A stretch of DNA of 64,000 nucleotides from positions 248,001 to 312,000 of the forward strand of contig NZ_KZ679038.1 in assembly GCF_003024195.1 (NCBI RefSeq), written 5' to 3'. The notes under the pieces are model-generated. The model saw nothing but the letters and a program-made list of their open reading frames with translations. It was not told the DNA's origin and did no database searches. Source of the DNA: Streptomyces dioscori. Its GTDB lineage: Bacteria > Actinomycetota > Actinomycetes > Streptomycetales > Streptomycetaceae. Made by a program: the position numbers and the translations under genes. Positions 1-64,000 of the stretch are shown piece after piece (the stretch's first letter is position 1; each line of letters opens with the position of its first letter).

Positions 1-101
1 CGCTACCGGTGTGAGTCCGCGCGCGGGCGAACACCGACCGACCGGCGCCACGCCCTTTTCACCCTCTACCCGTAGCCGTACCCGACAGTAAGGAAGACCC
101 C

Positions 102-953
102 ATGCAGACCGTCACCCTCAACAACGGCGTCGAGATGCCGATCCTCGGTTTCGGCGTGTTCCAGATCCCCTCGGAGGAGACCGAGCAGGCCGTCACCGAG
201 GCCCTGGCCGCCGGCTACCGCATGCTCGACACAGCGTCCTCGTACGGCAACGAGGAAGCCGTCGGCCGCGCGATCAGGAGCAGCGGCATTCCGCGCGCGG
301 ACCTGTTCGTCACGACGAAGTTGTACGTCCAGGACACCCCCGCGCAGGAGAACACCACGCGTGCCTTCGAAACGTCGCTGGGCAAGCTCGGCCTCGACCA
401 CGTCGACCTGTACCTGATGCACCAGCCCTACGGTGACGTGTACGGCCAGTGGCGTGCCATGGAGGCCCTGCATCACGAGGGCCGGAGCAAGGCGATCGGT
501 GTCTCCAACTTCTACCCGGACCGGCTCCTCGACCTCATCATCAACAACGAGGTCACCCCGGCGGTCAACCAGGTCGAGACCCATCCGTTCTTCCAGCGCG
601 CCGACTACCAGGAGCTCATGCGCGAGCACGGGGTCCAGATCGAGTCGTGGGGCGGTTTCGCCGAGGGCAAGAACGACCTCTTCAGCAATCCGGTACTGAG
701 CGGCATCGGCGAGAAGCACGGCAAGTCGGTGGCGCAGGTCGTGCTCCGCTGGCTGACCCAGCGCGGAGTCGTCGCGATCCCCAAGTCGGTCCGCGCCGAC
801 CGGATGGCCGAGAACCTCGACGTCTTCGACTTCGACCTCACCGACGAGCAGATGGCCTCCATCGCCACCCTGGACACCGGCAGCTCGCTGTTCTTCGACC
901 ACCACGACCCGAAGATGGTCAACTGGCTCAGCGCACGGCGCCTGGACGGCTGA
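102..953 (+). CDS. Aldo/keto reductase
   Basis: A 283-aa NAD(P)H-dependent carbonyl reductase of the AKR superfamily, cytosolic, of the size typical for AKR5-like enzymes. The catalytic tetrad is visible: Asp43 and Tyr48 (in [11 protein letters not shown]), Lys73 (VTTKLY) and His107 (YLMHQPYGD). The cofactor-side motif GVSNF follows GRSKAI, and [11 protein letters not shown] near the C-terminus matches the 2'-phosphate-binding loop that favours NADPH. The ATG has an AAGGAAG ribosome binding site 5-10 bases upstream. The gene is followed after 40 bp by a flavodoxin-like gene on the same strand, so the two may be co-transcribed. The substrate cannot be told from sequence; 2,5-diketogluconate reductase-like enzymes have this form but act on many aldehydes and ketones. 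Confidence 0.93.
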
Positions 954-993
954 CCCGGCAGACGACACCCCCCTCACGGACCAGGGTCTGAAC

Positions 994-1764
994 ATGTCCC
1001 AGAACCAGAACATCACCGACGTACGCGTCGTGGACGTCGCGGGCGCGACCGGCAGCATCGGAGAAAATGCGCGCGCAGCCGCGCCGCCTGGTCGTCGTTC
1101 GTTCCTGGGTGGCGTACTTGTGGGAGGAGCCACCGTCATGACCGGAGCCCAGATCAGCGGCTGTTCCCCGTCGCAGTCGGGCGGGGCGGTGCCGACAGCG
1201 AAGTCCAGCCAGCGACCGGCCACCGCAGCCTCGTCCGGCGAACGAGTCCTGCTGGCCTACTTCTCCCGTCCGGGCGAGAATTACTACTACGGCGGACGCC
1301 GGAATCTCAGGACCGGGAACACCGAGGTCCTCGCGGACATGATCAGCAAGCACATCGAGTGCGACGTCCACCGCATCGAGGCCGTCGACGCCTACTCCGA
1401 AGACTACGACGAGACGGTCGCGCGCAACGTGCGCGAACAGAACGCCGACGCGCGGCCGGCCGTCGTCGACCCCCCGCCGTCGATCGACCGGTACGACACG
1501 GTCCTGCTGGCCAGCCCGATCTGGAACGTTCGGGCACCCATGATCATGTCGACGTTCGCCGAACGGTACGACTTCGGCGGTAGGACGGTTCATCCTGTCA
1601 CCACGTACGCGATGAGCGGGCTGGGCACCACGGAGCGCGACTACGCGCGGTCCTGCCCCGGGGCGACCATCGGGGAAGGGCTCGCGGTGCAGGGCGAGAA
1701 GGTCGAGGACGCCGACACCGAAGTCCGGGCGTGGCTGCGGCTCACCGGTCTTCTCCGGGGCTGA
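994..1764 (+). CDS. Tat-exported flavodoxin-fold lipoprotein
   Basis: A 256-aa protein. Residues 1-58 look like a Tat signal: twin Arg at 34-35 in GRRSFLGG, a hydrophobic stretch, then ISGC with Cys57 as a probable lipobox. The mature part begins with VLLAYFSRPGENY, the phosphate-binding strand-loop of flavodoxin-like folds, and continues with LASPIWNVRAPM, the second flavin-contact loop. The family (flavodoxin_4 type) binds FMN and carries single electrons. A membrane-anchored, cell-surface flavodoxin directly upstream of a Tat-exported aldehyde oxidoreductase suggests, by inference only, an electron partner for it. Start choice: the ATG at 994 keeps a long N-region before the twin Arg. No strong Shine-Dalgarno is seen, so a slightly later start is possible. 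Confidence 0.83.
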   Translation: MSQNQNITDVRVVDVAGATGSIGENARAAAPPGRRSFLGGVLVGGATVMTGAQISGCSPSQSGGAVPTAKSSQRPATAASSGERVLLAYFSRPGENYYYGGRRNLRTGNTEVLADMISKHIECDVHRIEAVDAYSEDYDETVARNVREQNADARPAVVDPPPSIDRYDTVLLASPIWNVRAPMIMSTFAERYDFGGRTVHPVTTYAMSGLGTTERDYARSCPGATIGEGLAVQGEKVEDADTEVRAWLRLTGLLRG

Positions 1765-1992
1765 GCCCCCGGAACCGGACCAGTCTGCCCGCGCCGGGAC
1801 CTGTGCGACAGGTGGGAGAGGGGCCCTGTCACTGCCTGGCTCAGCGTTCCCTGGCACAACACACCCTGTTGCGGGGCCAGTTGGGTCTTCAGGCTGAGCG
1901 GAAGCCCACTGCCGTCGGAGCAACGGCGAACCTCCGTCCTGGCTCACGCCGATCAGCAGGTCCCCCACATTCCTCGTATCGAGAGAGTGAGC

Positions 1993-2634
1993 ATGTCTAC
2001 CGAAACTCCCGAGTCGGCCGCGTCTCCTCCCGCCCGTTCCCCGTCGACACCGTCACGCCGTACCTTCATCGCCACCACCACGGCCGCCGGCGGGGTCGTC
2101 GCGGCGGGCGGCCTGGTCGCCGGTCCGGCACTGCTCGGCGCCCAGGAGGCCGCTGCCGCCGACGCATCGCCCAGCAGCCGTGTCTCGTTGACCGTCAACG
2201 GCGAGAGGCACATCGTGACGGTGGACAACCGCACCTCGCTGCTGGACCTGCTGCGCGAGCACCTCGATCTGACCGGGTCGAAGAAGGGCTGCAACGCCGG
2301 TGCCTGCGGCGCCTGCACGGTCCTGGTCGACGGACGCCGGGTCAACTCCTGCCTCATCCTGGCCGTGCGCCTGGAGGGCGCCGAGGTCACCACCGTCGAG
2401 GGGCTGGCCAGGGGCGAGCGTCTGCATCCGCTGCAGCAGGCGTTCATCGACCAGGACGCCTTCCAGTGCGGCTACTGCACCCCGGGCCAGATCATGTCCG
2501 GCGTCGGCTGCATCGAGGAAGGACACACCGGATCCGCGGACGAGATCCGGGAGTCGATGAGCGGCAACCTCTGCCGCTGCGGCTGTTACGTGAAGATCGT
2601 GCGCGCGGTCGAGCAGGCCTCGGGCCGGAAGTGA
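1993..2634 (+). CDS. paoA: Aldehyde oxidoreductase 2Fe-2S subunit (PaoA-like)
   Basis: The small iron-sulfur subunit of a xanthine-oxidase-family molybdenum enzyme. The N-terminus carries a Tat signal (SRRTFIATTT, Arg22-Arg23) followed by an Ala/Gly-rich hydrophobic segment, so the complex is exported folded. The plant-type [2Fe-2S] motif is GCNAGACGACTVL plus a Cys in RRVNSC. The second cluster sits in the helical C-domain (FQCGYCTPGQ and GNLCRCGC). An in-frame GTG lies six bases earlier, but ATG 1993 is better spaced from GAGAGAG. The size and the signal fit E. coli PaoA (YagT). It starts a tightly spaced operon with the FAD and molybdopterin subunits. Confidence 0.93.
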   Translation: MSTETPESAASPPARSPSTPSRRTFIATTTAAGGVVAAGGLVAGPALLGAQEAAAADASPSSRVSLTVNGERHIVTVDNRTSLLDLLREHLDLTGSKKGCNAGACGACTVLVDGRRVNSCLILAVRLEGAEVTTVEGLARGERLHPLQQAFIDQDAFQCGYCTPGQIMSGVGCIEEGHTGSADEIRESMSGNLCRCGCYVKIVRAVEQASGRK

Positions 2635-2640
2635 GTGCCG

Positions 2641-3621
2641 ATGTATCCCTTCTCCTTCGTCACGGCGCCCAGTACACGTGAGGCCCTCGCGGCCGGTCGG
2701 CGCGGCGGCCGCTACATCGCCGGCGGCACCACCCTCGTCGACCTGATGCGCGAAACGGTCGAACGGCCCGGGACACTCGTCGACATCAGCCGTCTGCCAC
2801 TGCGGGACATCACCGTCATTGAGCGCGGCGGGCTGCGTATCGGCGCGCTGGTGACCATGAGCGACGCCGCCGCCCACCGCAAGGTGCGCACCCTCTACCC
2901 GGTCGTCGCGCAGGCCCTGGAGCTGAGCGCGTCGGCGCAGCTGCGGAACATGGCCACCATCGGCGGCAACATCATGCAGCGCACCCGCTGCACGTACTTC
3001 CGTGACGTGACCGCCACCTGCAACAAGCGCGAGCCCGGCACGGGTTGCGCGGCCCAGGAGGGCTTCCACCGCACCCACGCGATCCTGGGCACCTCCGAGG
3101 AGTGCGTGGCCACCCACCCCTCCGACGTGGCCGTCGCCTTCGCCGCCCTGGAGGCTCGCGTGCACCTGCTGGGCCCGGACGGGCAGCGCACGGTCCCCTT
3201 CGCCGACTTCCTGCTCCGCCCCGGAGACACACCGAACCGCGAGCAGGCCCTGCACCAGGGCGAATTGATTACCGCCGTGGAGGTACCCGCGTATCCGCGC
3301 CCGCTGAGGTCCGGCTATCTGAAGGTCCGCGACCGTCAGTCCTACGAGTTCGCCCTCACCTCGGCCGCCGTCGCGCTGCACGTCCGGGGCGGTGTGATCC
3401 GCGAGGCGAAGGTCGCCGCCGGCGGGGTGGGCACCGTGCCGTGGAAGCTGCCCGCCGTCGAGGAAGCCCTGATCGGTGAGCGGCCCTCGGAGCGGCTGTG
3501 GGCCCGGGCCGCCGGGTCGGCCGCGGACGGGGCGCGCCCCCTCACACACAACCGCTTCAAGGTCGAGCTGCTCCAGCGGACCGTCGAACGCCAGCTGCGC
3601 ATCGTAGGAGACAGCACATGA
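2641..3621 (+). CDS. paoB: Aldehyde oxidoreductase FAD subunit (PaoB-like)
   Basis: The FAD-binding (CO-dehydrogenase medium chain type) subunit, about 326 aa. IAGGTTLVDLMRE is the FAD pyrophosphate loop, and SASAQLRNMATIGGNIMQRTRC the second flavin loop. Between the two lobes lies a Cys-rich insert (RCTYFRDVTATCNKREPGTGC and a further Cys in SEECVATHPSD). In PaoB of E. coli this insert holds an extra [4Fe-4S] cluster, and its presence separates this complex from ordinary xanthine dehydrogenases. The GTG at 2635 immediately after the paoA stop is an alternative start; ATG 2641 has better spacing from GGAAG. The stop overlaps the next start by four bases, so translation of the last two subunits is coupled. 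Confidence 0.92.
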   Translation: MYPFSFVTAPSTREALAAGRRGGRYIAGGTTLVDLMRETVERPGTLVDISRLPLRDITVIERGGLRIGALVTMSDAAAHRKVRTLYPVVAQALELSASAQLRNMATIGGNIMQRTRCTYFRDVTATCNKREPGTGCAAQEGFHRTHAILGTSEECVATHPSDVAVAFAALEARVHLLGPDGQRTVPFADFLLRPGDTPNREQALHQGELITAVEVPAYPRPLRSGYLKVRDRQSYEFALTSAAVALHVRGGVIREAKVAAGGVGTVPWKLPAVEEALIGERPSERLWARAAGSAADGARPLTHNRFKVELLQRTVERQLRIVGDST

Positions 3622-5822
3622 GTCCTCAGCCGCAGGCAGCGGTCGGCGCGCCGCTCTCCCGCGTGGACGGGCGCCTCAAAGTGACCGGCCGGGCGAAGTA
3701 CGCCGCCGATCACAAGCCCGACGGACCCGACGGCGTGGTGCACGCCGTCGTGGTCGACAGTGGCATCGCCCGGGGCCGGATCACCGGTATCGACACCGGT
3801 GCCGCAGAGGCCGAGCCGGGCGTGCTGAAGGTGATCCACCACCGCAACGCCCCCACGCTGCCGTACGGGCCCAACCCCGGCTCCCTGAATCTGCCCGGAC
3901 AGCGGCTGCGGGTCTTCCAGGACGACCAGGTCCACTTCCACGGCCAGCCGGTCGCCGTCGTCGTGGCCACCACACTGGAGGCCGCCCAGCACGCGGCGAG
4001 CCTGGTGAAGCTCGACTACGCGGTGGAGCCGTCCGAGACCGATCTGGCCGAGGCTCCCGCGACGGGAGACCCCGTCACCTACACGCGCGGGGACGCGGAA
4101 GCCGCCCTGCAGTCGGCGGACGTACGGCTGGAGATGACCTACCGGCCCGCCCGCAACCACCACAACGCGATGGAGCTGCACGCCACCGTCGCCCAGTGGG
4201 ACGGCGACCGGCTCACCCTGTGGGACAAGACCCAGTGGGTGCAGAGCCCACGGGCCGAACTCGCCGCCAACTTCGGCATCCCCGCGGCGAACATCCGCGT
4301 CGTCTCCCCGTTCGTCGGCGGCGCGTTCGGCAACGCAGCCCGGGCCTGGCCGCACCTCACCGTCGCCGCCCTCGCCGCCCGCGAGACGGGCCACCCGGTC
4401 AAACTCGTCCTGACGCGACGGCAGTTGTACTCCGGGGTGGGCTACCGGCCGGCGTACGAGTACAAGGTGCGCCTCGGCAGCGACCGGCGTGGTCAACTGA
4501 GCGCGATGACACACGAGTTGCGCGGCGAGACCTCCCGCTACGAGAGGTTCTCGGAACGCGGCGTCCTCGCTCCCGGACAGATGCTGTACACCACGCCCCA
4601 CGTCTCCCAGACGTACCGGACGGTGGCTCTGGACGTGAACACCCCGACCCCGATGCGCGGTCCGGGCTACTCCACCGCCGCTTTCCCCATCGAGAGCGCG
4701 ATGGACGAACTCGCCCATGAGCTGGGCATCGACCCGATCGAGCTGCGCCGGCGCAACGAGCCCGAGAACGACCAGGCAAGCGGGCGGCCGTTCTCCACCC
4801 GCCGACTGCGCGAGTGCTACACCGTGGGTGCCCGCGAGTTCGGCTGGAGCCGCCGCGACCCCCGCCCCCGCTCCACCCGCGACGGCGACCGGCTCATCGG
4901 CACCGGCATGGCCACCGCGGTCTACGACACCCTGCGGGCCCCCGGCCAGGCCGGTGTCCGGCTGGACGCCGACGGGACCGCCGTGATCGAGTCCTCGACC
5001 AGTGACATGGGGCCCGGCACGTACACCTCCATGACCCAGGTCGCCGCCGACGCCCTGGGCCTCACCGTGCGCAACGTGACCTTCCGGCTCGGCGACACGA
5101 ACATGCCCACGGCTCCGCTCCACGGCGGCTCCCTGACCATGGCCAGCGTCGGCTCCATCGTCCAGGACGGCTGCGACAAGGTGCGACAGCAGGCGATCCG
5201 ACTGGCCGTGGAGGACGAGGACTCACCGCTGTCCGGTGCCGACCCCGACACCGTCGTCGTACGAGGAGGACGACTGCACCTCAAGGACGATCCCGCGCGC
5301 GGCGAGACGTACCGGCGACTCCTCGCCCGCAACGACCTCACCCGTCTCGAAGCCATGGGCTCCTGGACGCCGGGCCAGTCCCGCTCCTCCATGTACGCCT
5401 ACGGCGCGGTGTTCGCCGAGGTGGCCGTCGACGCCCGCCTCGGTCTGGTCCGGGTGCGGCGGATGCTCGGCGTCTTCGACGCGGGCCGCATCATCAGCCC
5501 CAAGCTGGCCGACAGCCAGGCCATCGGCGCCATGGTCGGCGGCATCGGAATGGCCCTGCTGGAGCACACGGTCACCGATCACCGCGACGGACGGATCGTC
5601 AACGCCAACCTGGCCGACTACCTGGTCCCGGTCAACGCCGACGTCACCGGCCTCAAGGCGATCTACGTCGAGGGACGGGACGACGAGGCCGATCCCCTCG
5701 GTGTGAAGGGCCTCGGCGAGGTCGTCGTGGTCGGGGTCGCCCCCGCGATCGCCAATGCCGTCTTCCACGCCACCGGCCGACGGGTGCGTGACCTGCCCAT
5801 CACCGCCGAGTCGCTGCTCTGA
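3618..5822 (+). CDS. paoC: Aldehyde oxidoreductase molybdopterin subunit (PaoC-like)
   Basis: The 734-aa large catalytic subunit that binds the molybdopterin cytosine dinucleotide cofactor and oxidises aldehydes to carboxylic acids. The opening residues PLSRVDGRLKVTGRAKYAAD are typical of the family. SPFVGGAFGNA is a cofactor-binding Gly-rich loop, TPMRGPGYSTAAF lies near the active-site Arg, and KGLGEV in the last 50 residues holds the catalytic Glu. I chose the ATG that overlaps the paoB stop (ATGA) rather than an upstream in-frame start that would run 40 codons back into paoB. The length matches PaoC (about 730). No signal peptide is present, as expected for a subunit carried out with the Tat-tagged small subunit. 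No XdhC/PaoD insertion chaperone is in the window. Confidence 0.94.
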   Translation: MSPQPQAAVGAPLSRVDGRLKVTGRAKYAADHKPDGPDGVVHAVVVDSGIARGRITGIDTGAAEAEPGVLKVIHHRNAPTLPYGPNPGSLNLPGQRLRVFQDDQVHFHGQPVAVVVATTLEAAQHAASLVKLDYAVEPSETDLAEAPATGDPVTYTRGDAEAALQSADVRLEMTYRPARNHHNAMELHATVAQWDGDRLTLWDKTQWVQSPRAELAANFGIPAANIRVVSPFVGGAFGNAARAWPHLTVAALAARETGHPVKLVLTRRQLYSGVGYRPAYEYKVRLGSDRRGQLSAMTHELRGETSRYERFSERGVLAPGQMLYTTPHVSQTYRTVALDVNTPTPMRGPGYSTAAFPIESAMDELAHELGIDPIELRRRNEPENDQASGRPFSTRRLRECYTVGAREFGWSRRDPRPRSTRDGDRLIGTGMATAVYDTLRAPGQAGVRLDADGTAVIESSTSDMGPGTYTSMTQVAADALGLTVRNVTFRLGDTNMPTAPLHGGSLTMASVGSIVQDGCDKVRQQAIRLAVEDEDSPLSGADPDTVVVRGGRLHLKDDPARGETYRRLLARNDLTRLEAMGSWTPGQSRSSMYAYGAVFAEVAVDARLGLVRVRRMLGVFDAGRIISPKLADSQAIGAMVGGIGMALLEHTVTDHRDGRIVNANLADYLVPVNADVTGLKAIYVEGRDDEADPLGVKGLGEVVVVGVAPAIANAVFHATGRRVRDLPITAESLL

Positions 5823-5918
5823 GTCCGGTCCCTGGCCGCGGTGCGGACGCGCCGCGGCCAGGGACCGCCCGCGACCGCGGCCCGCTCCGGCGACCCGGCC
5901 CATGCCGAACGTCCCGCG

Positions 5919-5958
5919 GCCCGCCTGCCCGCCTGCCCGTTGGCCCGTTGGCCCGTCC
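5919..5958 (+). repeat. Five tandem 8-bp units
   Basis: Two GCCCGCCT units, two GCCCGTTG units and one GCCCGTCC unit run head to tail just downstream of the paoC gene and abut the end of the decayed regulator. They look like replication-slippage products rather than a binding-site array, since the units drift stepwise. No stem-loop terminator for the pao operon was seen. Confidence 0.7.
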
Positions 5959-5959
5959 G

Positions 5960-6235
5960 TCACCGGACGACGTCCTCCCGGTCGAGGAGGACCATGGCGT
6001 CGTGGTCCGATGGGCCGGGCGAGGCGTAATACGTCACCAGGAGATGCCCCGGGGTCCCTTCGATCAGCGATCAGCGATCAGCATGGACTGGTAGCGGAGT
6101 GTGAGGAGTCCGACCTCGGGCTGGTGCAGCGTCTTGCTTCCCTGGACGAACGCGTTGACGTGGTAGGACTCCCAGAGGCGCGCGAAGCCCGTGCTTCTGA
6201 GGAGCAGTTCGTCGCCTGCCGCCCGGTGAGCCTTT
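5960..6235 (-). pseudogene. Decayed MmyB-like XRE regulator, C-terminal fragment
   Basis: Only the C-terminal ligand-binding (MmyB-like) end survives. In one frame LLLRSTGFARLWESYHVN, then KTLHQPEVGLLTLRYQSM, match the conserved tail of helix-turn-helix regulators common in Streptomyces. The frame then hits a stop. The continuation (PGHLLVTYYASPGPSDHDAMVLLDRED) lies in another frame. The break falls exactly at three tandem copies of CGATCAG (6061-6081, + strand). Keeping one copy restores an uninterrupted reading through ...LRYQSMLIEGTPGHLLVTYY, so a 14-base slippage expansion explains the frameshift. The N-terminal helix-turn-helix domain is not found upstream, so this is a truncated and frameshifted relic, not a functional gene. 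Confidence 0.78.
6061..6081 (+). repeat. Triplicated 7-bp unit causing a frameshift
   Basis: CGATCAG is present three times in tandem inside the MmyB-like relic. One copy gives a continuous reading frame; the two extra copies (14 bases) shift it and create a stop two codons later. Confidence 0.9.
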
Positions 6236-6360
6236 CCGGTGAGGCCGTGTTTTGGAAGTTGCTGGTGTGCTGGGTGGGGTCGTCGGGGAAAGTCGCGGGC
6301 CGTCATCCAGATCGTGAGGGTGCGGGCTTGCGGTTGCCGCTGCGGCAGCTTCTACCGTCC

Positions 6361-6391
6361 TTGACAGGGCCGGAGCAACCGGCCCTGTGAC
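6361..6391 (+). promoter_or_regulatory. Candidate MerR-type operator-promoter
   Basis: TTGACA is followed by a perfect 10-bp inverted repeat (ACAGGGCCGG, 5-base centre AGCAA, CCGGCCCTGT) ending 24 bases before the MerR start codon. MerR proteins bind dyads placed between the -35 and a -10 set 19 bp away. Here 19 bp leads to TGTGAC, a weak -10. This suggests autoregulation, though a terminator-like hairpin for nothing obvious upstream is the alternative reading. Confidence 0.5.
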
Positions 6392-6412
6392 GCGATCGTG
6401 AGGGAGAGGGCG

Positions 6413-7171
6413 ATGGACTGGCCTATTGCGGAGGTCGCTCGGATGTCGGGTGTGACCGCCCGGACCTTGCGGCACTACGACGAGGTCGGCCTGCTGCCGC
6501 CCGCCCGGATCGGGGCGAACGGCCACCGCTACTACGGTGAGCGCCAGTTGCTGCGGCTGCAGCAGATTCTCGTACTGCGGGCACTGGGCGTGGGGCTTGT
6601 CGAGGTCGGCCGGATCCTGGCCGAGCAGGTCGACGAGGTGGACGCCCTGCGCGGCCACCACCGGTGGCTGCTCGCCGAGCGTGACCGGCTCGACGCCCTG
6701 GCCGGCACCGTCTCCCGCACGATCGCCGAACTGGAACAGTCCAGGAAGGACGGCAATCCCATGACCGTCAACCGACCGGAGAACCTGTTCGAGGGCATCC
6801 AGCCCTCCCAGTACCAGGAGAGCCTGCGCGACTTCCCCGAGCACGCCCAGGAAGTCGCCCGCTCGGTCGCCGCAATGACCCCGCAGGACATCGAGGCCGG
6901 ACAGCGCGAGCGCACGACACAGATGATCCTGCTGGCCGACCTGATGGCCGCCGGCCACCCGGCCGACGCCGCGCCCGTACAGGCCCAGATCGACGCCCAG
7001 TACCAGGCCATGACCGAACTGCGGCCCGTATCCGCCGAGGAGTACCGCACCGTCGGACGCTCCTGCGTGGACAACAGCGCGTGGCGCGCCGCGTACGAGG
7101 CGATCGCACCGGGCCTGGCCGTCTACCAGCGCGACGCCATCGAGGCGTACGCCACAACCCGGCTCAGCTGA
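6413..7171 (+). CDS. MerR-family regulator with TipAS effector domain
   Basis: A 252-aa transcription regulator. Residues 1-70 are a MerR winged helix (WPIAEVARMSGVTARTLRHY, DEVGLLPPARIGANGHRYY), followed by a dimerisation helix. Residues from about 120 (SQYQESLRDFPEH through the end) fit the TipAS antibiotic-binding fold, with WRAAYEAIAPGLAVYQRDAIEAYA as the conserved C-terminal helices. TipAL-type proteins switch on efflux or resistance genes when bound to thiopeptides or other multidrug ligands, and usually their own gene. The ATG follows AGGGAGAGGG; an upstream GTG at 6398 is in frame but would put the ribosome site inside the gene. No obvious target operon lies directly downstream, so self-activation and distant targets are likely. 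Confidence 0.88.
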   Translation: MDWPIAEVARMSGVTARTLRHYDEVGLLPPARIGANGHRYYGERQLLRLQQILVLRALGVGLVEVGRILAEQVDEVDALRGHHRWLLAERDRLDALAGTVSRTIAELEQSRKDGNPMTVNRPENLFEGIQPSQYQESLRDFPEHAQEVARSVAAMTPQDIEAGQRERTTQMILLADLMAAGHPADAAPVQAQIDAQYQAMTELRPVSAEEYRTVGRSCVDNSAWRAAYEAIAPGLAVYQRDAIEAYATTRLS

Positions 7172-7228
7172 CTGCTCTCCGGGCTGTCCCGCGAGACCAG
7201 CCCGGAGAGTCGTTGGTTCGTCGTACCA

Positions 7229-7277
7229 ACAGGCTCACCTCGCCCGGCCTGTCAGTTGTCGAGCGAGGTGAGCCTGT
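7229..7277. terminator. 15-bp perfect inverted repeat between convergent units
   Basis: ACAGGCTCACCTCGC and its exact complement are separated by 19 bases. It lies 58 bases past the MerR-family stop and just beyond the 3' end of the transposase relic. This placement suits a bidirectional terminator, although no U-tract follows. It could alternatively be an inverted end left from the IS element. Confidence 0.5.
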
Positions 7278-7372
7278 CATCGTCACCATCGAACCCAGGT
7301 CGATTGAGTGCGCCCCAACGAGCGCAGTGATCGCTGCGGGCACCCGCGAAAGGGGATGGAACGCACGCCAGG

Positions 7373-7513
7373 TCAGAGCCATTCGTTCATGGCTGCGATG
7401 AGGATCGTCGCCTCGAAGCGCACCGCAAGTTTGTCGAACCGGGTCGCCACCGTCCGGTTCCGTTTCAGCCGGTTGATGCCGCACTCAACCGCTTGCCGGG
7501 CCTTGTAGTTCCA
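7373..7513 (-). pseudogene. IS5-type transposase C-terminal relic
   Basis: The - strand encodes NYKARQAVECGINRLKRNRT and then VATRFDKLAVRFEATILIAAMNEWL before a stop. This is the C-terminal block of IS5-family DDE transposases as found in many Streptomyces insertion sequences; the Glu in QAVEC is the third catalytic acid. Nothing recognisable of the first two catalytic Asp regions remains: upstream the frame enters the TetR gene in a non-coding register. The relic is about 45 codons and cannot be active. It fused to and replaced the 3' end of the neighbouring TetR gene. Confidence 0.8.
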
Positions 7514-8120
7514 CAGTCGAAGGCCGGAGGCCGCCCGCCGGCTGTTCCCCGGCGCTTGCGGTGGCCGGCGCCGCGAGGAAGGTGGCCACCAGTTCGCGCG
7601 CCCAGTCGCTGGAGGCCGGCTGGGCGCTGAAGATGGCGCGGTAGTAGAGCGGTCCGAGCAGGAAGTCGACGGCGTTCTCCATCTCGGGGGCACGGCCGCC
7701 GCGGGAGCGTTCGCGCTCGATGATGGCGCTCAGCTGTTCGTGGCGGTCCCCGATGCAGGCGCAGCCGCCGTCAGGCCCGGAGCCGATGGCGGCGCGCATG
7801 AGGGCGAGGGTGTCGGGGTCCGCGAGGTCGGTGGCCACGTCCCCCAGCCAGCGTTCCAGGTCACCGGTGAGCGTCCCGGTGTCGGGCACGACGACGTCAC
7901 CGCTGAACCGGCTGGTGGCCACATCGCCCAGGAGCTGGGCGGGTGACCCCCAGCGCCGGTACACCGTGGTCGGGTGCACGCCCGCGCGGGCGGCGACGGC
8001 GGGGATCGTCAGGGCCTCCGCGGGTTCCTCCGCGAGGAGCTGTGCGACGGCGTGGTGGACGGCCGCGCGGACCTTCGCGGAGCGACCGCCGGGGCGTACC
8101 TGGGCTTGAGCGTCAACCAT
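7485..8120 (-). CDS. TetR-family repressor, C-terminus altered by IS remnant
   Basis: A 211-aa TetR protein. The helix-turn-helix is LTIPAVAARAGVHPTTVYRRW (about residues 37-57), followed by an all-helical ligand domain ending near DWARELVATFLAA. The last dozen or so residues (RPSTVELQGPASG) are read out of frame from transposase-derived DNA, and the stop codon itself belongs to that relic. The gene therefore appears to have lost its native 3' end but keeps the usual domain length, so it may well work. It is divergent from the MFS exporter, with a 75-bp gap holding a strong inverted repeat. It most likely represses both genes until an efflux substrate binds. Confidence 0.9.
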   Translation of the reverse strand: MVDAQAQVRPGGRSAKVRAAVHHAVAQLLAEEPAEALTIPAVAARAGVHPTTVYRRWGSPAQLLGDVATSRFSGDVVVPDTGTLTGDLERWLGDVATDLADPDTLALMRAAIGSGPDGGCACIGDRHEQLSAIIERERSRGGRAPEMENAVDFLLGPLYYRAIFSAQPASSDWARELVATFLAAPATASAGEQPAGGLRPSTVELQGPASG

Positions 8121-8131
8121 GGGGAAATTAT

Positions 8132-8182
8132 CGCACTGATCGTTGCGTTAGTGGTAGCGTCCTTAACGCATCGATCACTGCG
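8132..8182. promoter_or_regulatory. Operator between tetR and MFS genes
   Basis: CGCACTGATCGTTGCGTTA and TAACGCATCGATCACTGCG are inverted copies matching at 17 of 19 positions, separated by 13 bases. They fill the space between the divergent start codons. Paired or long imperfect palindromes in this position are the normal TetR operator layout. The half-sites also carry internal symmetry around CGAT, so two dimers could bind. Confidence 0.75.
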
Positions 8183-8195
8183 TTTGGAGAGAGTC

Positions 8196-9482
8196 GTGTC
8201 CGTCTCCGCCCTGCCCGACCACGACAACCAGATACCGCCCCCGCCCGATACCGCCCCGCCCCGCCGAAGCCGCCGCGAGCTCAGCCGTCCGACCGCCTTC
8301 GCCGCCATCGCGGTCGTCTTCGTGCTCTTCATGGCCGCGTCCAGCGCGCCGTCCCCCCTCTACGTCGTCTACCAGCAGCACTGGGACTTCTCCGCGACCA
8401 CCCTCACCACGGTGTTCGCCGTCTACGTGCTCGGGATGATCGCGGCGCTGCTGGTGCTCGGCTCCCTGTCCGACCACCTCGGCCGCCGCCCGGTACTGCT
8501 CTCCGCGATCACGCTGGAAGCCGCGTCGATGGCGCTCTTCCTCGTCGCGGACAGCGTGTCCCTGCTGCTGGCCGCGCGACTGGTCCAGGGAATCGCCACC
8601 GGCGCCGCCATGACGGCCCTCGGCGCGGCCCTGGCCGACCTGAACCCCACCCACGCGCCCCATCGCGCCGGCGTCGTCACCGGTGCGGCGCCCACCTTCG
8701 GGCTGGGCCTCGGCGCCCTGGGATGCGGCTTCCTCGTCGAGTACGGGCCCCACCCGACCCGCCTCGTGTACGTGCTGCTGCTCGCGGGCCTCGTCCTGGC
8801 GGCGGCCGTGGTCGCGGCCCTGCCCGAGACATCGCTGCGGCGTCCGGGAGCGGCCCGCTCGCTGCAGCCCCGCCTCAAGGTGGCACCCCATCTGCGGGCC
8901 GACCTGCTGCGCCTGGTGCCGATCCTCGTCGCGAGCTGGGCGCTGGGCGGCCTGTACCTCTCGCTCGGACCGTCGGTCGCCGTGGGCCTGTTCGGACTCT
9001 CCAGCCATGTGGTCGGCGGCCTGGTGGTCACCCTGCTGACCGTACCGGCCTGCCTGACCGCGATCGCGCTGCGCGGCTGGCCCGTCGCCCGCACCCTCGC
9101 GCTCGGCGCCGGCCTCCTGCTCGCCGGCACGGTCGTCGCCCTGACCGGCGTCGAGGAGGACTCACTGCTCACCGCGGCACTCGGCACCGTGGTCGCCGGG
9201 GTCGGATTCGGCGCCTCCTCCCTCGCCAGTTTCGGCACGCTGGCCCGTATGGCCGCGCCCTCCGAACGCGGCGAGCTGTTCTCCGTGGCGTTCGTGATCT
9301 CCTACCTGTCCTTCAGCGTCCCCGCCGTCGTCGCCGGGATCGCCACCACGCATACGGGACTCCACGAGACGTCCGTCGCCTACGCCGCCACGGTCGCCTT
9401 CCTCGCCGCCCTCGCACTGCTCGCCCAGTGGCTCCGCGCGCGCCGCACCCCCGAACGGCCCGCCACCTGCCCCCAGACGTGA
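8196..9482 (+). CDS. MFS drug efflux transporter
   Basis: A 428-aa major facilitator protein with about 12 hydrophobic helices and a 35-residue cytosolic N-tail rich in Pro and Arg. Helix 1 contains APSPLYVVYQQHW, and the helix 2-3 loop has GSLSDHLGRRPVLL, the conserved MFS motif A. TGAAMTALGAALADL resembles the helix-5 motif of exporters. The GTG start follows GGAGAGAG and lies outside the operator; longer in-frame readings would cross the TetR gene. Divergent TetR control suggests inducible export of a toxic small molecule. The substrate is unknown. Confidence 0.9.
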   Translation: MSVSALPDHDNQIPPPPDTAPPRRSRRELSRPTAFAAIAVVFVLFMAASSAPSPLYVVYQQHWDFSATTLTTVFAVYVLGMIAALLVLGSLSDHLGRRPVLLSAITLEAASMALFLVADSVSLLLAARLVQGIATGAAMTALGAALADLNPTHAPHRAGVVTGAAPTFGLGLGALGCGFLVEYGPHPTRLVYVLLLAGLVLAAAVVAALPETSLRRPGAARSLQPRLKVAPHLRADLLRLVPILVASWALGGLYLSLGPSVAVGLFGLSSHVVGGLVVTLLTVPACLTAIALRGWPVARTLALGAGLLLAGTVVALTGVEEDSLLTAALGTVVAGVGFGASSLASFGTLARMAAPSERGELFSVAFVISYLSFSVPAVVAGIATTHTGLHETSVAYAATVAFLAALALLAQWLRARRTPERPATCPQT

Positions 9483-9544
9483 CCCGCACCCCCACCCGCC
9501 ACCCGCCGCCCGTCCACGCCCCCAAGGTGCCCGACATGCCGACC

Positions 9545-9573
9545 GGTGGTCGACCCCTTACCGGTCGACCACC
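9545..9573 (+). terminator. Hairpin downstream of MFS gene
   Basis: GGTGGTCGACC, a 7-base loop and GGTCGACCACC form a perfect 11-bp stem about 60 bases after the MFS stop. Degenerate further copies of ACCGGTCGACCACC follow immediately, so part of the symmetry may come from local duplication. No U-tract, as is common for Streptomyces terminators. Confidence 0.55.
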
Positions 9574-9658
9574 GACCGACCACCGGTCGGCCACCGGCCG
9601 AGAACCAGTTGCGGGTGACCGCGTTCCGACGCACCCCCACCGCTCCGCGTCAGAACCC

Positions 9659-9688
9659 TTGACAACGATGTCAGACGCATGATCTAGT
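9659..9688 (+). promoter_or_regulatory. Promoter with LacI-type operator for GH92 gene
   Basis: TTGACA, 18 bases, then TCTAGT forms a plausible sigma-70-type promoter. Overlapping its -35 is TGACAACGATGTCA, a near-perfect CG-centred dyad of the kind bound by LacI-family sugar regulators. This would repress the downstream glycosidase until its sugar is present. No LacI-family gene is in the window. Confidence 0.6.
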
Positions 9689-9804
9689 CCGCTTCCAGCC
9701 GGCCGGATGCCGTTGACTGCGCTGCGAGGGGGGCTCGACGCGATGACCTGCACACCGCTTCCTTCCCGTGCCGAATTCCCACGCCTGACGCACACACATA
9801 CACG

Positions 9805-9835
9805 AGCGCCGGCCCCTACGGGCCGGCGCTTCTTT
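9805..9835 (+). terminator. Strong hairpin in the GH92 leader
   Basis: AGCGCCGGCCC, loop CTAC and GGGCCGGCGCT form a perfect 11-bp GC-rich stem, followed by TCTTTCC. It looks like an intrinsic terminator but sits between the candidate GH92 promoter and the GH92 start. It is therefore either the end of the MFS-side transcript or a leader attenuator. Confidence 0.7.
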
Positions 9836-9891
9836 CCGTGCGCAGCACATGAAGAGTGCACATGAAGAGTGAGGAACAGGAGCCCGCTTCC

Positions 9892-12800
9892 ATGCACAGA
9901 CCCCTCCACCGATGGCGTCACCGCGCGTCGACAGCTCTCGCCGCCCTGCTCGTCGCCGGGGGCGCGCTGGCTCCGGTGCCGGCCGTCGCCCAGGCACCCG
10001 CGGCAGCCGCTCAACCGACCTCCCTGGTCAACCCGTTCATCGGCACCCAGAACTTCGGCAACACCTTCCCCGGTGCGAGCGCTCCCTTCGGCATGGTCCA
10101 GGTCAGCCCGGACACCGGCGGCCAGGGCGGCTACGACTACCAGCAGGACAAGATCCACGGATTCAGCCAGACCCACCTCTCCGGTGTCGGCTGTTCCGTC
10201 ATGGGCGAGCTGCCGATCATGCCGACGACCGGAGCGGTCGACAGCGTGGATCCGAACTCCTACCGGTCGACGTTCTCGCACGACGACGAGGACGCCGAAC
10301 CCGGCTACTACCGCGTCGGGTTGAAGTCGTACGACATCGACGCCGAGCTGACCGCCACCTCCCGCACGGGCTGGCAGCGCTACACCTTCCCGTCGACCGA
10401 CCGCGCCAACGTCCTGTTCAACACGGGCAAGGCCAACCAGAAGGTGTACAGCTCAGAAGTGCATGTCGTCGGCGACCGGACCGTCGAGGGCCGGGTCGAG
10501 GCGGGCAACTTCTGCGCGGGCAAGGACAAGCACACCGTCTACTTCACCGCGACCTTCGACCGGCCGTTCACCTCGCACGGCGCCTGGCGCGGCACCACTC
10601 CCACCCCCGGTGAACGGGACGCGGCCGGCGAGGGCGACAACGGCGCCTGGGTGACGTTCGACGCCGCCTCCGACCGTGACGTCGTCGTCAAGGTCGGGCT
10701 CTCCTACACGGGCCTGGACGGCGCCCGCGCGAACCTGAAGGCGGAGACGCAGGACTCGTACGACTTCGACGCCACGCGTGCGGCGCTGCACTCGACCTGG
10801 GAGCGGCAGCTCGACGCCGTCAAGATCGGCGGCGGGTCGGCCGAGCGGCAACGCGCGTTCTACACGGCGCTCTATCACGCGCAGCTGCACCCGAACCTCG
10901 CCGGAGACGTCGACGGCCGGTACGCGGGCTTCGACGGCAAGAACCATCAGGCGTCGGGGTTCACGCCTTACCAGAACCTGTCGCTGTGGGACACCCACCG
11001 GCCGCAGAACCAACTGCTGCAGATGCTGCAGCCGAAGGTCGCCCGTGACGTCGCGCTGTCGGTCGTCGCGATCGGGCGGGACGGCGGCTGGCTGCCGCGC
11101 TGGTCACTCGCCAACAGCGAGACCAACATCATGACCGGCGACCCGGTGACCCCCTTCCTGGTCGAGGCATGGTCCAAGGGCCTGCTCGCGGGCCACGAGA
11201 AGGAGGCGTACGCGCTGCTGCGGAAGAACGCGACCAGTACGCCACCGGCGGACTCCCCCTACAACGGCCGTGCGGGAGTGGACGCGTACCAGAAGCGCGG
11301 TTACGTCCCCAGCGGGCTGGAACCGGGGAAGGACTGCGCGGACAAGGGCGGGGACAACGACTGCCGCCATCCCGCCTCGGCGACCATGGAGTACGCGGCC
11401 GCGGACGCGTCGCTGGCACTGATGGCCAAGGGGCTGGGACACAGCGCGGACGCCAAGATGTTCGCGGCGCGCGGCCAGTGGTACCGGAACCTGTGGGACT
11501 CCTCCATCCAGCAGTTCCGGCCGCGTACGACCGACGGCACCTGGCTGACGCCCTACGACCCGGTCGAAGCGGGCCACCAGTTCCATGAGGGCGGCGCCTA
11601 CCAGTACCAGTGGCTGGCGCCCCAGGACCCCGCCGGGCTGGTCTCCCTGATGGGCGGCAAGCGCGCGACGGAGAAGCGGCTCGACTCCTTCTTCGCCTAC
11701 GACAAACTCCTCGCGGACCCCGCCAAGACCGCTCGTGAGGACTGGATCTCGGCGCCGTACGACTACTACGGGAAGCCGACCTACAACCCGAACAACGAGC
11801 CCGATCTGCACGCCCCGTACATGTACCTGTGGTCCGGTGCGCCCGCCAAGACCGCCACCGTGGTCCGCGCCGCGATGACGCTCTTCACGGACGGGCCCGA
11901 CGGCATGACCGGCAACGACGACCTGGGCACCATGTCCGCCTGGTACGTCTTCTCGTCGCTGGGCCTGTACCCGACGACGAACGGCGGTGACTTCCTCGCC
12001 GTCTCCAGCCCGCAGTTCCCCTCCGCGGTCATTCGCATCGGCGCCTACGGGAAGCAGCAGGGCGGCACCCTGACCGTCAAGGCACCGGGGACGAGCGACA
12101 CCCAACGCTATGTGAAGCAGGCGAAGTTCGGCGGGAAGAACCTGCGCGCCACCTGGCTGGACTGGGACGCGGTCGCCAAGGGCGGAAGCCTCGCCTTCGA
12201 GATGGCGGGCAAGCCGTCGGCATGGGGTACGGGCAAGGGTGACGAGCCGCCGTCCGTGAACCGCGCGGCAGCCGATTCCCGCCGGAATCTCGACGCGTCG
12301 CTCCGTACCGCTTCCGACGTCCTGCCGACGTCGGACAGCGCGCAGAGCGTCCGTCTCAAGCTGGACGTGCTGGGTCAGTCCCCCGGCACCCTGCGGGTGG
12401 GCGTCGGCGTGAAGGCTCCCAGCGGCTGGACCGCGAAGACCTCGGAGCCCTTCTCCCTCACGTCCCGCCGTCTTCCGGTCCAGCGGACCGCGACCGTGGA
12501 CGTGAACGTGCCGGCCGGGACCGCTCCGGGTTCGTACACCGTGCGGATCACGGCGGCGGCGAAGGGCGTGAAGAGCGTGGAACGGGTCGCGACCATCGAG
12601 GTGCGCGCAGCGGCCCGCTGCGCGCCGGACATCGACGAGCAGTGTGCCGTCGACCTCGGCAAGGAGGTCAACCACGACGGAACCGCGACCGTCGCGGCCT
12701 CCGACCAGGGCGACTTCGACGGAGGCGGCTGGAGCTTCGACGGAGACCTGCTGCCCGCGGCGGGCCCGGTCGTCTGGGGCGGCGTGACCTACGACGCTCC

Positions 12801-13176
12801 CGATCCGTCCGGCACGGCCGAGAACTTCGTCGAGGCCCGCGGTCAGTCGATGCTGCTCCCCGCCGGTTCGTACGGCGCGCTGCGCGTGGTCGCCGTGGCC
12901 CACCACGGCCCGGTGACGACCGCGCTGTCCGTCCGCTACACCGACGGAACCACCGCCGAGGTGTCCGTCCCCGTGGGCGACTGGGCGGGATCGACACCCC
13001 AGGGCAGCTCGGTGGTGCTGGAGATGCCGCACCGGATCAAGCGCGGCCAGGGCGTGGACGGCCCACCGGTGCGTCTGTTCGGCGCCTCGGCGGACCTCGA
13101 CGCGTCGAAGACGGTGCGTTCCATCGGCCTGCAGAACGATCCTCGGGTGCAGGTGTACGCGATCACTCTCAAGTAG
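9892..13176 (+). CDS. Secreted GH92 alpha-mannosidase-like glycosidase
   Basis: About 1094 aa. Residues 1-40 are a Sec signal (basic HRPLHRWRHR, hydrophobic ALAALLVAGGAL, cleavage near VAQA). The catalytic region begins LVNPFIGTQNFGNTFPGASAPFG, the hallmark of GH92 calcium-dependent exo-alpha-mannosidases. It contains SLWDTHRPQ, FHEGGAYQYQWLAPQD (about residue 563; the Glu is the usual general acid region) and GNDDLGTMSAWYVFSSLGLYP (about 674). Residues about 815-905 fit a NEW3 beta-sandwich, and the last 185 residues a lectin-like carbohydrate-binding domain. The family trims alpha-1,2/1,3/1,4/1,6-mannosides; the linkage is not predictable. ATG 9892 is preceded by CAGGAG and gives a normal signal; earlier in-frame starts (9856, 9862) would add a charged extension. 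A LacI-type operator lies upstream. Confidence 0.92.
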   Translation: MHRPLHRWRHRASTALAALLVAGGALAPVPAVAQAPAAAAQPTSLVNPFIGTQNFGNTFPGASAPFGMVQVSPDTGGQGGYDYQQDKIHGFSQTHLSGVGCSVMGELPIMPTTGAVDSVDPNSYRSTFSHDDEDAEPGYYRVGLKSYDIDAELTATSRTGWQRYTFPSTDRANVLFNTGKANQKVYSSEVHVVGDRTVEGRVEAGNFCAGKDKHTVYFTATFDRPFTSHGAWRGTTPTPGERDAAGEGDNGAWVTFDAASDRDVVVKVGLSYTGLDGARANLKAETQDSYDFDATRAALHSTWERQLDAVKIGGGSAERQRAFYTALYHAQLHPNLAGDVDGRYAGFDGKNHQASGFTPYQNLSLWDTHRPQNQLLQMLQPKVARDVALSVVAIGRDGGWLPRWSLANSETNIMTGDPVTPFLVEAWSKGLLAGHEKEAYALLRKNATSTPPADSPYNGRAGVDAYQKRGYVPSGLEPGKDCADKGGDNDCRHPASATMEYAAADASLALMAKGLGHSADAKMFAARGQWYRNLWDSSIQQFRPRTTDGTWLTPYDPVEAGHQFHEGGAYQYQWLAPQDPAGLVSLMGGKRATEKRLDSFFAYDKLLADPAKTAREDWISAPYDYYGKPTYNPNNEPDLHAPYMYLWSGAPAKTATVVRAAMTLFTDGPDGMTGNDDLGTMSAWYVFSSLGLYPTTNGGDFLAVSSPQFPSAVIRIGAYGKQQGGTLTVKAPGTSDTQRYVKQAKFGGKNLRATWLDWDAVAKGGSLAFEMAGKPSAWGTGKGDEPPSVNRAAADSRRNLDASLRTASDVLPTSDSAQSVRLKLDVLGQSPGTLRVGVGVKAPSGWTAKTSEPFSLTSRRLPVQRTATVDVNVPAGTAPGSYTVRITAAAKGVKSVERVATIEVRAAARCAPDIDEQCAVDLGKEVNHDGTATVAASDQGDFDGGGWSFDGDLLPAAGPVVWGGVTYDAPDPSGTAENFVEARGQSMLLPAGSYGALRVVAVAHHGPVTTALSVRYTDGTTAEVSVPVGDWAGSTPQGSSVVLEMPHRIKRGQGVDGPPVRLFGASADLDASKTVRSIGLQNDPRVQVYAITLK

Positions 13177-13223
13177 GTCAGGGAGAGCTGCGCCTCAAGG
13201 ACCGCTGGAACTCCGTACGTTCA

Positions 13224-13259
13224 CCGGCCCACGCCTCTCGATCGGGGGGCGTGGGCCGG
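13224..13259 (+). terminator. Terminator after GH92 gene
   Basis: CCGGCCCACGCC and GGCGTGGGCCGG form a 12-bp perfect stem with a 12-base loop, 47 bases past the GH92 stop. It also excludes an upstream GTG start for the next gene, which would sit in the stem. Confidence 0.82.
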
Positions 13260-13294
13260 TGGGCTCTCCGCCCTTGCACGAAGCCCGCCACCGT

Positions 13295-13972
13295 ATGAGT
13301 ACCTCCACTCATGACGCCCACCACCCAAGGCCTCAGACTTCCTCCATGTCCATGCCCATGTCCATGCCCCGGCTCCTCGGACGGTCGGTCGTCGCAGCCG
13401 CCCTCGTCGCGACCGCCCTGACCGCGTGCGGCACCCAGCAGAGCGGTCAGTCGCAGTCGGCCCGCCCCCCGACCTCGTACCCTCCCCGGCCGAAGTGCGC
13501 GCAGCCTGCGGAGAAGCGCACGGATCCACCCACCGCGCTGCCGTCCTCATCGCGTCCGAGTGCGGATGACGACGGTTCAGGAGGGGGTTCGGGGAAGAAC
13601 GCGGACCGCCCTCCCCACTACGCCGAGAATCACGCCTACCGCATGCAAGGGTCCCTGTCCGAGGACAGGCGGGCCCAAGGTGAGGCCTCGGCCGGGCTCA
13701 TCCGCGGGGAACTTGAGAAAGTCCGGGAGGAGGGCGGTTCCGGCGCGTACGGCGTCTTCGGCGAGCAGCGGATCGCGGCGGCGCTGAAGCGTCTCGGCTG
13801 CGGCAAGGAGCACGGTGTCTACATCGGGAACGGGTTCTACAGCGTCCATACCGGAGTCGTGTGCGTGTCCGGGTATGTGACGAAGGACGAGTTGACCAGC
13901 GAGGTGCACGGCGCCTATGCCGAGCCTCAGCCCGGAACAGGCCCCTGCGTCGAGAACCGGGGAGGCCACTGA
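13295..13972 (+). CDS. Putative lipoprotein of unknown function
   Basis: About 225 aa. After a short N-region with the repeated MSMPMSMP, a hydrophobic stretch (RSVVAAALVATALTAC) ends in LTAC, a clear lipobox, so the protein is probably membrane-anchored on the outside. A Pro/Ser/Gly-rich linker follows. The folded part contains QRIAAALKRLGC, NGFYSVHTGVVCVSGYVTKDE and a last Cys (GPCVE); these Cys could form disulfides. I do not recognise a family. Start is uncertain: ATG 13346 (MSMPM) gives a more compact signal, but neither has a good ribosome site. The stop lies 125 bp before the response-regulator gene. Confidence 0.65.
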   Translation: MSTSTHDAHHPRPQTSSMSMPMSMPRLLGRSVVAAALVATALTACGTQQSGQSQSARPPTSYPPRPKCAQPAEKRTDPPTALPSSSRPSADDDGSGGGSGKNADRPPHYAENHAYRMQGSLSEDRRAQGEASAGLIRGELEKVREEGGSGAYGVFGEQRIAAALKRLGCGKEHGVYIGNGFYSVHTGVVCVSGYVTKDELTSEVHGAYAEPQPGTGPCVENRGGH

Positions 13973-14097
13973 CCGCCGCCCGTCGGGCTCTCGTAGAGAA
14001 CGCGGAGTACCGGGAACACCCGACACGGGATCCACAGAACACCTACGATGCCTCCACGGTGACCGAGGAGGGTGCGGCGCTCGGGGGGGGAGGCGGC

Positions 14098-14799
14098 ATG
14101 GAACCGGACGCGAGCAGCGGGGACACACCGACGATCCGAGTAGCCGCGGTGGACGACCATCCCATCCTGCTGGACGGGATCGCGGCCTACTTCGCCCGTC
14201 ACGCACCCGACATCGTGCTCGTGGCGACGGCCGAGGACGTCGACACCCTGCTCGCCGAACACCCGGGCGACGGCGGAGCGCTCGTCGTCCTGCTCGATCT
14301 GCGCCTGCGGGACCGCAGCGACATCGGCGCGAACGTCCGTCGGCTACGGGCCACCGGAGCACGGGTGTTGGTCTTCACCGGTGAACAACGCCCCGCGCTG
14401 GTGCGCCGGGCCCTCGACGCAGGGGCGCTGGGCCTGGTGTTGAAGGAGGACCCTCGGGAGCGTCTGGTGGAGGCGATCCATACGGCGGAGACGGGCGAAC
14501 TGTACGTCTCCAGCCGGCTCGCCCACTACATCGTGCACGACCCGCGGGGCGGCGTCAGCCTCTCCCCACGGCAGTTGCAGGTCCTCGACCTGATCGCCAA
14601 GGGGTTGCCGCACGAGGACATCGCGCGCATCCTGCACATCACCGAGGACACCTTGCGCACCCACCGCTCACGAGCGATCCACGCCTACTCGAAGGCGAGC
14701 GGCAGGCAGGTCGAGGGTACGGGTGATCTGGTCTACCGAGCCGTGGCCGACGGTGTCATCGACATCGACCCGGACCTGCCCGAACGGACCGGGCACTGA
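14098..14799 (+). CDS. NarL/FixJ-type response regulator
   Basis: A 234-aa two-component regulator. The receiver domain has the acidic pair in VAAVDDHPILLDG, phospho-acceptor Asp67 (VVLLDLRL), the switch Thr in LVFTGEQ and the conserved Lys in VLKEDP. The output is a LuxR-type helix-turn-helix (LSPRQLQVLDLIAKGLPHED, IARILHITEDTLRTHRSRAI) near residues 150-200. The ATG is preceded by GGGGGGGGAGG; longer in-frame starts run into the previous gene. The histidine kinase gene follows after 23 bp, so the two form a cognate pair in one operon. Targets are unknown; the nearby lipoprotein and the GTPase unit are candidates. Confidence 0.93.
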   Translation: MEPDASSGDTPTIRVAAVDDHPILLDGIAAYFARHAPDIVLVATAEDVDTLLAEHPGDGGALVVLLDLRLRDRSDIGANVRRLRATGARVLVFTGEQRPALVRRALDAGALGLVLKEDPRERLVEAIHTAETGELYVSSRLAHYIVHDPRGGVSLSPRQLQVLDLIAKGLPHEDIARILHITEDTLRTHRSRAIHAYSKASGRQVEGTGDLVYRAVADGVIDIDPDLPERTGH

Positions 14800-14822
14800 G
14801 TTCGCGGTCCTACCGCCGAGGG

Positions 14823-17081
14823 GTGGAACGCGGGCTGTCGTCCGCGATGGCCGCACTGTCGGCGCTGTTCGCGCTGAGCTGGTCGGTGTTCCTCCTCGCC
14901 GACGGTTCGGCGCCCGATCCCGACGTCCGCGCCGTGGGGGCGGTGTTCCTCGCCCAGGCCGTGATCACGGCGACACGGGGATGGCGCATGCGGCTGTCCC
15001 GCAAGGACGCCGCGGTGGCTTTCGTTCTGGCGGTCCTGGGGCAGGCGGTGATCGCGCTGGGCGGCACGTCGCGCGTCGTGGTCGGGCAGCGTTGTCTGCT
15101 GGCCGTGCCGGCCGTGCTGCTCGCCACCGCAGCGCTGCCACGCTGGGTCGGCCGATGGGTCTGCGTCGCGGCGATCGGGGCGCAGGTGGCCGCGAGCTGG
15201 CCCGCGGACGGACCGGCGGTCGCCCTGGAGAGTGTCTGGCCGGTGGTGGCGACGGCGGTGGCCGGTGGCGTACTCGTTCCGTTGATGCGGACGGCCGGCG
15301 ACCGGGCCGACCGGGCACAGCGACAGGTGCGCGCGGTGAAGGCGGCGGCGGGCCGGGCAGCGGGCCGTCGTGAGGCGCATCGGCATTTCCAGGGCATGCT
15401 GCACGACGAGGTCAGCACGGCGTTGCAGGCCATCAGCCTGCCCGGAGTTCCGGTGGCGCGGCTGCGGGAGGCGGCCACCGGTGCCGTGACCGCGCTCGCC
15501 GCCGCTCCCGCCGGGCCCGGCCTCGGCGGCCGGAGCGATCTCGCGGCCGTGCTGCGCTCCCTCCGGGCACCGGAGGGCACCACGCTGACGATCGAGATCA
15601 CGGGGCAGGTCCCGGTGCCGCCCGACGTGGCCGAGGCGGTGATGGGCGCGGTCCGGGAGGCCTTACGCAACGTCGAGGACCATGCCGGGGCCCGGACCGT
15701 CAGGATCTGCCTGCGACGGGGCGCACGGGACCGTCCCGACGACACGGACCGAGGAAGTGACGGGTTCACGCTGAGCGTCACGGACGACGGCAGGGGCTTC
15801 CCGGCAGGAGAACTCCCCTCCACCTCGGTGGGGTTACGGAGGTCGGTGATCCGCCGGATGACCACCGTCGGAGGATCGGCCGAGGTCCTGAGCACTCCCG
15901 GGCGCGGCACGACCGTGCGGCTCTTGTGGTCCCCCCCGGCGGCGGCTCCCGCGGCCGGGACAGCGGCTCGGCCCGGCGCGGCCGAGGAGACGGTCGGACG
16001 CATGCAGGCCGCGGTGGGCGACGTACGGCGTCCGCTGGCCGCCGTCTGTCTGCCGTTCCTCGCCGTCATGGGCGTCATCGCGGCCGTCCACACGCTCCGG
16101 ACCCCGGGCACGGGGCACCTGTTGGTCTGGTACGTGTCACTCGCCGTCATCACTATGGCGCTCCTGCTGCGCGCCGGAACGGTCATCCCGCGCCCTGTGG
16201 CGTGCGGCGCCTGCGTGTTCGCCGTCGTGGGGGCGCTGGGGAGCTTCCATGTGCTGCCGCTGGTGGGCCTCGCGGACTACACCTCCTGGCCCGTCGGTGC
16301 GGTGACACCGCTCCTCACCCTGCTGGTCATCGTCCGCCCGGCGTGGGAGGCACTGACGGCGTTGGTGGTGGAGCAGATCGGCATCGTCGTCCTGGTCGTC
16401 GCCGGTCCGCCGATCGCGTCCTCGGCCGGGGCGACCGCCGCCCTGGTGGTGCCCGCCCTCTTCGCACCCGCGCTCGGCGTGATCACAGGGCTCGCCATCG
16501 GGCGCACGGTGGCCCGGCTGGGCGGGGCGACGGCACGCGCCGAGGCCGAGCGGTCGGTCACACTCGCCGCCGAAGCCGCCCGCCAGGCACGCGAGGAGCT
16601 GCACAGCAGGAGGCTGGCCGATCTCGGCGAGGCGATCCTGCCGTTGCTCACCGCCGTGGGGTCCGGCCGGTGCGCACCCGACGACCCGGATGTGCGGGAG
16701 CGCGCCCGTCTGCTCGACGGAGCGGTCCGGGACGAGATCCATCTGCCCGGTGTACTCGACCGTGCCGCGCGCGAGTTGCTGAGCAGGGCCCGTGGGGAGG
16801 ACTGCGCGGTCTTCATCCAGTCGGACTCCGACGATCCGCACCCGCCGGCCTTCCTGCGGCTGCTGTTGACCACCGCGCTGAACTGCGGCCCCACCCCGCG
16901 CGAGCTGTACCTCACGGTGAATGCCACGCCGGGTGGGGTGCGTGCCTCCCTGGTGCTCCTCCCGGGACACGAGGTGCGGGCCCGGGCGCTTCGTGAGGCC
17001 GTCGCCGAGGCGGTGACGGGGAGCGTGGTGGAGAACTCGCTCAGCTCCACGTGGGTCGAGGCGGACGTCCGCGCGAGCTGA
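14823..17081 (+). CDS. Two-module sensor histidine kinase with degenerate second half
   Basis: A 752-aa membrane kinase, nearly twice the usual length. Module 1: several N-terminal membrane helices, then the HisKA_3 box with His194 (MLHDEVSTAL), an N-box EALRNVEDHAGA, and the ATPase G-boxes DDGRGFPAG and TPGRGTTVRL ending near residue 370. Module 2 repeats the plan: about six membrane helices, a helical linker (ARAEAERSVTLAAEAARQAR) and a kinase-like region, but no phospho-His and no G-boxes. It may act as a sensing or dimerising pseudo-kinase. Two in-frame TTA Leu codons (15663-15665 and 15834-15836) would make translation depend on the bldA tRNA. It pairs with the response regulator just upstream. 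GTG start with a purine-rich site. Confidence 0.87.
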   Translation: MERGLSSAMAALSALFALSWSVFLLADGSAPDPDVRAVGAVFLAQAVITATRGWRMRLSRKDAAVAFVLAVLGQAVIALGGTSRVVVGQRCLLAVPAVLLATAALPRWVGRWVCVAAIGAQVAASWPADGPAVALESVWPVVATAVAGGVLVPLMRTAGDRADRAQRQVRAVKAAAGRAAGRREAHRHFQGMLHDEVSTALQAISLPGVPVARLREAATGAVTALAAAPAGPGLGGRSDLAAVLRSLRAPEGTTLTIEITGQVPVPPDVAEAVMGAVREALRNVEDHAGARTVRICLRRGARDRPDDTDRGSDGFTLSVTDDGRGFPAGELPSTSVGLRRSVIRRMTTVGGSAEVLSTPGRGTTVRLLWSPPAAAPAAGTAARPGAAEETVGRMQAAVGDVRRPLAAVCLPFLAVMGVIAAVHTLRTPGTGHLLVWYVSLAVITMALLLRAGTVIPRPVACGACVFAVVGALGSFHVLPLVGLADYTSWPVGAVTPLLTLLVIVRPAWEALTALVVEQIGIVVLVVAGPPIASSAGATAALVVPALFAPALGVITGLAIGRTVARLGGATARAEAERSVTLAAEAARQAREELHSRRLADLGEAILPLLTAVGSGRCAPDDPDVRERARLLDGAVRDEIHLPGVLDRAARELLSRARGEDCAVFIQSDSDDPHPPAFLRLLLTTALNCGPTPRELYLTVNATPGGVRASLVLLPGHEVRARALREAVAEAVTGSVVENSLSSTWVEADVRAS

Positions 17082-17210
17082 TCCCGTGCCGGTCGTCCGG
17101 ACGCGGACGGCGTGGCTGTCACCACTGGCGGGGACAGCCAGAACGCGCCGCGGCCGAGAACATCGAGAGGCACTGGGACGCACGGTCCCGGCCCTTCCGG
17201 GAGGACGGCC

Positions 17211-18218
17211 ATGCCCGACTTCATCCGTCAGCATCTACGCAGATTCACCACCTCGGTCGAGCAGTCCGACGCGCTCTCTCCGGCGCAGCGGGCGTCTCTC
17301 CTCCGGGGGTACGAGGAGGCGCTCGTGAACGAGGCGCCGCCGCGACTGGTCCTCATCGGCCAGGCCGGGGTCGGCAAGTCCAAGACCATCAACGCCCTGT
17401 TCAACGCGGGCCAGGAGGTCGGCCACAGCAGGGCCACCACCGACCGGGCCTGGACGATCCCGGTCCAGCAGGTCAGCGGGAGCCACGGAACCCTGGAGGT
17501 CGTGGACATGCCGGGCATCGGCGACGACATCGCCAACTACCGGCGCTACCTCGACCTGTACCGCGAGATCCTGCCGACGGCAGATGCCGTCGTGTGGATC
17601 CACGCGGCCAAGGACCGGACGGTGCAACTCGTCCAGCAGGCGCTGAAGGACCTCTTCGGGCCCAGCCCGGAACTCGTCGGTCGGTTGGTCTTCGGGCTCA
17701 ACAAGGCCGACGAAATGGGTCCTCACGACTGGAACACCCGCGCGAACCTGCCCTCGGAGCTCCAGCGGGCCGCGTTACTGGACCGGGAAGGAGCGTTCAC
17801 CCGCAGCATCGCGCAGACCCTGCCCGCCTGGCGGGGCCGGGCGGTGTCGTACGCCGCACTGCACCACTACAACCTGACGGCGCTGTTCAAGGAGATGATG
17901 TACGCGGTCCCCGAGCAGCGCCGATGGGTCCTGGAGCAGCGGATGGACCTGGCGGACTTCACGGCACTCGTGGACCGCAAGCTGCTGCGGGCCGCCCAGG
18001 CACGCACCCTGGCCGAGGTCCCGGCCGCGACTCCCGAGGCGCCGACCGGGGCCCCCGCACCGGCACCGGGTCTGCGAGAGCGGCCGAACCCCGAGCGGCC
18101 ACGGTCCGTCGACGAGGCGCTCGCGGCGCTGTCGGACGTCCAGTGGCAGGAGTTGCAGACGGATCGGGCACGGTTCCAGGAGTTCGTCCGGCGCGTGGAG
18201 CGGGAGATGGGCCGATGA
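17211..18218 (+). CDS. Era/IRG-like GTPase
   Basis: A 335-aa P-loop GTPase. G1 is GQAGVGKSK (residues 50-58), G3 is DMPG near 99 and G4 is NKAD at 164-167, so guanine specificity is supported. The region after G1 (TTDRAW) supplies the G2 Thr. The C-terminal third (after about 250) has a Pro/Ala-rich linker and then a helical end (SVDEALAALSDVQWQELQTD). No membrane helix is seen. The ATG follows GGGAGGAC; an upstream in-frame ATG at 17112 is possible but lacks a site. One TTA codon (17775-17777) is present. The gene overlaps the next start by four bases, so the two products should be made together. Dynamin-like, septation and conflict-system GTPases all share this core; the role is unknown. 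Confidence 0.85.
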   Translation: MPDFIRQHLRRFTTSVEQSDALSPAQRASLLRGYEEALVNEAPPRLVLIGQAGVGKSKTINALFNAGQEVGHSRATTDRAWTIPVQQVSGSHGTLEVVDMPGIGDDIANYRRYLDLYREILPTADAVVWIHAAKDRTVQLVQQALKDLFGPSPELVGRLVFGLNKADEMGPHDWNTRANLPSELQRAALLDREGAFTRSIAQTLPAWRGRAVSYAALHHYNLTALFKEMMYAVPEQRRWVLEQRMDLADFTALVDRKLLRAAQARTLAEVPAATPEAPTGAPAPAPGLRERPNPERPRSVDEALAALSDVQWQELQTDRARFQEFVRRVEREMGR

Positions 18219-18514
18219 ACGCCGCACCCGAACCGGGCGAGTTCGATTCCATCGTGAACGCGCTGCGCGTCGTCATGCGGGAGCAGGAGGAGAACCTGCG
18301 GGAGATCGACCGGATGTCCGAGGTCTCCTTCCGGCTCTGGCTCAACAGTGTCGCGGGACGTATCGCGAAGGCCGCCGGTGTCTCGCTGGCGCGCATGCAC
18401 GCCTACCTCGGTGATCTGACGACGATCCTGACCAACGCCAGGTCGACGCTGAGGCGTTCGTACCACGACGAGTACCGACGGGCACGCCGTGTACCGCCGA
18501 CCTCGGCCGGCTGA
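18215..18514 (+). CDS. Small helical protein with EVSFRxW motif
   Basis: A 99-aa, entirely helical, charged protein. I recognise no named family. Residues 28-42 read L-x-E-I-x-R-x-x-E-V-S-F-R-x-W, and the same pattern recurs in the next gene's product. After it comes an amphipathic stretch (AGRIAKAAGVSLARMHAYLG) and a basic C-terminus (RRSYHDEYRRARRV). The start codon overlaps the GTPase stop (ATGA), which argues for a stoichiometric partner of the GTPase. The frame continues upstream through the GTPase gene in another register, but that part is only a shadow. Confidence 0.75.
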   Translation: MNAAPEPGEFDSIVNALRVVMREQEENLREIDRMSEVSFRLWLNSVAGRIAKAAGVSLARMHAYLGDLTTILTNARSTLRRSYHDEYRRARRVPPTSAG

Positions 18515-18534
18515 CCGATCAGGAGGAACACACC

Positions 18535-18966
18535 ATGGCGTGGGTCGAGTTCGCTTTTCCCCGGTGCCCGGCCTGCTCCCGCTCCTGGGCCGTCAGCCGC
18601 CACCATGGCTGCCCCACGGCTGAGGCGGTGGGGCACGGCGGTGGTCTTGAGATCGATCCGGACCGGTCACGGGTGCGGTGCACGGGCTGCCGACGCGGCT
18701 GGGGGGTGTGGGAGACACGCTTCCACTGTTCCTGTGGCCGTCGGTTCGAGGCACACGAGGTGGAGGAGGCGGTGCGGGAGGTCATCCGCGTGGCATCGCT
18801 CCTGGCGCGGGTACTGACACAGCAGGCGCGTGACCTGGCCGAGATCCGCCGGGCGGGCGAGGTGTCGTTCCGGGCGTGGGTGAGCCGGTTCACGGACGCG
18901 GTGGCCGGCTCGCTCGGAGCGATGGCAGGCCGGGTCGTGGGCAGTCTGCTGCGGGCCTTGGACTGA
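18535..18966 (+). CDS. Zinc-ribbon protein with EVSFRxW motif
   Basis: A 143-aa protein. The N-terminal half holds Cys pairs typical of zinc ribbons: C11-x2-C14, C26, C49-x2-C52 and C65-x-C67, with His nearby. The C-terminal half is helical and repeats the neighbour's motif at residues 101-115 (EVSFRAW at 109-115), ending in a weakly hydrophobic Gly/Ala-rich helix (VAGSLGAMAGRVVGSLLRAL) that could touch a membrane. It follows the 99-aa gene by 20 bp with an AGGAGG site. The shared motif suggests both proteins bind the same partner, plausibly the GTPase. The family is not recognised. Confidence 0.78.
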   Translation: MAWVEFAFPRCPACSRSWAVSRHHGCPTAEAVGHGGGLEIDPDRSRVRCTGCRRGWGVWETRFHCSCGRRFEAHEVEEAVREVIRVASLLARVLTQQARDLAEIRRAGEVSFRAWVSRFTDAVAGSLGAMAGRVVGSLLRALD

Positions 18967-19275
18967 GGCGAGAGCAGCAGCCGGTGGACCGGTGCGCGAT
19001 GCCCGTACGTCCCTCGCGGACTTCGGGCTCGCGCATCCCCATCCGTCAAGCAGTGCCCGTCCGGGAAGATGTTTTTCCGCCAATGTGAAGTCGCGCTCCA
19101 CCTGTGGTGAATGCTTCTTGCGCCGATCCGGGGCGCGATGAAGCATGGATGACCGGGCTGCGGCGGAACAGCGGATTCGGGCGGACGGGCTCACCTCACT
19201 CCTTCCTTTCGTCGGACACATGCGTGCGCGCCCCGAAGCGGCCGGATGATGCCGGCGATCTGTCTGGAGGTTCTC
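18967..19275. other. Non-coding gap before FAD monooxygenase gene
   Basis: This stretch holds the hairpin listed separately and, further right, lower-GC sequence including TTTTTCCGCCAATGTGAAG. No convincing open frame was found. A promoter for the monooxygenase-transporter pair should be here, but I could not place one confidently. Confidence 0.55.
19112..19145 (+). terminator. Interrupted hairpin after zinc-ribbon gene
   Basis: TGCTTC-TT-GCGCC and GGCGC-GAT-GAAGCA pair with one internal bulge around a small loop. Placed about 145 bases past the stop; a terminator or an operator for the next gene. Confidence 0.45.
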
Positions 19276-20709
19276 GTGTACGAGTCTGCCGCCCGAGTGT
19301 TCGCCCGCCTCAGCACCGACGAGCCCCTCAGGAGAACCCGGACCCTGATGGACAGGGCCGTGGTGCTCGGCGGGAGTCTCGCCGGGCTGCTGGCCGCTCG
19401 GGTGCTCTCCGACCATGCCGAGAGCGTGGTGGTCGTCGAGCGGGACTCCCTGCCGCCGGCCGCCGCCGCACGGCCGGGCACCCCGCACGACGGGCAGTTG
19501 CACACCCTGATGCACGGCGGTCGGATGCAACTCCAGCGGCTGTTCCCGGGCTTCGAGGACGAGGCCAGGGCGGGCGGCGCGATCGTGTCGTCGCCGTACA
19601 CCATCCGGGCCTATGCGGACGGCGTCCCGAAGGTCAGCGACGGCTCGATGGGACTGATCTCCAGCAGCAGGCCGTTCCTGGAGGCACTGGTACGCCGCCG
19701 CACCCTGGCCCTGCCGAACGTGAAGGTGCTCACCTGCCGTGCGATCGGCCTGGAGTTCCGGGGCGAGGCGGTCAGTGGGGTGCGGTGCGGCCCGGTCACT
19801 CGCCCCGGCACCGCGGCCGCTGGTGGCTCCGGTTCCGGCGAGTGGGTCGAGGACGCCGACTTCGTCGTCGACGCCATGGGGCGTGCGAGCAAGCTGGGTG
19901 ACTGGCTGGAGAAGGCCGGCTGGGAGCGGCCCGCGATGCGCCGGATGGCCATCGACATCGATTACGCGACCGGCTACTTCCGGCGTACCACGAGCGACCC
20001 CGAGCTGGCCGCGGCCATCGCCTACCGCACTCCCACCCCGACCCCGCCCCGGGTGGCGAGCGGCGCCATCACCGCGATCGAGGGGGACCGCTGGCTGATC
20101 ACCCTGGCCAACTACGGTAAGCAGCCGCCGATCCGGGACGTGGACGAGTTCCGGAAGCTGTGCGGTGAGCTGCCGCCCGTGTACCGCGAGGCGGTCGAGG
20201 GCGAACAGCTCGGCGACATCCTCACCTACCACCAGGCCGACAGCCGCCGCCGCGACTACCACCTGCTCAAACGGTTCCCGGCGCGGCTGATCAGCGTGGG
20301 TGACGCGGTCGCCTCGTTCAACCCGATCTACGGACAGGGCATGTCGTCGGCGGCCCTGCACGCGTCCGCCCTCTCGCACCACCTGCGGTCGGCGCCGGAC
20401 CTGCGCGGCCCCGCACATGCCTTCTTCGCCGACCAGCGTGTCGTGGTGGACGCGGCCTGGCAGATATCCTCCTCCGCCGACCTGGCCCGTCACGACGTGC
20501 AGGGGCCCTACCCACGCGGCTACCGCCTCACGAAATGGTTCGCCGAGCAGATCGCCGAGGCCTCCATCACGGACCGGGAGGTCGCCGTGCGGTTCAACTC
20601 CGTGACCTATATGCGCAGTCATCCCAGTTCCCTGGCGGCTCCCGCCACGCTGCTGCGCGCACTGCGGGTGAACCGCTCGTCCAGGAAGCCGCAGCGCGAG
20701 AGGGGTTAG
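19276..20709 (+). CDS. FAD-dependent monooxygenase/oxidoreductase
   Basis: About 477 aa. VVLGGSLAGLLAARVL is the N-terminal FAD Rossmann loop, followed by an acidic strand end (VVVVERD). DGQLHTLMHGGRMQLQRLFPG resembles the substrate-side segment of PheA/TfdB-group flavoproteins, and GDAVASFNPIYGQGMS is the second FAD motif (GD) of aromatic hydroxylases and geranylgeranyl-reductase-like enzymes. The GTG is chosen because GGAGG lies five bases before it; ATG 19246 is an alternative. The next gene, an MMPL transporter, starts five bases after the stop. Oxidation of a hydrophobic substrate and its export by the neighbour is a reasonable inference. Confidence 0.85.
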   Translation: MYESAARVFARLSTDEPLRRTRTLMDRAVVLGGSLAGLLAARVLSDHAESVVVVERDSLPPAAAARPGTPHDGQLHTLMHGGRMQLQRLFPGFEDEARAGGAIVSSPYTIRAYADGVPKVSDGSMGLISSSRPFLEALVRRRTLALPNVKVLTCRAIGLEFRGEAVSGVRCGPVTRPGTAAAGGSGSGEWVEDADFVVDAMGRASKLGDWLEKAGWERPAMRRMAIDIDYATGYFRRTTSDPELAAAIAYRTPTPTPPRVASGAITAIEGDRWLITLANYGKQPPIRDVDEFRKLCGELPPVYREAVEGEQLGDILTYHQADSRRRDYHLLKRFPARLISVGDAVASFNPIYGQGMSSAALHASALSHHLRSAPDLRGPAHAFFADQRVVVDAAWQISSSADLARHDVQGPYPRGYRLTKWFAEQIAEASITDREVAVRFNSVTYMRSHPSSLAAPATLLRALRVNRSSRKPQRERG

Positions 20710-20714
20710 CCGAC

Positions 20715-22952
20715 GTGTTCGCCGCACTGGCCCGACTCGCCCGCCGCCGCAGCCGACTTGTGCTGTACCTCTCCGGAGTCCTGTTCGTCGTCGCGGGCGC
20801 GCTCGGCGGGAGCGTGCTCCAGGAGCTGTCCGCCGGAGGGTTCGTCGACGACTCGACGGAGTCGGCGAGAACCTCGAAGGCGATGGACGACCGGTTCGGG
20901 GCGGGTGCCCCGGACCTCGTCCTCCTGGTCTCCGACGAGCGAGGGGTGGACTCCCCCGCCGTCACCGCCGCGGGTGCCCGGCTCACCACGCAGATGGCCC
21001 GTGAACCCGGGGTCGAAGGGGCCGTCTCCTACTGGTCGTTGGGCAAGGCCGAGCCGCTGCGCGGGAAGGACGGGCGGCAGGCCCTCGTGATGGCCCGGCT
21101 CTCCGGCGACGAGGACCAGGTGCAGGACACCTTCGAACGGCTGGAAACCCGCTACCGGCACACACCCCAGGGGCTGGACGTCCAGGTGGGCGGCAACGCC
21201 CTCGCCGACAAGGAGATGTCCGAGACCACGGAGAAGGACCTCCTCAAGATAGAGGCGGTGACCTTCCCGGTCCTGCTGATCGTGATGCTGTTCGTGTTCC
21301 GCAGTGTGGTGGCCGCCCTGGTGCCACTGCTGGTAAGCGGGCTGACGATCCTGTCCGTCCTGCTGGTCATCCGTGTCCTGACCCTGTTCACCGAGGTCTC
21401 CGCGCTGGCGAGCAACGTGGCCACGGGGCTGGGTCTCGGCCTCGCCATCGACTACAGCCTGATCCTCATCAAGCGCTACCGGGAGGAACGGGACCGAGGC
21501 GCCGGGACCGACCAGGCGCTCACCCTGATGCTGCGTACGGCGGGCCGTACCGTGCTGTTCTCCTCGGTGACGGTCACCCTCGCGCTCGCCGCTCTGCTGG
21601 TGTTCCCGTTCTACTACCTGCGCTCGTTCGCGTACGCCGGCATCCCGACCGCCCTGCTCGCCGCGCTCGTCTCTCTCACCTTCCTGCCCGCGCTCCTGAA
21701 GGTGCTGGACCACCGCATCGAGAAGGGGCGGCTTCCCGGCCGCCGGTCCGCGAAGGCCCGGACACGTGGAAGCGGCGGACAGGCGGCCGGGGAACCCATG
21801 GCCGGGAGACACACGGCCGAGGAGGGATTCTGGCACCGGCTCGCGATGGGTGTCATGCGGTTCCCGCTGCCGGTCGCCGGTGCCGTCGTCGCGCTTCTGC
21901 TGCTGCTCGGCGCACCCTTCCTCGGTCTGCGGCTGAGCCTGCCGGACGAACGGGTGCTCCCTGCCGACAGCCAGGCCCGGCAGGTGGGCGGTGTCCTCCG
22001 GGACAACTTCCGAGCGCAGGAGACCCAGGCCCTCAACGTGGTCCTCAGCGACACACCGGCGCCCGGCGCCCGTCAGGTGGCCCCGTACGCCGAGCGGCTG
22101 TCCGGGCTCGACGGGGTGGCGCGGGTCGACAGCGAAGCCGGGACCTTCGCCGGAGGCCGGCTCGTCCAACCGCCGTCGGTCCACTCCGCGCGGTTCGGCG
22201 CCGAGGACAGCACCTACCTGTCCGTGGTGCCGCGCGACCAGTCGATGTCGGAGCAGGGCCGGCAGTTGGTGGCACATGTACGAGGCCTCCCGGCCCCGTA
22301 CGCCGTGCAGGTGGGCGGGCCCGCGGCGGAGCTGACCGACTCCATCGCCTCGATGAACGCCCGGCTGCCGGCCGCTCTCGCCGTGATCGCGGTCAGCTCC
22401 TTCGTGGTGCTGTTCCTGTTCACCGGCAGTCTGCTGCTCCCGCTCAAGGCGCTGGTCCTCAACTGCCTGAGTCTGAGCGCCACGCTGGGCGTGCTCGTGT
22501 GGGGGTTCCAGGAGGGCCATCTGCAGGGTGTCGTCGGGGACTTCGTGGTGACGGACTCGATCACCTGGACCGTGCCGCTGCTGTTGTTCTGCCTCGCGTT
22601 CGGGCTGTCGATGGACTACGAGGTGTTCCTGCTGTCCCGTATCAAGGAGGAGTACGACAGAACCGGCGACAACACCGCGGCGGTGGCCCGGGGACTCGAA
22701 CGCACCGGCTCGATGATCACGGCCGCGGCGGTGCTGATCTCCATCGTGTTCCTGGGTTTCCTCATCTCGGGCATCGTCTATCTCAAGGCGATCGGACTCG
22801 GACTGGCGCTGGCGGTCCTGATGGACGCCACGCTGGTACGGGGCCTTCTGGTGCCCGCGTTCATGCGGCTGGTCGGGAGAGGCAACTGGTGGGCGCCGAA
22901 GCCACTGCGGGCGCTGCACGCCAGGGCAGGGCTGCGTGAACGCGGGCCGTGA
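20715..22952 (+). CDS. MMPL/RND-family transporter
   Basis: A 745-aa membrane protein with the two-fold MMPL layout: helix 1 near residues 15-35, a large extracytoplasmic loop, a bundle of five helices (about 190-330), a cytosolic linker, helix 7, a second loop, then five more helices (about 550-720). LGLAIDYSLILIKRYREER and FGLSMDYEVFLLSRIKEEYD are the duplicated helix-4 motifs with the proton-relay Asp-Tyr. MMPL proteins export lipids or large secondary metabolites. The GTG follows GAGAGGGG. Co-transcription with the flavin monooxygenase is nearly certain from the spacing. Confidence 0.92.
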   Translation: MFAALARLARRRSRLVLYLSGVLFVVAGALGGSVLQELSAGGFVDDSTESARTSKAMDDRFGAGAPDLVLLVSDERGVDSPAVTAAGARLTTQMAREPGVEGAVSYWSLGKAEPLRGKDGRQALVMARLSGDEDQVQDTFERLETRYRHTPQGLDVQVGGNALADKEMSETTEKDLLKIEAVTFPVLLIVMLFVFRSVVAALVPLLVSGLTILSVLLVIRVLTLFTEVSALASNVATGLGLGLAIDYSLILIKRYREERDRGAGTDQALTLMLRTAGRTVLFSSVTVTLALAALLVFPFYYLRSFAYAGIPTALLAALVSLTFLPALLKVLDHRIEKGRLPGRRSAKARTRGSGGQAAGEPMAGRHTAEEGFWHRLAMGVMRFPLPVAGAVVALLLLLGAPFLGLRLSLPDERVLPADSQARQVGGVLRDNFRAQETQALNVVLSDTPAPGARQVAPYAERLSGLDGVARVDSEAGTFAGGRLVQPPSVHSARFGAEDSTYLSVVPRDQSMSEQGRQLVAHVRGLPAPYAVQVGGPAAELTDSIASMNARLPAALAVIAVSSFVVLFLFTGSLLLPLKALVLNCLSLSATLGVLVWGFQEGHLQGVVGDFVVTDSITWTVPLLLFCLAFGLSMDYEVFLLSRIKEEYDRTGDNTAAVARGLERTGSMITAAAVLISIVFLGFLISGIVYLKAIGLGLALAVLMDATLVRGLLVPAFMRLVGRGNWWAPKPLRALHARAGLRERGP

Positions 22953-22992
22953 CCGGGAAAAGGAGGCAACTCCCCAGCTCACGGCCCGCGTT
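22939..22992. terminator. Bidirectional terminator between convergent genes
   Basis: AACGCGGGCCGTGA and TCACGGCCCGCGTT form a perfect 14-bp stem with a 26-base loop. The left arm includes the transporter stop codon. It separates the + strand genes from the long - strand cluster. Confidence 0.72.
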
Positions 22993-23035
22993 GACTCATC
23001 AGCGGGGAGCCCCTCAATGCAGGGTGCCCCGTTAC

Positions 23036-23605
23036 TCAGTCCCGCGCCTGTTCCACGCGCCGCCCGGCTGCCTCTTCCTCTGCCCGGGCCCGCGTCTCCG
23101 CCTCCGCCTCCGCCTCCGCCTTCAGCAGGGCGTTGGGGGTGATCTCGATGTAGGCCGCCTCCTCGTAGACCGTGGCCACCGTACGGTCGTAGAGCTTGCG
23201 GCCCGCCCCGTACGCGCCCGCGATGATCCGCGCGGCTGCCGGTTTCTCCTCGTCCGGCAGGATGCGCGCCGTGCACGCGAGGACCGCGCCCTTCGGCTTG
23301 CCCCGGATGTTGGACGGCGCGAACAGGACCTGCGGGTTGTTCCGCATGCGCCGCACCTTCCAGGAGTCGCAGCCGGTCCGCAGATAGGCCCGGCCGTCCT
23401 TGAGGCCGAACCACATCGCCGACGGTACGGCGTCACCGCTGCGCTTGTAGGTGACGAGCAGGGCGAAGCGGCGCCGCTTGAACTGCCGCAGATCCCCCGG
23501 TCCTTCGGGCGTCTCCGTGACGTGCCAGGTCACCGGGTCCCGCCAGGAGTCGTACATGCGCAGGACCCGTTCTTCCCACCATTCCTTGCTCAGCAGACGC
23601 GGCAC
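23036..23605 (-). CDS. Flavin/F420-type (PPOX split-barrel) oxidoreductase
   Basis: A 189-aa protein of the pyridoxamine-5'-phosphate-oxidase-like split-barrel fold. RRFALLVTYKRSGDAVPSAMWFGLKDGRAYLRT is the typical first beta-hairpins, and WKVRRMRNNPQVLFAPSNIRGKPKG the cofactor-phosphate segment seen in actinobacterial F420- or FMN-dependent members. The C-terminus ends in a repetitive KAEAEAEAETRARAEEEA coiled-coil tail caused by a hexamer repeat in the DNA. The GTG start has a GGAAGGAAGG site. It is the last gene of the - strand operon, 28 bp after the zinc-type reductase, and probably a reductive tailoring enzyme. Confidence 0.8.
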   Translation of the reverse strand: MPRLLSKEWWEERVLRMYDSWRDPVTWHVTETPEGPGDLRQFKRRRFALLVTYKRSGDAVPSAMWFGLKDGRAYLRTGCDSWKVRRMRNNPQVLFAPSNIRGKPKGAVLACTARILPDEEKPAAARIIAGAYGAGRKLYDRTVATVYEEAAYIEITPNALLKAEAEAEAETRARAEEEAAGRRVEQARD

Positions 23606-23633
23606 GTGTGCCTTCCTTCCTTGTCGGCGCTGT

Positions 23634-24659
23634 TCAGGCGCGGGCGCCCAGGTCTTCGGGGAGCAGCACCACGCGGCCCGGAGCGCCGGTGCCCTCGCGG
23701 CTCTCGCGGCCCTCCAGCAGGCGGTGGGCGCGGGCGGCCTCGGTCAGCGGAAGCCTGGCGCGGACCCTGCCGTTGAGGCGGCCTCGCGCCAGTTCGCGGT
23801 TGATGTCCTCGGCTGCTTCGGCGAGTTCGGCCGCGGACGCGTTGCTGATGACGAAGCCGCGCACGCTGATGTCCCGGGTGTACACGGCTCCGACGGGCAG
23901 CACGGCGCGTACCCGGAGCCCGGCCGAGAGCACGACGCGGCCGCCCTGCGCGAGCAGCGGGACGGTGGTCTCGAAGTCGTGGTGTCCGGAGCAGTCCCAG
24001 AGCACGTCCACTCCGCCGGGCGCCAGGTCACGGACGGCCTCGGGTGTCTTCGGGTCGTCGCGGTCGAGGACGTGGTCGGCTCCGCAGGCGTGGCACCACT
24101 CGGCGTTCTCGGCCCGGTCGACGACGATGACGCGCGCGCCGGCCGTGGCCGCGAGCTGGACGACCGCGCTGCCGACGCCGCCTCCGCCGCCCTGGACGAG
24201 GATCGTCTCGCCCTCCTGGAGGCGGGCGGTGCGGAACAGGCCGAGATGCGCGGTGGCCGCCGTGTGCAGGACGGCCACCGCGCGCTCCGGGGCGACTCCG
24301 GCGGGCAGAGGATACAGCCGGTCCACCGGGACGGCGGCGTACTGGGCGAACGAGCCCTGTCTGCCGTCGTGGCCGAGGCTGTTGGACCACACGCGGTCGC
24401 CGACGGCGAACGGGCCCGCGGGCACCGCGACGGTACCGGCCAGGTCCCGCCCGATCACGAAGGGAAAGGGCACCTCGGTCGCGTACGCACCGGAGCGGAC
24501 GAAGGTGTCGACGTGGTTGACGGCCACCGCGTCGACCCGCACGAGTACTTCGTCCGGGCCGGGGACGGGCCGGGGCAGCCGGCCCACACGGATGTCGTCC
24601 GCGCCGCCGAAGCCCGTGACGTAGGCCGCCGTCATGTCGGCGTTCACTGCTTCCCTCAT
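23634..24659 (-). CDS. MDR-superfamily NADPH:quinone-type oxidoreductase
   Basis: A 341-aa medium-chain dehydrogenase/reductase. The N-terminal GroES-like fold has FVIGRDLAGTVAVPAG and VGDRVWSNSLGHDG. The Rossmann part has LVQGGGGGVGSAVVQLAATAGARVIVV, the AxxGGVG pattern of quinone reductases. Catalytic zinc ligands of alcohol dehydrogenases are absent, so it is a zinc-free enoyl/quinone reductase type. The ATG overlaps the UbiA-type gene's stop (ATGA), coupling the two. In the cluster it may reduce an enone or quinone in the final product. Confidence 0.88.
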   Translation of the reverse strand: MREAVNADMTAAYVTGFGGADDIRVGRLPRPVPGPDEVLVRVDAVAVNHVDTFVRSGAYATEVPFPFVIGRDLAGTVAVPAGPFAVGDRVWSNSLGHDGRQGSFAQYAAVPVDRLYPLPAGVAPERAVAVLHTAATAHLGLFRTARLQEGETILVQGGGGGVGSAVVQLAATAGARVIVVDRAENAEWCHACGADHVLDRDDPKTPEAVRDLAPGGVDVLWDCSGHHDFETTVPLLAQGGRVVLSAGLRVRAVLPVGAVYTRDISVRGFVISNASAAELAEAAEDINRELARGRLNGRVRARLPLTEAARAHRLLEGRESREGTGAPGRVVLLPEDLGARA

Positions 24660-25606
24660 GCCAGTACGAAGGCGAGTGCCAGGCCCAGGCAGCCCAGGTC
24701 GACCGAGCTGAGCCCGATGAACCTCGCCTTGCGCCACTCTTCCTTTCCGGCGCCGAAGTAGAGCTGTACGGCGTGCAGGACGACGACCGGCACGACCGTC
24801 AGGGCGAGCAGCGGGTCGAACCGGGTGGTGGTGAACAGCAGGGTCAGCAGGGTGACGCCGGCGACGAAGAGCAGGGACAGGAACACCTTGAACGCCCCGA
24901 GGGGCAGCAGCACGGCCATGGTGTGCCGGGACACCTCGGCATCGCCCTCTTTGTCGGAGGCGTTCCCGTAGGACACGATCAGCAGGAACCACACCGCCAC
25001 GAGGGCCGCGGTGAACAGCGCTTCGGCGGTGACATGGCCGGCGACCAGCCAGTACGGCACCAGGCCGATGCAGCCGATGACGTAGAAGATGGTGACTTCG
25101 AGTCCGCCCGGCAGATAGCTGAGCTTCAGTCCGGTCGAGTACTGCACCGAGGCGATCTGGCCCACGAGCATCACCAGCACGGCTGCCAGCGGCGCTTTGC
25201 CGTCCAGCGTGAACACGGCGATGAGCCCGGCCGCGACCGCGATCACCCACATCACGACGCCGAACCGGACCGCCTCCGCCTCCGTCAGCACCCCGGTGAG
25301 CAGCGGCTTCTTGGCCACGGTGCCGGGCGGCCGGCCCGCGTAGTTGCGGGCGTCGCTGCCGTCGCGGAAACCGCCGAGGTCGTCGGCGGCTCCCCCGCTC
25401 CACTGGGTGGCGAGCACCATCAGCAGGAGCAGGGCGAGCGCGGGCGCGGTGTCACGTCCCACATGGCCGTCCAGGCGCAGCAGGAGCAGGGCGAGGATCC
25501 AACCGTAGGCATGGTGATAGATCCGGACCTTGCCCAGCCGGACGTATCCCATGGCCTTCGAGGCCGTTGAGCTCTTGGTGGCCTCGGACGCGCTGGTGGC
25601 TGTCAT
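24656..25606 (-). CDS. UbiA-family prenyltransferase-like membrane protein
   Basis: A 316-aa integral membrane protein with about eight helices. The two Asp-rich loops of UbiA enzymes are recognisable: GGAADDLGGFRDGSDARNY and YGNASDKEGDAEVSRHT, both altered from the classical NDxxD and DxxxD. UbiA proteins transfer polyprenyl diphosphates to aromatic rings or, in variants, cyclise terpenes. In a cluster that makes an aminohydroxybenzoate, prenylation of that ring is a natural guess, but the altered first motif leaves the activity open. ATG with GAGGGAG upstream; 12 bp after the adenylating-enzyme gene. Confidence 0.82.
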   Translation of the reverse strand: MTATSASEATKSSTASKAMGYVRLGKVRIYHHAYGWILALLLLRLDGHVGRDTAPALALLLLMVLATQWSGGAADDLGGFRDGSDARNYAGRPPGTVAKKPLLTGVLTEAEAVRFGVVMWVIAVAAGLIAVFTLDGKAPLAAVLVMLVGQIASVQYSTGLKLSYLPGGLEVTIFYVIGCIGLVPYWLVAGHVTAEALFTAALVAVWFLLIVSYGNASDKEGDAEVSRHTMAVLLPLGAFKVFLSLLFVAGVTLLTLLFTTTRFDPLLALTVVPVVVLHAVQLYFGAGKEEWRKARFIGLSSVDLGCLGLALAFVLA

Positions 25607-25618
25607 ACGAACGCTCCC

Positions 25619-27178
25619 TCAAAGACGTACGGAACGGCTCTGGTCGGCCGGGCGCTGATCGGCCAGCGTCTTCTTCAGCTGCTCCCGCTGGATCTTCCCG
25701 GTGACGGTCCGGGGAAAGTCGCGGTCGGGGATGACGATCGGCTCGGCCATCGTCGCCAGCCGGCCGGCCGCTGACGCCCAGGCGCGCTGCCGGAACTCGG
25801 TGCCGGGGCGCAGCGACAGGACGGGCTGGAGGGTTCCGCTCATCTCCAGGACGACCAGTTCCAGAAACTCGGGGAATGTCTCCAGCAGGATGTCCTCGAT
25901 GCCGATGCCGCTGATGGCGCCGGAGACCTTGTCGACCTGCCGGTCGATGAGGGTGATGCGGCCGGTGCGCGACTTCGTTCCCCAGTCGCCGGTGTCCCAC
26001 CAGCGGTTGTCGGGGTAGTTCCGGGAGGTCAGGTCCGGCCGGTTGATGTAGCCGGAGAAGACGCCGGGGGTGTTGACCACCATCCGGCCGGGGGTGCCGG
26101 CCGGTACCGTGCGCCCGGAGTCGTCGACGATACGGACCCGGCAGAACGGGAAGTGCGGTCCGGCGGGATGCCCGCGCAGCAGTTTGGACCGCTGGATCCG
26201 GCGCAGTGCGCGCGTCACCCTCTGCGCGCCCTTCAGATGGCTGCGGATGGCGATGGGGCCGGTCTCGTTCTGGCCGTACACCTCGACGCAGACGGCGAAC
26301 CGGTGGGCCGAGCCCCCGAGCAGGGCGGCGACCGTGTCGGGGTGGATGACGTCGAATCCGGCGCCGAAGAAGCGGATCGAGCGGAACGCGCCGCCGGGCG
26401 CCAGGTGTTGCCAGGCGCGGAAGGTGTTGGGGTGGGTCTCCAGGTAGACGGGCCGGTGGCGCTTGAGCATCCGGTCCACGTTGTCCGGTGAGTCGTCCTG
26501 GAGGAGCAGGAGGGGTGCCCGCCGCATGAGCGCGGCGAGGATGCCGACCACGGTCCGGCCGTGCACCGGGGAGATGACCAGGGCGAGGTGTCCGTCCAGG
26601 CGGGACAGCCAGTGGATGACGGCCTGCACCCGGGCGTTGAACCGGATGCTGGCGCTGGAGCACTCGGCCAGTTTGGGGATGCCGGTGGTGCCGGAGGTGT
26701 GGACGATGACGTACGGGGCGTCGGAGGCCACCTCGCGGCGCCGGGTGATCCTGGGGTGGTCCGGGAGTTCGGCGGCGATGTCCCGCCAGTCGACGAGGCG
26801 GCCGATGTCCGGGAAGGTCTTCTCGCTGGTCGCGAGCCGGTCGTCGGTGGCGATCACGGCGGTGATCCCGGAGACGTTCTCCACCATCGAGGCGGCGACC
26901 GGGCCTGGCAGGGTCGGGCTGAGGAGGATGGGCACGGCGTCGAGCGCGGTGACGGCCGCGTAGGCGACGATGATGTCGGTCGGTGACTCCAGCCAGACGA
27001 CGCACCGCTCCCCCGGGACGACTCCGCGGGAGCGCAGGGCGGTGGCGGCCCGCGCGGCGGCGTCCGCTATCTCGCTCGGCGCGATCCGCTCGTCCCGGGC
27101 GGCGACGATGATCGGCTCGTGGTCGACGATCCAGGGCTCGGCGTCGCTGGGCAGAGCCAGCAGCTTGTCGAAGATCAA
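25619..27178 (-). CDS. Stand-alone adenylating enzyme (acyl/aryl-AMP ligase)
   Basis: A 519-aa ANL-superfamily enzyme. The P-loop is VIVHTSGTTGIPKLAE, the A5 motif EVYGQNETGP, A7 WWDTGDWG and the A10 Lys lies in TVTGKIQREQL. It is a paralogue of the ligase at 39.6-41.2 kb: both have HPNTF-x2-W, FD-x-IHP-x-TV and YGQ-x-E-x-GP. It activates a carboxylate as adenylate and passes it to CoA, a carrier protein or an amine. No carrier domain is fused. The initiation codon is TTG, preceded by AAGAGG. The aryl acid 3-hydroxyanthranilate made by this cluster is one possible substrate. Confidence 0.85.
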   Translation of the reverse strand: MIFDKLLALPSDAEPWIVDHEPIIVAARDERIAPSEIADAAARAATALRSRGVVPGERCVVWLESPTDIIVAYAAVTALDAVPILLSPTLPGPVAASMVENVSGITAVIATDDRLATSEKTFPDIGRLVDWRDIAAELPDHPRITRRREVASDAPYVIVHTSGTTGIPKLAECSSASIRFNARVQAVIHWLSRLDGHLALVISPVHGRTVVGILAALMRRAPLLLLQDDSPDNVDRMLKRHRPVYLETHPNTFRAWQHLAPGGAFRSIRFFGAGFDVIHPDTVAALLGGSAHRFAVCVEVYGQNETGPIAIRSHLKGAQRVTRALRRIQRSKLLRGHPAGPHFPFCRVRIVDDSGRTVPAGTPGRMVVNTPGVFSGYINRPDLTSRNYPDNRWWDTGDWGTKSRTGRITLIDRQVDKVSGAISGIGIEDILLETFPEFLELVVLEMSGTLQPVLSLRPGTEFRQRAWASAAGRLATMAEPIVIPDRDFPRTVTGKIQREQLKKTLADQRPADQSRSVRL

Positions 27179-27262
27179 GGGTGGCCTCTTCTCGGGCGGT
27201 GGTGGGACGAGCGGGGGGGTGGCGGCCTCACGGCGAGGGCGCGGCCGGTGGCAGGCCGGCGG

Positions 27263-27940
27263 TCACAGGGGGACGACCTCCAGCAGTTCGTAGACCACCG
27301 GGCCCTCCGGTTCCGCCACGGTCGTGGTGTCGACCGTCCGCAGGGCCTGCCCCTCGGCCGCCGCCAGCTCTTCGAGTTCGGCGCGGCCGGCGCGGCTGCT
27401 CAGCGCGATCAGCACCCGTCCCTCGGGCGCCACATGCCGGCGGGCCTCGCGGAAGTAGCGTCGGTGCGCGTCGTATCCGGGGTCGACATAGGCCAACTCG
27501 TGGACGTTGATGTCGAGTTCGGGCGGGGCCCACACATTGTTGGAGTGCCAGTAGACGACGTCGAAGGCGGGTGCGTCGCGCAGGCCGTCGAAGAGGTCGC
27601 TCTCGACGCTGGTCACCTGGTCCGCGACGCCGAAGCGCTCCGCGTTGAGCGCGGTGTTCCGGACGGCCGCGGGATTGAGGTCGGTGGCGTGGACGGCGCG
27701 GCAGCCGGCGAGCGCGGCACTGACGGCGATCAGTCCGGTGCCGGAGCCGATCTCCAGGAAGGTCCCGCCGACCGGGAACTTCAGCAGGTCGAGATGGGCC
27801 AGGCTGGATTTGGAGTCGGCCGGGGAGAACACGTCCGGCAGCAGGGTCCAGTGCCGGCCGCGCAGCTCGATGTCCGTCCGCTGCCGTACCTTCGCCCGGC
27901 TGGCTTCGCTGCGCCTGAGGGGCTGGGTGTAGTCGTACAT
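27263..27940 (-). CDS. SAM-dependent methyltransferase (HemK/PrmA-like)
   Basis: A 225-aa class I methyltransferase. FLEIGSGTGLIAVSAALAG is motif I and HATDLNPAAVRNTALNAERFG motif II. In place of the N-methyltransferase NPPY it reads YWHSNNVWAP, so it is not a plain HemK protein-glutamine methylase; O- or C-methylation of a small molecule is more likely. Its start codon touches the flavin monooxygenase stop with no gap, indicating co-translation. The gene is followed by 84 bp before the next adenylating enzyme. Confidence 0.83.
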   Translation of the reverse strand: MYDYTQPLRRSEASRAKVRQRTDIELRGRHWTLLPDVFSPADSKSSLAHLDLLKFPVGGTFLEIGSGTGLIAVSAALAGCRAVHATDLNPAAVRNTALNAERFGVADQVTSVESDLFDGLRDAPAFDVVYWHSNNVWAPPELDINVHELAYVDPGYDAHRRYFREARRHVAPEGRVLIALSSRAGRAELEELAAAEGQALRTVDTTTVAEPEGPVVYELLEVVPL

Positions 27941-29527
27941 TCAGCGCTCCGCGGGAGTCGTGGCGTAGTTCTCGATGTCGAAGCGGGCCAGGTCCTTGCG
28001 CAGCCGCTTGGTGGACCAGGGCCAGGTGACGAAGTTCTTGCCCTTCTCGTCGAGGTAGACGCTGGTGCAGCCGCCGTTGTTGTAGACGGTCGAGGCGAGA
28101 CCGCGCTGCACCTCGTCGTTGAACGAGCGGAACGGCTCGGGCCGGATCTCCAGGGCGTCGAGCCCGCGGTCGCGTGCGGTGCGTATCGCGTCGACGATGT
28201 AGTCCAGTTGGGCTTCGGCGAGCGCGAGCAGCGAGTTGTACATGACGATGTTCGGGCCGAGCAGCAGATAGGCGTTGGGAAGGGCCGGCAGGGTGGTGGC
28301 CCGGTAGGCCTCGGGGCTGTCGACGGCCCAGGTGTCGGCGAGCGTTCTGCCGTCGCGCCCGCGGATCCGTTCGGCGATCGGCGGGTGGCGCAGCTCGAAA
28401 CCGGAGCCGAGGACGATGACGTCGGCTTCGGCGCGCTCGCCGTTCGCCGCGACGAGTTCGCCGCCCTCGACGGCGGCGAGTGCGTGCGGGACGAGCCGGA
28501 CGTTGGGCCGGGACATGGCCGGCAGGTAGGTGTTGGAGAGCAGCAGCCGTTTGCAGCCGATGGTGAAGTCCGGGGTGAGCCGGGCGCGTAGGTCCGGGTC
28601 GGGCACCTGGCGTTTGAGGACGCGTTTGCCGACCGGGGTGAGCAGCCGTGCGACGCTCGCGCGGCGCATGACGAGCGCGAGCGACTTGAGGACGGCGTCG
28701 CAGATCCCGCGGAACAGCCGCTGCGTGAACGGTACGTGTCGGAAGAGCCGTTGGAGGGCCCGTGGGACCCGGAAGTCGAGCCGGGGCATGACCCAGGCGG
28801 CGGTGCGCTGGAAGACGTGCAGCTCGCGCACCTGTGGCTGTATCTCGGGGATGAGCTGGACGGCCGAGCAGCCGGTGCCGATGACGGCGACCCGCTTGCC
28901 GGTCAGGTCCACGTCGTGGTTCCAGCGGGCCGAGTGGAACACGGGCCCGGGGAAGGCGTCCAGTCCTGGCAGGTCCGGAATGATCGGCGCGTGGAGGAGG
29001 CCGGAGGCGAAGACGACATGCTGGGCGGTGTGGCGTCCCCGGCTGGTCTCCAGCACCCAGCGCCGGCGCTCCTGGGACCAGGAGGCGTCGAGCAGTTCGG
29101 TGTCCAGGCTCAGTCGCGGGGCCAGGCTGAACTTGTCGACCGTGTCCTCGATGTAGGACAGCAGCTCGGGCTGGCCGACGAAGTTCCTGCTCCACTCCGG
29201 ATTGGGGTTGAAGGAGAAGGAGTAGATCGGCGAGGGAATGTCGACGGCGCAGCCCGGATAGGTGTTCTCCCGCCAGGTCCCGCCGACCCGGTCGGCCTTC
29301 TCCAGGATCAGGAAGTCCGTGATGCCACCGCGTCGCAGTTTGACCGCTGCGGCAATTCCCGATAATCCCGCGCCGATGACGATGACATGCGCGTATCGTT
29401 CCCCGGCCGGTTCCCCGGGCTGTTCCGGAGTCGCGTGAGGATGGGCATCCGGTGTCCCGCCCCGATTGGCGTACGGGATCGCGTCCGGATTGATGTCCGG
29501 GGTCGCGTCGTTCGCCGATACGGGCAT
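27941..29527 (-). CDS. Flavin-containing / Baeyer-Villiger-type monooxygenase
   Basis: A 528-aa class B flavin monooxygenase. It has the FAD loop IGAGLSGIAAAVKL near residue 51, the BVMO-like fingerprint FPGPVFHSARWNHD (FxGxxxHxxxW) and the NADPH loop GTGCSAVQLIPEI. Such enzymes insert oxygen next to a ketone or oxidise N or S atoms. The first 40 residues are an odd Asp/Pro/Ala-rich extension (DINPDAIPYANRG, DAHPHATPEQ) that looks repeat-derived and lies before the Rossmann fold. The gene follows an SRPBCC gene by 46 bp. Confidence 0.9.
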   Translation of the reverse strand: MPVSANDATPDINPDAIPYANRGGTPDAHPHATPEQPGEPAGERYAHVIVIGAGLSGIAAAVKLRRGGITDFLILEKADRVGGTWRENTYPGCAVDIPSPIYSFSFNPNPEWSRNFVGQPELLSYIEDTVDKFSLAPRLSLDTELLDASWSQERRRWVLETSRGRHTAQHVVFASGLLHAPIIPDLPGLDAFPGPVFHSARWNHDVDLTGKRVAVIGTGCSAVQLIPEIQPQVRELHVFQRTAAWVMPRLDFRVPRALQRLFRHVPFTQRLFRGICDAVLKSLALVMRRASVARLLTPVGKRVLKRQVPDPDLRARLTPDFTIGCKRLLLSNTYLPAMSRPNVRLVPHALAAVEGGELVAANGERAEADVIVLGSGFELRHPPIAERIRGRDGRTLADTWAVDSPEAYRATTLPALPNAYLLLGPNIVMYNSLLALAEAQLDYIVDAIRTARDRGLDALEIRPEPFRSFNDEVQRGLASTVYNNGGCTSVYLDEKGKNFVTWPWSTKRLRKDLARFDIENYATTPAER

Positions 29528-29573
29528 GGGTTTCCCCTTGTCGTCGACCTGTGCGCGGATCGCGTTTCCGAGG

Positions 29574-30044
29574 CTATCCGGTTTCGCCGCGTTCCAGAAT
29601 CGCCTTGCTCAACCGCAGTTCCCGCTCGACGGACGTGGGCAGTGTGCGCCTGAGCACCGGGTCGAGCATCCACCGGGTGAAGGGATTGAAGCGGAAGGAA
29701 ATCATCCGGGTGGCCCGGATCCCGCCGTCCACGGGTTCGCAGGAGAACCGTGCGCCGAATTCCGCCATGCGGTGGTTGAACTTGTTCAGGGGCAGCGGAG
29801 CCAGCCTGATGTCGATGCTTTTGCCCGGGGTGAGCCGCATCTGGGCAATTGCTTTCGGCTCCGGAAGGCGCAGGCCGGGCAGCCGTGGCTGGAACTTGAA
29901 CTCGGTGAGATTGCCGTCCCTGCGCACCCAGGAGATCGCGCCGATCTTGTCGTCGACTTCGATGTACCGTTCCACGTCCAGCACAAAGCCGAGAAAGGCT
30001 TCCGGTGTACAGGCGATTGTCTGTTCCTTCTCCACCTTGACCAT
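29574..30044 (-). CDS. SRPBCC-fold protein
   Basis: A 156-aa START/polyketide-cyclase-like protein: the N-terminal strand VEKEQTIACTPEAFLGFVLD, the central ISWVRRDG and GNLTEFKFQPRLPG strands, and the C-terminal helix (RWMLDPVLRRTLPTSVERELR) form the usual helix-grip cavity. Members act as cyclases, dehydratases or ligand carriers. It is one of three SRPBCC genes in this window, each near cluster genes, and is not close to the other two in sequence. Upstream lies a perfect inverted repeat that may regulate it. Confidence 0.77.
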   Translation of the reverse strand: MVKVEKEQTIACTPEAFLGFVLDVERYIEVDDKIGAISWVRRDGNLTEFKFQPRLPGLRLPEPKAIAQMRLTPGKSIDIRLAPLPLNKFNHRMAEFGARFSCEPVDGGIRATRMISFRFNPFTRWMLDPVLRRTLPTSVERELRLSKAILERGETG

Positions 30045-30091
30045 GGCGTCACACTACCGGCTTGACAGCTTCTCCTCCTTCCGCATGCCGC

Positions 30092-30119
30092 CGATCTTTT
30101 CGGCCGACCGAAAAGATCG
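30092..30119. promoter_or_regulatory. Perfect 12-bp inverted repeat (operator or terminator)
   Basis: CGATCTTTTCGG, centre CCGA, CCGAAAAGATCG. It sits just past the stop of the DinB-like gene and 48 bases before the SRPBCC start, both on the - strand. The AT-rich arms in GC-rich DNA suggest a protein site; the position after a stop also allows termination. Confidence 0.6.
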
Positions 30120-30130
30120 CGTCACCGTCG

Positions 30131-30928
30131 TCATAGATAGGTTCGGGCGTGCAGCACGGCCAGTTCGGCCAGTTCGCCTTCGGCGGTCAGGGCACCTTCG
30201 GCGACGAGTGCGCTCGGTGCGTTCGGTGCGTTCGGTGCGTTCGGGCTGCCGCGCACGCGCCGGGTCGCGACCCGGCACCATTCCAGCAGCGGGCCGCGCA
30301 GTACGTCGGTGGCGTCGGCCGGACCGACCACGTGTCCGGTGCCGTCTCGTGCGGTCAACTCCAGCCGCAGAGTGCGACCTTGGGGCCGCTGCACCCGAGC
30401 CACGGCCAGCGCGTAGTTCAGGGTGGAGTGGCCGAGGGCGGCGATCCGGGGCAGCCGCGGCGTCTCGTGCACCGGAAGTCCCAGCGCGTCCCGGATGTCG
30501 AGGCCGTGCGCCCAGTGCTCCATGAGCCGAGCGGCCGCGAACGTCTCGGTGGTCATTCCGAAGCCCCAGGCCACGCGGTCCTCGGGGCCGCGCTCGGCCA
30601 GCAGGCGACGGGTCCTCGCCGCGGCGCGGTCCCACCAGCCGGTCAGGTCACCCGGCGAAAGCCCGTCGCCCCGGCGGCAGCCCGCGGCGGTGAAGTCCTC
30701 GGCCGTCGCAAACTGGGGCACGGTCTTCGTGAACGCGCGAGGCCCGTCGGCCAGGGTGTCCGCGGCGACCTCCTCGGTGTCGGCCAGATGCGCCACCTGG
30801 TCGGCGACGGTCCAGCCGGCCGCCGCCGAGGGCCGCCGCCAGTCCGCGTCCTGGAGGGCCGAAAGGAGTTCGGTGAACTCCCGCTGCTCGTCGGCCAGAT
30901 CGGCCAGTTCCTCCCGTACGGGGATCAC
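30131..30928 (-). CDS. DinB/maleylpyruvate-isomerase-like protein (TIGR03084 type)
   Basis: A 265-aa protein of the DinB-like four-helix metal-binding superfamily: ADWRRPSAAAGWTVADQVAHLADTE carries the first metal His, and MEHWAHGLDIRDALG the H-x3-D segment. Relatives use mycothiol or act as thiol transferases in actinobacteria. The tail has NAPNAPNAPNAPS, encoded by a 9-bp tandem repeat. The GTG start overlaps the stop of the upstream phosphotransferase (GTGA), so it is translated with it. The role in the cluster is unknown; a thiol-dependent isomerisation or conjugation is possible. Confidence 0.77.
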   Translation of the reverse strand: MIPVREELADLADEQREFTELLSALQDADWRRPSAAAGWTVADQVAHLADTEEVAADTLADGPRAFTKTVPQFATAEDFTAAGCRRGDGLSPGDLTGWWDRAAARTRRLLAERGPEDRVAWGFGMTTETFAAARLMEHWAHGLDIRDALGLPVHETPRLPRIAALGHSTLNYALAVARVQRPQGRTLRLELTARDGTGHVVGPADATDVLRGPLLEWCRVATRRVRGSPNAPNAPNAPSALVAEGALTAEGELAELAVLHARTYL

Positions 30929-32046
30929 AGCACCGCCACCGTTCCCGCCGAGCCGTCGACCGCGAGCGGGCGCCCCGACGCCAGACGCGCCAGCGCCGCG
31001 GCGCCCACCCCGGTCACACAGGGCACCCCCAACTCCCGGGCGACGATGGCCGCGTGGCACAGCATGCCGCCCTCGGCGGTGACCAGTGCGGCCGCCTCCG
31101 CCATCAGCGGGACCCAGTCCGGGTCGGTGTGCTCCGTCAGCAGTACCGCGCCGGGCTCCCAGCGCGGATCGTCGACGTCCCGCAGCCGCAGGCCCCGCGC
31201 GGTGGCCAGACCACCGGAGGCCGCGATGCCGCGCACGAGCTGGTCACCCCCATCGGGCCGCTCGGCGAGGCGCCGGTCGACCCGCTCGTCCGGCGCCTCG
31301 CCGAGCGCGGCCGTCATCGGGCGGAACTGGAGCCACACCAGCTTCTCATCGAGCTGTGCGAACTCCAGGTCGGCAGGTACGCCGAGCGCCTTCTGCAGCT
31401 TCGCGCACGCCGCTCCGACGGACTGCCCGCCGCTCTCCCACGCGGCGCGCTCCGAGCCTGCGGTACGGCCCTCGGGCGTCCACTCCTCCCAGGCGGGGGT
31501 GACTGCGCCGGAGACCAGCGTCTCCCCGCTGCCCTCTGTCCACTCCAGACGTCCCCGGCCGGGCCCGCGGCCCAGCCAGAGCCCGCTGCGTACCGGAGGA
31601 CGGAACGGCTGGAGCAGCACAGCCATCTCCACGTGGCCGGCTTCGACGGTCGTCCGTTCCCGGTAGGCGGCGACCCGGCCGCTGTGCGCCGACGCCCGGA
31701 CGGCGGCGATCGCCTCCGCCAACTCCGTTGCCGGGACGTCGAGTTCACTGCGGAACAGGCCGGCGTAGCTCAGGCCGGTGCCGTCCTCGACCGTGGCCGA
31801 GCTGCGCACCGCCCAGCGCGGCGCCACGGCGGCGAGCTTTGAGAGTGCGGCGGAGGTGGGGTCGGCGCCGACCGGTACCACCCAGGTGTCGGGGATCGCC
31901 GCCCCGACCCGGAGCAGCGCGGCGAGCCCCATGGCCTTGCCGCCCAGCACGCTCCGGTCACGGTCCCCGGCGTCCTCGGCGTATCCGGCGGGTCCGGCAG
32001 TCCCGAGGTCACCGGTGAGCCGCACCAGCCCGTCGGCGCCGCTCAT
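30925..32046 (-). CDS. PEP-synthase-like protein: compact ATP-binding plus phospho-His domains
   Basis: A 373-aa relative of PEP synthase, rifampin phosphotransferase and PigC/RedH. N-terminal part: VLGGKAMGLAALLRVGAAIPDTWVV and WAVRSSATVEDG are the ATP-grasp nucleotide motifs, but the domain is short. C-terminal part: EGGMLCHAAIVARELGVPCVTG is the swivelling phospho-His domain with the catalytic His. The PEP/pyruvate barrel or any acceptor domain is missing. Such proteins phosphorylate an oxygen using the beta-phosphate of ATP via phospho-His. Its partner is probably the 503-aa protein two genes upstream, which has the reverse composition. Coupled to both neighbours by four-base overlaps. 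Confidence 0.83.
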   Translation of the reverse strand: MSGADGLVRLTGDLGTAGPAGYAEDAGDRDRSVLGGKAMGLAALLRVGAAIPDTWVVPVGADPTSAALSKLAAVAPRWAVRSSATVEDGTGLSYAGLFRSELDVPATELAEAIAAVRASAHSGRVAAYRERTTVEAGHVEMAVLLQPFRPPVRSGLWLGRGPGRGRLEWTEGSGETLVSGAVTPAWEEWTPEGRTAGSERAAWESGGQSVGAACAKLQKALGVPADLEFAQLDEKLVWLQFRPMTAALGEAPDERVDRRLAERPDGGDQLVRGIAASGGLATARGLRLRDVDDPRWEPGAVLLTEHTDPDWVPLMAEAAALVTAEGGMLCHAAIVARELGVPCVTGVGAAALARLASGRPLAVDGSAGTVAVL

Positions 32047-32669
32047 CGTGGCGCCCTGTCCCGCTCCTCGGTCTCCCGCTCGATCTTCAGCGAGACCAGC
32101 AGATCGCGGTGCAGCTCCATCCAGACGTCGTGGTACGAGTCGCGCAGCACACCGGTGAACGCCTGCTGCTCGCCCCCGCGCAGGCGGGTCAGCGCGCGGG
32201 TGAGTCCTTCGGTGTAGCGCTCGAAGCGGGGTCGCACAGCGGTGAGCCGGTCCACGACCGGCATGGACTCCTCGTGCAGCGCGCCGAGTTCATCGATCCG
32301 TGCGTGGTCGTACGGGGAATCGGTGTGGTCGTTGGTCACGCCGTCGCGGAGCTGCCAGCGGGTGCACAGCTCCTTGAACCGGTCGTTCAGCGGCAGGAAG
32401 AGCTCGTACTCCGGTCGCAGACGGTCGCGGGCGTCGCCGGTGAGGTCTTCGTCCAGCAGCGCGGCGTGCCGGTCGCGTCCCTCGGTCGTGACGCGCCACA
32501 GATCGCGCCGCTCCATGTGGGTGGCGAGCCCGTCCGCCCGCAGTTTCTCCAGTTCGGCGAGCACGTCCTCGCGCGCGTAGCGGCTGCCCGCCACCAGGGG
32601 GTCGGTGGCGGCCATCCCCTTGAGGGCCAGCACGTGGAGCACATCGAACGCGGCGGTGTCGGGAAGCAC
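32043..32669 (-). CDS. Winged-helix (MarR/PadR-like) protein
   Basis: A 208-aa protein. Residues 1-75 form a winged helix (LHVLALKGMAATDPLVAG, YAREDVLAELEKLRADGLAT, wing MERRDLWRVTTEGRDRHAALL). The remainder is helical and resembles no common effector domain. It is located between the two phosphotransferase genes, and its stop overlaps the second of them. Either a local regulator or, given the tight coupling, a structural partner. Confidence 0.68.
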   Translation of the reverse strand: MLPDTAAFDVLHVLALKGMAATDPLVAGSRYAREDVLAELEKLRADGLATHMERRDLWRVTTEGRDRHAALLDEDLTGDARDRLRPEYELFLPLNDRFKELCTRWQLRDGVTNDHTDSPYDHARIDELGALHEESMPVVDRLTAVRPRFERYTEGLTRALTRLRGGEQQAFTGVLRDSYHDVWMELHRDLLVSLKIERETEERDRAPR

Positions 32670-32730
32670 GGCATCTCCCGTCGTCGTGGTCGGGCGGTCA
32701 AGTAGTCAGGTGGTCCTCGGTCACGGGCTG

Positions 32731-33006
32731 TCAGGAGGCGCGGTCGGCGCGCAGTTCGTCGAGGAGTCCGACGAGGTCGCCGACCGTCGCGGTCCCGGCG
32801 GTGCGTGGGTTGTCCACCAGCGCCACACCGAAGCGCTCCTCCAGGGCGAGCAGGATCTCCAGCGTGGCCAGCGAGTCGACGCCCAGGTCCTGGACGATCC
32901 GGTCGGACGGCCGCAGGTCCCGCTGGACCCGTTTGACCTTGGCGTAGATCTCCTCCAGTGCGGTGAGCGTCTCGCTGGGCGTCGAAGTGCGGTCAGGAAC
33001 GGTCAA
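32731..33006 (-). CDS. Acyl carrier protein
   Basis: A 91-aa discrete carrier protein. The phosphopantetheine site is the Ser in DLGVDSLATLEILLALEERFGV, flanked by the helix-1 segment LTALEEIYAKVKRV. It should carry the acyl chain activated by the fatty acyl-AMP ligase a few genes upstream. The start overlaps the end of the 503-aa phosphotransferase-like gene by 14 bases. Confidence 0.92.
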   Translation of the reverse strand: MTVPDRTSTPSETLTALEEIYAKVKRVQRDLRPSDRIVQDLGVDSLATLEILLALEERFGVALVDNPRTAGTATVGDLVGLLDELRADRAS

Positions 33007-34504
33007 AGATGTTCACCTCTCCGGTACTGCCATTGATGGAGACGGCCGTGCCCGCAGGCAGGGAGGCCGCTCCGGGGTAGCCCACGACGCACGGGATCCC
33101 GTACTCGCGGGCGAGGATGGCGATGTGCGACAGGTCGCTGCCGCGTTCGCTGAGCACGCCTTCGGCGAAGGGCAGCAAGGGGGCGATGTCCGCGTCCGCC
33201 GACGAGCAGACGATGATCACCGGTTCGTCGGGCAGGTCGTCCTGCGGGGCCATCACCGTGCCGGTGCCGATGCCGGGCGCCACGCCGCGCTGTTCCTGGG
33301 GTGTCGTGCTGAGCCATGGCCGCATGACGTCGTCGCCGGCGCTCAGGTCGAGGTGTTCGGGCATCGGGGTGGCGAGCGCCGCCCGGCAGGCCCCGACCCG
33401 CGGCCGGGCCCGTTCGATCCGTCCCGGTGAGGTCGCCAGGTCCGTGAACTCCCGCAGGGTCAGATAAGGCCACAGCCGCTCGGCGTCCTCGCCGAACGAG
33501 GTCGCCAGCGCCGGGAGCAGCCGCCGGTAGATGTGCAGGGTGCGCATCGCCAGCGACTTGGAGTGCTCGCGGCCGGCCATCATCTCGCCGACGGCGACCG
33601 CCAGGGCCCGTACGGTACGGCTGCGCCACGGGGACACCATTCCGGCCAGCGCCTCGGCCGGGTCGATCGGGGCCACGGCCGCCTCGGTGCCGCCGCTCGC
33701 CACCTGTTTGTGCCGTACCGCGTAGTCCTGCCACGGGGCGAGTCCGTCGGCGACCTCGTAGAAGGACGAGGACAGGAAGTCGCCCGGTCCGTGGGGGTCG
33801 AGGGTGGCGGCGGCGGTGTGCAGCCGGTCCCAGACGAGTTCGCGGGGCCGGGTCAGCCAGTGTGCGATCTCCTCGCCGTGCCGCAGCAGCTTGCCGTAGA
33901 CCCGGCGTTGCAGGGCGCGCACCGGTACCAGACCGGAGGTGGTGAGGATGTGCACCGCCCATGCCTCCTCCAGGACGGGCTGTGCGTCGCGCAGTACCCC
34001 GGCCAGGGCGATCGGGCTGTTCGTGGTGGTCGCGGCGCGCAGGCCCCATTCCAGTTCGGCGACCTGTTCCTCCAGGGCGCGCAGCCGCGGTCCGGCGTCG
34101 CGCATCTCCCGCAGCAGCCGGGCGGAGCCCGCCCACTGGCGGGTCCGGCCGGAGCGCAGGGCGGTGAGTTCGGCCGGGGAGTCGACGCCCTCGAAGTAGG
34201 CGTCGGTGACATCGCTGGGCTGAAGGCCGGGGATGGACGCGGACAGATGACAGTACGCGGCCAGGTTGTGGTAGGGGCGGCAGCCGAAGTAGCCGACGAA
34301 GACGTAGTGGCCGCCCTCGGCCCACGCGGGGCGCCCCCACAGCCGTCGGGCCAGGGCGCGGGTGCCGCGTTCCATCGGGTCGCCGACCAGCGACCAGGAC
34401 ATCGGCGAGAGCCGCTGGGGGGCCACCTCGCCGAAGTTGCCCGCCGAGTAGACGGTGAAGTACGGATGCGGATCGGTGTCCACCGACGCGGGTCGCCCGG
34501 TCAT
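32993..34504 (-). CDS. PEP-utilising-enzyme-like protein without ATP domain
   Basis: A 503-aa protein. The first 400 residues are mainly helical with aromatic-rich motifs (RLSPMSWSLVGDPMERG, AAYCHLSASIPG) and resemble the substrate-binding region of rifampin-phosphotransferase-type enzymes. The last 90 residues are a phospho-His swivel domain: SERGSDLSHIAILAREYGIPCVVGYPG. No ATP-grasp is present. Together with the 373-aa protein it would make one complete dikinase. In prodiginine pathways a single PigC/RedH polypeptide holds both parts and joins two building blocks after phosphoryl activation. ATG overlaps the previous stop. Confidence 0.78.
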   Translation of the reverse strand: MTGRPASVDTDPHPYFTVYSAGNFGEVAPQRLSPMSWSLVGDPMERGTRALARRLWGRPAWAEGGHYVFVGYFGCRPYHNLAAYCHLSASIPGLQPSDVTDAYFEGVDSPAELTALRSGRTRQWAGSARLLREMRDAGPRLRALEEQVAELEWGLRAATTTNSPIALAGVLRDAQPVLEEAWAVHILTTSGLVPVRALQRRVYGKLLRHGEEIAHWLTRPRELVWDRLHTAAATLDPHGPGDFLSSSFYEVADGLAPWQDYAVRHKQVASGGTEAAVAPIDPAEALAGMVSPWRSRTVRALAVAVGEMMAGREHSKSLAMRTLHIYRRLLPALATSFGEDAERLWPYLTLREFTDLATSPGRIERARPRVGACRAALATPMPEHLDLSAGDDVMRPWLSTTPQEQRGVAPGIGTGTVMAPQDDLPDEPVIIVCSSADADIAPLLPFAEGVLSERGSDLSHIAILAREYGIPCVVGYPGAASLPAGTAVSINGSTGEVNIFDRS

Positions 34505-35556
34505 GACAGGGCCCTCCTCTCCGTGCCTGCCCGTGGGCTCTCCGTGCCTGCCCGTGGGCTCTCCGTGCCTGCCCGCAGGGTCTCCGTGCTTGCCCTGCCC
34601 GCCCGCAGGGCCTCGCCGGTCGCGCCCAGGTAGTCGGGGTCGGGGACCGGCCAGGGCTCGGGTATGTCCTTGAGGACGTCCACGTCCAGGTCGAGCCAGG
34701 GCTCGGCGTAGTCGGCCAACTCCCTTGGCGTGCCCACACGTTCGCCGATCAGGCGGGTGAACCGGCCCAGCGGCGCGGCCTCCACGATCTTCGGTACGAC
34801 GCCCCAGGGCCTGCACACCTCGGTGAAGACCTCGCCGAGGGTGGGCAGCGCCGGGTCGAACCAGGTCCAGGTGGCCCGCCCGATGGGCGTGTCGAGCGCC
34901 TTGAGCACGATCTCCGCCGCCGAGGACACATCGGTGATCCAGCAGGGGAAGTCACCGCGGCGGGCCAGGTGCACGGGGTAGCCCGCGAGCAGGTGGGGAA
35001 ACGCCATCGGCAGGCCGTGCCGGGTGTCGGGGCGCCCGCCGCGCGGGTCGGGTCCGAGGACGGGGCCGAAGCGGACGACGCCGACGGGCAGTTCGGGCGT
35101 GTCCCGCACGAGGCGTTCGGCACAGTACTTGCCGTACTCGTACCAGTTGCGGAACCGCTGGCCCGTGTACAGCTCGCGGTTGGTGATCCGGCCCTCGGAG
35201 CGGCCGAGCGCGAGCAGCGAGGAGACGTGCACGGCCTGCCGCAGGTGCGGGAGTTCACGCAGGAAGGCCAGCGCCGAGCGGGTCCCGGAGCTGTGGGTCT
35301 CCAGTACTTCACCGGGTCCTGAGGTCCAGGAGACCGAGCCGAAGCAGAAGACGACATGGGTGGTCTCCGACCTGACCCGGGCCAGGTCGGCGGCGGACAG
35401 GCCGAGGCGCGGCAGCCGTACGTCACCGCGTACGCCCTCGCCCTCCGTGGCGCGGCCGGAGCGCGACAGGACCCGGACCGTGGCGCCGGACCGGACACAG
35501 GCCCGCGCCACGGCCGTGCCGAGGAATCCGGAGCCGCCCAGGATCAACACGTTCAT
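34501..35556 (-). CDS. NAD-dependent epimerase/reductase (extended SDR)
   Basis: A 351-aa extended short-chain dehydrogenase. LILGGSGFLGTAVARACV is the Rossmann Gly loop, SSLLALG holds the Ser, and WYEYGKYCAERLV supplies Tyr-x3-Lys. Substrates are often nucleotide sugars, but in this operon an acyl- or aryl-ketone is as likely. The last 30 residues are a repeated ESPRAGT peptide generated by a 21-bp DNA repeat and are probably unstructured. The start overlaps the upstream reductase stop. Confidence 0.85.
   Translation of the reverse strand: MNVLILGGSGFLGTAVARACVRSGATVRVLSRSGRATEGEGVRGDVRLPRLGLSAADLARVRSETTHVVFCFGSVSWTSGPGEVLETHSSGTRSALAFLRELPHLRQAVHVSSLLALGRSEGRITNRELYTGQRFRNWYEYGKYCAERLVRDTPELPVGVVRFGPVLGPDPRGGRPDTRHGLPMAFPHLLAGYPVHLARRGDFPCWITDVSSAAEIVLKALDTPIGRATWTWFDPALPTLGEVFTEVCRPWGVVPKIVEAAPLGRFTRLIGERVGTPRELADYAEPWLDLDVDVLKDIPEPWPVPDPDYLGATGEALRAGRASTETLRAGTESPRAGTESPRAGTERRALS
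34521..34613. repeat. 21-bp tandem repeat in the 3' end of an SDR gene
   Basis: Two exact units of CCGTGCCTGCCCGTGGGCTCT (last base variable), a third with three changes and a longer degenerate fourth. In-frame (7 codons), so it adds a peptide repeat to the epimerase tail without shifting the frame. Confidence 0.88.
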
Positions 35557-36671
35557 GCCAGGAACCTCGACAATCCGCGGTCGGCGGGGGCCAGGGGCCG
35601 CTGCGGCTCCGGCAGGTCGAACAGGAGCCGGGCGAGCAGTTCGGTGGAGGGCTCCGGCAGTTGTCCGTCGACGAGCTGGGCCAGCCGTCCGCGTTCCATC
35701 ACCCGGTCCAGACCGATGTAGCGCAGTCCGATGAGGCTGTTGCGCCAGGCCGGTGACAGGGGCAGGAAGCGTTCGGCGTTGGCCGACATCCACAGCACCT
35801 GTTCGGCGGAGGCGGGCACGAGCCGGACCCATTTACCGAAGGCCAGGGGTGACAGGGCGCGTGCCGTCTCCAGCAGGGCCCGCAGGGTCGGGGCGCGTTC
35901 CCCGGCCGAGAGGTGGGTGATGACGGGCTCGGGGTGCGGTCCCGTCCTGTGCAGGCCGGCCACCGCGTCCAGCAGGGTGCCGGCCGCCAGGTCGCGCGGC
36001 AGGACGTCGACCTTGGCGCCGCGCATGGCGGGCAGGACCCGGCCGGGCAAGTCGTCCCACCGTTCGGCCAGCAGGTACAGCGAGTTGCGTTTGCGGGTGG
36101 CGCCGGTACGGGAGTCGCCGAGCAGTGCGGCGACCCGGCTGATGAGGATGTCGGGGTCGCCGGGGCCGTGCTGCCGCTCCAGTTCCCGTTCGGCGAGCCA
36201 CTTGCTGTGCTCGTACGCGGTGCGGTGGCGGTCGAGGGTGAGCGGGGTCTCGGCGATACGGCCGAGGGTGCCGCCCACGACGTAGATCGAGGACGCCTGG
36301 ACGTAGGCCACACGGCGGCCGGAGCGGCGTTGCAGCTCGCGGGCCACGTCGTAGCCGTTGCGGGCGCCCAGCACGTTGACGGCGTACAGATCACGGCCGC
36401 TGCCCGCCCAGTTGGTGTCCCCGGCGAGATTGACGACGGCGTCGACGTCGTCCGCGAGGGCGTTCAGGTCGGTTTCGCCGAGGCCCCAGAGGGGTTCTCG
36501 GACGTCGCCGGTGACCTTGGCGGCGGCCAGTGACGGGAACGCCCGCTCGAAAGGGACCTGGCCTGGGCGGGCGGGACGCACCAGGGGCACGAGCGTGACA
36601 CCGCGCTCGGGGGCGATCTCGGCGACGGCCGTGCCGAGTTGTCCGGTGACTCCGGTGAGCAGCAGTTTCAT
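35553..36671 (-). CDS. Thioester-reductase-like NAD(P)-dependent SDR
   Basis: A 372-aa protein. LLTGVTGQLGTAVAEIAPERG, the DVREPLWGL segment, VDAVVNLAGDTNW and the active-site YEHSKWLAERELE fit the NAD_binding_4 (male-sterility/thioester reductase) group. These release carrier-bound acyl thioesters as aldehydes or alcohols. As the operon supplies an ACP and a loading ligase, reduction of the acyl-ACP to an aldehyde is the most economical role. Coupled at both ends by ATGA overlaps. Confidence 0.78.
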   Translation of the reverse strand: MKLLLTGVTGQLGTAVAEIAPERGVTLVPLVRPARPGQVPFERAFPSLAAAKVTGDVREPLWGLGETDLNALADDVDAVVNLAGDTNWAGSGRDLYAVNVLGARNGYDVARELQRRSGRRVAYVQASSIYVVGGTLGRIAETPLTLDRHRTAYEHSKWLAERELERQHGPGDPDILISRVAALLGDSRTGATRKRNSLYLLAERWDDLPGRVLPAMRGAKVDVLPRDLAAGTLLDAVAGLHRTGPHPEPVITHLSAGERAPTLRALLETARALSPLAFGKWVRLVPASAEQVLWMSANAERFLPLSPAWRNSLIGLRYIGLDRVMERGRLAQLVDGQLPEPSTELLARLLFDLPEPQRPLAPADRGLSRFLA

Positions 36672-37906
36672 CCGAGGTCGACACTCTCGTCGTAGGCGGC
36701 GTCGTCGGGGACCAGTCCGCCGGCGACCAGTTCCCACAGCATCTCGTCGGTTCCGCCGCCGATCCGGGCCAGCCGGGAGTCGCGCCACATGCGGGACATC
36801 GGTGTCTCGTCCTCCAGATAGCCGGGTCCGCCGAACAGGTGCATGCATTCGCTCGTCACCTCGGCGACGAACCGGGCCGCGGTGGTCTTGAGGGCCGCGA
36901 TCTCCCGGGTGCCGCACGCGCCCGGCACCGGTACGCCCTGGGCGGCGGCGTAGACGGCGAAGCGCAGCGCGACCAGCCGGGAGGACAGTTCGGCCAGCCG
37001 CAGCCGCAGGGCCTGCTGTTCCATGAGCGGTCCGCCGAACTGCTCGCGGCGCTGCAGGTGGGCGGTGGCGAGTCCGATGGCGCGGGCGGCGCCGCCGACG
37101 GCCTGGGCGGCGATGGAGAGCCGTTCGTGGTTGAGCCCCCAGGTCGCGACGAGCAGTCCGCTGCCGGGCCGGCCGACCAGGGCCTCCGCGGGCACCTCGG
37201 CGTCGACCACCATCCAGGTGGTGTCGAGCGCGGCGGTCCCGGCCTTGCTGAGCCGCTTGTGCGGGGTGAGTCCGGAGGCGGGGACGGCGAGGAGCCCGAG
37301 GCGTCCGGCGACCGGTCCGGCGCCCTCGTCGAGGCGGCACAGCAGCAGGGCGATGTCGCACACCAGGCCGAGGGAGAGGTACTTCTTCTCGCCTGTCACG
37401 TGCCAGCCGCCGGGGGTTCTGCGGGCCACGGTACGCACGCCGTTGAGGTCCGAGCCGCCGGTGGGCTCCGAGGCGCCGAGGCAGCCCACGAGCCGTCCCT
37501 CCAGCGCGCGGGCCCGGTAGTCGGCGAGCAGCGGGGTGTCGCCGTAGCGGGTGAGGACCGACAGGACCGTCTCGCAGTGCAGGCTGAGCCCGACCGACAG
37601 GCCCGCGTGTCCGAGCCGGCCGCTCTCCTCGGCGATGATCACGCCGAGTCCGGGATCGCCGTACGGTTCGGCGGCGTCGGCCTGCGCCCAGCGCTCCCGG
37701 AAGAGTCCGGCGGCGCCGAGTCCGGCCAGCAGTTCCCGGGGGAACAGTCCCTCGGTCTCGGCCTGCCGGGCGACGGGCTCGAAGGTCTGCCGCAACAGCC
37801 CCGCGACCCGTTCGCGGACCTCCTCCACGCGTTCGCCGAACGGTCCCGCCGCGAACAGACGGGAGGTCAGCGCCGGTGTGTTCGCCGGTGTGTCCACCAC
37901 ACTCAC
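36668..37906 (-). CDS. Acyl-CoA/ACP dehydrogenase
   Basis: A 412-aa flavoprotein of the acyl-CoA dehydrogenase family. LGASEPTGGSDLNGV is the FAD/substrate motif, EKKYLSLGLV follows, and the C-terminal helices read FGGPGYLEDETPMSRMWRDSRLARIGGGTDEML. At the place where medium-chain enzymes carry the catalytic Glu (EGT) this protein has GGT, so the base may come from elsewhere, as in isovaleryl-type enzymes. It would install an alpha,beta double bond on the ACP-bound chain. GTG start overlapping the ligase stop (GTGA). Confidence 0.88.
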   Translation of the reverse strand: MSVVDTPANTPALTSRLFAAGPFGERVEEVRERVAGLLRQTFEPVARQAETEGLFPRELLAGLGAAGLFRERWAQADAAEPYGDPGLGVIIAEESGRLGHAGLSVGLSLHCETVLSVLTRYGDTPLLADYRARALEGRLVGCLGASEPTGGSDLNGVRTVARRTPGGWHVTGEKKYLSLGLVCDIALLLCRLDEGAGPVAGRLGLLAVPASGLTPHKRLSKAGTAALDTTWMVVDAEVPAEALVGRPGSGLLVATWGLNHERLSIAAQAVGGAARAIGLATAHLQRREQFGGPLMEQQALRLRLAELSSRLVALRFAVYAAAQGVPVPGACGTREIAALKTTAARFVAEVTSECMHLFGGPGYLEDETPMSRMWRDSRLARIGGGTDEMLWELVAGGLVPDDAAYDESVDLG

Positions 37907-39582
37907 GAGTCGCCGCGCTCCTTCAGTTCGCCCGCCAGGTACGCCAGCCACAGCGAACGGCGGCGGGGCTTGCGGCTGGAGGTCAGGGGGATGGTCCCCC
38001 GCTTGACGGTCAGCACCTGGGCGCGTCCCGCGTCGCCGGTGAACGACGTGATGACCGACAGCACGTCCTCCAGCCGGTCGCCCAGGGGGCGTTCGGTGAC
38101 CACCAGGACGCGCGGTTCGCCGCGTACGACTCCGGCGACGACGGTGGCGTACCGCTTGGAGACGGCTCCGGAGGCGACGAGTTCCATCTCGATGTCCTCG
38201 ACGAAGACGTTCTGGCCGTTGATCTTCACGCTGTCGCCGAGCCGGCCGATCACATACAGCTCGCCGTCCAGCAGGAATCCGGCGTCGCCGGTGTAGAGCT
38301 TGCCGTCGCCCAGCCTGGCCAGGTCCTCGGGGGTCGCGTCCGCGTAGCCCTCGGCGACCGAGGGGCCCTGGACGAAGATCTCACCGAGGACGCCCTCCGG
38401 TTGCGGGGCGCCTTCCTCGTCCAGGATCTCCACGCGAGCGCTCTCCAGCGCCGGGCCGCAGCTGACCTGCCAGTTCCAGGGTTCGTCGACCGGCTCGGTG
38501 CTGAGTTCGGCGCTCTCGCGCACGTCCAGCTTCTCGCCGAGGCGCCGCTCAAGGCCGCCGACGCGCACCAGCCGGGGCAGGTCCCCCTTGCCGACGCCCG
38601 TGACCGCGAGGGTGCCCTCGGCCAGACCGTACGCGGGCATCAGGGCCCGGACGTCGAAACCGTACGGGCCCAGCAGCGCGGCGAACCGGGCCAGCACCGC
38701 GGGGTCGATCCGCTCGGCGCCGCTGACGACGGCGGTCAGCGCGGAGAAGTCGAGCCCCTCCAGATGCTGGGGCCCGACCGTCGCCAGCACCCGCTCGAAC
38801 CCGAAGTTGGGCATGCACATGGAGGTGTACGGGGTGCGGCCGTACTCGGCGAGCCAGCCGGGGGTGTCCCGGACGAACTGCTCCGGGCGCATCATGGCGT
38901 GCTCCACCTGGAGGGTCAGCGCGCCCAGCAGTCCGCCGACCAGACCCATGTCGTGGTAGAGCGGCAGCCAGGTGACCGCGCCGTGGCCGACCGGGTCCAT
39001 CCAGCCCCCGATCATGCGGAGGTTGGCGGCCAGGTTGGCGACCGAGACGCGCAGGGCGCGCGGGGAGCCGCGGGAGCCGGAGGTGAACTGGAGGACGGCG
39101 AGGTCGCCCCAGGCGCGCGGCGCCTCGTCGGGGCGGTCGGCGTACCGCGGCGCGATGACCTCGGTGCCGCCGCCGATGCGTGCCACGTTCTCCCCGACGA
39201 TGTCGTGGTAGCGCGGGTCCGCGATGGCGTGCCGCGGATGGATGCGGGCGGTGATGGCCTTCAGCTGGCTCTGGTAGCCCTCCCCCGCCCGCAGGGCGAG
39301 CGGCAGGGGCAGCACGGACGGGGTGGCACCGATCGCCAGCAGCCCGAAGAACTGCGTGACGAAGTCCTCCCCGCCCGGCACCACCAGCGGCACGACATCG
39401 CCCGGACGCACGCCGGCGTCGGCGAGCGCGGCGCCCGCGCCGAGGGTCCGGCGGGCCAGTTCGCGGTAGGTGAGCCGCTGCCAGGAGCCGTCGTCCAGCC
39501 GGAACCGCATCCCGCGTTCGTCCGACGGGTCGTCCAGCCAGCCGAGCAGCCGCTCGTGGTCGGCCGTCTTACGCTGCGACAA
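37903..39582 (-). CDS. Fatty acyl-AMP ligase (FAAL)
   Basis: A 559-aa ANL enzyme of FAAL type. AVLQFTSGSRGSPRALRVSV is the P-loop, WLPLYHDMGLVGGLL the FAAL signature, YGLAEGTLAVTG the A5 motif, and KLYTGDAGFLLDGELYVIGRLGD the A7-A8 region, followed by a C-terminal TSSRKPRRRSLW segment. FAALs form acyl-adenylates and transfer them to an ACP rather than to CoA. The downstream ACP is the natural acceptor. It heads a run of six coupled genes and lies 15 bp after a second ligase. Confidence 0.92.
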   Translation of the reverse strand: MSQRKTADHERLLGWLDDPSDERGMRFRLDDGSWQRLTYRELARRTLGAGAALADAGVRPGDVVPLVVPGGEDFVTQFFGLLAIGATPSVLPLPLALRAGEGYQSQLKAITARIHPRHAIADPRYHDIVGENVARIGGGTEVIAPRYADRPDEAPRAWGDLAVLQFTSGSRGSPRALRVSVANLAANLRMIGGWMDPVGHGAVTWLPLYHDMGLVGGLLGALTLQVEHAMMRPEQFVRDTPGWLAEYGRTPYTSMCMPNFGFERVLATVGPQHLEGLDFSALTAVVSGAERIDPAVLARFAALLGPYGFDVRALMPAYGLAEGTLAVTGVGKGDLPRLVRVGGLERRLGEKLDVRESAELSTEPVDEPWNWQVSCGPALESARVEILDEEGAPQPEGVLGEIFVQGPSVAEGYADATPEDLARLGDGKLYTGDAGFLLDGELYVIGRLGDSVKINGQNVFVEDIEMELVASGAVSKRYATVVAGVVRGEPRVLVVTERPLGDRLEDVLSVITSFTGDAGRAQVLTVKRGTIPLTSSRKPRRRSLWLAYLAGELKERGDS

Positions 39583-39597
39583 GGTGACCCTCCCCCT

Positions 39598-41199
39598 TCA
39601 GGTGGCCGGCTGGGCGCCGGGGTCCGGGGCCCACAGCCGGCGGGCCAGTTCCAACCGCCGCACCTTGGCGGTGGCGGTGCGCGGCAGTTCCGCGAGACGC
39701 AACTGGACGGGCGGCCGCATGGCGGGGAGCCCCGCGGTGGCCGCGGCCCATCGGCCGGGATCCAGCGGGGCGTCGTCCCGGGTCACGACGACCGGCGTCG
39801 GCGCGCCCTCCTCGCCGGGCACGACCACGACCTCCAGCAGGATGTCGAGCCGCGACATGAGCGTGTCCTCGGCCTCCAGCGCGCTGCCGAAGCCGGGGAT
39901 GACGTCGACCTCGCGGTCGGAGACGTGCAGACAGCCCCACCGGGTGCGGTGGCCGACGTCGCCCATGCGCCACCAGCCGTCGTCGAGCTGCTGCCGGAAG
40001 CGCGCGTCCTCGCCGAAGTAGGTGAGCGCCCGGCCGTCCGAGCGCACCTCGATGAAACCGGGGGTGCCGGGGCCGGGCGTACGGCCGTCGCGGTCGACGA
40101 CCCGCACGGCGGTCATGCCGGGGAACGGGAAGCCGACGCACCGACCGTCGGCGGACATCGCGCGCCGCCGTGAGGTGGCCCGGCCGACGGTCGGCCCGAT
40201 CTCGCTCTGCCCGTACAACTGCAGGTGGAAGGGGCGCCGGCGGTGGGAGGCGCCGAGGATCCGCTGCACGGTCCGCGGGTGGATGGCGTCGAACGTGGAG
40301 CTGAGGGCCAGCACGTTGGACAGGGGACCGCGCGGGTCGTCGGCCAGCGTCTCCCATTCGACGAACGTGTTGGGGTGGGCCTCCAGGACGCCGGGTTTGA
40401 CCTCGGCGAAGATGTCGGCGATCCGCTGGGGCGTGGCGTCCTTGGTGATGACGATCGGGAAGCCGCGGTCCAGCGCGATGGCGAGTGCGGTGACCAGACG
40501 CGAGTGGACGAACGAGACCCGCACGGCGAGGGTTTCGCGTCCGCGAATCAGCAACCGGGCGCCGAGGGCCTGCGGGCGGTAGCGGGCGCGCAGGGAACGG
40601 GCCGTGTGGACGACGAGTTTGGGCACGTCGGTGGTGCCGGAGGTGTGGGTGAGCAGCGCGGGGCGGTCCGCCCGGGGCCTGGCGAAGGGGCGCGGGTGCG
40701 TCCCGGGGTTCCGCCGGAGCGCGGTGGCGCCCTCGGCCTCGCCGGTCACCAGGAGGACGCGGGCACAGCGGCCGGCCACCTCGGCGGGCAGTTCCTCCCG
40801 CAGCTTCTTCTCGTCGGTGATCAGATGCGGCCACGCGCAGCGCTCAAGGAGCCGCGTCACGGTCTCGCCGTCGAGGCTCGGGGAGAGGGCGACGGGCACG
40901 GCGCCGATACGGGCCACCGCGCACATCAGCAGGAAGATGTCGAAGGAGTCCTGCTTGTATACGGCGACCTTGTCGCCCGGGCGCACGTTCTGGTCGCGCA
41001 GGGCCGACGCCATTTCGGCGACGAGGTTCGCACAGGCGTAGACGGTGAGGTCGCTGCCCAGCTCCGGCGCGATGTCGAGTTCATGGTCGAGGGTGATGCG
41101 CTGATAGGGGCTCTTCTTGGCGGCGCCGTCGAAGAAGGAACCCAGGAACAGTCCCCTGTTCCCGATGCGTTGCAGAATCACGGTGGTGCCACCTTCCAC
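39598..41199 (-). CDS. Stand-alone adenylating enzyme, paralogue of the 25.6-kb ligase
   Basis: A 533-aa ANL enzyme. LLTHTSGTTDVPKLVVHT (P-loop), LQLYGQSEIGP (A5), WWRMGDVG (A7), DREVDVIPGFGSALEAED (A8) and the A10 Lys in RTATAKVRRLEL. It shares the unusual HPNTF, FDAIHPRTV and YGQSE-IGP set with the other ligase. A GTG at 41181 with GGAAGG ahead of it is an equally good start (527 aa). Located between the hydroxyanthranilate genes and the acyl module, so it may activate the aryl acid while the FAAL activates the fatty acid. Confidence 0.84.
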   Translation of the reverse strand: MEGGTTVILQRIGNRGLFLGSFFDGAAKKSPYQRITLDHELDIAPELGSDLTVYACANLVAEMASALRDQNVRPGDKVAVYKQDSFDIFLLMCAVARIGAVPVALSPSLDGETVTRLLERCAWPHLITDEKKLREELPAEVAGRCARVLLVTGEAEGATALRRNPGTHPRPFARPRADRPALLTHTSGTTDVPKLVVHTARSLRARYRPQALGARLLIRGRETLAVRVSFVHSRLVTALAIALDRGFPIVITKDATPQRIADIFAEVKPGVLEAHPNTFVEWETLADDPRGPLSNVLALSSTFDAIHPRTVQRILGASHRRRPFHLQLYGQSEIGPTVGRATSRRRAMSADGRCVGFPFPGMTAVRVVDRDGRTPGPGTPGFIEVRSDGRALTYFGEDARFRQQLDDGWWRMGDVGHRTRWGCLHVSDREVDVIPGFGSALEAEDTLMSRLDILLEVVVVPGEEGAPTPVVVTRDDAPLDPGRWAAATAGLPAMRPPVQLRLAELPRTATAKVRRLELARRLWAPDPGAQPAT

Positions 41200-41227
41200 G
41201 GGCGTCCGCGTTCAGCCGAGCCATTCG

Positions 41228-41287
41228 CTGTTCTGCCGTTCCTTGTCCTGCCGTTCCCTGTTCTGCCGTTCGCTGTTCTGTCGTCAG
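41228..41287. repeat. Four 15-bp tandem units at SRPBCC gene end
   Basis: CTGTTCTGCCGTTCC and three variants, period 15, reaching just into the last codon and stop of the SRPBCC gene. Slippage product; not in a position to be a promoter array for the downstream (- strand) ligase beyond its leader. Confidence 0.8.
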
Positions 41288-41814
41288 GAGGCGGATTCCA
41301 GGCGCGACTTGATACGCGCGAGTGTCTGGCGCATGTCGCCCTGGATTTTGTCCGCCCAGTCGACGAGGAACTTCTTCACCTCGTCGTCGTTCATGCCGGC
41401 GAGAATTCCCCGCATGCCCTCGGTCAGTTCGCCCATCCAGAAGGCGTGGGTGAGTGCACTGCCCTCCGCCGTCGGCGCGACCGTGAACGACCATACGCTT
41501 TCCTGGGCGCGCCCGCCGCTGTCCCTCATGGCCCAGCTGAACACCCCCGGCGGAACGGCCTCCACCACCTCGCAATGGGTGGTCCATTCGCCGCGTACGA
41601 CCGGTGCCCAGGCGACCACTTCCGGCTCGCGGTGATTGCGGGCGGTGAAGACGGAACCGACCGCCGCCGGATCTCCCGAGGTCCATTCACCGCCTCGGCA
41701 CTCGGGACTCCACTCGCCGCTCCTGGTCAGGTCGCTGACATAGGCGAAGACCGTCGCGGGATCGGCCTGTACGACGGTCGTCGCGTCGACGCGAAAGGTC
41801 TCGGTGGAGCTCAT
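41284..41814 (-). CDS. SRPBCC-fold protein
   Basis: A 176-aa START-like protein with N-terminal DATTVVQADPATVFAYVSDL, a central WSPECRGGEWTSGDP and a C-terminal amphipathic helix (KFLVDWADKIQGDMRQTLAR). Comparable proteins are aromatase/cyclases or carriers. It is 8 bp downstream of the isochorismatase gene, so it belongs to the same transcript as the aryl-acid genes. Catalysis is not demonstrable from sequence. Confidence 0.77.
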   Translation of the reverse strand: MSSTETFRVDATTVVQADPATVFAYVSDLTRSGEWSPECRGGEWTSGDPAAVGSVFTARNHREPEVVAWAPVVRGEWTTHCEVVEAVPPGVFSWAMRDSGGRAQESVWSFTVAPTAEGSALTHAFWMGELTEGMRGILAGMNDDEVKKFLVDWADKIQGDMRQTLARIKSRLESAS

Positions 41815-41821
41815 GACTGCG

Positions 41822-42535
41822 TCACCCCTCCTGCGGAACAACTGGAACGGCTGGAACTGCTGGAACGGCCGGTGCGGCTGGAACGCCGGAAGCGGTGGGT
41901 GCGTCCAGGAAAGAGAGCAGCTGCGCGGTCGAATACACGGCCGCACAGCACCGGACCGCGTAGTCGAGTGCGGAGCGGTGGTGTTCGGCGGTGAAATCGG
42001 CGACCGCGTCCGCGACCAGGAACGGCTGGATGTCGGAGCTGAAGGCGTCGACCGCGGTGATCAGGCAGCCGATGTGGGCGTACACCCCGCACACGATCAG
42101 CTGGTCCCGTCCGGACTTCTCCAGCACGTCACGGAGTTCGGAGCGGACGAACGCGCTGTAGCGCCATTTGGTGAGCACCAGGTCACCGTCGGCCGGCTTC
42201 AGGGCGTCCACGATCGCGGTGTCGTGCTCCCTCGCGGACATGCCAGGGCCCCACAAGTCGTGCAGCAGGCCGCGCTGTTCACGGTCCATGTCGCCGGGCT
42301 GGGCCGAGTAGACCACCGGCATCCCGAGGGCCACGGCACGCTCACGCAGGGCACCGATATGGGCCAGCAGCTCCCCGTACGGAGAGCGGTCGGGATCGAA
42401 GGGAGCGAGGAAGTACGCCTGAAGGTCGTGCAGGAAGAGGACGGCCCGGCCGGGGTCCGGCCGCCAGTCGACCTGGTTCGCCGGCAGTTCGGCGGCGGTG
42501 GGCATGGGATAGGGCGGGATGGCGGGGATGCTCAT
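41822..42535 (-). CDS. phzD: PhzD-like isochorismatase (ADIC hydrolase)
   Basis: A 237-aa cysteine-hydrolase-fold enzyme. The N-terminus (IPPYPMPTAAELPAN, then RAVLFLHDLQAYFLAPF with the catalytic Asp) and the block SDIQPFLVADAVADFTAEHH are characteristic of PhzD and EntB isochorismatases; VVYSAQPGDM and GVYAHIGCLITAV complete the active site. PhzD removes pyruvate from 2-amino-2-deoxyisochorismate to give trans-2,3-dihydro-3-hydroxyanthranilate. There is no C-terminal carrier domain (unlike EntB). The tail PAAPAVPAVPAVPVV comes from a short DNA repeat. The gene is 9 bp from the dehydrogenase gene. Confidence 0.9.
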   Translation of the reverse strand: MSIPAIPPYPMPTAAELPANQVDWRPDPGRAVLFLHDLQAYFLAPFDPDRSPYGELLAHIGALRERAVALGMPVVYSAQPGDMDREQRGLLHDLWGPGMSAREHDTAIVDALKPADGDLVLTKWRYSAFVRSELRDVLEKSGRDQLIVCGVYAHIGCLITAVDAFSSDIQPFLVADAVADFTAEHHRSALDYAVRCCAAVYSTAQLLSFLDAPTASGVPAAPAVPAVPAVPVVPQEG

Positions 42536-42544
42536 GGCCGCTGC

Positions 42545-43333
42545 TCACACCCCCAGGACGGCGCCGCCGTCGACGCACAGGTCCTGCATGGTGATGTGCC
42601 GGGCCCGGTCGGAGGCGAGGAAGACGACGGCGTCCGCGATGTCACCGGGCTCGGCGATCCGGCGCAGCGGAATTCCGGTCCTGTACGCCTCCGCCGAACC
42701 GTCGATCGTCGCCTGACGGCCCGATTCCGCCGTCCACAGCGAACGCAGCATCTCGGTGTCGGTGGAACCGGGTGACACCACGTTGCAGCGAATTCCGTGT
42801 TCCGCCAGTTCCAGCCCGAGTGATTTCGTGAAGAGGGACGCGGCTGCCTTCGAGGCACCGTACGCGGCCATCTGCAGCCGCGGTATTCGCCCCGCGTTGG
42901 AGGCTATGGTCACGATCGCACCCTCTCGACGTTCTCTCATCCGTGCGGCGACTGCCCGGGAACAGTGGAAGAGACCGTCGAGATTGGTCGAGAAGATCGC
43001 CCGCCAGTCCGCGTCGGACATGTCCACCAAGGATCCGGAGCGCATTACCCCGGCGGCGTTCACCAGCAGGTCCACGGGCCCGAGTTCGTTCTCGATCCGC
43101 GCGACCGTTTCCTCGATCCGGCCGCTGTCGGTGATGTCGGTGGGAAAGGCGACGGCCTTCAGCCCGTCCGCCGCCGACTTCTCCACCAGGTCGGCGAGTC
43201 CCGCCGGGTCCTTGTCCACGGCCGCCACCACGGCGCCGCGGCTCGCGAGAGCGCGCACCACGGCGGTGCCGATTCCGCCCGCCGCTCCCGTCACGAGCGC
43301 GACCCCGCAGACGTTTTCACTGTGCTCGGTCAC
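42545..43333 (-). CDS. Dihydro-hydroxyanthranilate/DHB-type dehydrogenase (SDR)
   Basis: A 262-aa classical short-chain dehydrogenase: TGAAGGIGTAVVRAL, NAAGVMRSG, active-site Ser and AAYGASKAAA. The overall pattern matches EntA-like 2,3-dihydro-2,3-dihydroxybenzoate dehydrogenases. With the PhzE/PhzD-like neighbours it should oxidise the dihydro compound to 3-hydroxyanthranilate, as described in benzoxazole-type pathways. GTG start with a GGAAGGTGGGA site; the longer frame upstream is spurious. Confidence 0.86.
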   Translation of the reverse strand: MTEHSENVCGVALVTGAAGGIGTAVVRALASRGAVVAAVDKDPAGLADLVEKSAADGLKAVAFPTDITDSGRIEETVARIENELGPVDLLVNAAGVMRSGSLVDMSDADWRAIFSTNLDGLFHCSRAVAARMRERREGAIVTIASNAGRIPRLQMAAYGASKAAASLFTKSLGLELAEHGIRCNVVSPGSTDTEMLRSLWTAESGRQATIDGSAEAYRTGIPLRRIAEPGDIADAVVFLASDRARHITMQDLCVDGGAVLGV

Positions 43334-43467
43334 ATTCCCACCTTCCAGAAAAGAAGGGCGTCCGCCGGCACAAGGCACAGGACACAGGGCAACGGCGGGA
43401 TATCGCGAGTCTACGGATTCCTGCGCCCGAATCCAGGTGCCGACAGGGATCCTTGTGTGGACATGCC

Positions 43468-44670
43468 TCAGGCCCGGACCCAGGCGCGCATCAATTCGGC
43501 GGCCTGGTCCGGATTCAGCCGCGGATCGCACAGCGTCGTATACCGCTCGTCCAGCCGGTCGACCCCGTCGACCTTTCCGCCCAGGCATTCGGTGACATCC
43601 GACGCGGCCACTTCCAGATGCAGTCCGCCGGGGTGCTCCCCCGCCCCTTCCAGCACGCGTTTGCAGCGGCTCGCCTCGTCCACGATGTCGGTGAGGCGCC
43701 GGGTCTTCCGGCCGGCCTCCCGCACCGTGTTGCCGTGCATCGGATCGCTCAGCCAGACCGGCCGGTGCCCCGCGTCCCGTACGGCGGCCACGAGCGGCGG
43801 CAGCAGCCCGGGCACCCGCTCCGCGCCCATCCGCACGATCAGCGTGAGCCGGCCGGGAATTCCGTACGGGTCCAACTGGGCGCACACCTCGCCCAGTTCG
43901 GCCGCCGTGATGGACGGTCCCAGCTTGAGGGCCACCGGGTTCACGACGGATGCCAGCAGCCGCACATGGGCCGAGTCGGGAGCTCGCGTGCGGTCGCCGA
44001 GCCAGGGCAGATGCGTGGAACCGAGGAACCGCCGCCCGCCCTCCGTACGGACCAGCCGGGCCTCGTAGTCGACGACCAGCGCGTCATGGCTGGCCCACGG
44101 CCCGTCCACGAACTCCGTTGAGCGGCGGGTCCGTTGATCCCGCTCGCGGGCCAGGGCGCCCAGTACGCCGGCGCTCGCCTCGTAGGCCCGGACCATCCGG
44201 CGCGGGTCGTGCGCCCGTGCCTCGGGGGTGGGGCTCTCGCCGTTCACCAGGTGGCCCCGGAAAGCCGGCAGCAGCACTCCGCCGACCTCTTCGTGGGGCA
44301 GCGTGCGGGGCTTGGCGAACTGGCCGCCGATCCGGCCGACCCGTAGCACCGGCAGGCCCGTACCGTCGGCCACCTCGTCGGCGAGGGCGTGCAGCACCGC
44401 CGTCTTGGCCCGGACCTGGTCGGCGTCGGTCTCCTCGAAACTCTCCGCGCAGTCGCCGAGTTGCAGCATCACCGCCCCGCCCCCGGCCACCACCGCGAGG
44501 GCCCGCCGCAGTCGCGCCAGTTCCTCGGGGGTCACCAGCGCGGGCGCGGAGGCCAGTTCGGCGCAGCTGGGCTCGTAGGCGGGGTGCGTCGCCCAGTCCG
44601 GCTGCTGGGCCGCCTCGGCGCCCGCCGGCCACGGCGGCCGGGGGGTGCCCCGGGCTCCGTCGCCGGTCAT
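43468..44670 (-). CDS. phzC: Class II DAHP synthase (PhzC-like)
   Basis: A 400-aa 3-deoxy-D-arabino-heptulosonate-7-phosphate synthase of class II. LQLGDCAESFEE is the metal-Cys motif, RIGGQFAKPRT the PEP-binding motif, WLSDPMHGNT the metal His segment, and DPRLNPDQAAELM the C-terminal motif. It lacks the long N-terminal regulatory extension of the housekeeping enzyme (about 460 aa), so it is probably insensitive to feedback and boosts shikimate flux for the cluster. Its ATG overlaps the PhzE-like stop. Confidence 0.93.
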   Translation of the reverse strand: MTGDGARGTPRPPWPAGAEAAQQPDWATHPAYEPSCAELASAPALVTPEELARLRRALAVVAGGGAVMLQLGDCAESFEETDADQVRAKTAVLHALADEVADGTGLPVLRVGRIGGQFAKPRTLPHEEVGGVLLPAFRGHLVNGESPTPEARAHDPRRMVRAYEASAGVLGALARERDQRTRRSTEFVDGPWASHDALVVDYEARLVRTEGGRRFLGSTHLPWLGDRTRAPDSAHVRLLASVVNPVALKLGPSITAAELGEVCAQLDPYGIPGRLTLIVRMGAERVPGLLPPLVAAVRDAGHRPVWLSDPMHGNTVREAGRKTRRLTDIVDEASRCKRVLEGAGEHPGGLHLEVAASDVTECLGGKVDGVDRLDERYTTLCDPRLNPDQAAELMRAWVRA

Positions 44671-46730
44671 CGGCGGACGCCGCGTTCGCCGAGGTCCGCC
44701 GGAGGGCGCAGCACCCGTTCCAGGAGGTCGGCCAGCAGGCCGGTGCCGTGTTCGGTCAGCACCGACTCCAGATGGAACTGGACGGCGGCGAACCGCTCAC
44801 CCCGCAGGGCGTGCACCTCCCCGGTGGCGGGGTCCCGGCACAGGTGCACGTCTCCGTGCGCGAGTGGCGAGCGCAGGACGTCCTCGGTGTGGCGGGCCGC
44901 GTAGGAGTTGTAGAAGCCGACCGCCTCGGGGCGTCCGAAGAAGTCGATACGGCGCTGGGTGCCCTGGTGGGGCCGCTCGCGGCGGAAGAGCGGCAGCCCG
45001 AGCAGCGTGCACAGCGCCTGGTGGCTCAGGCATTCACCGACGAACGGGATGCCTCGGGCGAGGAGACGGCCGGTCATCTCGGTGATCCCGCGGACCTTCG
45101 GGTCGGTGGCGGCCCGGGGATCGCCGGGACCGGGGCCGAGCAGGACGCAGTCGTACGCGTCCAGGTCCGGCGGGCGCACCGACCACCACGGGCGGACCGT
45201 GGCGTCCAGTCCGAGGGCCCGGGTCTGGTGGCCGAGCATGTCGGTGAACTTGTCCTCGGCGTCCACGATCAGCACGCGTCCCGCGTCGGGTGAGAGTGCG
45301 CGTACGGGCCGGTCGTCCTCCTTGCCGAGCCAGAACGCCGAGAGCCCCACGTTGCGGCGGTCCAGGGCGTCCGTCACGCGGGGGTGGGCCGCAAGCGGTT
45401 CCGGCGGCCGTCCCGACGGTCGTCGGGGCTGCGGTTCCGGCTGTGCGGGGCCGTCGCCCGGTACGGAGGGTGCCGGTGGCGTCCGGGGGCGGCCCTTCAG
45501 ACCGGTGGCGGCCAGCAGCGCGTCGGCCTTGGCCCAGGTCTCGGCGACCTCGGCGGTGGGCCGCGAGTCGCGTACGAGTGTGGCGCCCACGTCGATCCGT
45601 ACGGCACCTTCCCGGCGGATCTCGGCCGTACGGATCAGGATCGCCGAGTCCAGGGTGGCGCGGCCGGCCGTGTCCCGGCCGAGCAGGGCGAGGGCGCCGC
45701 CGTAGTAGCCGCGGCCGCTCTCCTCATGGCGGGCGATCACCCGGCAGGCGTTCTCCAGAGGGCTGCCGATGATGGTCGGCGCGAACATCGTCTCGCGCAG
45801 CACCTCGCGCACGTCCAGGGACGTAGGGCCTTCCAGCAGGTACTCGGTGTGCGCCAGCCTGGCCATCTGCCGCAGGTAGGGGCCGTGGGCCCGGGCGCCG
45901 CCGTCGCAGACCCTGGCGAGCATCTTCAGCTCCTCGTCGACCACCATGAAGAGCTCGTCGGTCTCCTTCCGGTCGTCCAGGAACTCCAGTACGCCGTCCA
46001 CGTCCGCGCCCGAGGGCGGGTAGCGGTAGGTGCCGCTGATCGGGTTCATCCGCGCGACCCCTTCGGCCACTTGGACGTGCAGCTCCGGAGAGGCGCCGAC
46101 GAAGGTGCGGTCGCCGGTGTGCACCACGAACGTCCAGTGGGCGCCCGACTCCATGGTCAGCAGCCGCCTGAAGACGGTCAGGGCGACCTCGGGCCGGTAG
46201 TCGCGCAGGGTCGCCCGGAAGGACCGTCTGACGACGAAGTTCGATCCCTCGCCGGACCGGATCTCCTCGTCGAGGACCTTCTGCACGATCTTCTCGTATT
46301 CGTCGTCCCTGACGTCGAACCCGCCGTCCGCCAGGGCCACTTCGGTGTCGGGCAGCAGCTCAAGCGCCTCCTGGACGGGGAGGGCGGCTCGTTGCCGCAC
46401 GGTCAGCGTCAGGATGGGTTCGCCGTCGTCGTTGCAGGCGTATCCGCGCTCGGTGATCTGGCGGAAGGGGATGGCCGCCAGCACCTCCGCCGGTCCCCCG
46501 GCCCCGGCCTCGGCCCCATCCCCGGCCTCGGCCCCGGTCCTGGAGCTGGGCAGCGGCACGTCGGCGAGCGTCGTCACCTCTCGCACCTCCCCCGTCAGCA
46601 CCTCCACCTCGGGGGTGTCCGTACCGGCTCTGCGCAGGAGCGCGAACGGGGGAGGGTCGGGCGTCAGCAGGGAGTTGAGGAGGTCCCGAGCGCGCGTCTC
46701 TCGGGGGTCCCGGACAGTGCTGATCGTCAT
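44667..46730 (-). CDS. phzE: PhzE-like 2-amino-2-deoxyisochorismate synthase (fused GATase)
   Basis: A 687-aa TrpE-TrpG fusion. The chorismate-binding half has FVGASPELHVQV, MNPISGTYRYPPSG, DELFMVVDEELKMLARVCD and GSPLENACRVIARHEESGRGYYGGALAL. The last 200 residues are a class I glutamine amidotransferase with the nucleophile Cys in FVGECLSHQALC and the His-x-Glu pair in QFHLESVL. The GSPLENA and GATase order match PhzE, which stops at ADIC instead of making anthranilate. ATG chosen next to AAAGG; an upstream frame is possible but lacks a site. Confidence 0.92.
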   Translation of the reverse strand: MTISTVRDPRETRARDLLNSLLTPDPPPFALLRRAGTDTPEVEVLTGEVREVTTLADVPLPSSRTGAEAGDGAEAGAGGPAEVLAAIPFRQITERGYACNDDGEPILTLTVRQRAALPVQEALELLPDTEVALADGGFDVRDDEYEKIVQKVLDEEIRSGEGSNFVVRRSFRATLRDYRPEVALTVFRRLLTMESGAHWTFVVHTGDRTFVGASPELHVQVAEGVARMNPISGTYRYPPSGADVDGVLEFLDDRKETDELFMVVDEELKMLARVCDGGARAHGPYLRQMARLAHTEYLLEGPTSLDVREVLRETMFAPTIIGSPLENACRVIARHEESGRGYYGGALALLGRDTAGRATLDSAILIRTAEIRREGAVRIDVGATLVRDSRPTAEVAETWAKADALLAATGLKGRPRTPPAPSVPGDGPAQPEPQPRRPSGRPPEPLAAHPRVTDALDRRNVGLSAFWLGKEDDRPVRALSPDAGRVLIVDAEDKFTDMLGHQTRALGLDATVRPWWSVRPPDLDAYDCVLLGPGPGDPRAATDPKVRGITEMTGRLLARGIPFVGECLSHQALCTLLGLPLFRRERPHQGTQRRIDFFGRPEAVGFYNSYAARHTEDVLRSPLAHGDVHLCRDPATGEVHALRGERFAAVQFHLESVLTEHGTGLLADLLERVLRPPADLGERGVRR

Positions 46731-46841
46731 GCCTGCCTTTCCTGGGCGCCGCGAAGCAGGCCGCACGAGGCGACGGGCGTCGGTCCGTTGAGGCGGAACA
46801 GAGGGGGGAGAAGGGCGGGAGACGGAGCGAGGAGGGGAACG

Positions 46842-47876
46842 TCAGCCGGATGCCTGTCGGTCGGAGCGTCGCTCCAGCTCCGTAGCGAAGTCCTGCCAGG
46901 CCCGGCTGCACGCGCGGGCGGCCGAGACGATGATCTCCGCGCGGTGCGGCGGAACGTTTTCGCTGATCCGGGTCCACTCTTGCGGGCCGACCGTGCAGAC
47001 GTCCAGGAGCCGGAGCAGGGTGCGCCCCGATTCGGAGAACCGCAGCGAGGGGTCCTTGCGCAGGTTGTGGATCAGTCCCGCGAGGTCGACGTCGTGGTCG
47101 GCGCCACCGTCGATACGGGCCAGCGCCTTCGGCCGCGGCAGTGCCCGCGCCGCCTCGGGGGCTCCTTCGGGGGCTGTTTCGGAAGGTGCCGTCCCCGGCC
47201 CGCGCCGCGTGGGGCCGGCGGGTGCCTCGCCGCGCCGCAGGCGGTCCCGGACGTCTCGCACGGTGGCGGTACAGACCCCGGCCTCCCTGGCGACCTCGCG
47301 CAGCGAGACACCGGGACGCTCGGAGAGGATTCTGCCCGCCTGTTCGCGACCTTCGGCGGCGTCGACCGGCCGCTTTCGGCCGTCACGCCCCAGCCGGGTG
47401 TGCGACTGGGGAATTTCCCCACTCGCACGGCGCCTGATCGCACCGACGGTCTTGTGGGAGAGGCCGGTGACCGAGGCGATCGCCCGATCGCTCCACTCGG
47501 GGTGGGAGCTGACGATACGTTCGGCCGCGGCGTTTCTGTCGGAGCGCGGCAGGGGAAGTCCGTGGGAGATGTTCGCCTGCACCGCGAGGACGAATGCCTC
47601 TTCGTCGTCGCACTCGCAGAAGACCGCCTCGATCTTCTCCTGACCGCGCAGTTCCGCCGCGCGCACGCGATGCATTCCGTCGACGACGCTCATCGTCCGG
47701 CGGTTCACCAGAATGGGCGGCAGTTCGGTGTCCGATTCGGCGAGGAGGCGCACATGGTCGTCGTCCGCACCCGAAAGCCGGGGGGAATCGAAACGTGTCA
47801 GTTCGCTCAATGACACCAATTCGGTGGACGGGTGCGAAATGAGTGCAGAGGCGTCAGCTAATCGCTGACCGTTCAT
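46842..47876 (-). CDS. StrR-family (ParB-fold) cluster activator with TTA codon
   Basis: A 344-aa pathway-specific regulator. The ParB/Srx-like N-domain (LPPILVNRRTMSVVDGMHRVRAAELRG) and the helix-turn-helix region (HPEWSDRAIASVTGLSHKTVGAIRRR) are diagnostic of StrR, NovG and Bbr activators of antibiotic clusters. A second helix-turn-helix-like segment (PGVSLREVAREAGVCTATVRDVRDRL) follows. Codon 6 is TTA (47859-47861), so full translation should need the developmentally timed bldA tRNA. RBS AGGGGG. It probably activates the whole - strand array. I searched the non-coding upstream region for the GTTCGACTG-n11 dyad and found no convincing copy. Confidence 0.9.
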   Translation of the reverse strand: MNGQRLADASALISHPSTELVSLSELTRFDSPRLSGADDDHVRLLAESDTELPPILVNRRTMSVVDGMHRVRAAELRGQEKIEAVFCECDDEEAFVLAVQANISHGLPLPRSDRNAAAERIVSSHPEWSDRAIASVTGLSHKTVGAIRRRASGEIPQSHTRLGRDGRKRPVDAAEGREQAGRILSERPGVSLREVAREAGVCTATVRDVRDRLRRGEAPAGPTRRGPGTAPSETAPEGAPEAARALPRPKALARIDGGADHDVDLAGLIHNLRKDPSLRFSESGRTLLRLLDVCTVGPQEWTRISENVPPHRAEIIVSAARACSRAWQDFATELERRSDRQASG

Positions 47877-48745
47877 GAGTTTATCCCCCTGGGGCGAGCT
47901 GGAGCTTTACAGGACGACAACGATGGCAAAAGACATCGGAGGGCGTCCGCCCCTGGAGGCACGCGGCCGAAAGAATCTCCTACCGCATGAGCGCGAAAGT
48001 AACAGGATGATCGACTCAAGGCACACCCCCGTGCATTTTGGCCAGTTGTCCCGTCTGTCCAGTGGAACGCCGACCCCACCGACACCGCTCGGGGCACCGA
48101 CCTGTCGCAACACCACGCAGTCGCCCGAAGAGCACGCCGGAGATTCAGCAGAGATCATCTCGGGCGCGATCAAGGACGGTGAAAGAGTTGCCATTCCACC
48201 TTTTAGTCAACAGCAGTTCCAAGACAAAGCGACCGTATCAGCCGCCCCGCAGCACCGGCAACCAAAACGTGATGTGCCGTTAACAGGCCACGCGCCTGCC
48301 AAAGACCCGGAACACCGGCAGTGGCCGGTGATCTTCACGCACGCCACCGGAACAGGCGTCAGAGGCAACGGTGCACTTCAGGGGCATCGCGGGGACGGCG
48401 AGGCCGAGCCGCGAAAATATAACCCCTGAATTCCCTCGAACCCCGTTTGCGCCACGTACAGCTGGGCATCAGGAACAGTTTATCCGCCTCGAAACGCGAA
48501 CGCGCTCCACGCAGTAACGGAATATTAACTTCCGCATTCACGACTCCATGGCGCCGCCCGTCGTCCGCGGCGGGCCGCCCGGCATGCGTGACCGGCGCGC
48601 GTCACCGGCGCGCGTCAAGGTGACCGGCGTGCGTTAGGTGCCCTGGATGACGGGTACCCGGCCGCCCGGCAGCGGGGGCGACGTGTGGCGACCCGCTGGA
48701 CCTGCGGTGAGACTGGGGCGAGCGGCGCCTGACGATGGGTGGAGC
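47877..48745. other. Long non-coding region upstream of the cluster regulator
   Basis: 869 bases with lower GC than the flanks and no frame showing a believable gene. It holds the regulator's ribosome site, a relatively AT-rich stretch (48480-48540, including GGAATATTAACTTCC, a weak dyad), a GC-rich hairpin-prone patch near 48560 and the three direct repeats listed separately. Promoters for the - strand cluster and the + strand SRPBCC gene must be here. Confidence 0.6.
48591..48634 (+). repeat. Three direct copies of ACCGGCGCGCGT
   Basis: Copies at 48591, 48604 and 48623 (the last with one change), about 110 bases upstream of the SRPBCC start. Spacing 13 and 19 bases. Possible regulator site or slippage. 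Confidence 0.65.
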
Positions 48746-49348
48746 ATGTTCAGCGTTGAGGAAACGATCGAGGTCGCGGTCCCGGTGAGTGCCGCGTACA
48801 ACCAGTGGACGCAGTTCAAGAGCTTTCCCCGGTTCATGACCGTGGTGAAGAAGGTCGAGCAGGTCCGGCCGGCGCTGCTGTCCTGGACGCTCGGGGTCGG
48901 ACCCGTGCACCGCGAGTTCCAGGCCGAGATCGTCGAGCAGGAACCCGACTCCCATCTGACGTGGCAGAGCCTCGAACGGCACTTCGTGCACCAGGGAGAG
49001 GTGCTGTTCCGGCCCACCGCGACGGGCGACACGGCGGCCGGCACTACGGGCGGCACGGCGGCCGGCACTGCAGGCGGCGTGGCGGACGGCACCACGGGCG
49101 GCGCGAAGGACCGTACGACCGTCACCGTCCGGATCGAGGTCGACTCCCCCGGCGCCACCGCCCTGCTCGGCGGTCTCCCCGAGCTGGTCGGCCGTGTCGT
49201 CCAGCGGGAGCTGCGGCACTTCAAGGCGTACATCGAGGGGCTCGGCGCGGAGAGCGGCGCCTGGCGGGGCACCATCCGCGGCGGACGCGTACGGCCCGAG
49301 GACCCCAAGCCGCAGCGGAGCCGTGTGCCCCACTGGCCCGTCGGCTGA
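48746..49348 (+). CDS. SRPBCC polyketide-cyclase-like protein
   Basis: A 200-aa START-like protein: EETIEVAVPVSAAYNQWTQFKSFPRFM is the typical N-terminus of the YndB/cyclase-dehydrase group, and VTVRIEVDSPGATALLGGLP the C-terminal strand. A central low-complexity loop (DTAAGTTGGTAAGTAGGVADG) has been expanded by DNA repeats. It precedes the YdeP-type gene by 33 bp and may share its transcript. Function unknown. Confidence 0.75.
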   Translation: MFSVEETIEVAVPVSAAYNQWTQFKSFPRFMTVVKKVEQVRPALLSWTLGVGPVHREFQAEIVEQEPDSHLTWQSLERHFVHQGEVLFRPTATGDTAAGTTGGTAAGTAGGVADGTTGGAKDRTTVTVRIEVDSPGATALLGGLPELVGRVVQRELRHFKAYIEGLGAESGAWRGTIRGGRVRPEDPKPQRSRVPHWPVG

Positions 49349-49381
49349 CGCCGAGAGCGACGACAGCGTGAGTGAAAGGCA

Positions 49382-51700
49382 ATGCCGATGAAGAAGGCCC
49401 CCGGCGAGGAGCCGAACGAGGCTCTGACCGTGACCCCGCCGAAGAAGTGGGCCGCGGGCGTCCCCGCGGTGGCGCACGCGTTGGAGTACTCCCTGGAGGA
49501 GACCTCCGTGCGGCGCACCGGGGAGACGCTGCTGACCATGAACCAGGTGGGCGGCATCGACTGCCCCGGGTGCGCGTGGGCGGATCCCTCCCCGGGCGAC
49601 CGGCATCGCAACGAGTACTGCGAGAACGGCGCCAAGCACATCAACGACGAGGCGACCTCGCGGCGCATCGGTGCCGACTTCTTCCGCGAGCACACGGTCT
49701 CCGAACTGGGCCGGCGCTCCGACAAATGGCTCAACCAGCAAGGGCGGCTCACCGAGCCGATGGTCAAGCGGCCGGGATCCGACTCGTACGAGCCGATCAG
49801 CTGGCACGACGCCTTCGACCTGCTCGCCTCGGAGCTGACGTCGCTCGACTCCCCCGACGAGGCGGTCTTCTACACCTCCGGCAGGGCCAGCAACGAGGCC
49901 GCGTTCGTGCTGCAGCTGTTCGCCAGGGCGCTGGGCACCAACAACCTGCCCGACTGCAGCAACATGTGCCACGAGTCCAGCGGCTTCGCGCTGCACGAGA
50001 CGCTGGGTACGGGCAAGGGGACGGTCAGCCTCGACGACCTGCACCACGCCGACCTGATCTTCGTGGTGGGGCAGAACCCCGGGACCAATCATCCGCGCCA
50101 GCTGTCCGCGCTGGAGGAGGCGAAGCGCAACGGCGCCCGCATCATCGCGGTCAATCCCCTGCCGGAAGCCGGGCTGTTGCGGTTCAAGAACCCGCAGAAG
50201 CCCAGCGGGGTGATCGGCAAGGGCACCCAGATCGCCGACCGGTTCCTGCACATCCGCAACGGTGGTGACCTGGCCCTGTTCCAGGGGATCAACCGGTTGC
50301 TGCTGGAGGCCGAGGACTCCCGGCCGGGCGAGGTGCTCGCCCGCGACTTCATCGAGAGCGACACCAAGGGCTTCGAGGAGTTCGCCGCGCACGCACGCAC
50401 CATCGAGTGGAACGACATCCTCGCCGCGACCGGTCTGGGCCGCGAGGAGATCGAGCAGGTCCGGGACGAGGTGATGGGCAGTCAGCGCGTCATCGTGTGC
50501 TGGGCGATGGGCATCACCCAGCACAAGCACGCCGTCCCCACCATCCGGGAGATCGTCAACTTCCTGCTGCTGCGCGGGAACGTCGGCAGGGCCGGCACCG
50601 GCGCCTGTCCCGTGCGCGGGCACAGCAACGTGCAGGGCGACCGCACGATGGGCATCTGGGAGCAGATGCCGGACGATTTCCTCGACTCGCTCCAGGAGGA
50701 GTTCGGCTTCGACCCGCCGCGCGCCCACGGGCTGGACTCCGTGAACACGATCAGGGCGATGCGCGAAGGCCGTATCAAGTTCTTCATCGCCCTGGCCGGC
50801 AACTTCGTACGGGCCGCTCCGGACAGCGAGGTCACCGAAGAGGCCATGCGCACCTGTCGTCTGACGGCCCACATCTCCACCAAGCTCAACCGGTCCCACA
50901 CCGTGTGCGGCGAGACCGCGCTCATCCTGCCGACCCTCGGCCGCACGGAGGTCGACATCCAGGCCGACGGGGAGCAGTTCGTCACCGTCGAGAACTCGAT
51001 GAGCGAGGTGCACACCACCCAGGGCCGTCTGAAGCCCGCCTCGCCCCTGCTGCTCAGCGAGATCTCCATCCTGTGCCGGCTCGCCCGCCGCACCCTCGAC
51101 GGCACCGCCGACATCCCCTGGGAGGAGTTCGAGGCCGACTACGGCGCGATCCGCGACCACATCTCGCACATCGTCCCGGGGCTGCACGACTTCAACCGGC
51201 GCGTGACACGGCCCGGTGGCATCCAGCTGCCCAACGCGGTCAACGAGGGCGTCTACCACAACGATGTCGGCAAGGCGCTGTTCACCGCCAACGACTTCGC
51301 GATGCTGCAGGCCCCCGAGGGGCACCTGCTGCTGCAGACCCTGCGCTCCCACGACCAGTGGAACACCGTCCCGTACACGTCCAACGACCGCTACCGGGGC
51401 ATCCACGGGAGCCGCCGGGTGGTGCTCGTCAATCCGGAGGACGTGGCCGCGCTGGGTCTCTCCGCCGGGCAGCACGTCGACCTGGTCAGCGTGTGGCGCG
51501 ACGACCCCGACCGGCGCGCCGAGGACTTCCGCGTGGTCCCCTACCCCACCACGCGGGGCTGCGCGGCCGCCTACTACCCCGAGACCAACGTCCTGGTGCC
51601 GCTGGACAGCGTGGCCGACAAGAGCAACCAGCCGACGTCGAAGGCGATCGTGGTCCGCCTGGAGCCTGTCGCGTCGCCGGCGAGCGTGTCAACGGGGTGA
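49382..51700 (+). CDS. FdhF/YdeP-family molybdopterin oxidoreductase
   Basis: A 772-aa molybdenum enzyme of the formate-dehydrogenase-like YdeP type. MNQVGGIDCPGCAWADP contains the CxxC present in this group in place of a full [4Fe-4S] motif. TSGRASNEAAFVLQLFARALGTNNLPD, the following CHESSG and VVGQNPGTNHPRQ are cofactor-binding. No selenocysteine and no signal peptide, so it acts in the cytosol; the electron acceptor is not known. E. coli YdeP is linked to acid stress. Genes for it occur outside biosynthetic clusters, and here it separates the - strand array from the NRPS region. Confidence 0.92.
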   Translation: MPMKKAPGEEPNEALTVTPPKKWAAGVPAVAHALEYSLEETSVRRTGETLLTMNQVGGIDCPGCAWADPSPGDRHRNEYCENGAKHINDEATSRRIGADFFREHTVSELGRRSDKWLNQQGRLTEPMVKRPGSDSYEPISWHDAFDLLASELTSLDSPDEAVFYTSGRASNEAAFVLQLFARALGTNNLPDCSNMCHESSGFALHETLGTGKGTVSLDDLHHADLIFVVGQNPGTNHPRQLSALEEAKRNGARIIAVNPLPEAGLLRFKNPQKPSGVIGKGTQIADRFLHIRNGGDLALFQGINRLLLEAEDSRPGEVLARDFIESDTKGFEEFAAHARTIEWNDILAATGLGREEIEQVRDEVMGSQRVIVCWAMGITQHKHAVPTIREIVNFLLLRGNVGRAGTGACPVRGHSNVQGDRTMGIWEQMPDDFLDSLQEEFGFDPPRAHGLDSVNTIRAMREGRIKFFIALAGNFVRAAPDSEVTEEAMRTCRLTAHISTKLNRSHTVCGETALILPTLGRTEVDIQADGEQFVTVENSMSEVHTTQGRLKPASPLLLSEISILCRLARRTLDGTADIPWEEFEADYGAIRDHISHIVPGLHDFNRRVTRPGGIQLPNAVNEGVYHNDVGKALFTANDFAMLQAPEGHLLLQTLRSHDQWNTVPYTSNDRYRGIHGSRRVVLVNPEDVAALGLSAGQHVDLVSVWRDDPDRRAEDFRVVPYPTTRGCAAAYYPETNVLVPLDSVADKSNQPTSKAIVVRLEPVASPASVSTG

Positions 51701-51717
51701 ATCCCGGCCATCGGTGG

Positions 51718-51759
51718 GCGAACGTCAGGTACCGGGCGGCGAACGTCAGGTACCGGGCA
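51718..51759. repeat. 21-bp tandem duplication at a gene end
   Basis: GCGAACGTCAGGTACCGGGC(G/A) occurs twice, head to tail. The second copy contains the last codons and stop of the GNAT gene, so the duplication arose from the gene end and now fills the gap to the YdeP-type gene. Confidence 0.85.
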
Positions 51760-52255
51760 CGGAGATGACGACCATGCGGTTCACCGTGCCGTCCTCGCCG
51801 ACCACATCGCGTACGTGGCGGAAGCCCAGGCGGCGGCACAGGGCGAGACTCGCCGTGTTTCCGGCGCCCACCATGCCGTACGCCTCCGTCAGCCCGAGGT
51901 TGTCACCGGCGTGGCGGAGCAGACCGTGCACGGCTTCGGTGCCGATGCCCTGCCCCCAGTGGTCGGGGGCGAGGGCGACGATGAGTTCATGGCCGTCGAC
52001 GTTGCCGGTCCTCTTCACCTCCGCGTGGCCGATGTACGTCCCCTGCCGCCACACCCCCCACACGTCGAACCGCTCCGTCGGGTAGACGTCGGTGAGGATG
52101 GCGCGGAACGCCGCGCGCAGGTCGTCCTCCGGGACCATGTCCTGGCCCATCCAGTGGCACACCTCCTCGTTGCGCAGCAGGGCGACGAAGTGCTTCTCGT
52201 CCTCGGGCCGGTAGGGCGTGAACTCCAGCCGTTCGGTTCTCAGGTCGGGTGTCAT
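51746..52255 (-). CDS. GNAT (RimJ/RimL-type) N-acetyltransferase
   Basis: A 169-aa acyltransferase: LRTERLEFTPYRPEDEKHFVALL (N-terminal strand), APDHWGQGIGTEAVHGLLRHA (acetyl-CoA pyrophosphate loop, Q/RxxGxG/A) and AGNTASLALCRRLGFRHVRD (motif B). This subgroup acetylates protein N-termini, antibiotics or small amines. Directly downstream of the MbtH-like gene on the same strand but beyond a strong hairpin, so possibly separately transcribed. Confidence 0.87.
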   Translation of the reverse strand: MTPDLRTERLEFTPYRPEDEKHFVALLRNEEVCHWMGQDMVPEDDLRAAFRAILTDVYPTERFDVWGVWRQGTYIGHAEVKRTGNVDGHELIVALAPDHWGQGIGTEAVHGLLRHAGDNLGLTEAYGMVGAGNTASLALCRRLGFRHVRDVVGEDGTVNRMVVISVPGT

Positions 52256-52276
52256 CGGTGGACTCCTGGGGTGAGT

Positions 52277-52331
52277 GCGGAGGGACGAGGACGGGGACAG
52301 AACTCTCCGTCCTCGTTCCCCGTCCCTCCGC
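52277..52331. terminator. Long two-part stem-loop after mbtH-like gene
   Basis: GCGGAGGGACG pairs with CGTCCCTCCGC, and inside it GAGGACGG pairs with CCGTCCTC with a small bulge. It sits 13 bases past the MbtH-like stop and is well placed to end the NRPS transcript. Confidence 0.75.
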
Positions 52332-52343
52332 GGCCACGGGCGA

Positions 52344-52547
52344 TCAGACCTCCGTGTTCTCCATCCGCTCACGCAGGCTGCGCGGGCGCATGTCGGTCCA
52401 CACCTCGTCGACGTACGCGGAGCACTCCTCCTCGGTGCCCTCCTTGCCGACGGGCTGCCAGCCCGCGGGCACCTCGACGTCGACCGGCCAGAGGGAGTAC
52501 TGGTCCTCGTTGTTGCGCAGCACCTGGTAGCGGGTGTTCTCGTCCAT
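52344..52547 (-). CDS. mbtH: MbtH-like protein
   Basis: A 67-aa protein with NNEDQYSLWPVDVEVPAGWQPVG and the following YVDEVWTDMRPRSLRER, covering the invariant residues of MbtH-like chaperones (N-x-E-x-Q-x-S-x-W-P, P-x-G-W, and T-D-x-R-P-x-S). MbtH proteins bind NRPS adenylation domains and keep them soluble and active. Located 56 bp after the NRPS stop on the same strand, so it serves that enzyme. Confidence 0.94.
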   Translation of the reverse strand: MDENTRYQVLRNNEDQYSLWPVDVEVPAGWQPVGKEGTEEECSAYVDEVWTDMRPRSLRERMENTEV

Positions 52548-52603
52548 GTCGTTCTCTCCTGTCGTGGGTGGGGGCGGTGTCGGGTCGTCCGGTCGGTGTG
52601 TGG

Positions 52604-64000
<11,397 letters not shown>

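What the first reader, a model, noticed from the sequence alone, without database searches (positions are those of the whole stretch)
17211..18966. GTPase plus two EVSFRxW proteins: candidate undescribed three-gene system
The 99-aa protein and the zinc-ribbon protein share L-x-E-I-x-R-x-x-E-V-S-F-R-x-W at the start of their helical C-terminal parts but are otherwise unrelated. The first overlaps the GTPase stop and the second follows by 20 bp. A shared motif in two different proteins suggests a common docking helix on the GTPase, giving a regulated complex with a zinc-binding sensor or nucleic-acid-binding arm. The architecture would suit a conflict/defence or membrane-remodelling module.
Basis: partly seen in the sequence, partly recalled or inferred. 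Interest (0 to 1): 0.8.

Follow-up and report, generated by a model that had tools for sequence, protein, structure and literature searches.

The report
Two-component-controlled GTPase with twin adaptors
A few Streptomyces strains carry a rare gene cassette in which a membrane sensor and its partner regulator sit, with a conserved DNA palindrome, directly in front of a GTPase and two small proteins that share the same helical module, suggesting a signal-induced GTPase complex of unknown purpose that could now be tested.

Summary
The GTPase (17211-18218), the 99-aa protein (18215-18514, 4-nt overlap) and the zinc-ligand protein (18535-18966, 20 bp on) lie as described, and the 15-residue motif is exact in both small proteins. 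They share about 45 aligned columns, not only the motif. I found the same three genes, in the same order, in 3 other Streptomyces loci. The zinc-ligand protein is rare: 3 strong hits in 392 Streptomyces genomes. In 4 of 4 trio loci a response regulator and a membrane histidine kinase precede it, so the conserved unit has five genes. That pair also occurs in 4 loci without the trio, before other small genes. A palindrome, TGTCCCC-N6-GGGGACA, lies at the kinase 3' end in 8 of 8 loci; half-sites are 96% identical, flanks 36-47%. My reading: a signal-induced GTPase with two adaptors that dock through one shared module. Support for docking is indirect: one cyanobacterial GTPase followed by a weakly similar small protein, and one parallel R-to-L change. 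Defence is untested. No description in print turned up in the searches named.

The parts
14098..14799 (+). NarL/FixJ-type response regulator (REC + LuxR-type HTH); the conserved part begins near the internal ATG at 14098, a longer GTG frame opens at 13861
   Evidence: Pfam Response_reg 37.7 bits (cut-off 30.2) and GerE 40.2 bits (23.5) for the longer frame; internal ATG placed; relatives in the 3 other trio loci, 57-76% identity
14823..17081 (+). Membrane histidine kinase, 752 aa; H-box (LHDEV) and HATPase_c in the first half, a second TM cluster and an H-less, degenerate-looking half after it
   Evidence: Pfam HATPase_c 40.5 bits, cut-off 26.4; hydropathy; alignment of 4; relatives 58-71% in 3 trio loci and 40-55% in 4 loci without trio
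17117..17136 (.). Palindrome TGTCACC-ACTGGC-GGGGACA, proposed operator of the response regulator, between kinase and GTPase
   Evidence: Consensus TGTCCCC-N6-GGGGACA at the kinase 3' end in 8 of 8 loci, 0 mismatches in 6 and 1 in 2; half-sites 96% identical, flanks 36% and 47%
17211..18218 (+). GTPase of the septin/AIG1/Era-like group with a C-terminal tail after a linker of variable length
   Evidence: Pfam MMR_HSR1 36.7 bits, cut-off 21.9; G1 GxxGVGKS, G3 DMPG, G4 NKAD in 4 of 4 trio loci; 62-76% identity to the 3 other trio loci
18215..18514 (+). ORF2, 99-aa helical protein, proposed adaptor
   Evidence: 4-nt overlap with GTPase in 4 of 4 loci; no Pfam match up to E 1; three helices in AF2 model, pLDDT 70
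18302..18340 (+). Shared motif EIDRMSEVSFRLW in ORF2
18535..18966 (+). ORF3, 143-aa protein: N-terminal head with eight conserved Cys/His, C-terminal helical part
   Evidence: C11, C14, H23, C26, C49, C52, C65, C67 kept in 4 of 4 loci; 67-82% identity
18565..18735 (+). Span of the eight putative zinc ligands in ORF3
18841..18879 (+). Shared motif EIRRAGEVSFRAW in ORF3

Best explanation
A five-gene signal-response cassette. A membrane histidine kinase phosphorylates its NarL-type response regulator; the regulator binds the palindrome at 17117-17136 and switches the downstream operon. That operon makes a septin/AIG1/Era-like GTPase and, translationally coupled to it, two small adaptors that share one helical module (E-I-x-[RQ]-x-x-[ED]-x-S-F-[RL]-x-W at a helix joint). 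Both adaptors dock on the GTPase (or pair with each other on it) through this module; ORF3 adds a zinc-stabilised head that contacts a further target (nucleic acid, protein or membrane). The GTP cycle gates the assembly. Shown: gene order, conservation, shared module, conserved Cys/His, palindrome. Inferred: phosphotransfer, regulator binding to the palindrome, zinc binding, docking, GTP-gated assembly. Not known: the signal and the final target.
For: Five genes in order in 4 of 4 trio loci, in different places: among 78 flank ORFs compared (2.6 to 10.4 kb of flank per side) one 38-aa match only. Palindrome at the kinase 3' end in 8 of 8 loci, whether that place is non-coding (4 trio loci), inside the last codons (3) or across the stop (1) of the kinase gene; half-sites 96% identical against 36% and 47% in the flanks, trio loci alone 93% against 37% and 53%; the only site with at most 1 mismatch in each of the 8 loci; both deviating half-sites break the stem, which fits a DNA site better than an RNA hairpin. 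The kinase-regulator pair with the same site also precedes other small genes, which fits a control module with different cargo. Docking on the GTPase: 4-nt GTPase-ORF2 overlap in 4 of 4; a Gloeocapsa plasmid GTPase (40% identity over 71% of the query) is followed 35 bp on by a 92-aa protein with weak likeness to ORF2 (0 to 3 of 1000 shuffles reach the score against the 4 ORF2s), with no kinase or regulator among the genes listed in the 12.7 kb shown (that gene table is incomplete); in G610 the motif R is L in both ORF2 and ORF3, without raised DNA identity between them (0.61; others 0.54-0.63).
Against: The Gloeocapsa pair is a single case (its small protein matches no other plasmid record) and only weakly similar: an ORF2 profile made without it finds it at E 0.36 (best hit outside the cassettes), and against the 4 ORF3s 1 to 71 of 1000 shuffles reach its score. 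The parallel R-to-L change is one event in 4 loci. Allowing small shifts, the left flanks of the palindrome reach 49%. No second site with at most 2 mismatches was seen in front of the regulator gene, and 6 sites with at most 1 mismatch exist in the 10.2-Mb own genome, this one included; at up to 2 mismatches 56 places against 43 for the reversed control. In 3 loci without trio the first shared gene starts about 180 bp beyond the site, in the fourth about 510 bp. No sigma-70-like promoter match near the site in the window. Models of ORF2 and ORF3 are of low confidence and match no solved fold at E 0.001. The loci could share the site by descent with the kinase gene.
Confidence: 0.55

Rival explanations
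1. Anti-phage or other conflict system: the GTPase is the switch, the zinc head or an adaptor the sensor or effector, and the two-component system induces it on envelope damage.
For: Patchy, rare distribution (ORF3 strongly in 3 of 392 Streptomyces; GTPase in 1 of 246 genomes of the phylum at E 1e-15); different flanks; nearest PADLOC profile LeoA over the G domain, E 2.9e-8; a phage-protein family of unknown function matches the GTPase (phrog_16468, E 2e-8); GIMAP/septin-like and zinc-ribbon GTPases occur in described conflict systems (PMC7159879, passages seen).
Against: No nuclease, protease, deaminase or TIR domain in the trio up to E 1; neighbouring genes were not systematically typed for defence; no match of ORF3 (E 0.01) or the GTPase (E 1e-5) in 50,697 phage records; two-component control is not typical of defence (own knowledge).
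Confidence: 0.2
2. ORF2 and ORF3 pair with each other through the shared module (a paralogous heterodimer) and do not dock on the GTPase through it.
For: The shared module is helical in both; parallel R-to-L change in both partners.
Against: A lone, weakly ORF2-like protein follows the Gloeocapsa GTPase, and no ORF3 relative was found in the plasmid collection at E 0.01.
Confidence: 0.2
3. The adaptors dock on the kinase, not the GTPase; GTPase and adaptors modulate kinase activity as CvnF8 does CvnA8.
For: The kinase is present in 4 of 4 trio loci; precedent of an accessory protein stimulating a kinase in an actinobacterial G-protein system (PMC13343842, abstract seen).
Against: The kinase and regulator occur without the trio in 4 of 8 loci; no kinase or regulator listed near the Gloeocapsa pair.
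Confidence: 0.12
4. The palindrome is an RNA hairpin (attenuator or processing site) at the end of the kinase transcript, and the trio is only a neighbour.
For: It can form an uninterrupted stem of 7 pairs or more in the window, L002, L003 and L050 as listed by the script; being a palindrome it can do so wherever both half-sites are intact.
Against: Half-site letters are conserved while the centre varies and the two deviations break pairing; no terminator-like T tract in the window.
Confidence: 0.12

Closest known systems
Actinobacterial G-protein systems (conservons, cvnABCD)
   Same: Streptomyces operon joining a histidine kinase-like protein with a GTPase and small partner proteins
   Different: No roadblock or CvnC-type domain in the five proteins scanned; GTPase matches MMR_HSR1 best and Ras only under its cut-off in two relatives; a response regulator with a putative operator is present
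DO-GTPase / GAP1 / GASH conflict systems (eLife 2020, PMC7159879, passages seen)
   Same: TRAFAC GTPase in the company of zinc ribbons and all-helical proteins
   Different: Zinc-type head is on a separate small protein, no GAP1-like or FNIII protein beside the GTPase, two-component genes upstream
YfjP/YeeP-like GTPases of enterobacterial plasmids and prophages (family names recalled)
   Same: 25-33% identity over 41-70% of the query (Gloeocapsa apart); HMM E-values 4e-29 to 7e-33 in six loci
   Different: No ORF2 or ORF3 relative beside the 6 examined (L023, L028-L032); one marginal ORF2-profile hit, to an EcsC protein, was not upheld
LeoA dynamin-like protein (PADLOC)
   Same: G-domain similarity, E 2.9e-8
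   Different: Match covers 160 of 559 profile positions; no LeoB or LeoC match among the three proteins
MacRS-type NarL-family two-component systems
   Same: Best NCBIfam kinase hit MacS, E 1.1e-9, 38 bits against a cut-off of 300
   Different: Kinase is about twice as long (752 aa against a 367-position model) with a second TM cluster; GTPase trio downstream

Membership tests
TRAFAC GTPases (MMR_HSR1) | Score over Pfam cut-off and intact G1, G3, G4 motifs | tested here: met
   36.7 bits against 21.9; motifs in 5 of 5 proteins examined, Gloeocapsa included
AIG1/GIMAP or septin family proper | Protein scores over the Pfam cut-off | tested here: inconclusive
   Window protein: AIG1 25.7 of 27 and septin 21.6 of 26.2, but AIG1 27.2, over cut-off, in the genome search; G610 protein: septin 26.4 of 26.2 and AIG1 26.5 of 27
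NarL/FixJ two-component system | REC + LuxR HTH regulator beside a kinase with H-box and ATPase | tested here: met
   (H-box read from the alignment by eye)
Actinobacterial G-protein systems (conservons) | Roadblock CvnB, CvnC, and Ras-like CvnD beside the kinase | tested here: not met
   Pfam scan of the five cassette proteins shows no roadblock or DUF domain of that kind; definition from the abstract of PMC13343842
DO-GTPase/GAP1 systems | GAP1 protein of three globular domains, typically downstream of the GTPase | tested here: not met
   The proteins downstream of the GTPase are 99 and 143 aa; definition from passages of PMC7159879
DO-GTPase/GAP1 systems | Conserved glutamate in the Walker B motif | tested here: inconclusive
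   G3 is D[MV]PG in 5 of 5; the paper's alignment was not compared
LeoA-type dynamin-like defence | Full-length match to LeoA with LeoB/LeoC partners | tested here: not met
   Match to 20-179 of 559 positions only; ORF2 and ORF3 match no PADLOC model up to E 1
Anti-phage defence system | Protects cells from phage | not testable with these tools
   Needs phage challenge
EcsC family (considered for ORF2/ORF3) | Profile similarity to the EcsC C-terminal part | tested here: not met
   Marginal hit E 0.0041 not upheld by profile comparison, probability 3.6%

The most novel reading that the evidence does not exclude
A new signalling architecture: a two-component system whose operator acts as a socket for exchangeable response cassettes, one of which is a GTPase with two adaptors that compete for, or jointly fill, one docking site through a shared helical module, so that the GTPase can be steered to two different targets (one through a zinc head).
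Probability: 0.3. Interest if true: 0.75.

Novelty: new variant of a known kind. Interest (0 to 1): 0.58.

Why it matters
Two unlike small proteins that share a docking-type module beside one GTPase make a clear, testable case of adaptor switching in a bacterial G-protein system. The cassette is compact, and a conserved palindrome gives an immediate handle on its control. Loci with the same sensor and palindrome but other downstream genes would, if the reading holds, show how Streptomyces swaps responses behind one sensor.

Tried and rejected
EcsC link for ORF2/ORF3: a marginal profile hit (E 0.0041) to an EcsC protein near a related GTPase on an E. coli plasmid; rejected after profile comparison with five EcsC proteins gave probability 3.6%, and because 22 of the 31 plasmid records with this EcsC protein are not among the 29 records with the GTPase; 9 are in both. 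PHROG hit of ORF2 (phrog_30728, E 0.0034) did not recur in the three other Streptomyces ORF2s or the Gloeocapsa protein and is taken as chance. FYVE-like hit of ORF3 (E 0.0029, under cut-off; 0.03 for AP-93 and none up to 0.1 for G610) is not relied on. Weak ORF3-profile hits beside the true ones: 7 genomes and 6, E 0.0005 to 0.0096; they were dropped from the counts of true hits. Only L004 of these 13 was read (ORF list, judged by eye to be a chance frame); none of the 13 loci (about 3 kb each) shows a GTPase or ORF2 relative by profile below E 1. In the four loci without trio the ORF3 profile gave only hits of E 0.2 to 0.81 in three of them, taken as chance. Fold searches of both models gave nothing at E 0.001. 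Viral contigs: no relative with the Gloeocapsa GTPase as query or as confirming sequence; the window GTPase itself was not used there. Phages: no match of the Gloeocapsa GTPase at E 0.01; AP-93 ORF2 only E 5. Kinase in plasmids: none at E 1e-20. Tandem duplication inside the kinase: halves do not align significantly (E 0.1), so the second half as a pseudokinase stays a reading by eye. Gene conversion as source of the parallel R-to-L change: no raised DNA identity.

Co-occurrence seen from the GTPase side over the genus could not be tested: four requests gave no usable answer.
Full report
OBSERVATION. GTPase and ORF2 overlap by 4 nt, ORF2 and ORF3 are 20 bp apart. The motif is letter-perfect in both small proteins. 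It is not chance: BLASTP of the pair E 2e-7, local alignment score reached by 0 of 2000 shuffles in each of four loci, profile-profile alignment over 45 columns with E 5.3e-7, and the ORF3 profile picks ORF2 out of the whole own genome at E 0.0054. The similarity extends on either side of the motif, so the two proteins share a module, not just a short motif.

CO-OCCURRENCE. A scan of the species-genome collection (84,980 species by the tool's description; pre-filtered by short peptides, so a lower bound) with the GTPase gave two relatives, both Streptomyces: AP-93 (L002) and AC512_CC834 (L003). Both carry ORF2 and ORF3 directly after the GTPase. Over the phylum it matched 8 of 396: the own genome and seven weak ones. 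G610 also has all three genes. So 4 of 4 distinct loci have the trio, each with the 4-nt overlap between GTPase and ORF2. The single protein ORF3 found 1 of 150 Streptomyces genomes, the own; the GTPase profile found 1 of 246 in the phylum at E 1e-15, the own. ORF3 and ORF2 have no match in the plasmid collection (E 0.01 and 0.1), ORF3 and the GTPase none in the phage collection (E 0.01 and 1e-5). I could not test co-occurrence from the GTPase side over the genus.

THE UNIT IS LARGER. In the 3 other trio loci, as in the window, a response regulator (57-76% identity to the window's) and a membrane kinase of 752 to 788 aa (58-71%) precede the GTPase. In AC512_CC834 the regulator match is split over two frames. 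Among 78 flank ORFs of the 4 loci one 38-aa match between loci was found, so the cassette sits in different places. The kinase C-terminal profile matched 7 of 392 Streptomyces genomes at E 1e-10 (apparently the same draw): three are the trio loci, four are not (G627, G110, G107, G091; kinase 40-55%, regulator 48-55%). In the 12 to 16 kb read around these four there is no tblastn match to GTPase, ORF2 or ORF3 and no profile hit but three of E 0.2 to 0.81 for ORF3. Instead a protein of about 50 aa follows the kinase in 4 of 4, a 144-aa protein in 3 of 4 and a 201-aa protein with hydrophobic stretches in 3 of 4. G610 is a hybrid: a relative of the 144-aa protein (51%) lies between its kinase and its GTPase.

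PALINDROME. TGTCCCC-N6-GGGGACA stands at the 3' end of the kinase gene in 8 of 8 loci: it begins 24 to 41 bases after the stop in the four trio loci, lies inside the last codons in three others and across the stop in one. It is perfect in six; the window (TGTCACC) and G610 (GGGTACA) have one mismatch each. Half-sites are 96% identical across all pairs, the 30-base flanks 36% and 47% without gaps; with L050 (nearly L049) dropped 96%, 34% and 44%; in the trio loci alone 93%, 37% and 53%; with small shifts allowed the left flank reaches 49%. Both mismatches break the stem and the centre varies, which fits a DNA-binding site of a dimeric regulator more than an RNA hairpin; no terminator-like T tract and no sigma-70-like promoter was found around it in the window. 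It is the only site with at most one mismatch in any of the 8 loci, and none of ten 64-kb Markov sequences had one. In the own 10.2-Mb genome 6 places have at most one mismatch; at up to two mismatches 56 places stand against 43 for the reversed control, so the relaxed pattern says little. I infer that the regulator binds here and controls the genes downstream. This is not shown.

THE PROTEINS. The GTPase has G1 GxxGVGKS, G3 DMPG and G4 NKAD in 4 of 4 loci; among Pfam families MMR_HSR1 scores best, with AIG1 and septin near their cut-offs; among solved structures septins, immunity-related GTPases, Era and an Arabidopsis GTPase appear as weak profile matches, best E 1.3e-6. A partly conserved C-terminal tail follows a linker of variable length. 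ORF3 keeps eight Cys/His in 4 of 4 loci, enough for two zinc sites; zinc binding itself is inferred. Structure models (three sequences each) are poor: ORF2 pLDDT 70 with three helices, ORF3 pLDDT 56; in both the motif lies at a helix joint.

WHERE DO THE ADAPTORS DOCK? A Gloeocapsa plasmid has a GTPase 40% identical over 71% of the query, and 35 bp after it a 92-aa protein that resembles ORF2 weakly: 0 to 3 of 1000 shuffles reach its score with the four ORF2s, 1 to 71 with the four ORF3s; an ORF2 profile made without it ranks it first outside the cassettes, but only at E 0.36. It matches no other plasmid record. No kinase or regulator is listed in the 12.7 kb shown, from an incomplete gene table. 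This points to the GTPase as the partner. In G610 the motif arginine is leucine in both ORF2 and ORF3, with no sign of gene conversion; one event in four loci is suggestive at most. Six other plasmid GTPase neighbourhoods in Proteobacteria have no ORF2 or ORF3 relative by profile, apart from the rejected EcsC hit.

COMPARISON. Conservons join a kinase-like protein with a Ras-like GTPase, a roadblock protein and CvnC (PMC13343842, abstract and section list seen); roadblock and CvnC parts were not found here. DO-GTPase systems combine TRAFAC GTPases, zinc ribbons and helical proteins (PMC7159879, passages seen); no protein of GAP1 size stands downstream of the GTPase. I found no description of this cassette in the library searches (listings seen); these cover open-licence papers only and used words, not sequence.

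JUDGEMENT. Control through the palindrome is well supported for an inference; docking on the GTPase is moderately supported; the biological purpose is open. Defence is possible but nothing here tests it.

Noticed in passing
window 14823-17081: The kinase seems to hold a second TM cluster and a second, H-less DHp-like and degenerate ATPase-like half, conserved in 4 loci; the halves do not align significantly (E 0.1).
   Followed up: partly
L049 4057-5509; also L050, L051, L052 and L020 6350-6739: Alternative cargo behind the same kinase and palindrome: a protein of about 50 aa (4 of 4 loci without trio), a 144-aa protein with DFRFEMFFDGLTYFG (3 of 4, and G610) and a 201-aa membrane-like protein (3 of 4); the 144- and 201-aa ones have no Pfam match over cut-off.
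   Followed up: partly
L003 2887-3569: Response regulator of Streptomyces sp. AC512_CC834 is split over two frames (frameshift or assembly error).
   Followed up: no
L022 5920-7178: Gloeocapsa sp. PCC 7428 plasmid GTPase followed by a 92-aa protein, next to a site-specific integrase.
   Followed up: partly
L029 1782-4176: Small E. coli plasmid carries a related GTPase near an EcsC-family protein; 9 of 31 EcsC records are also among the 29 GTPase records.
   Followed up: partly
L020 9219-14523: Lanthipeptide-like genes (named by eye: a 1029-aa LanB-like and a 415-aa LanC-like protein) lie downstream of the G610 cassette on the other strand.
   Followed up: no
own genome C1:92128-94125 and C3:556030-556860: Two distant kinase paralogues in the own genome (30% and 35% identity), each with a regulator relative about 30% identical nearby, no GTPase or ORF3 match and no palindrome with 2 mismatches or fewer in the 13-14 kb read; ORF2 profile E 0.038 at best.
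   Followed up: partly
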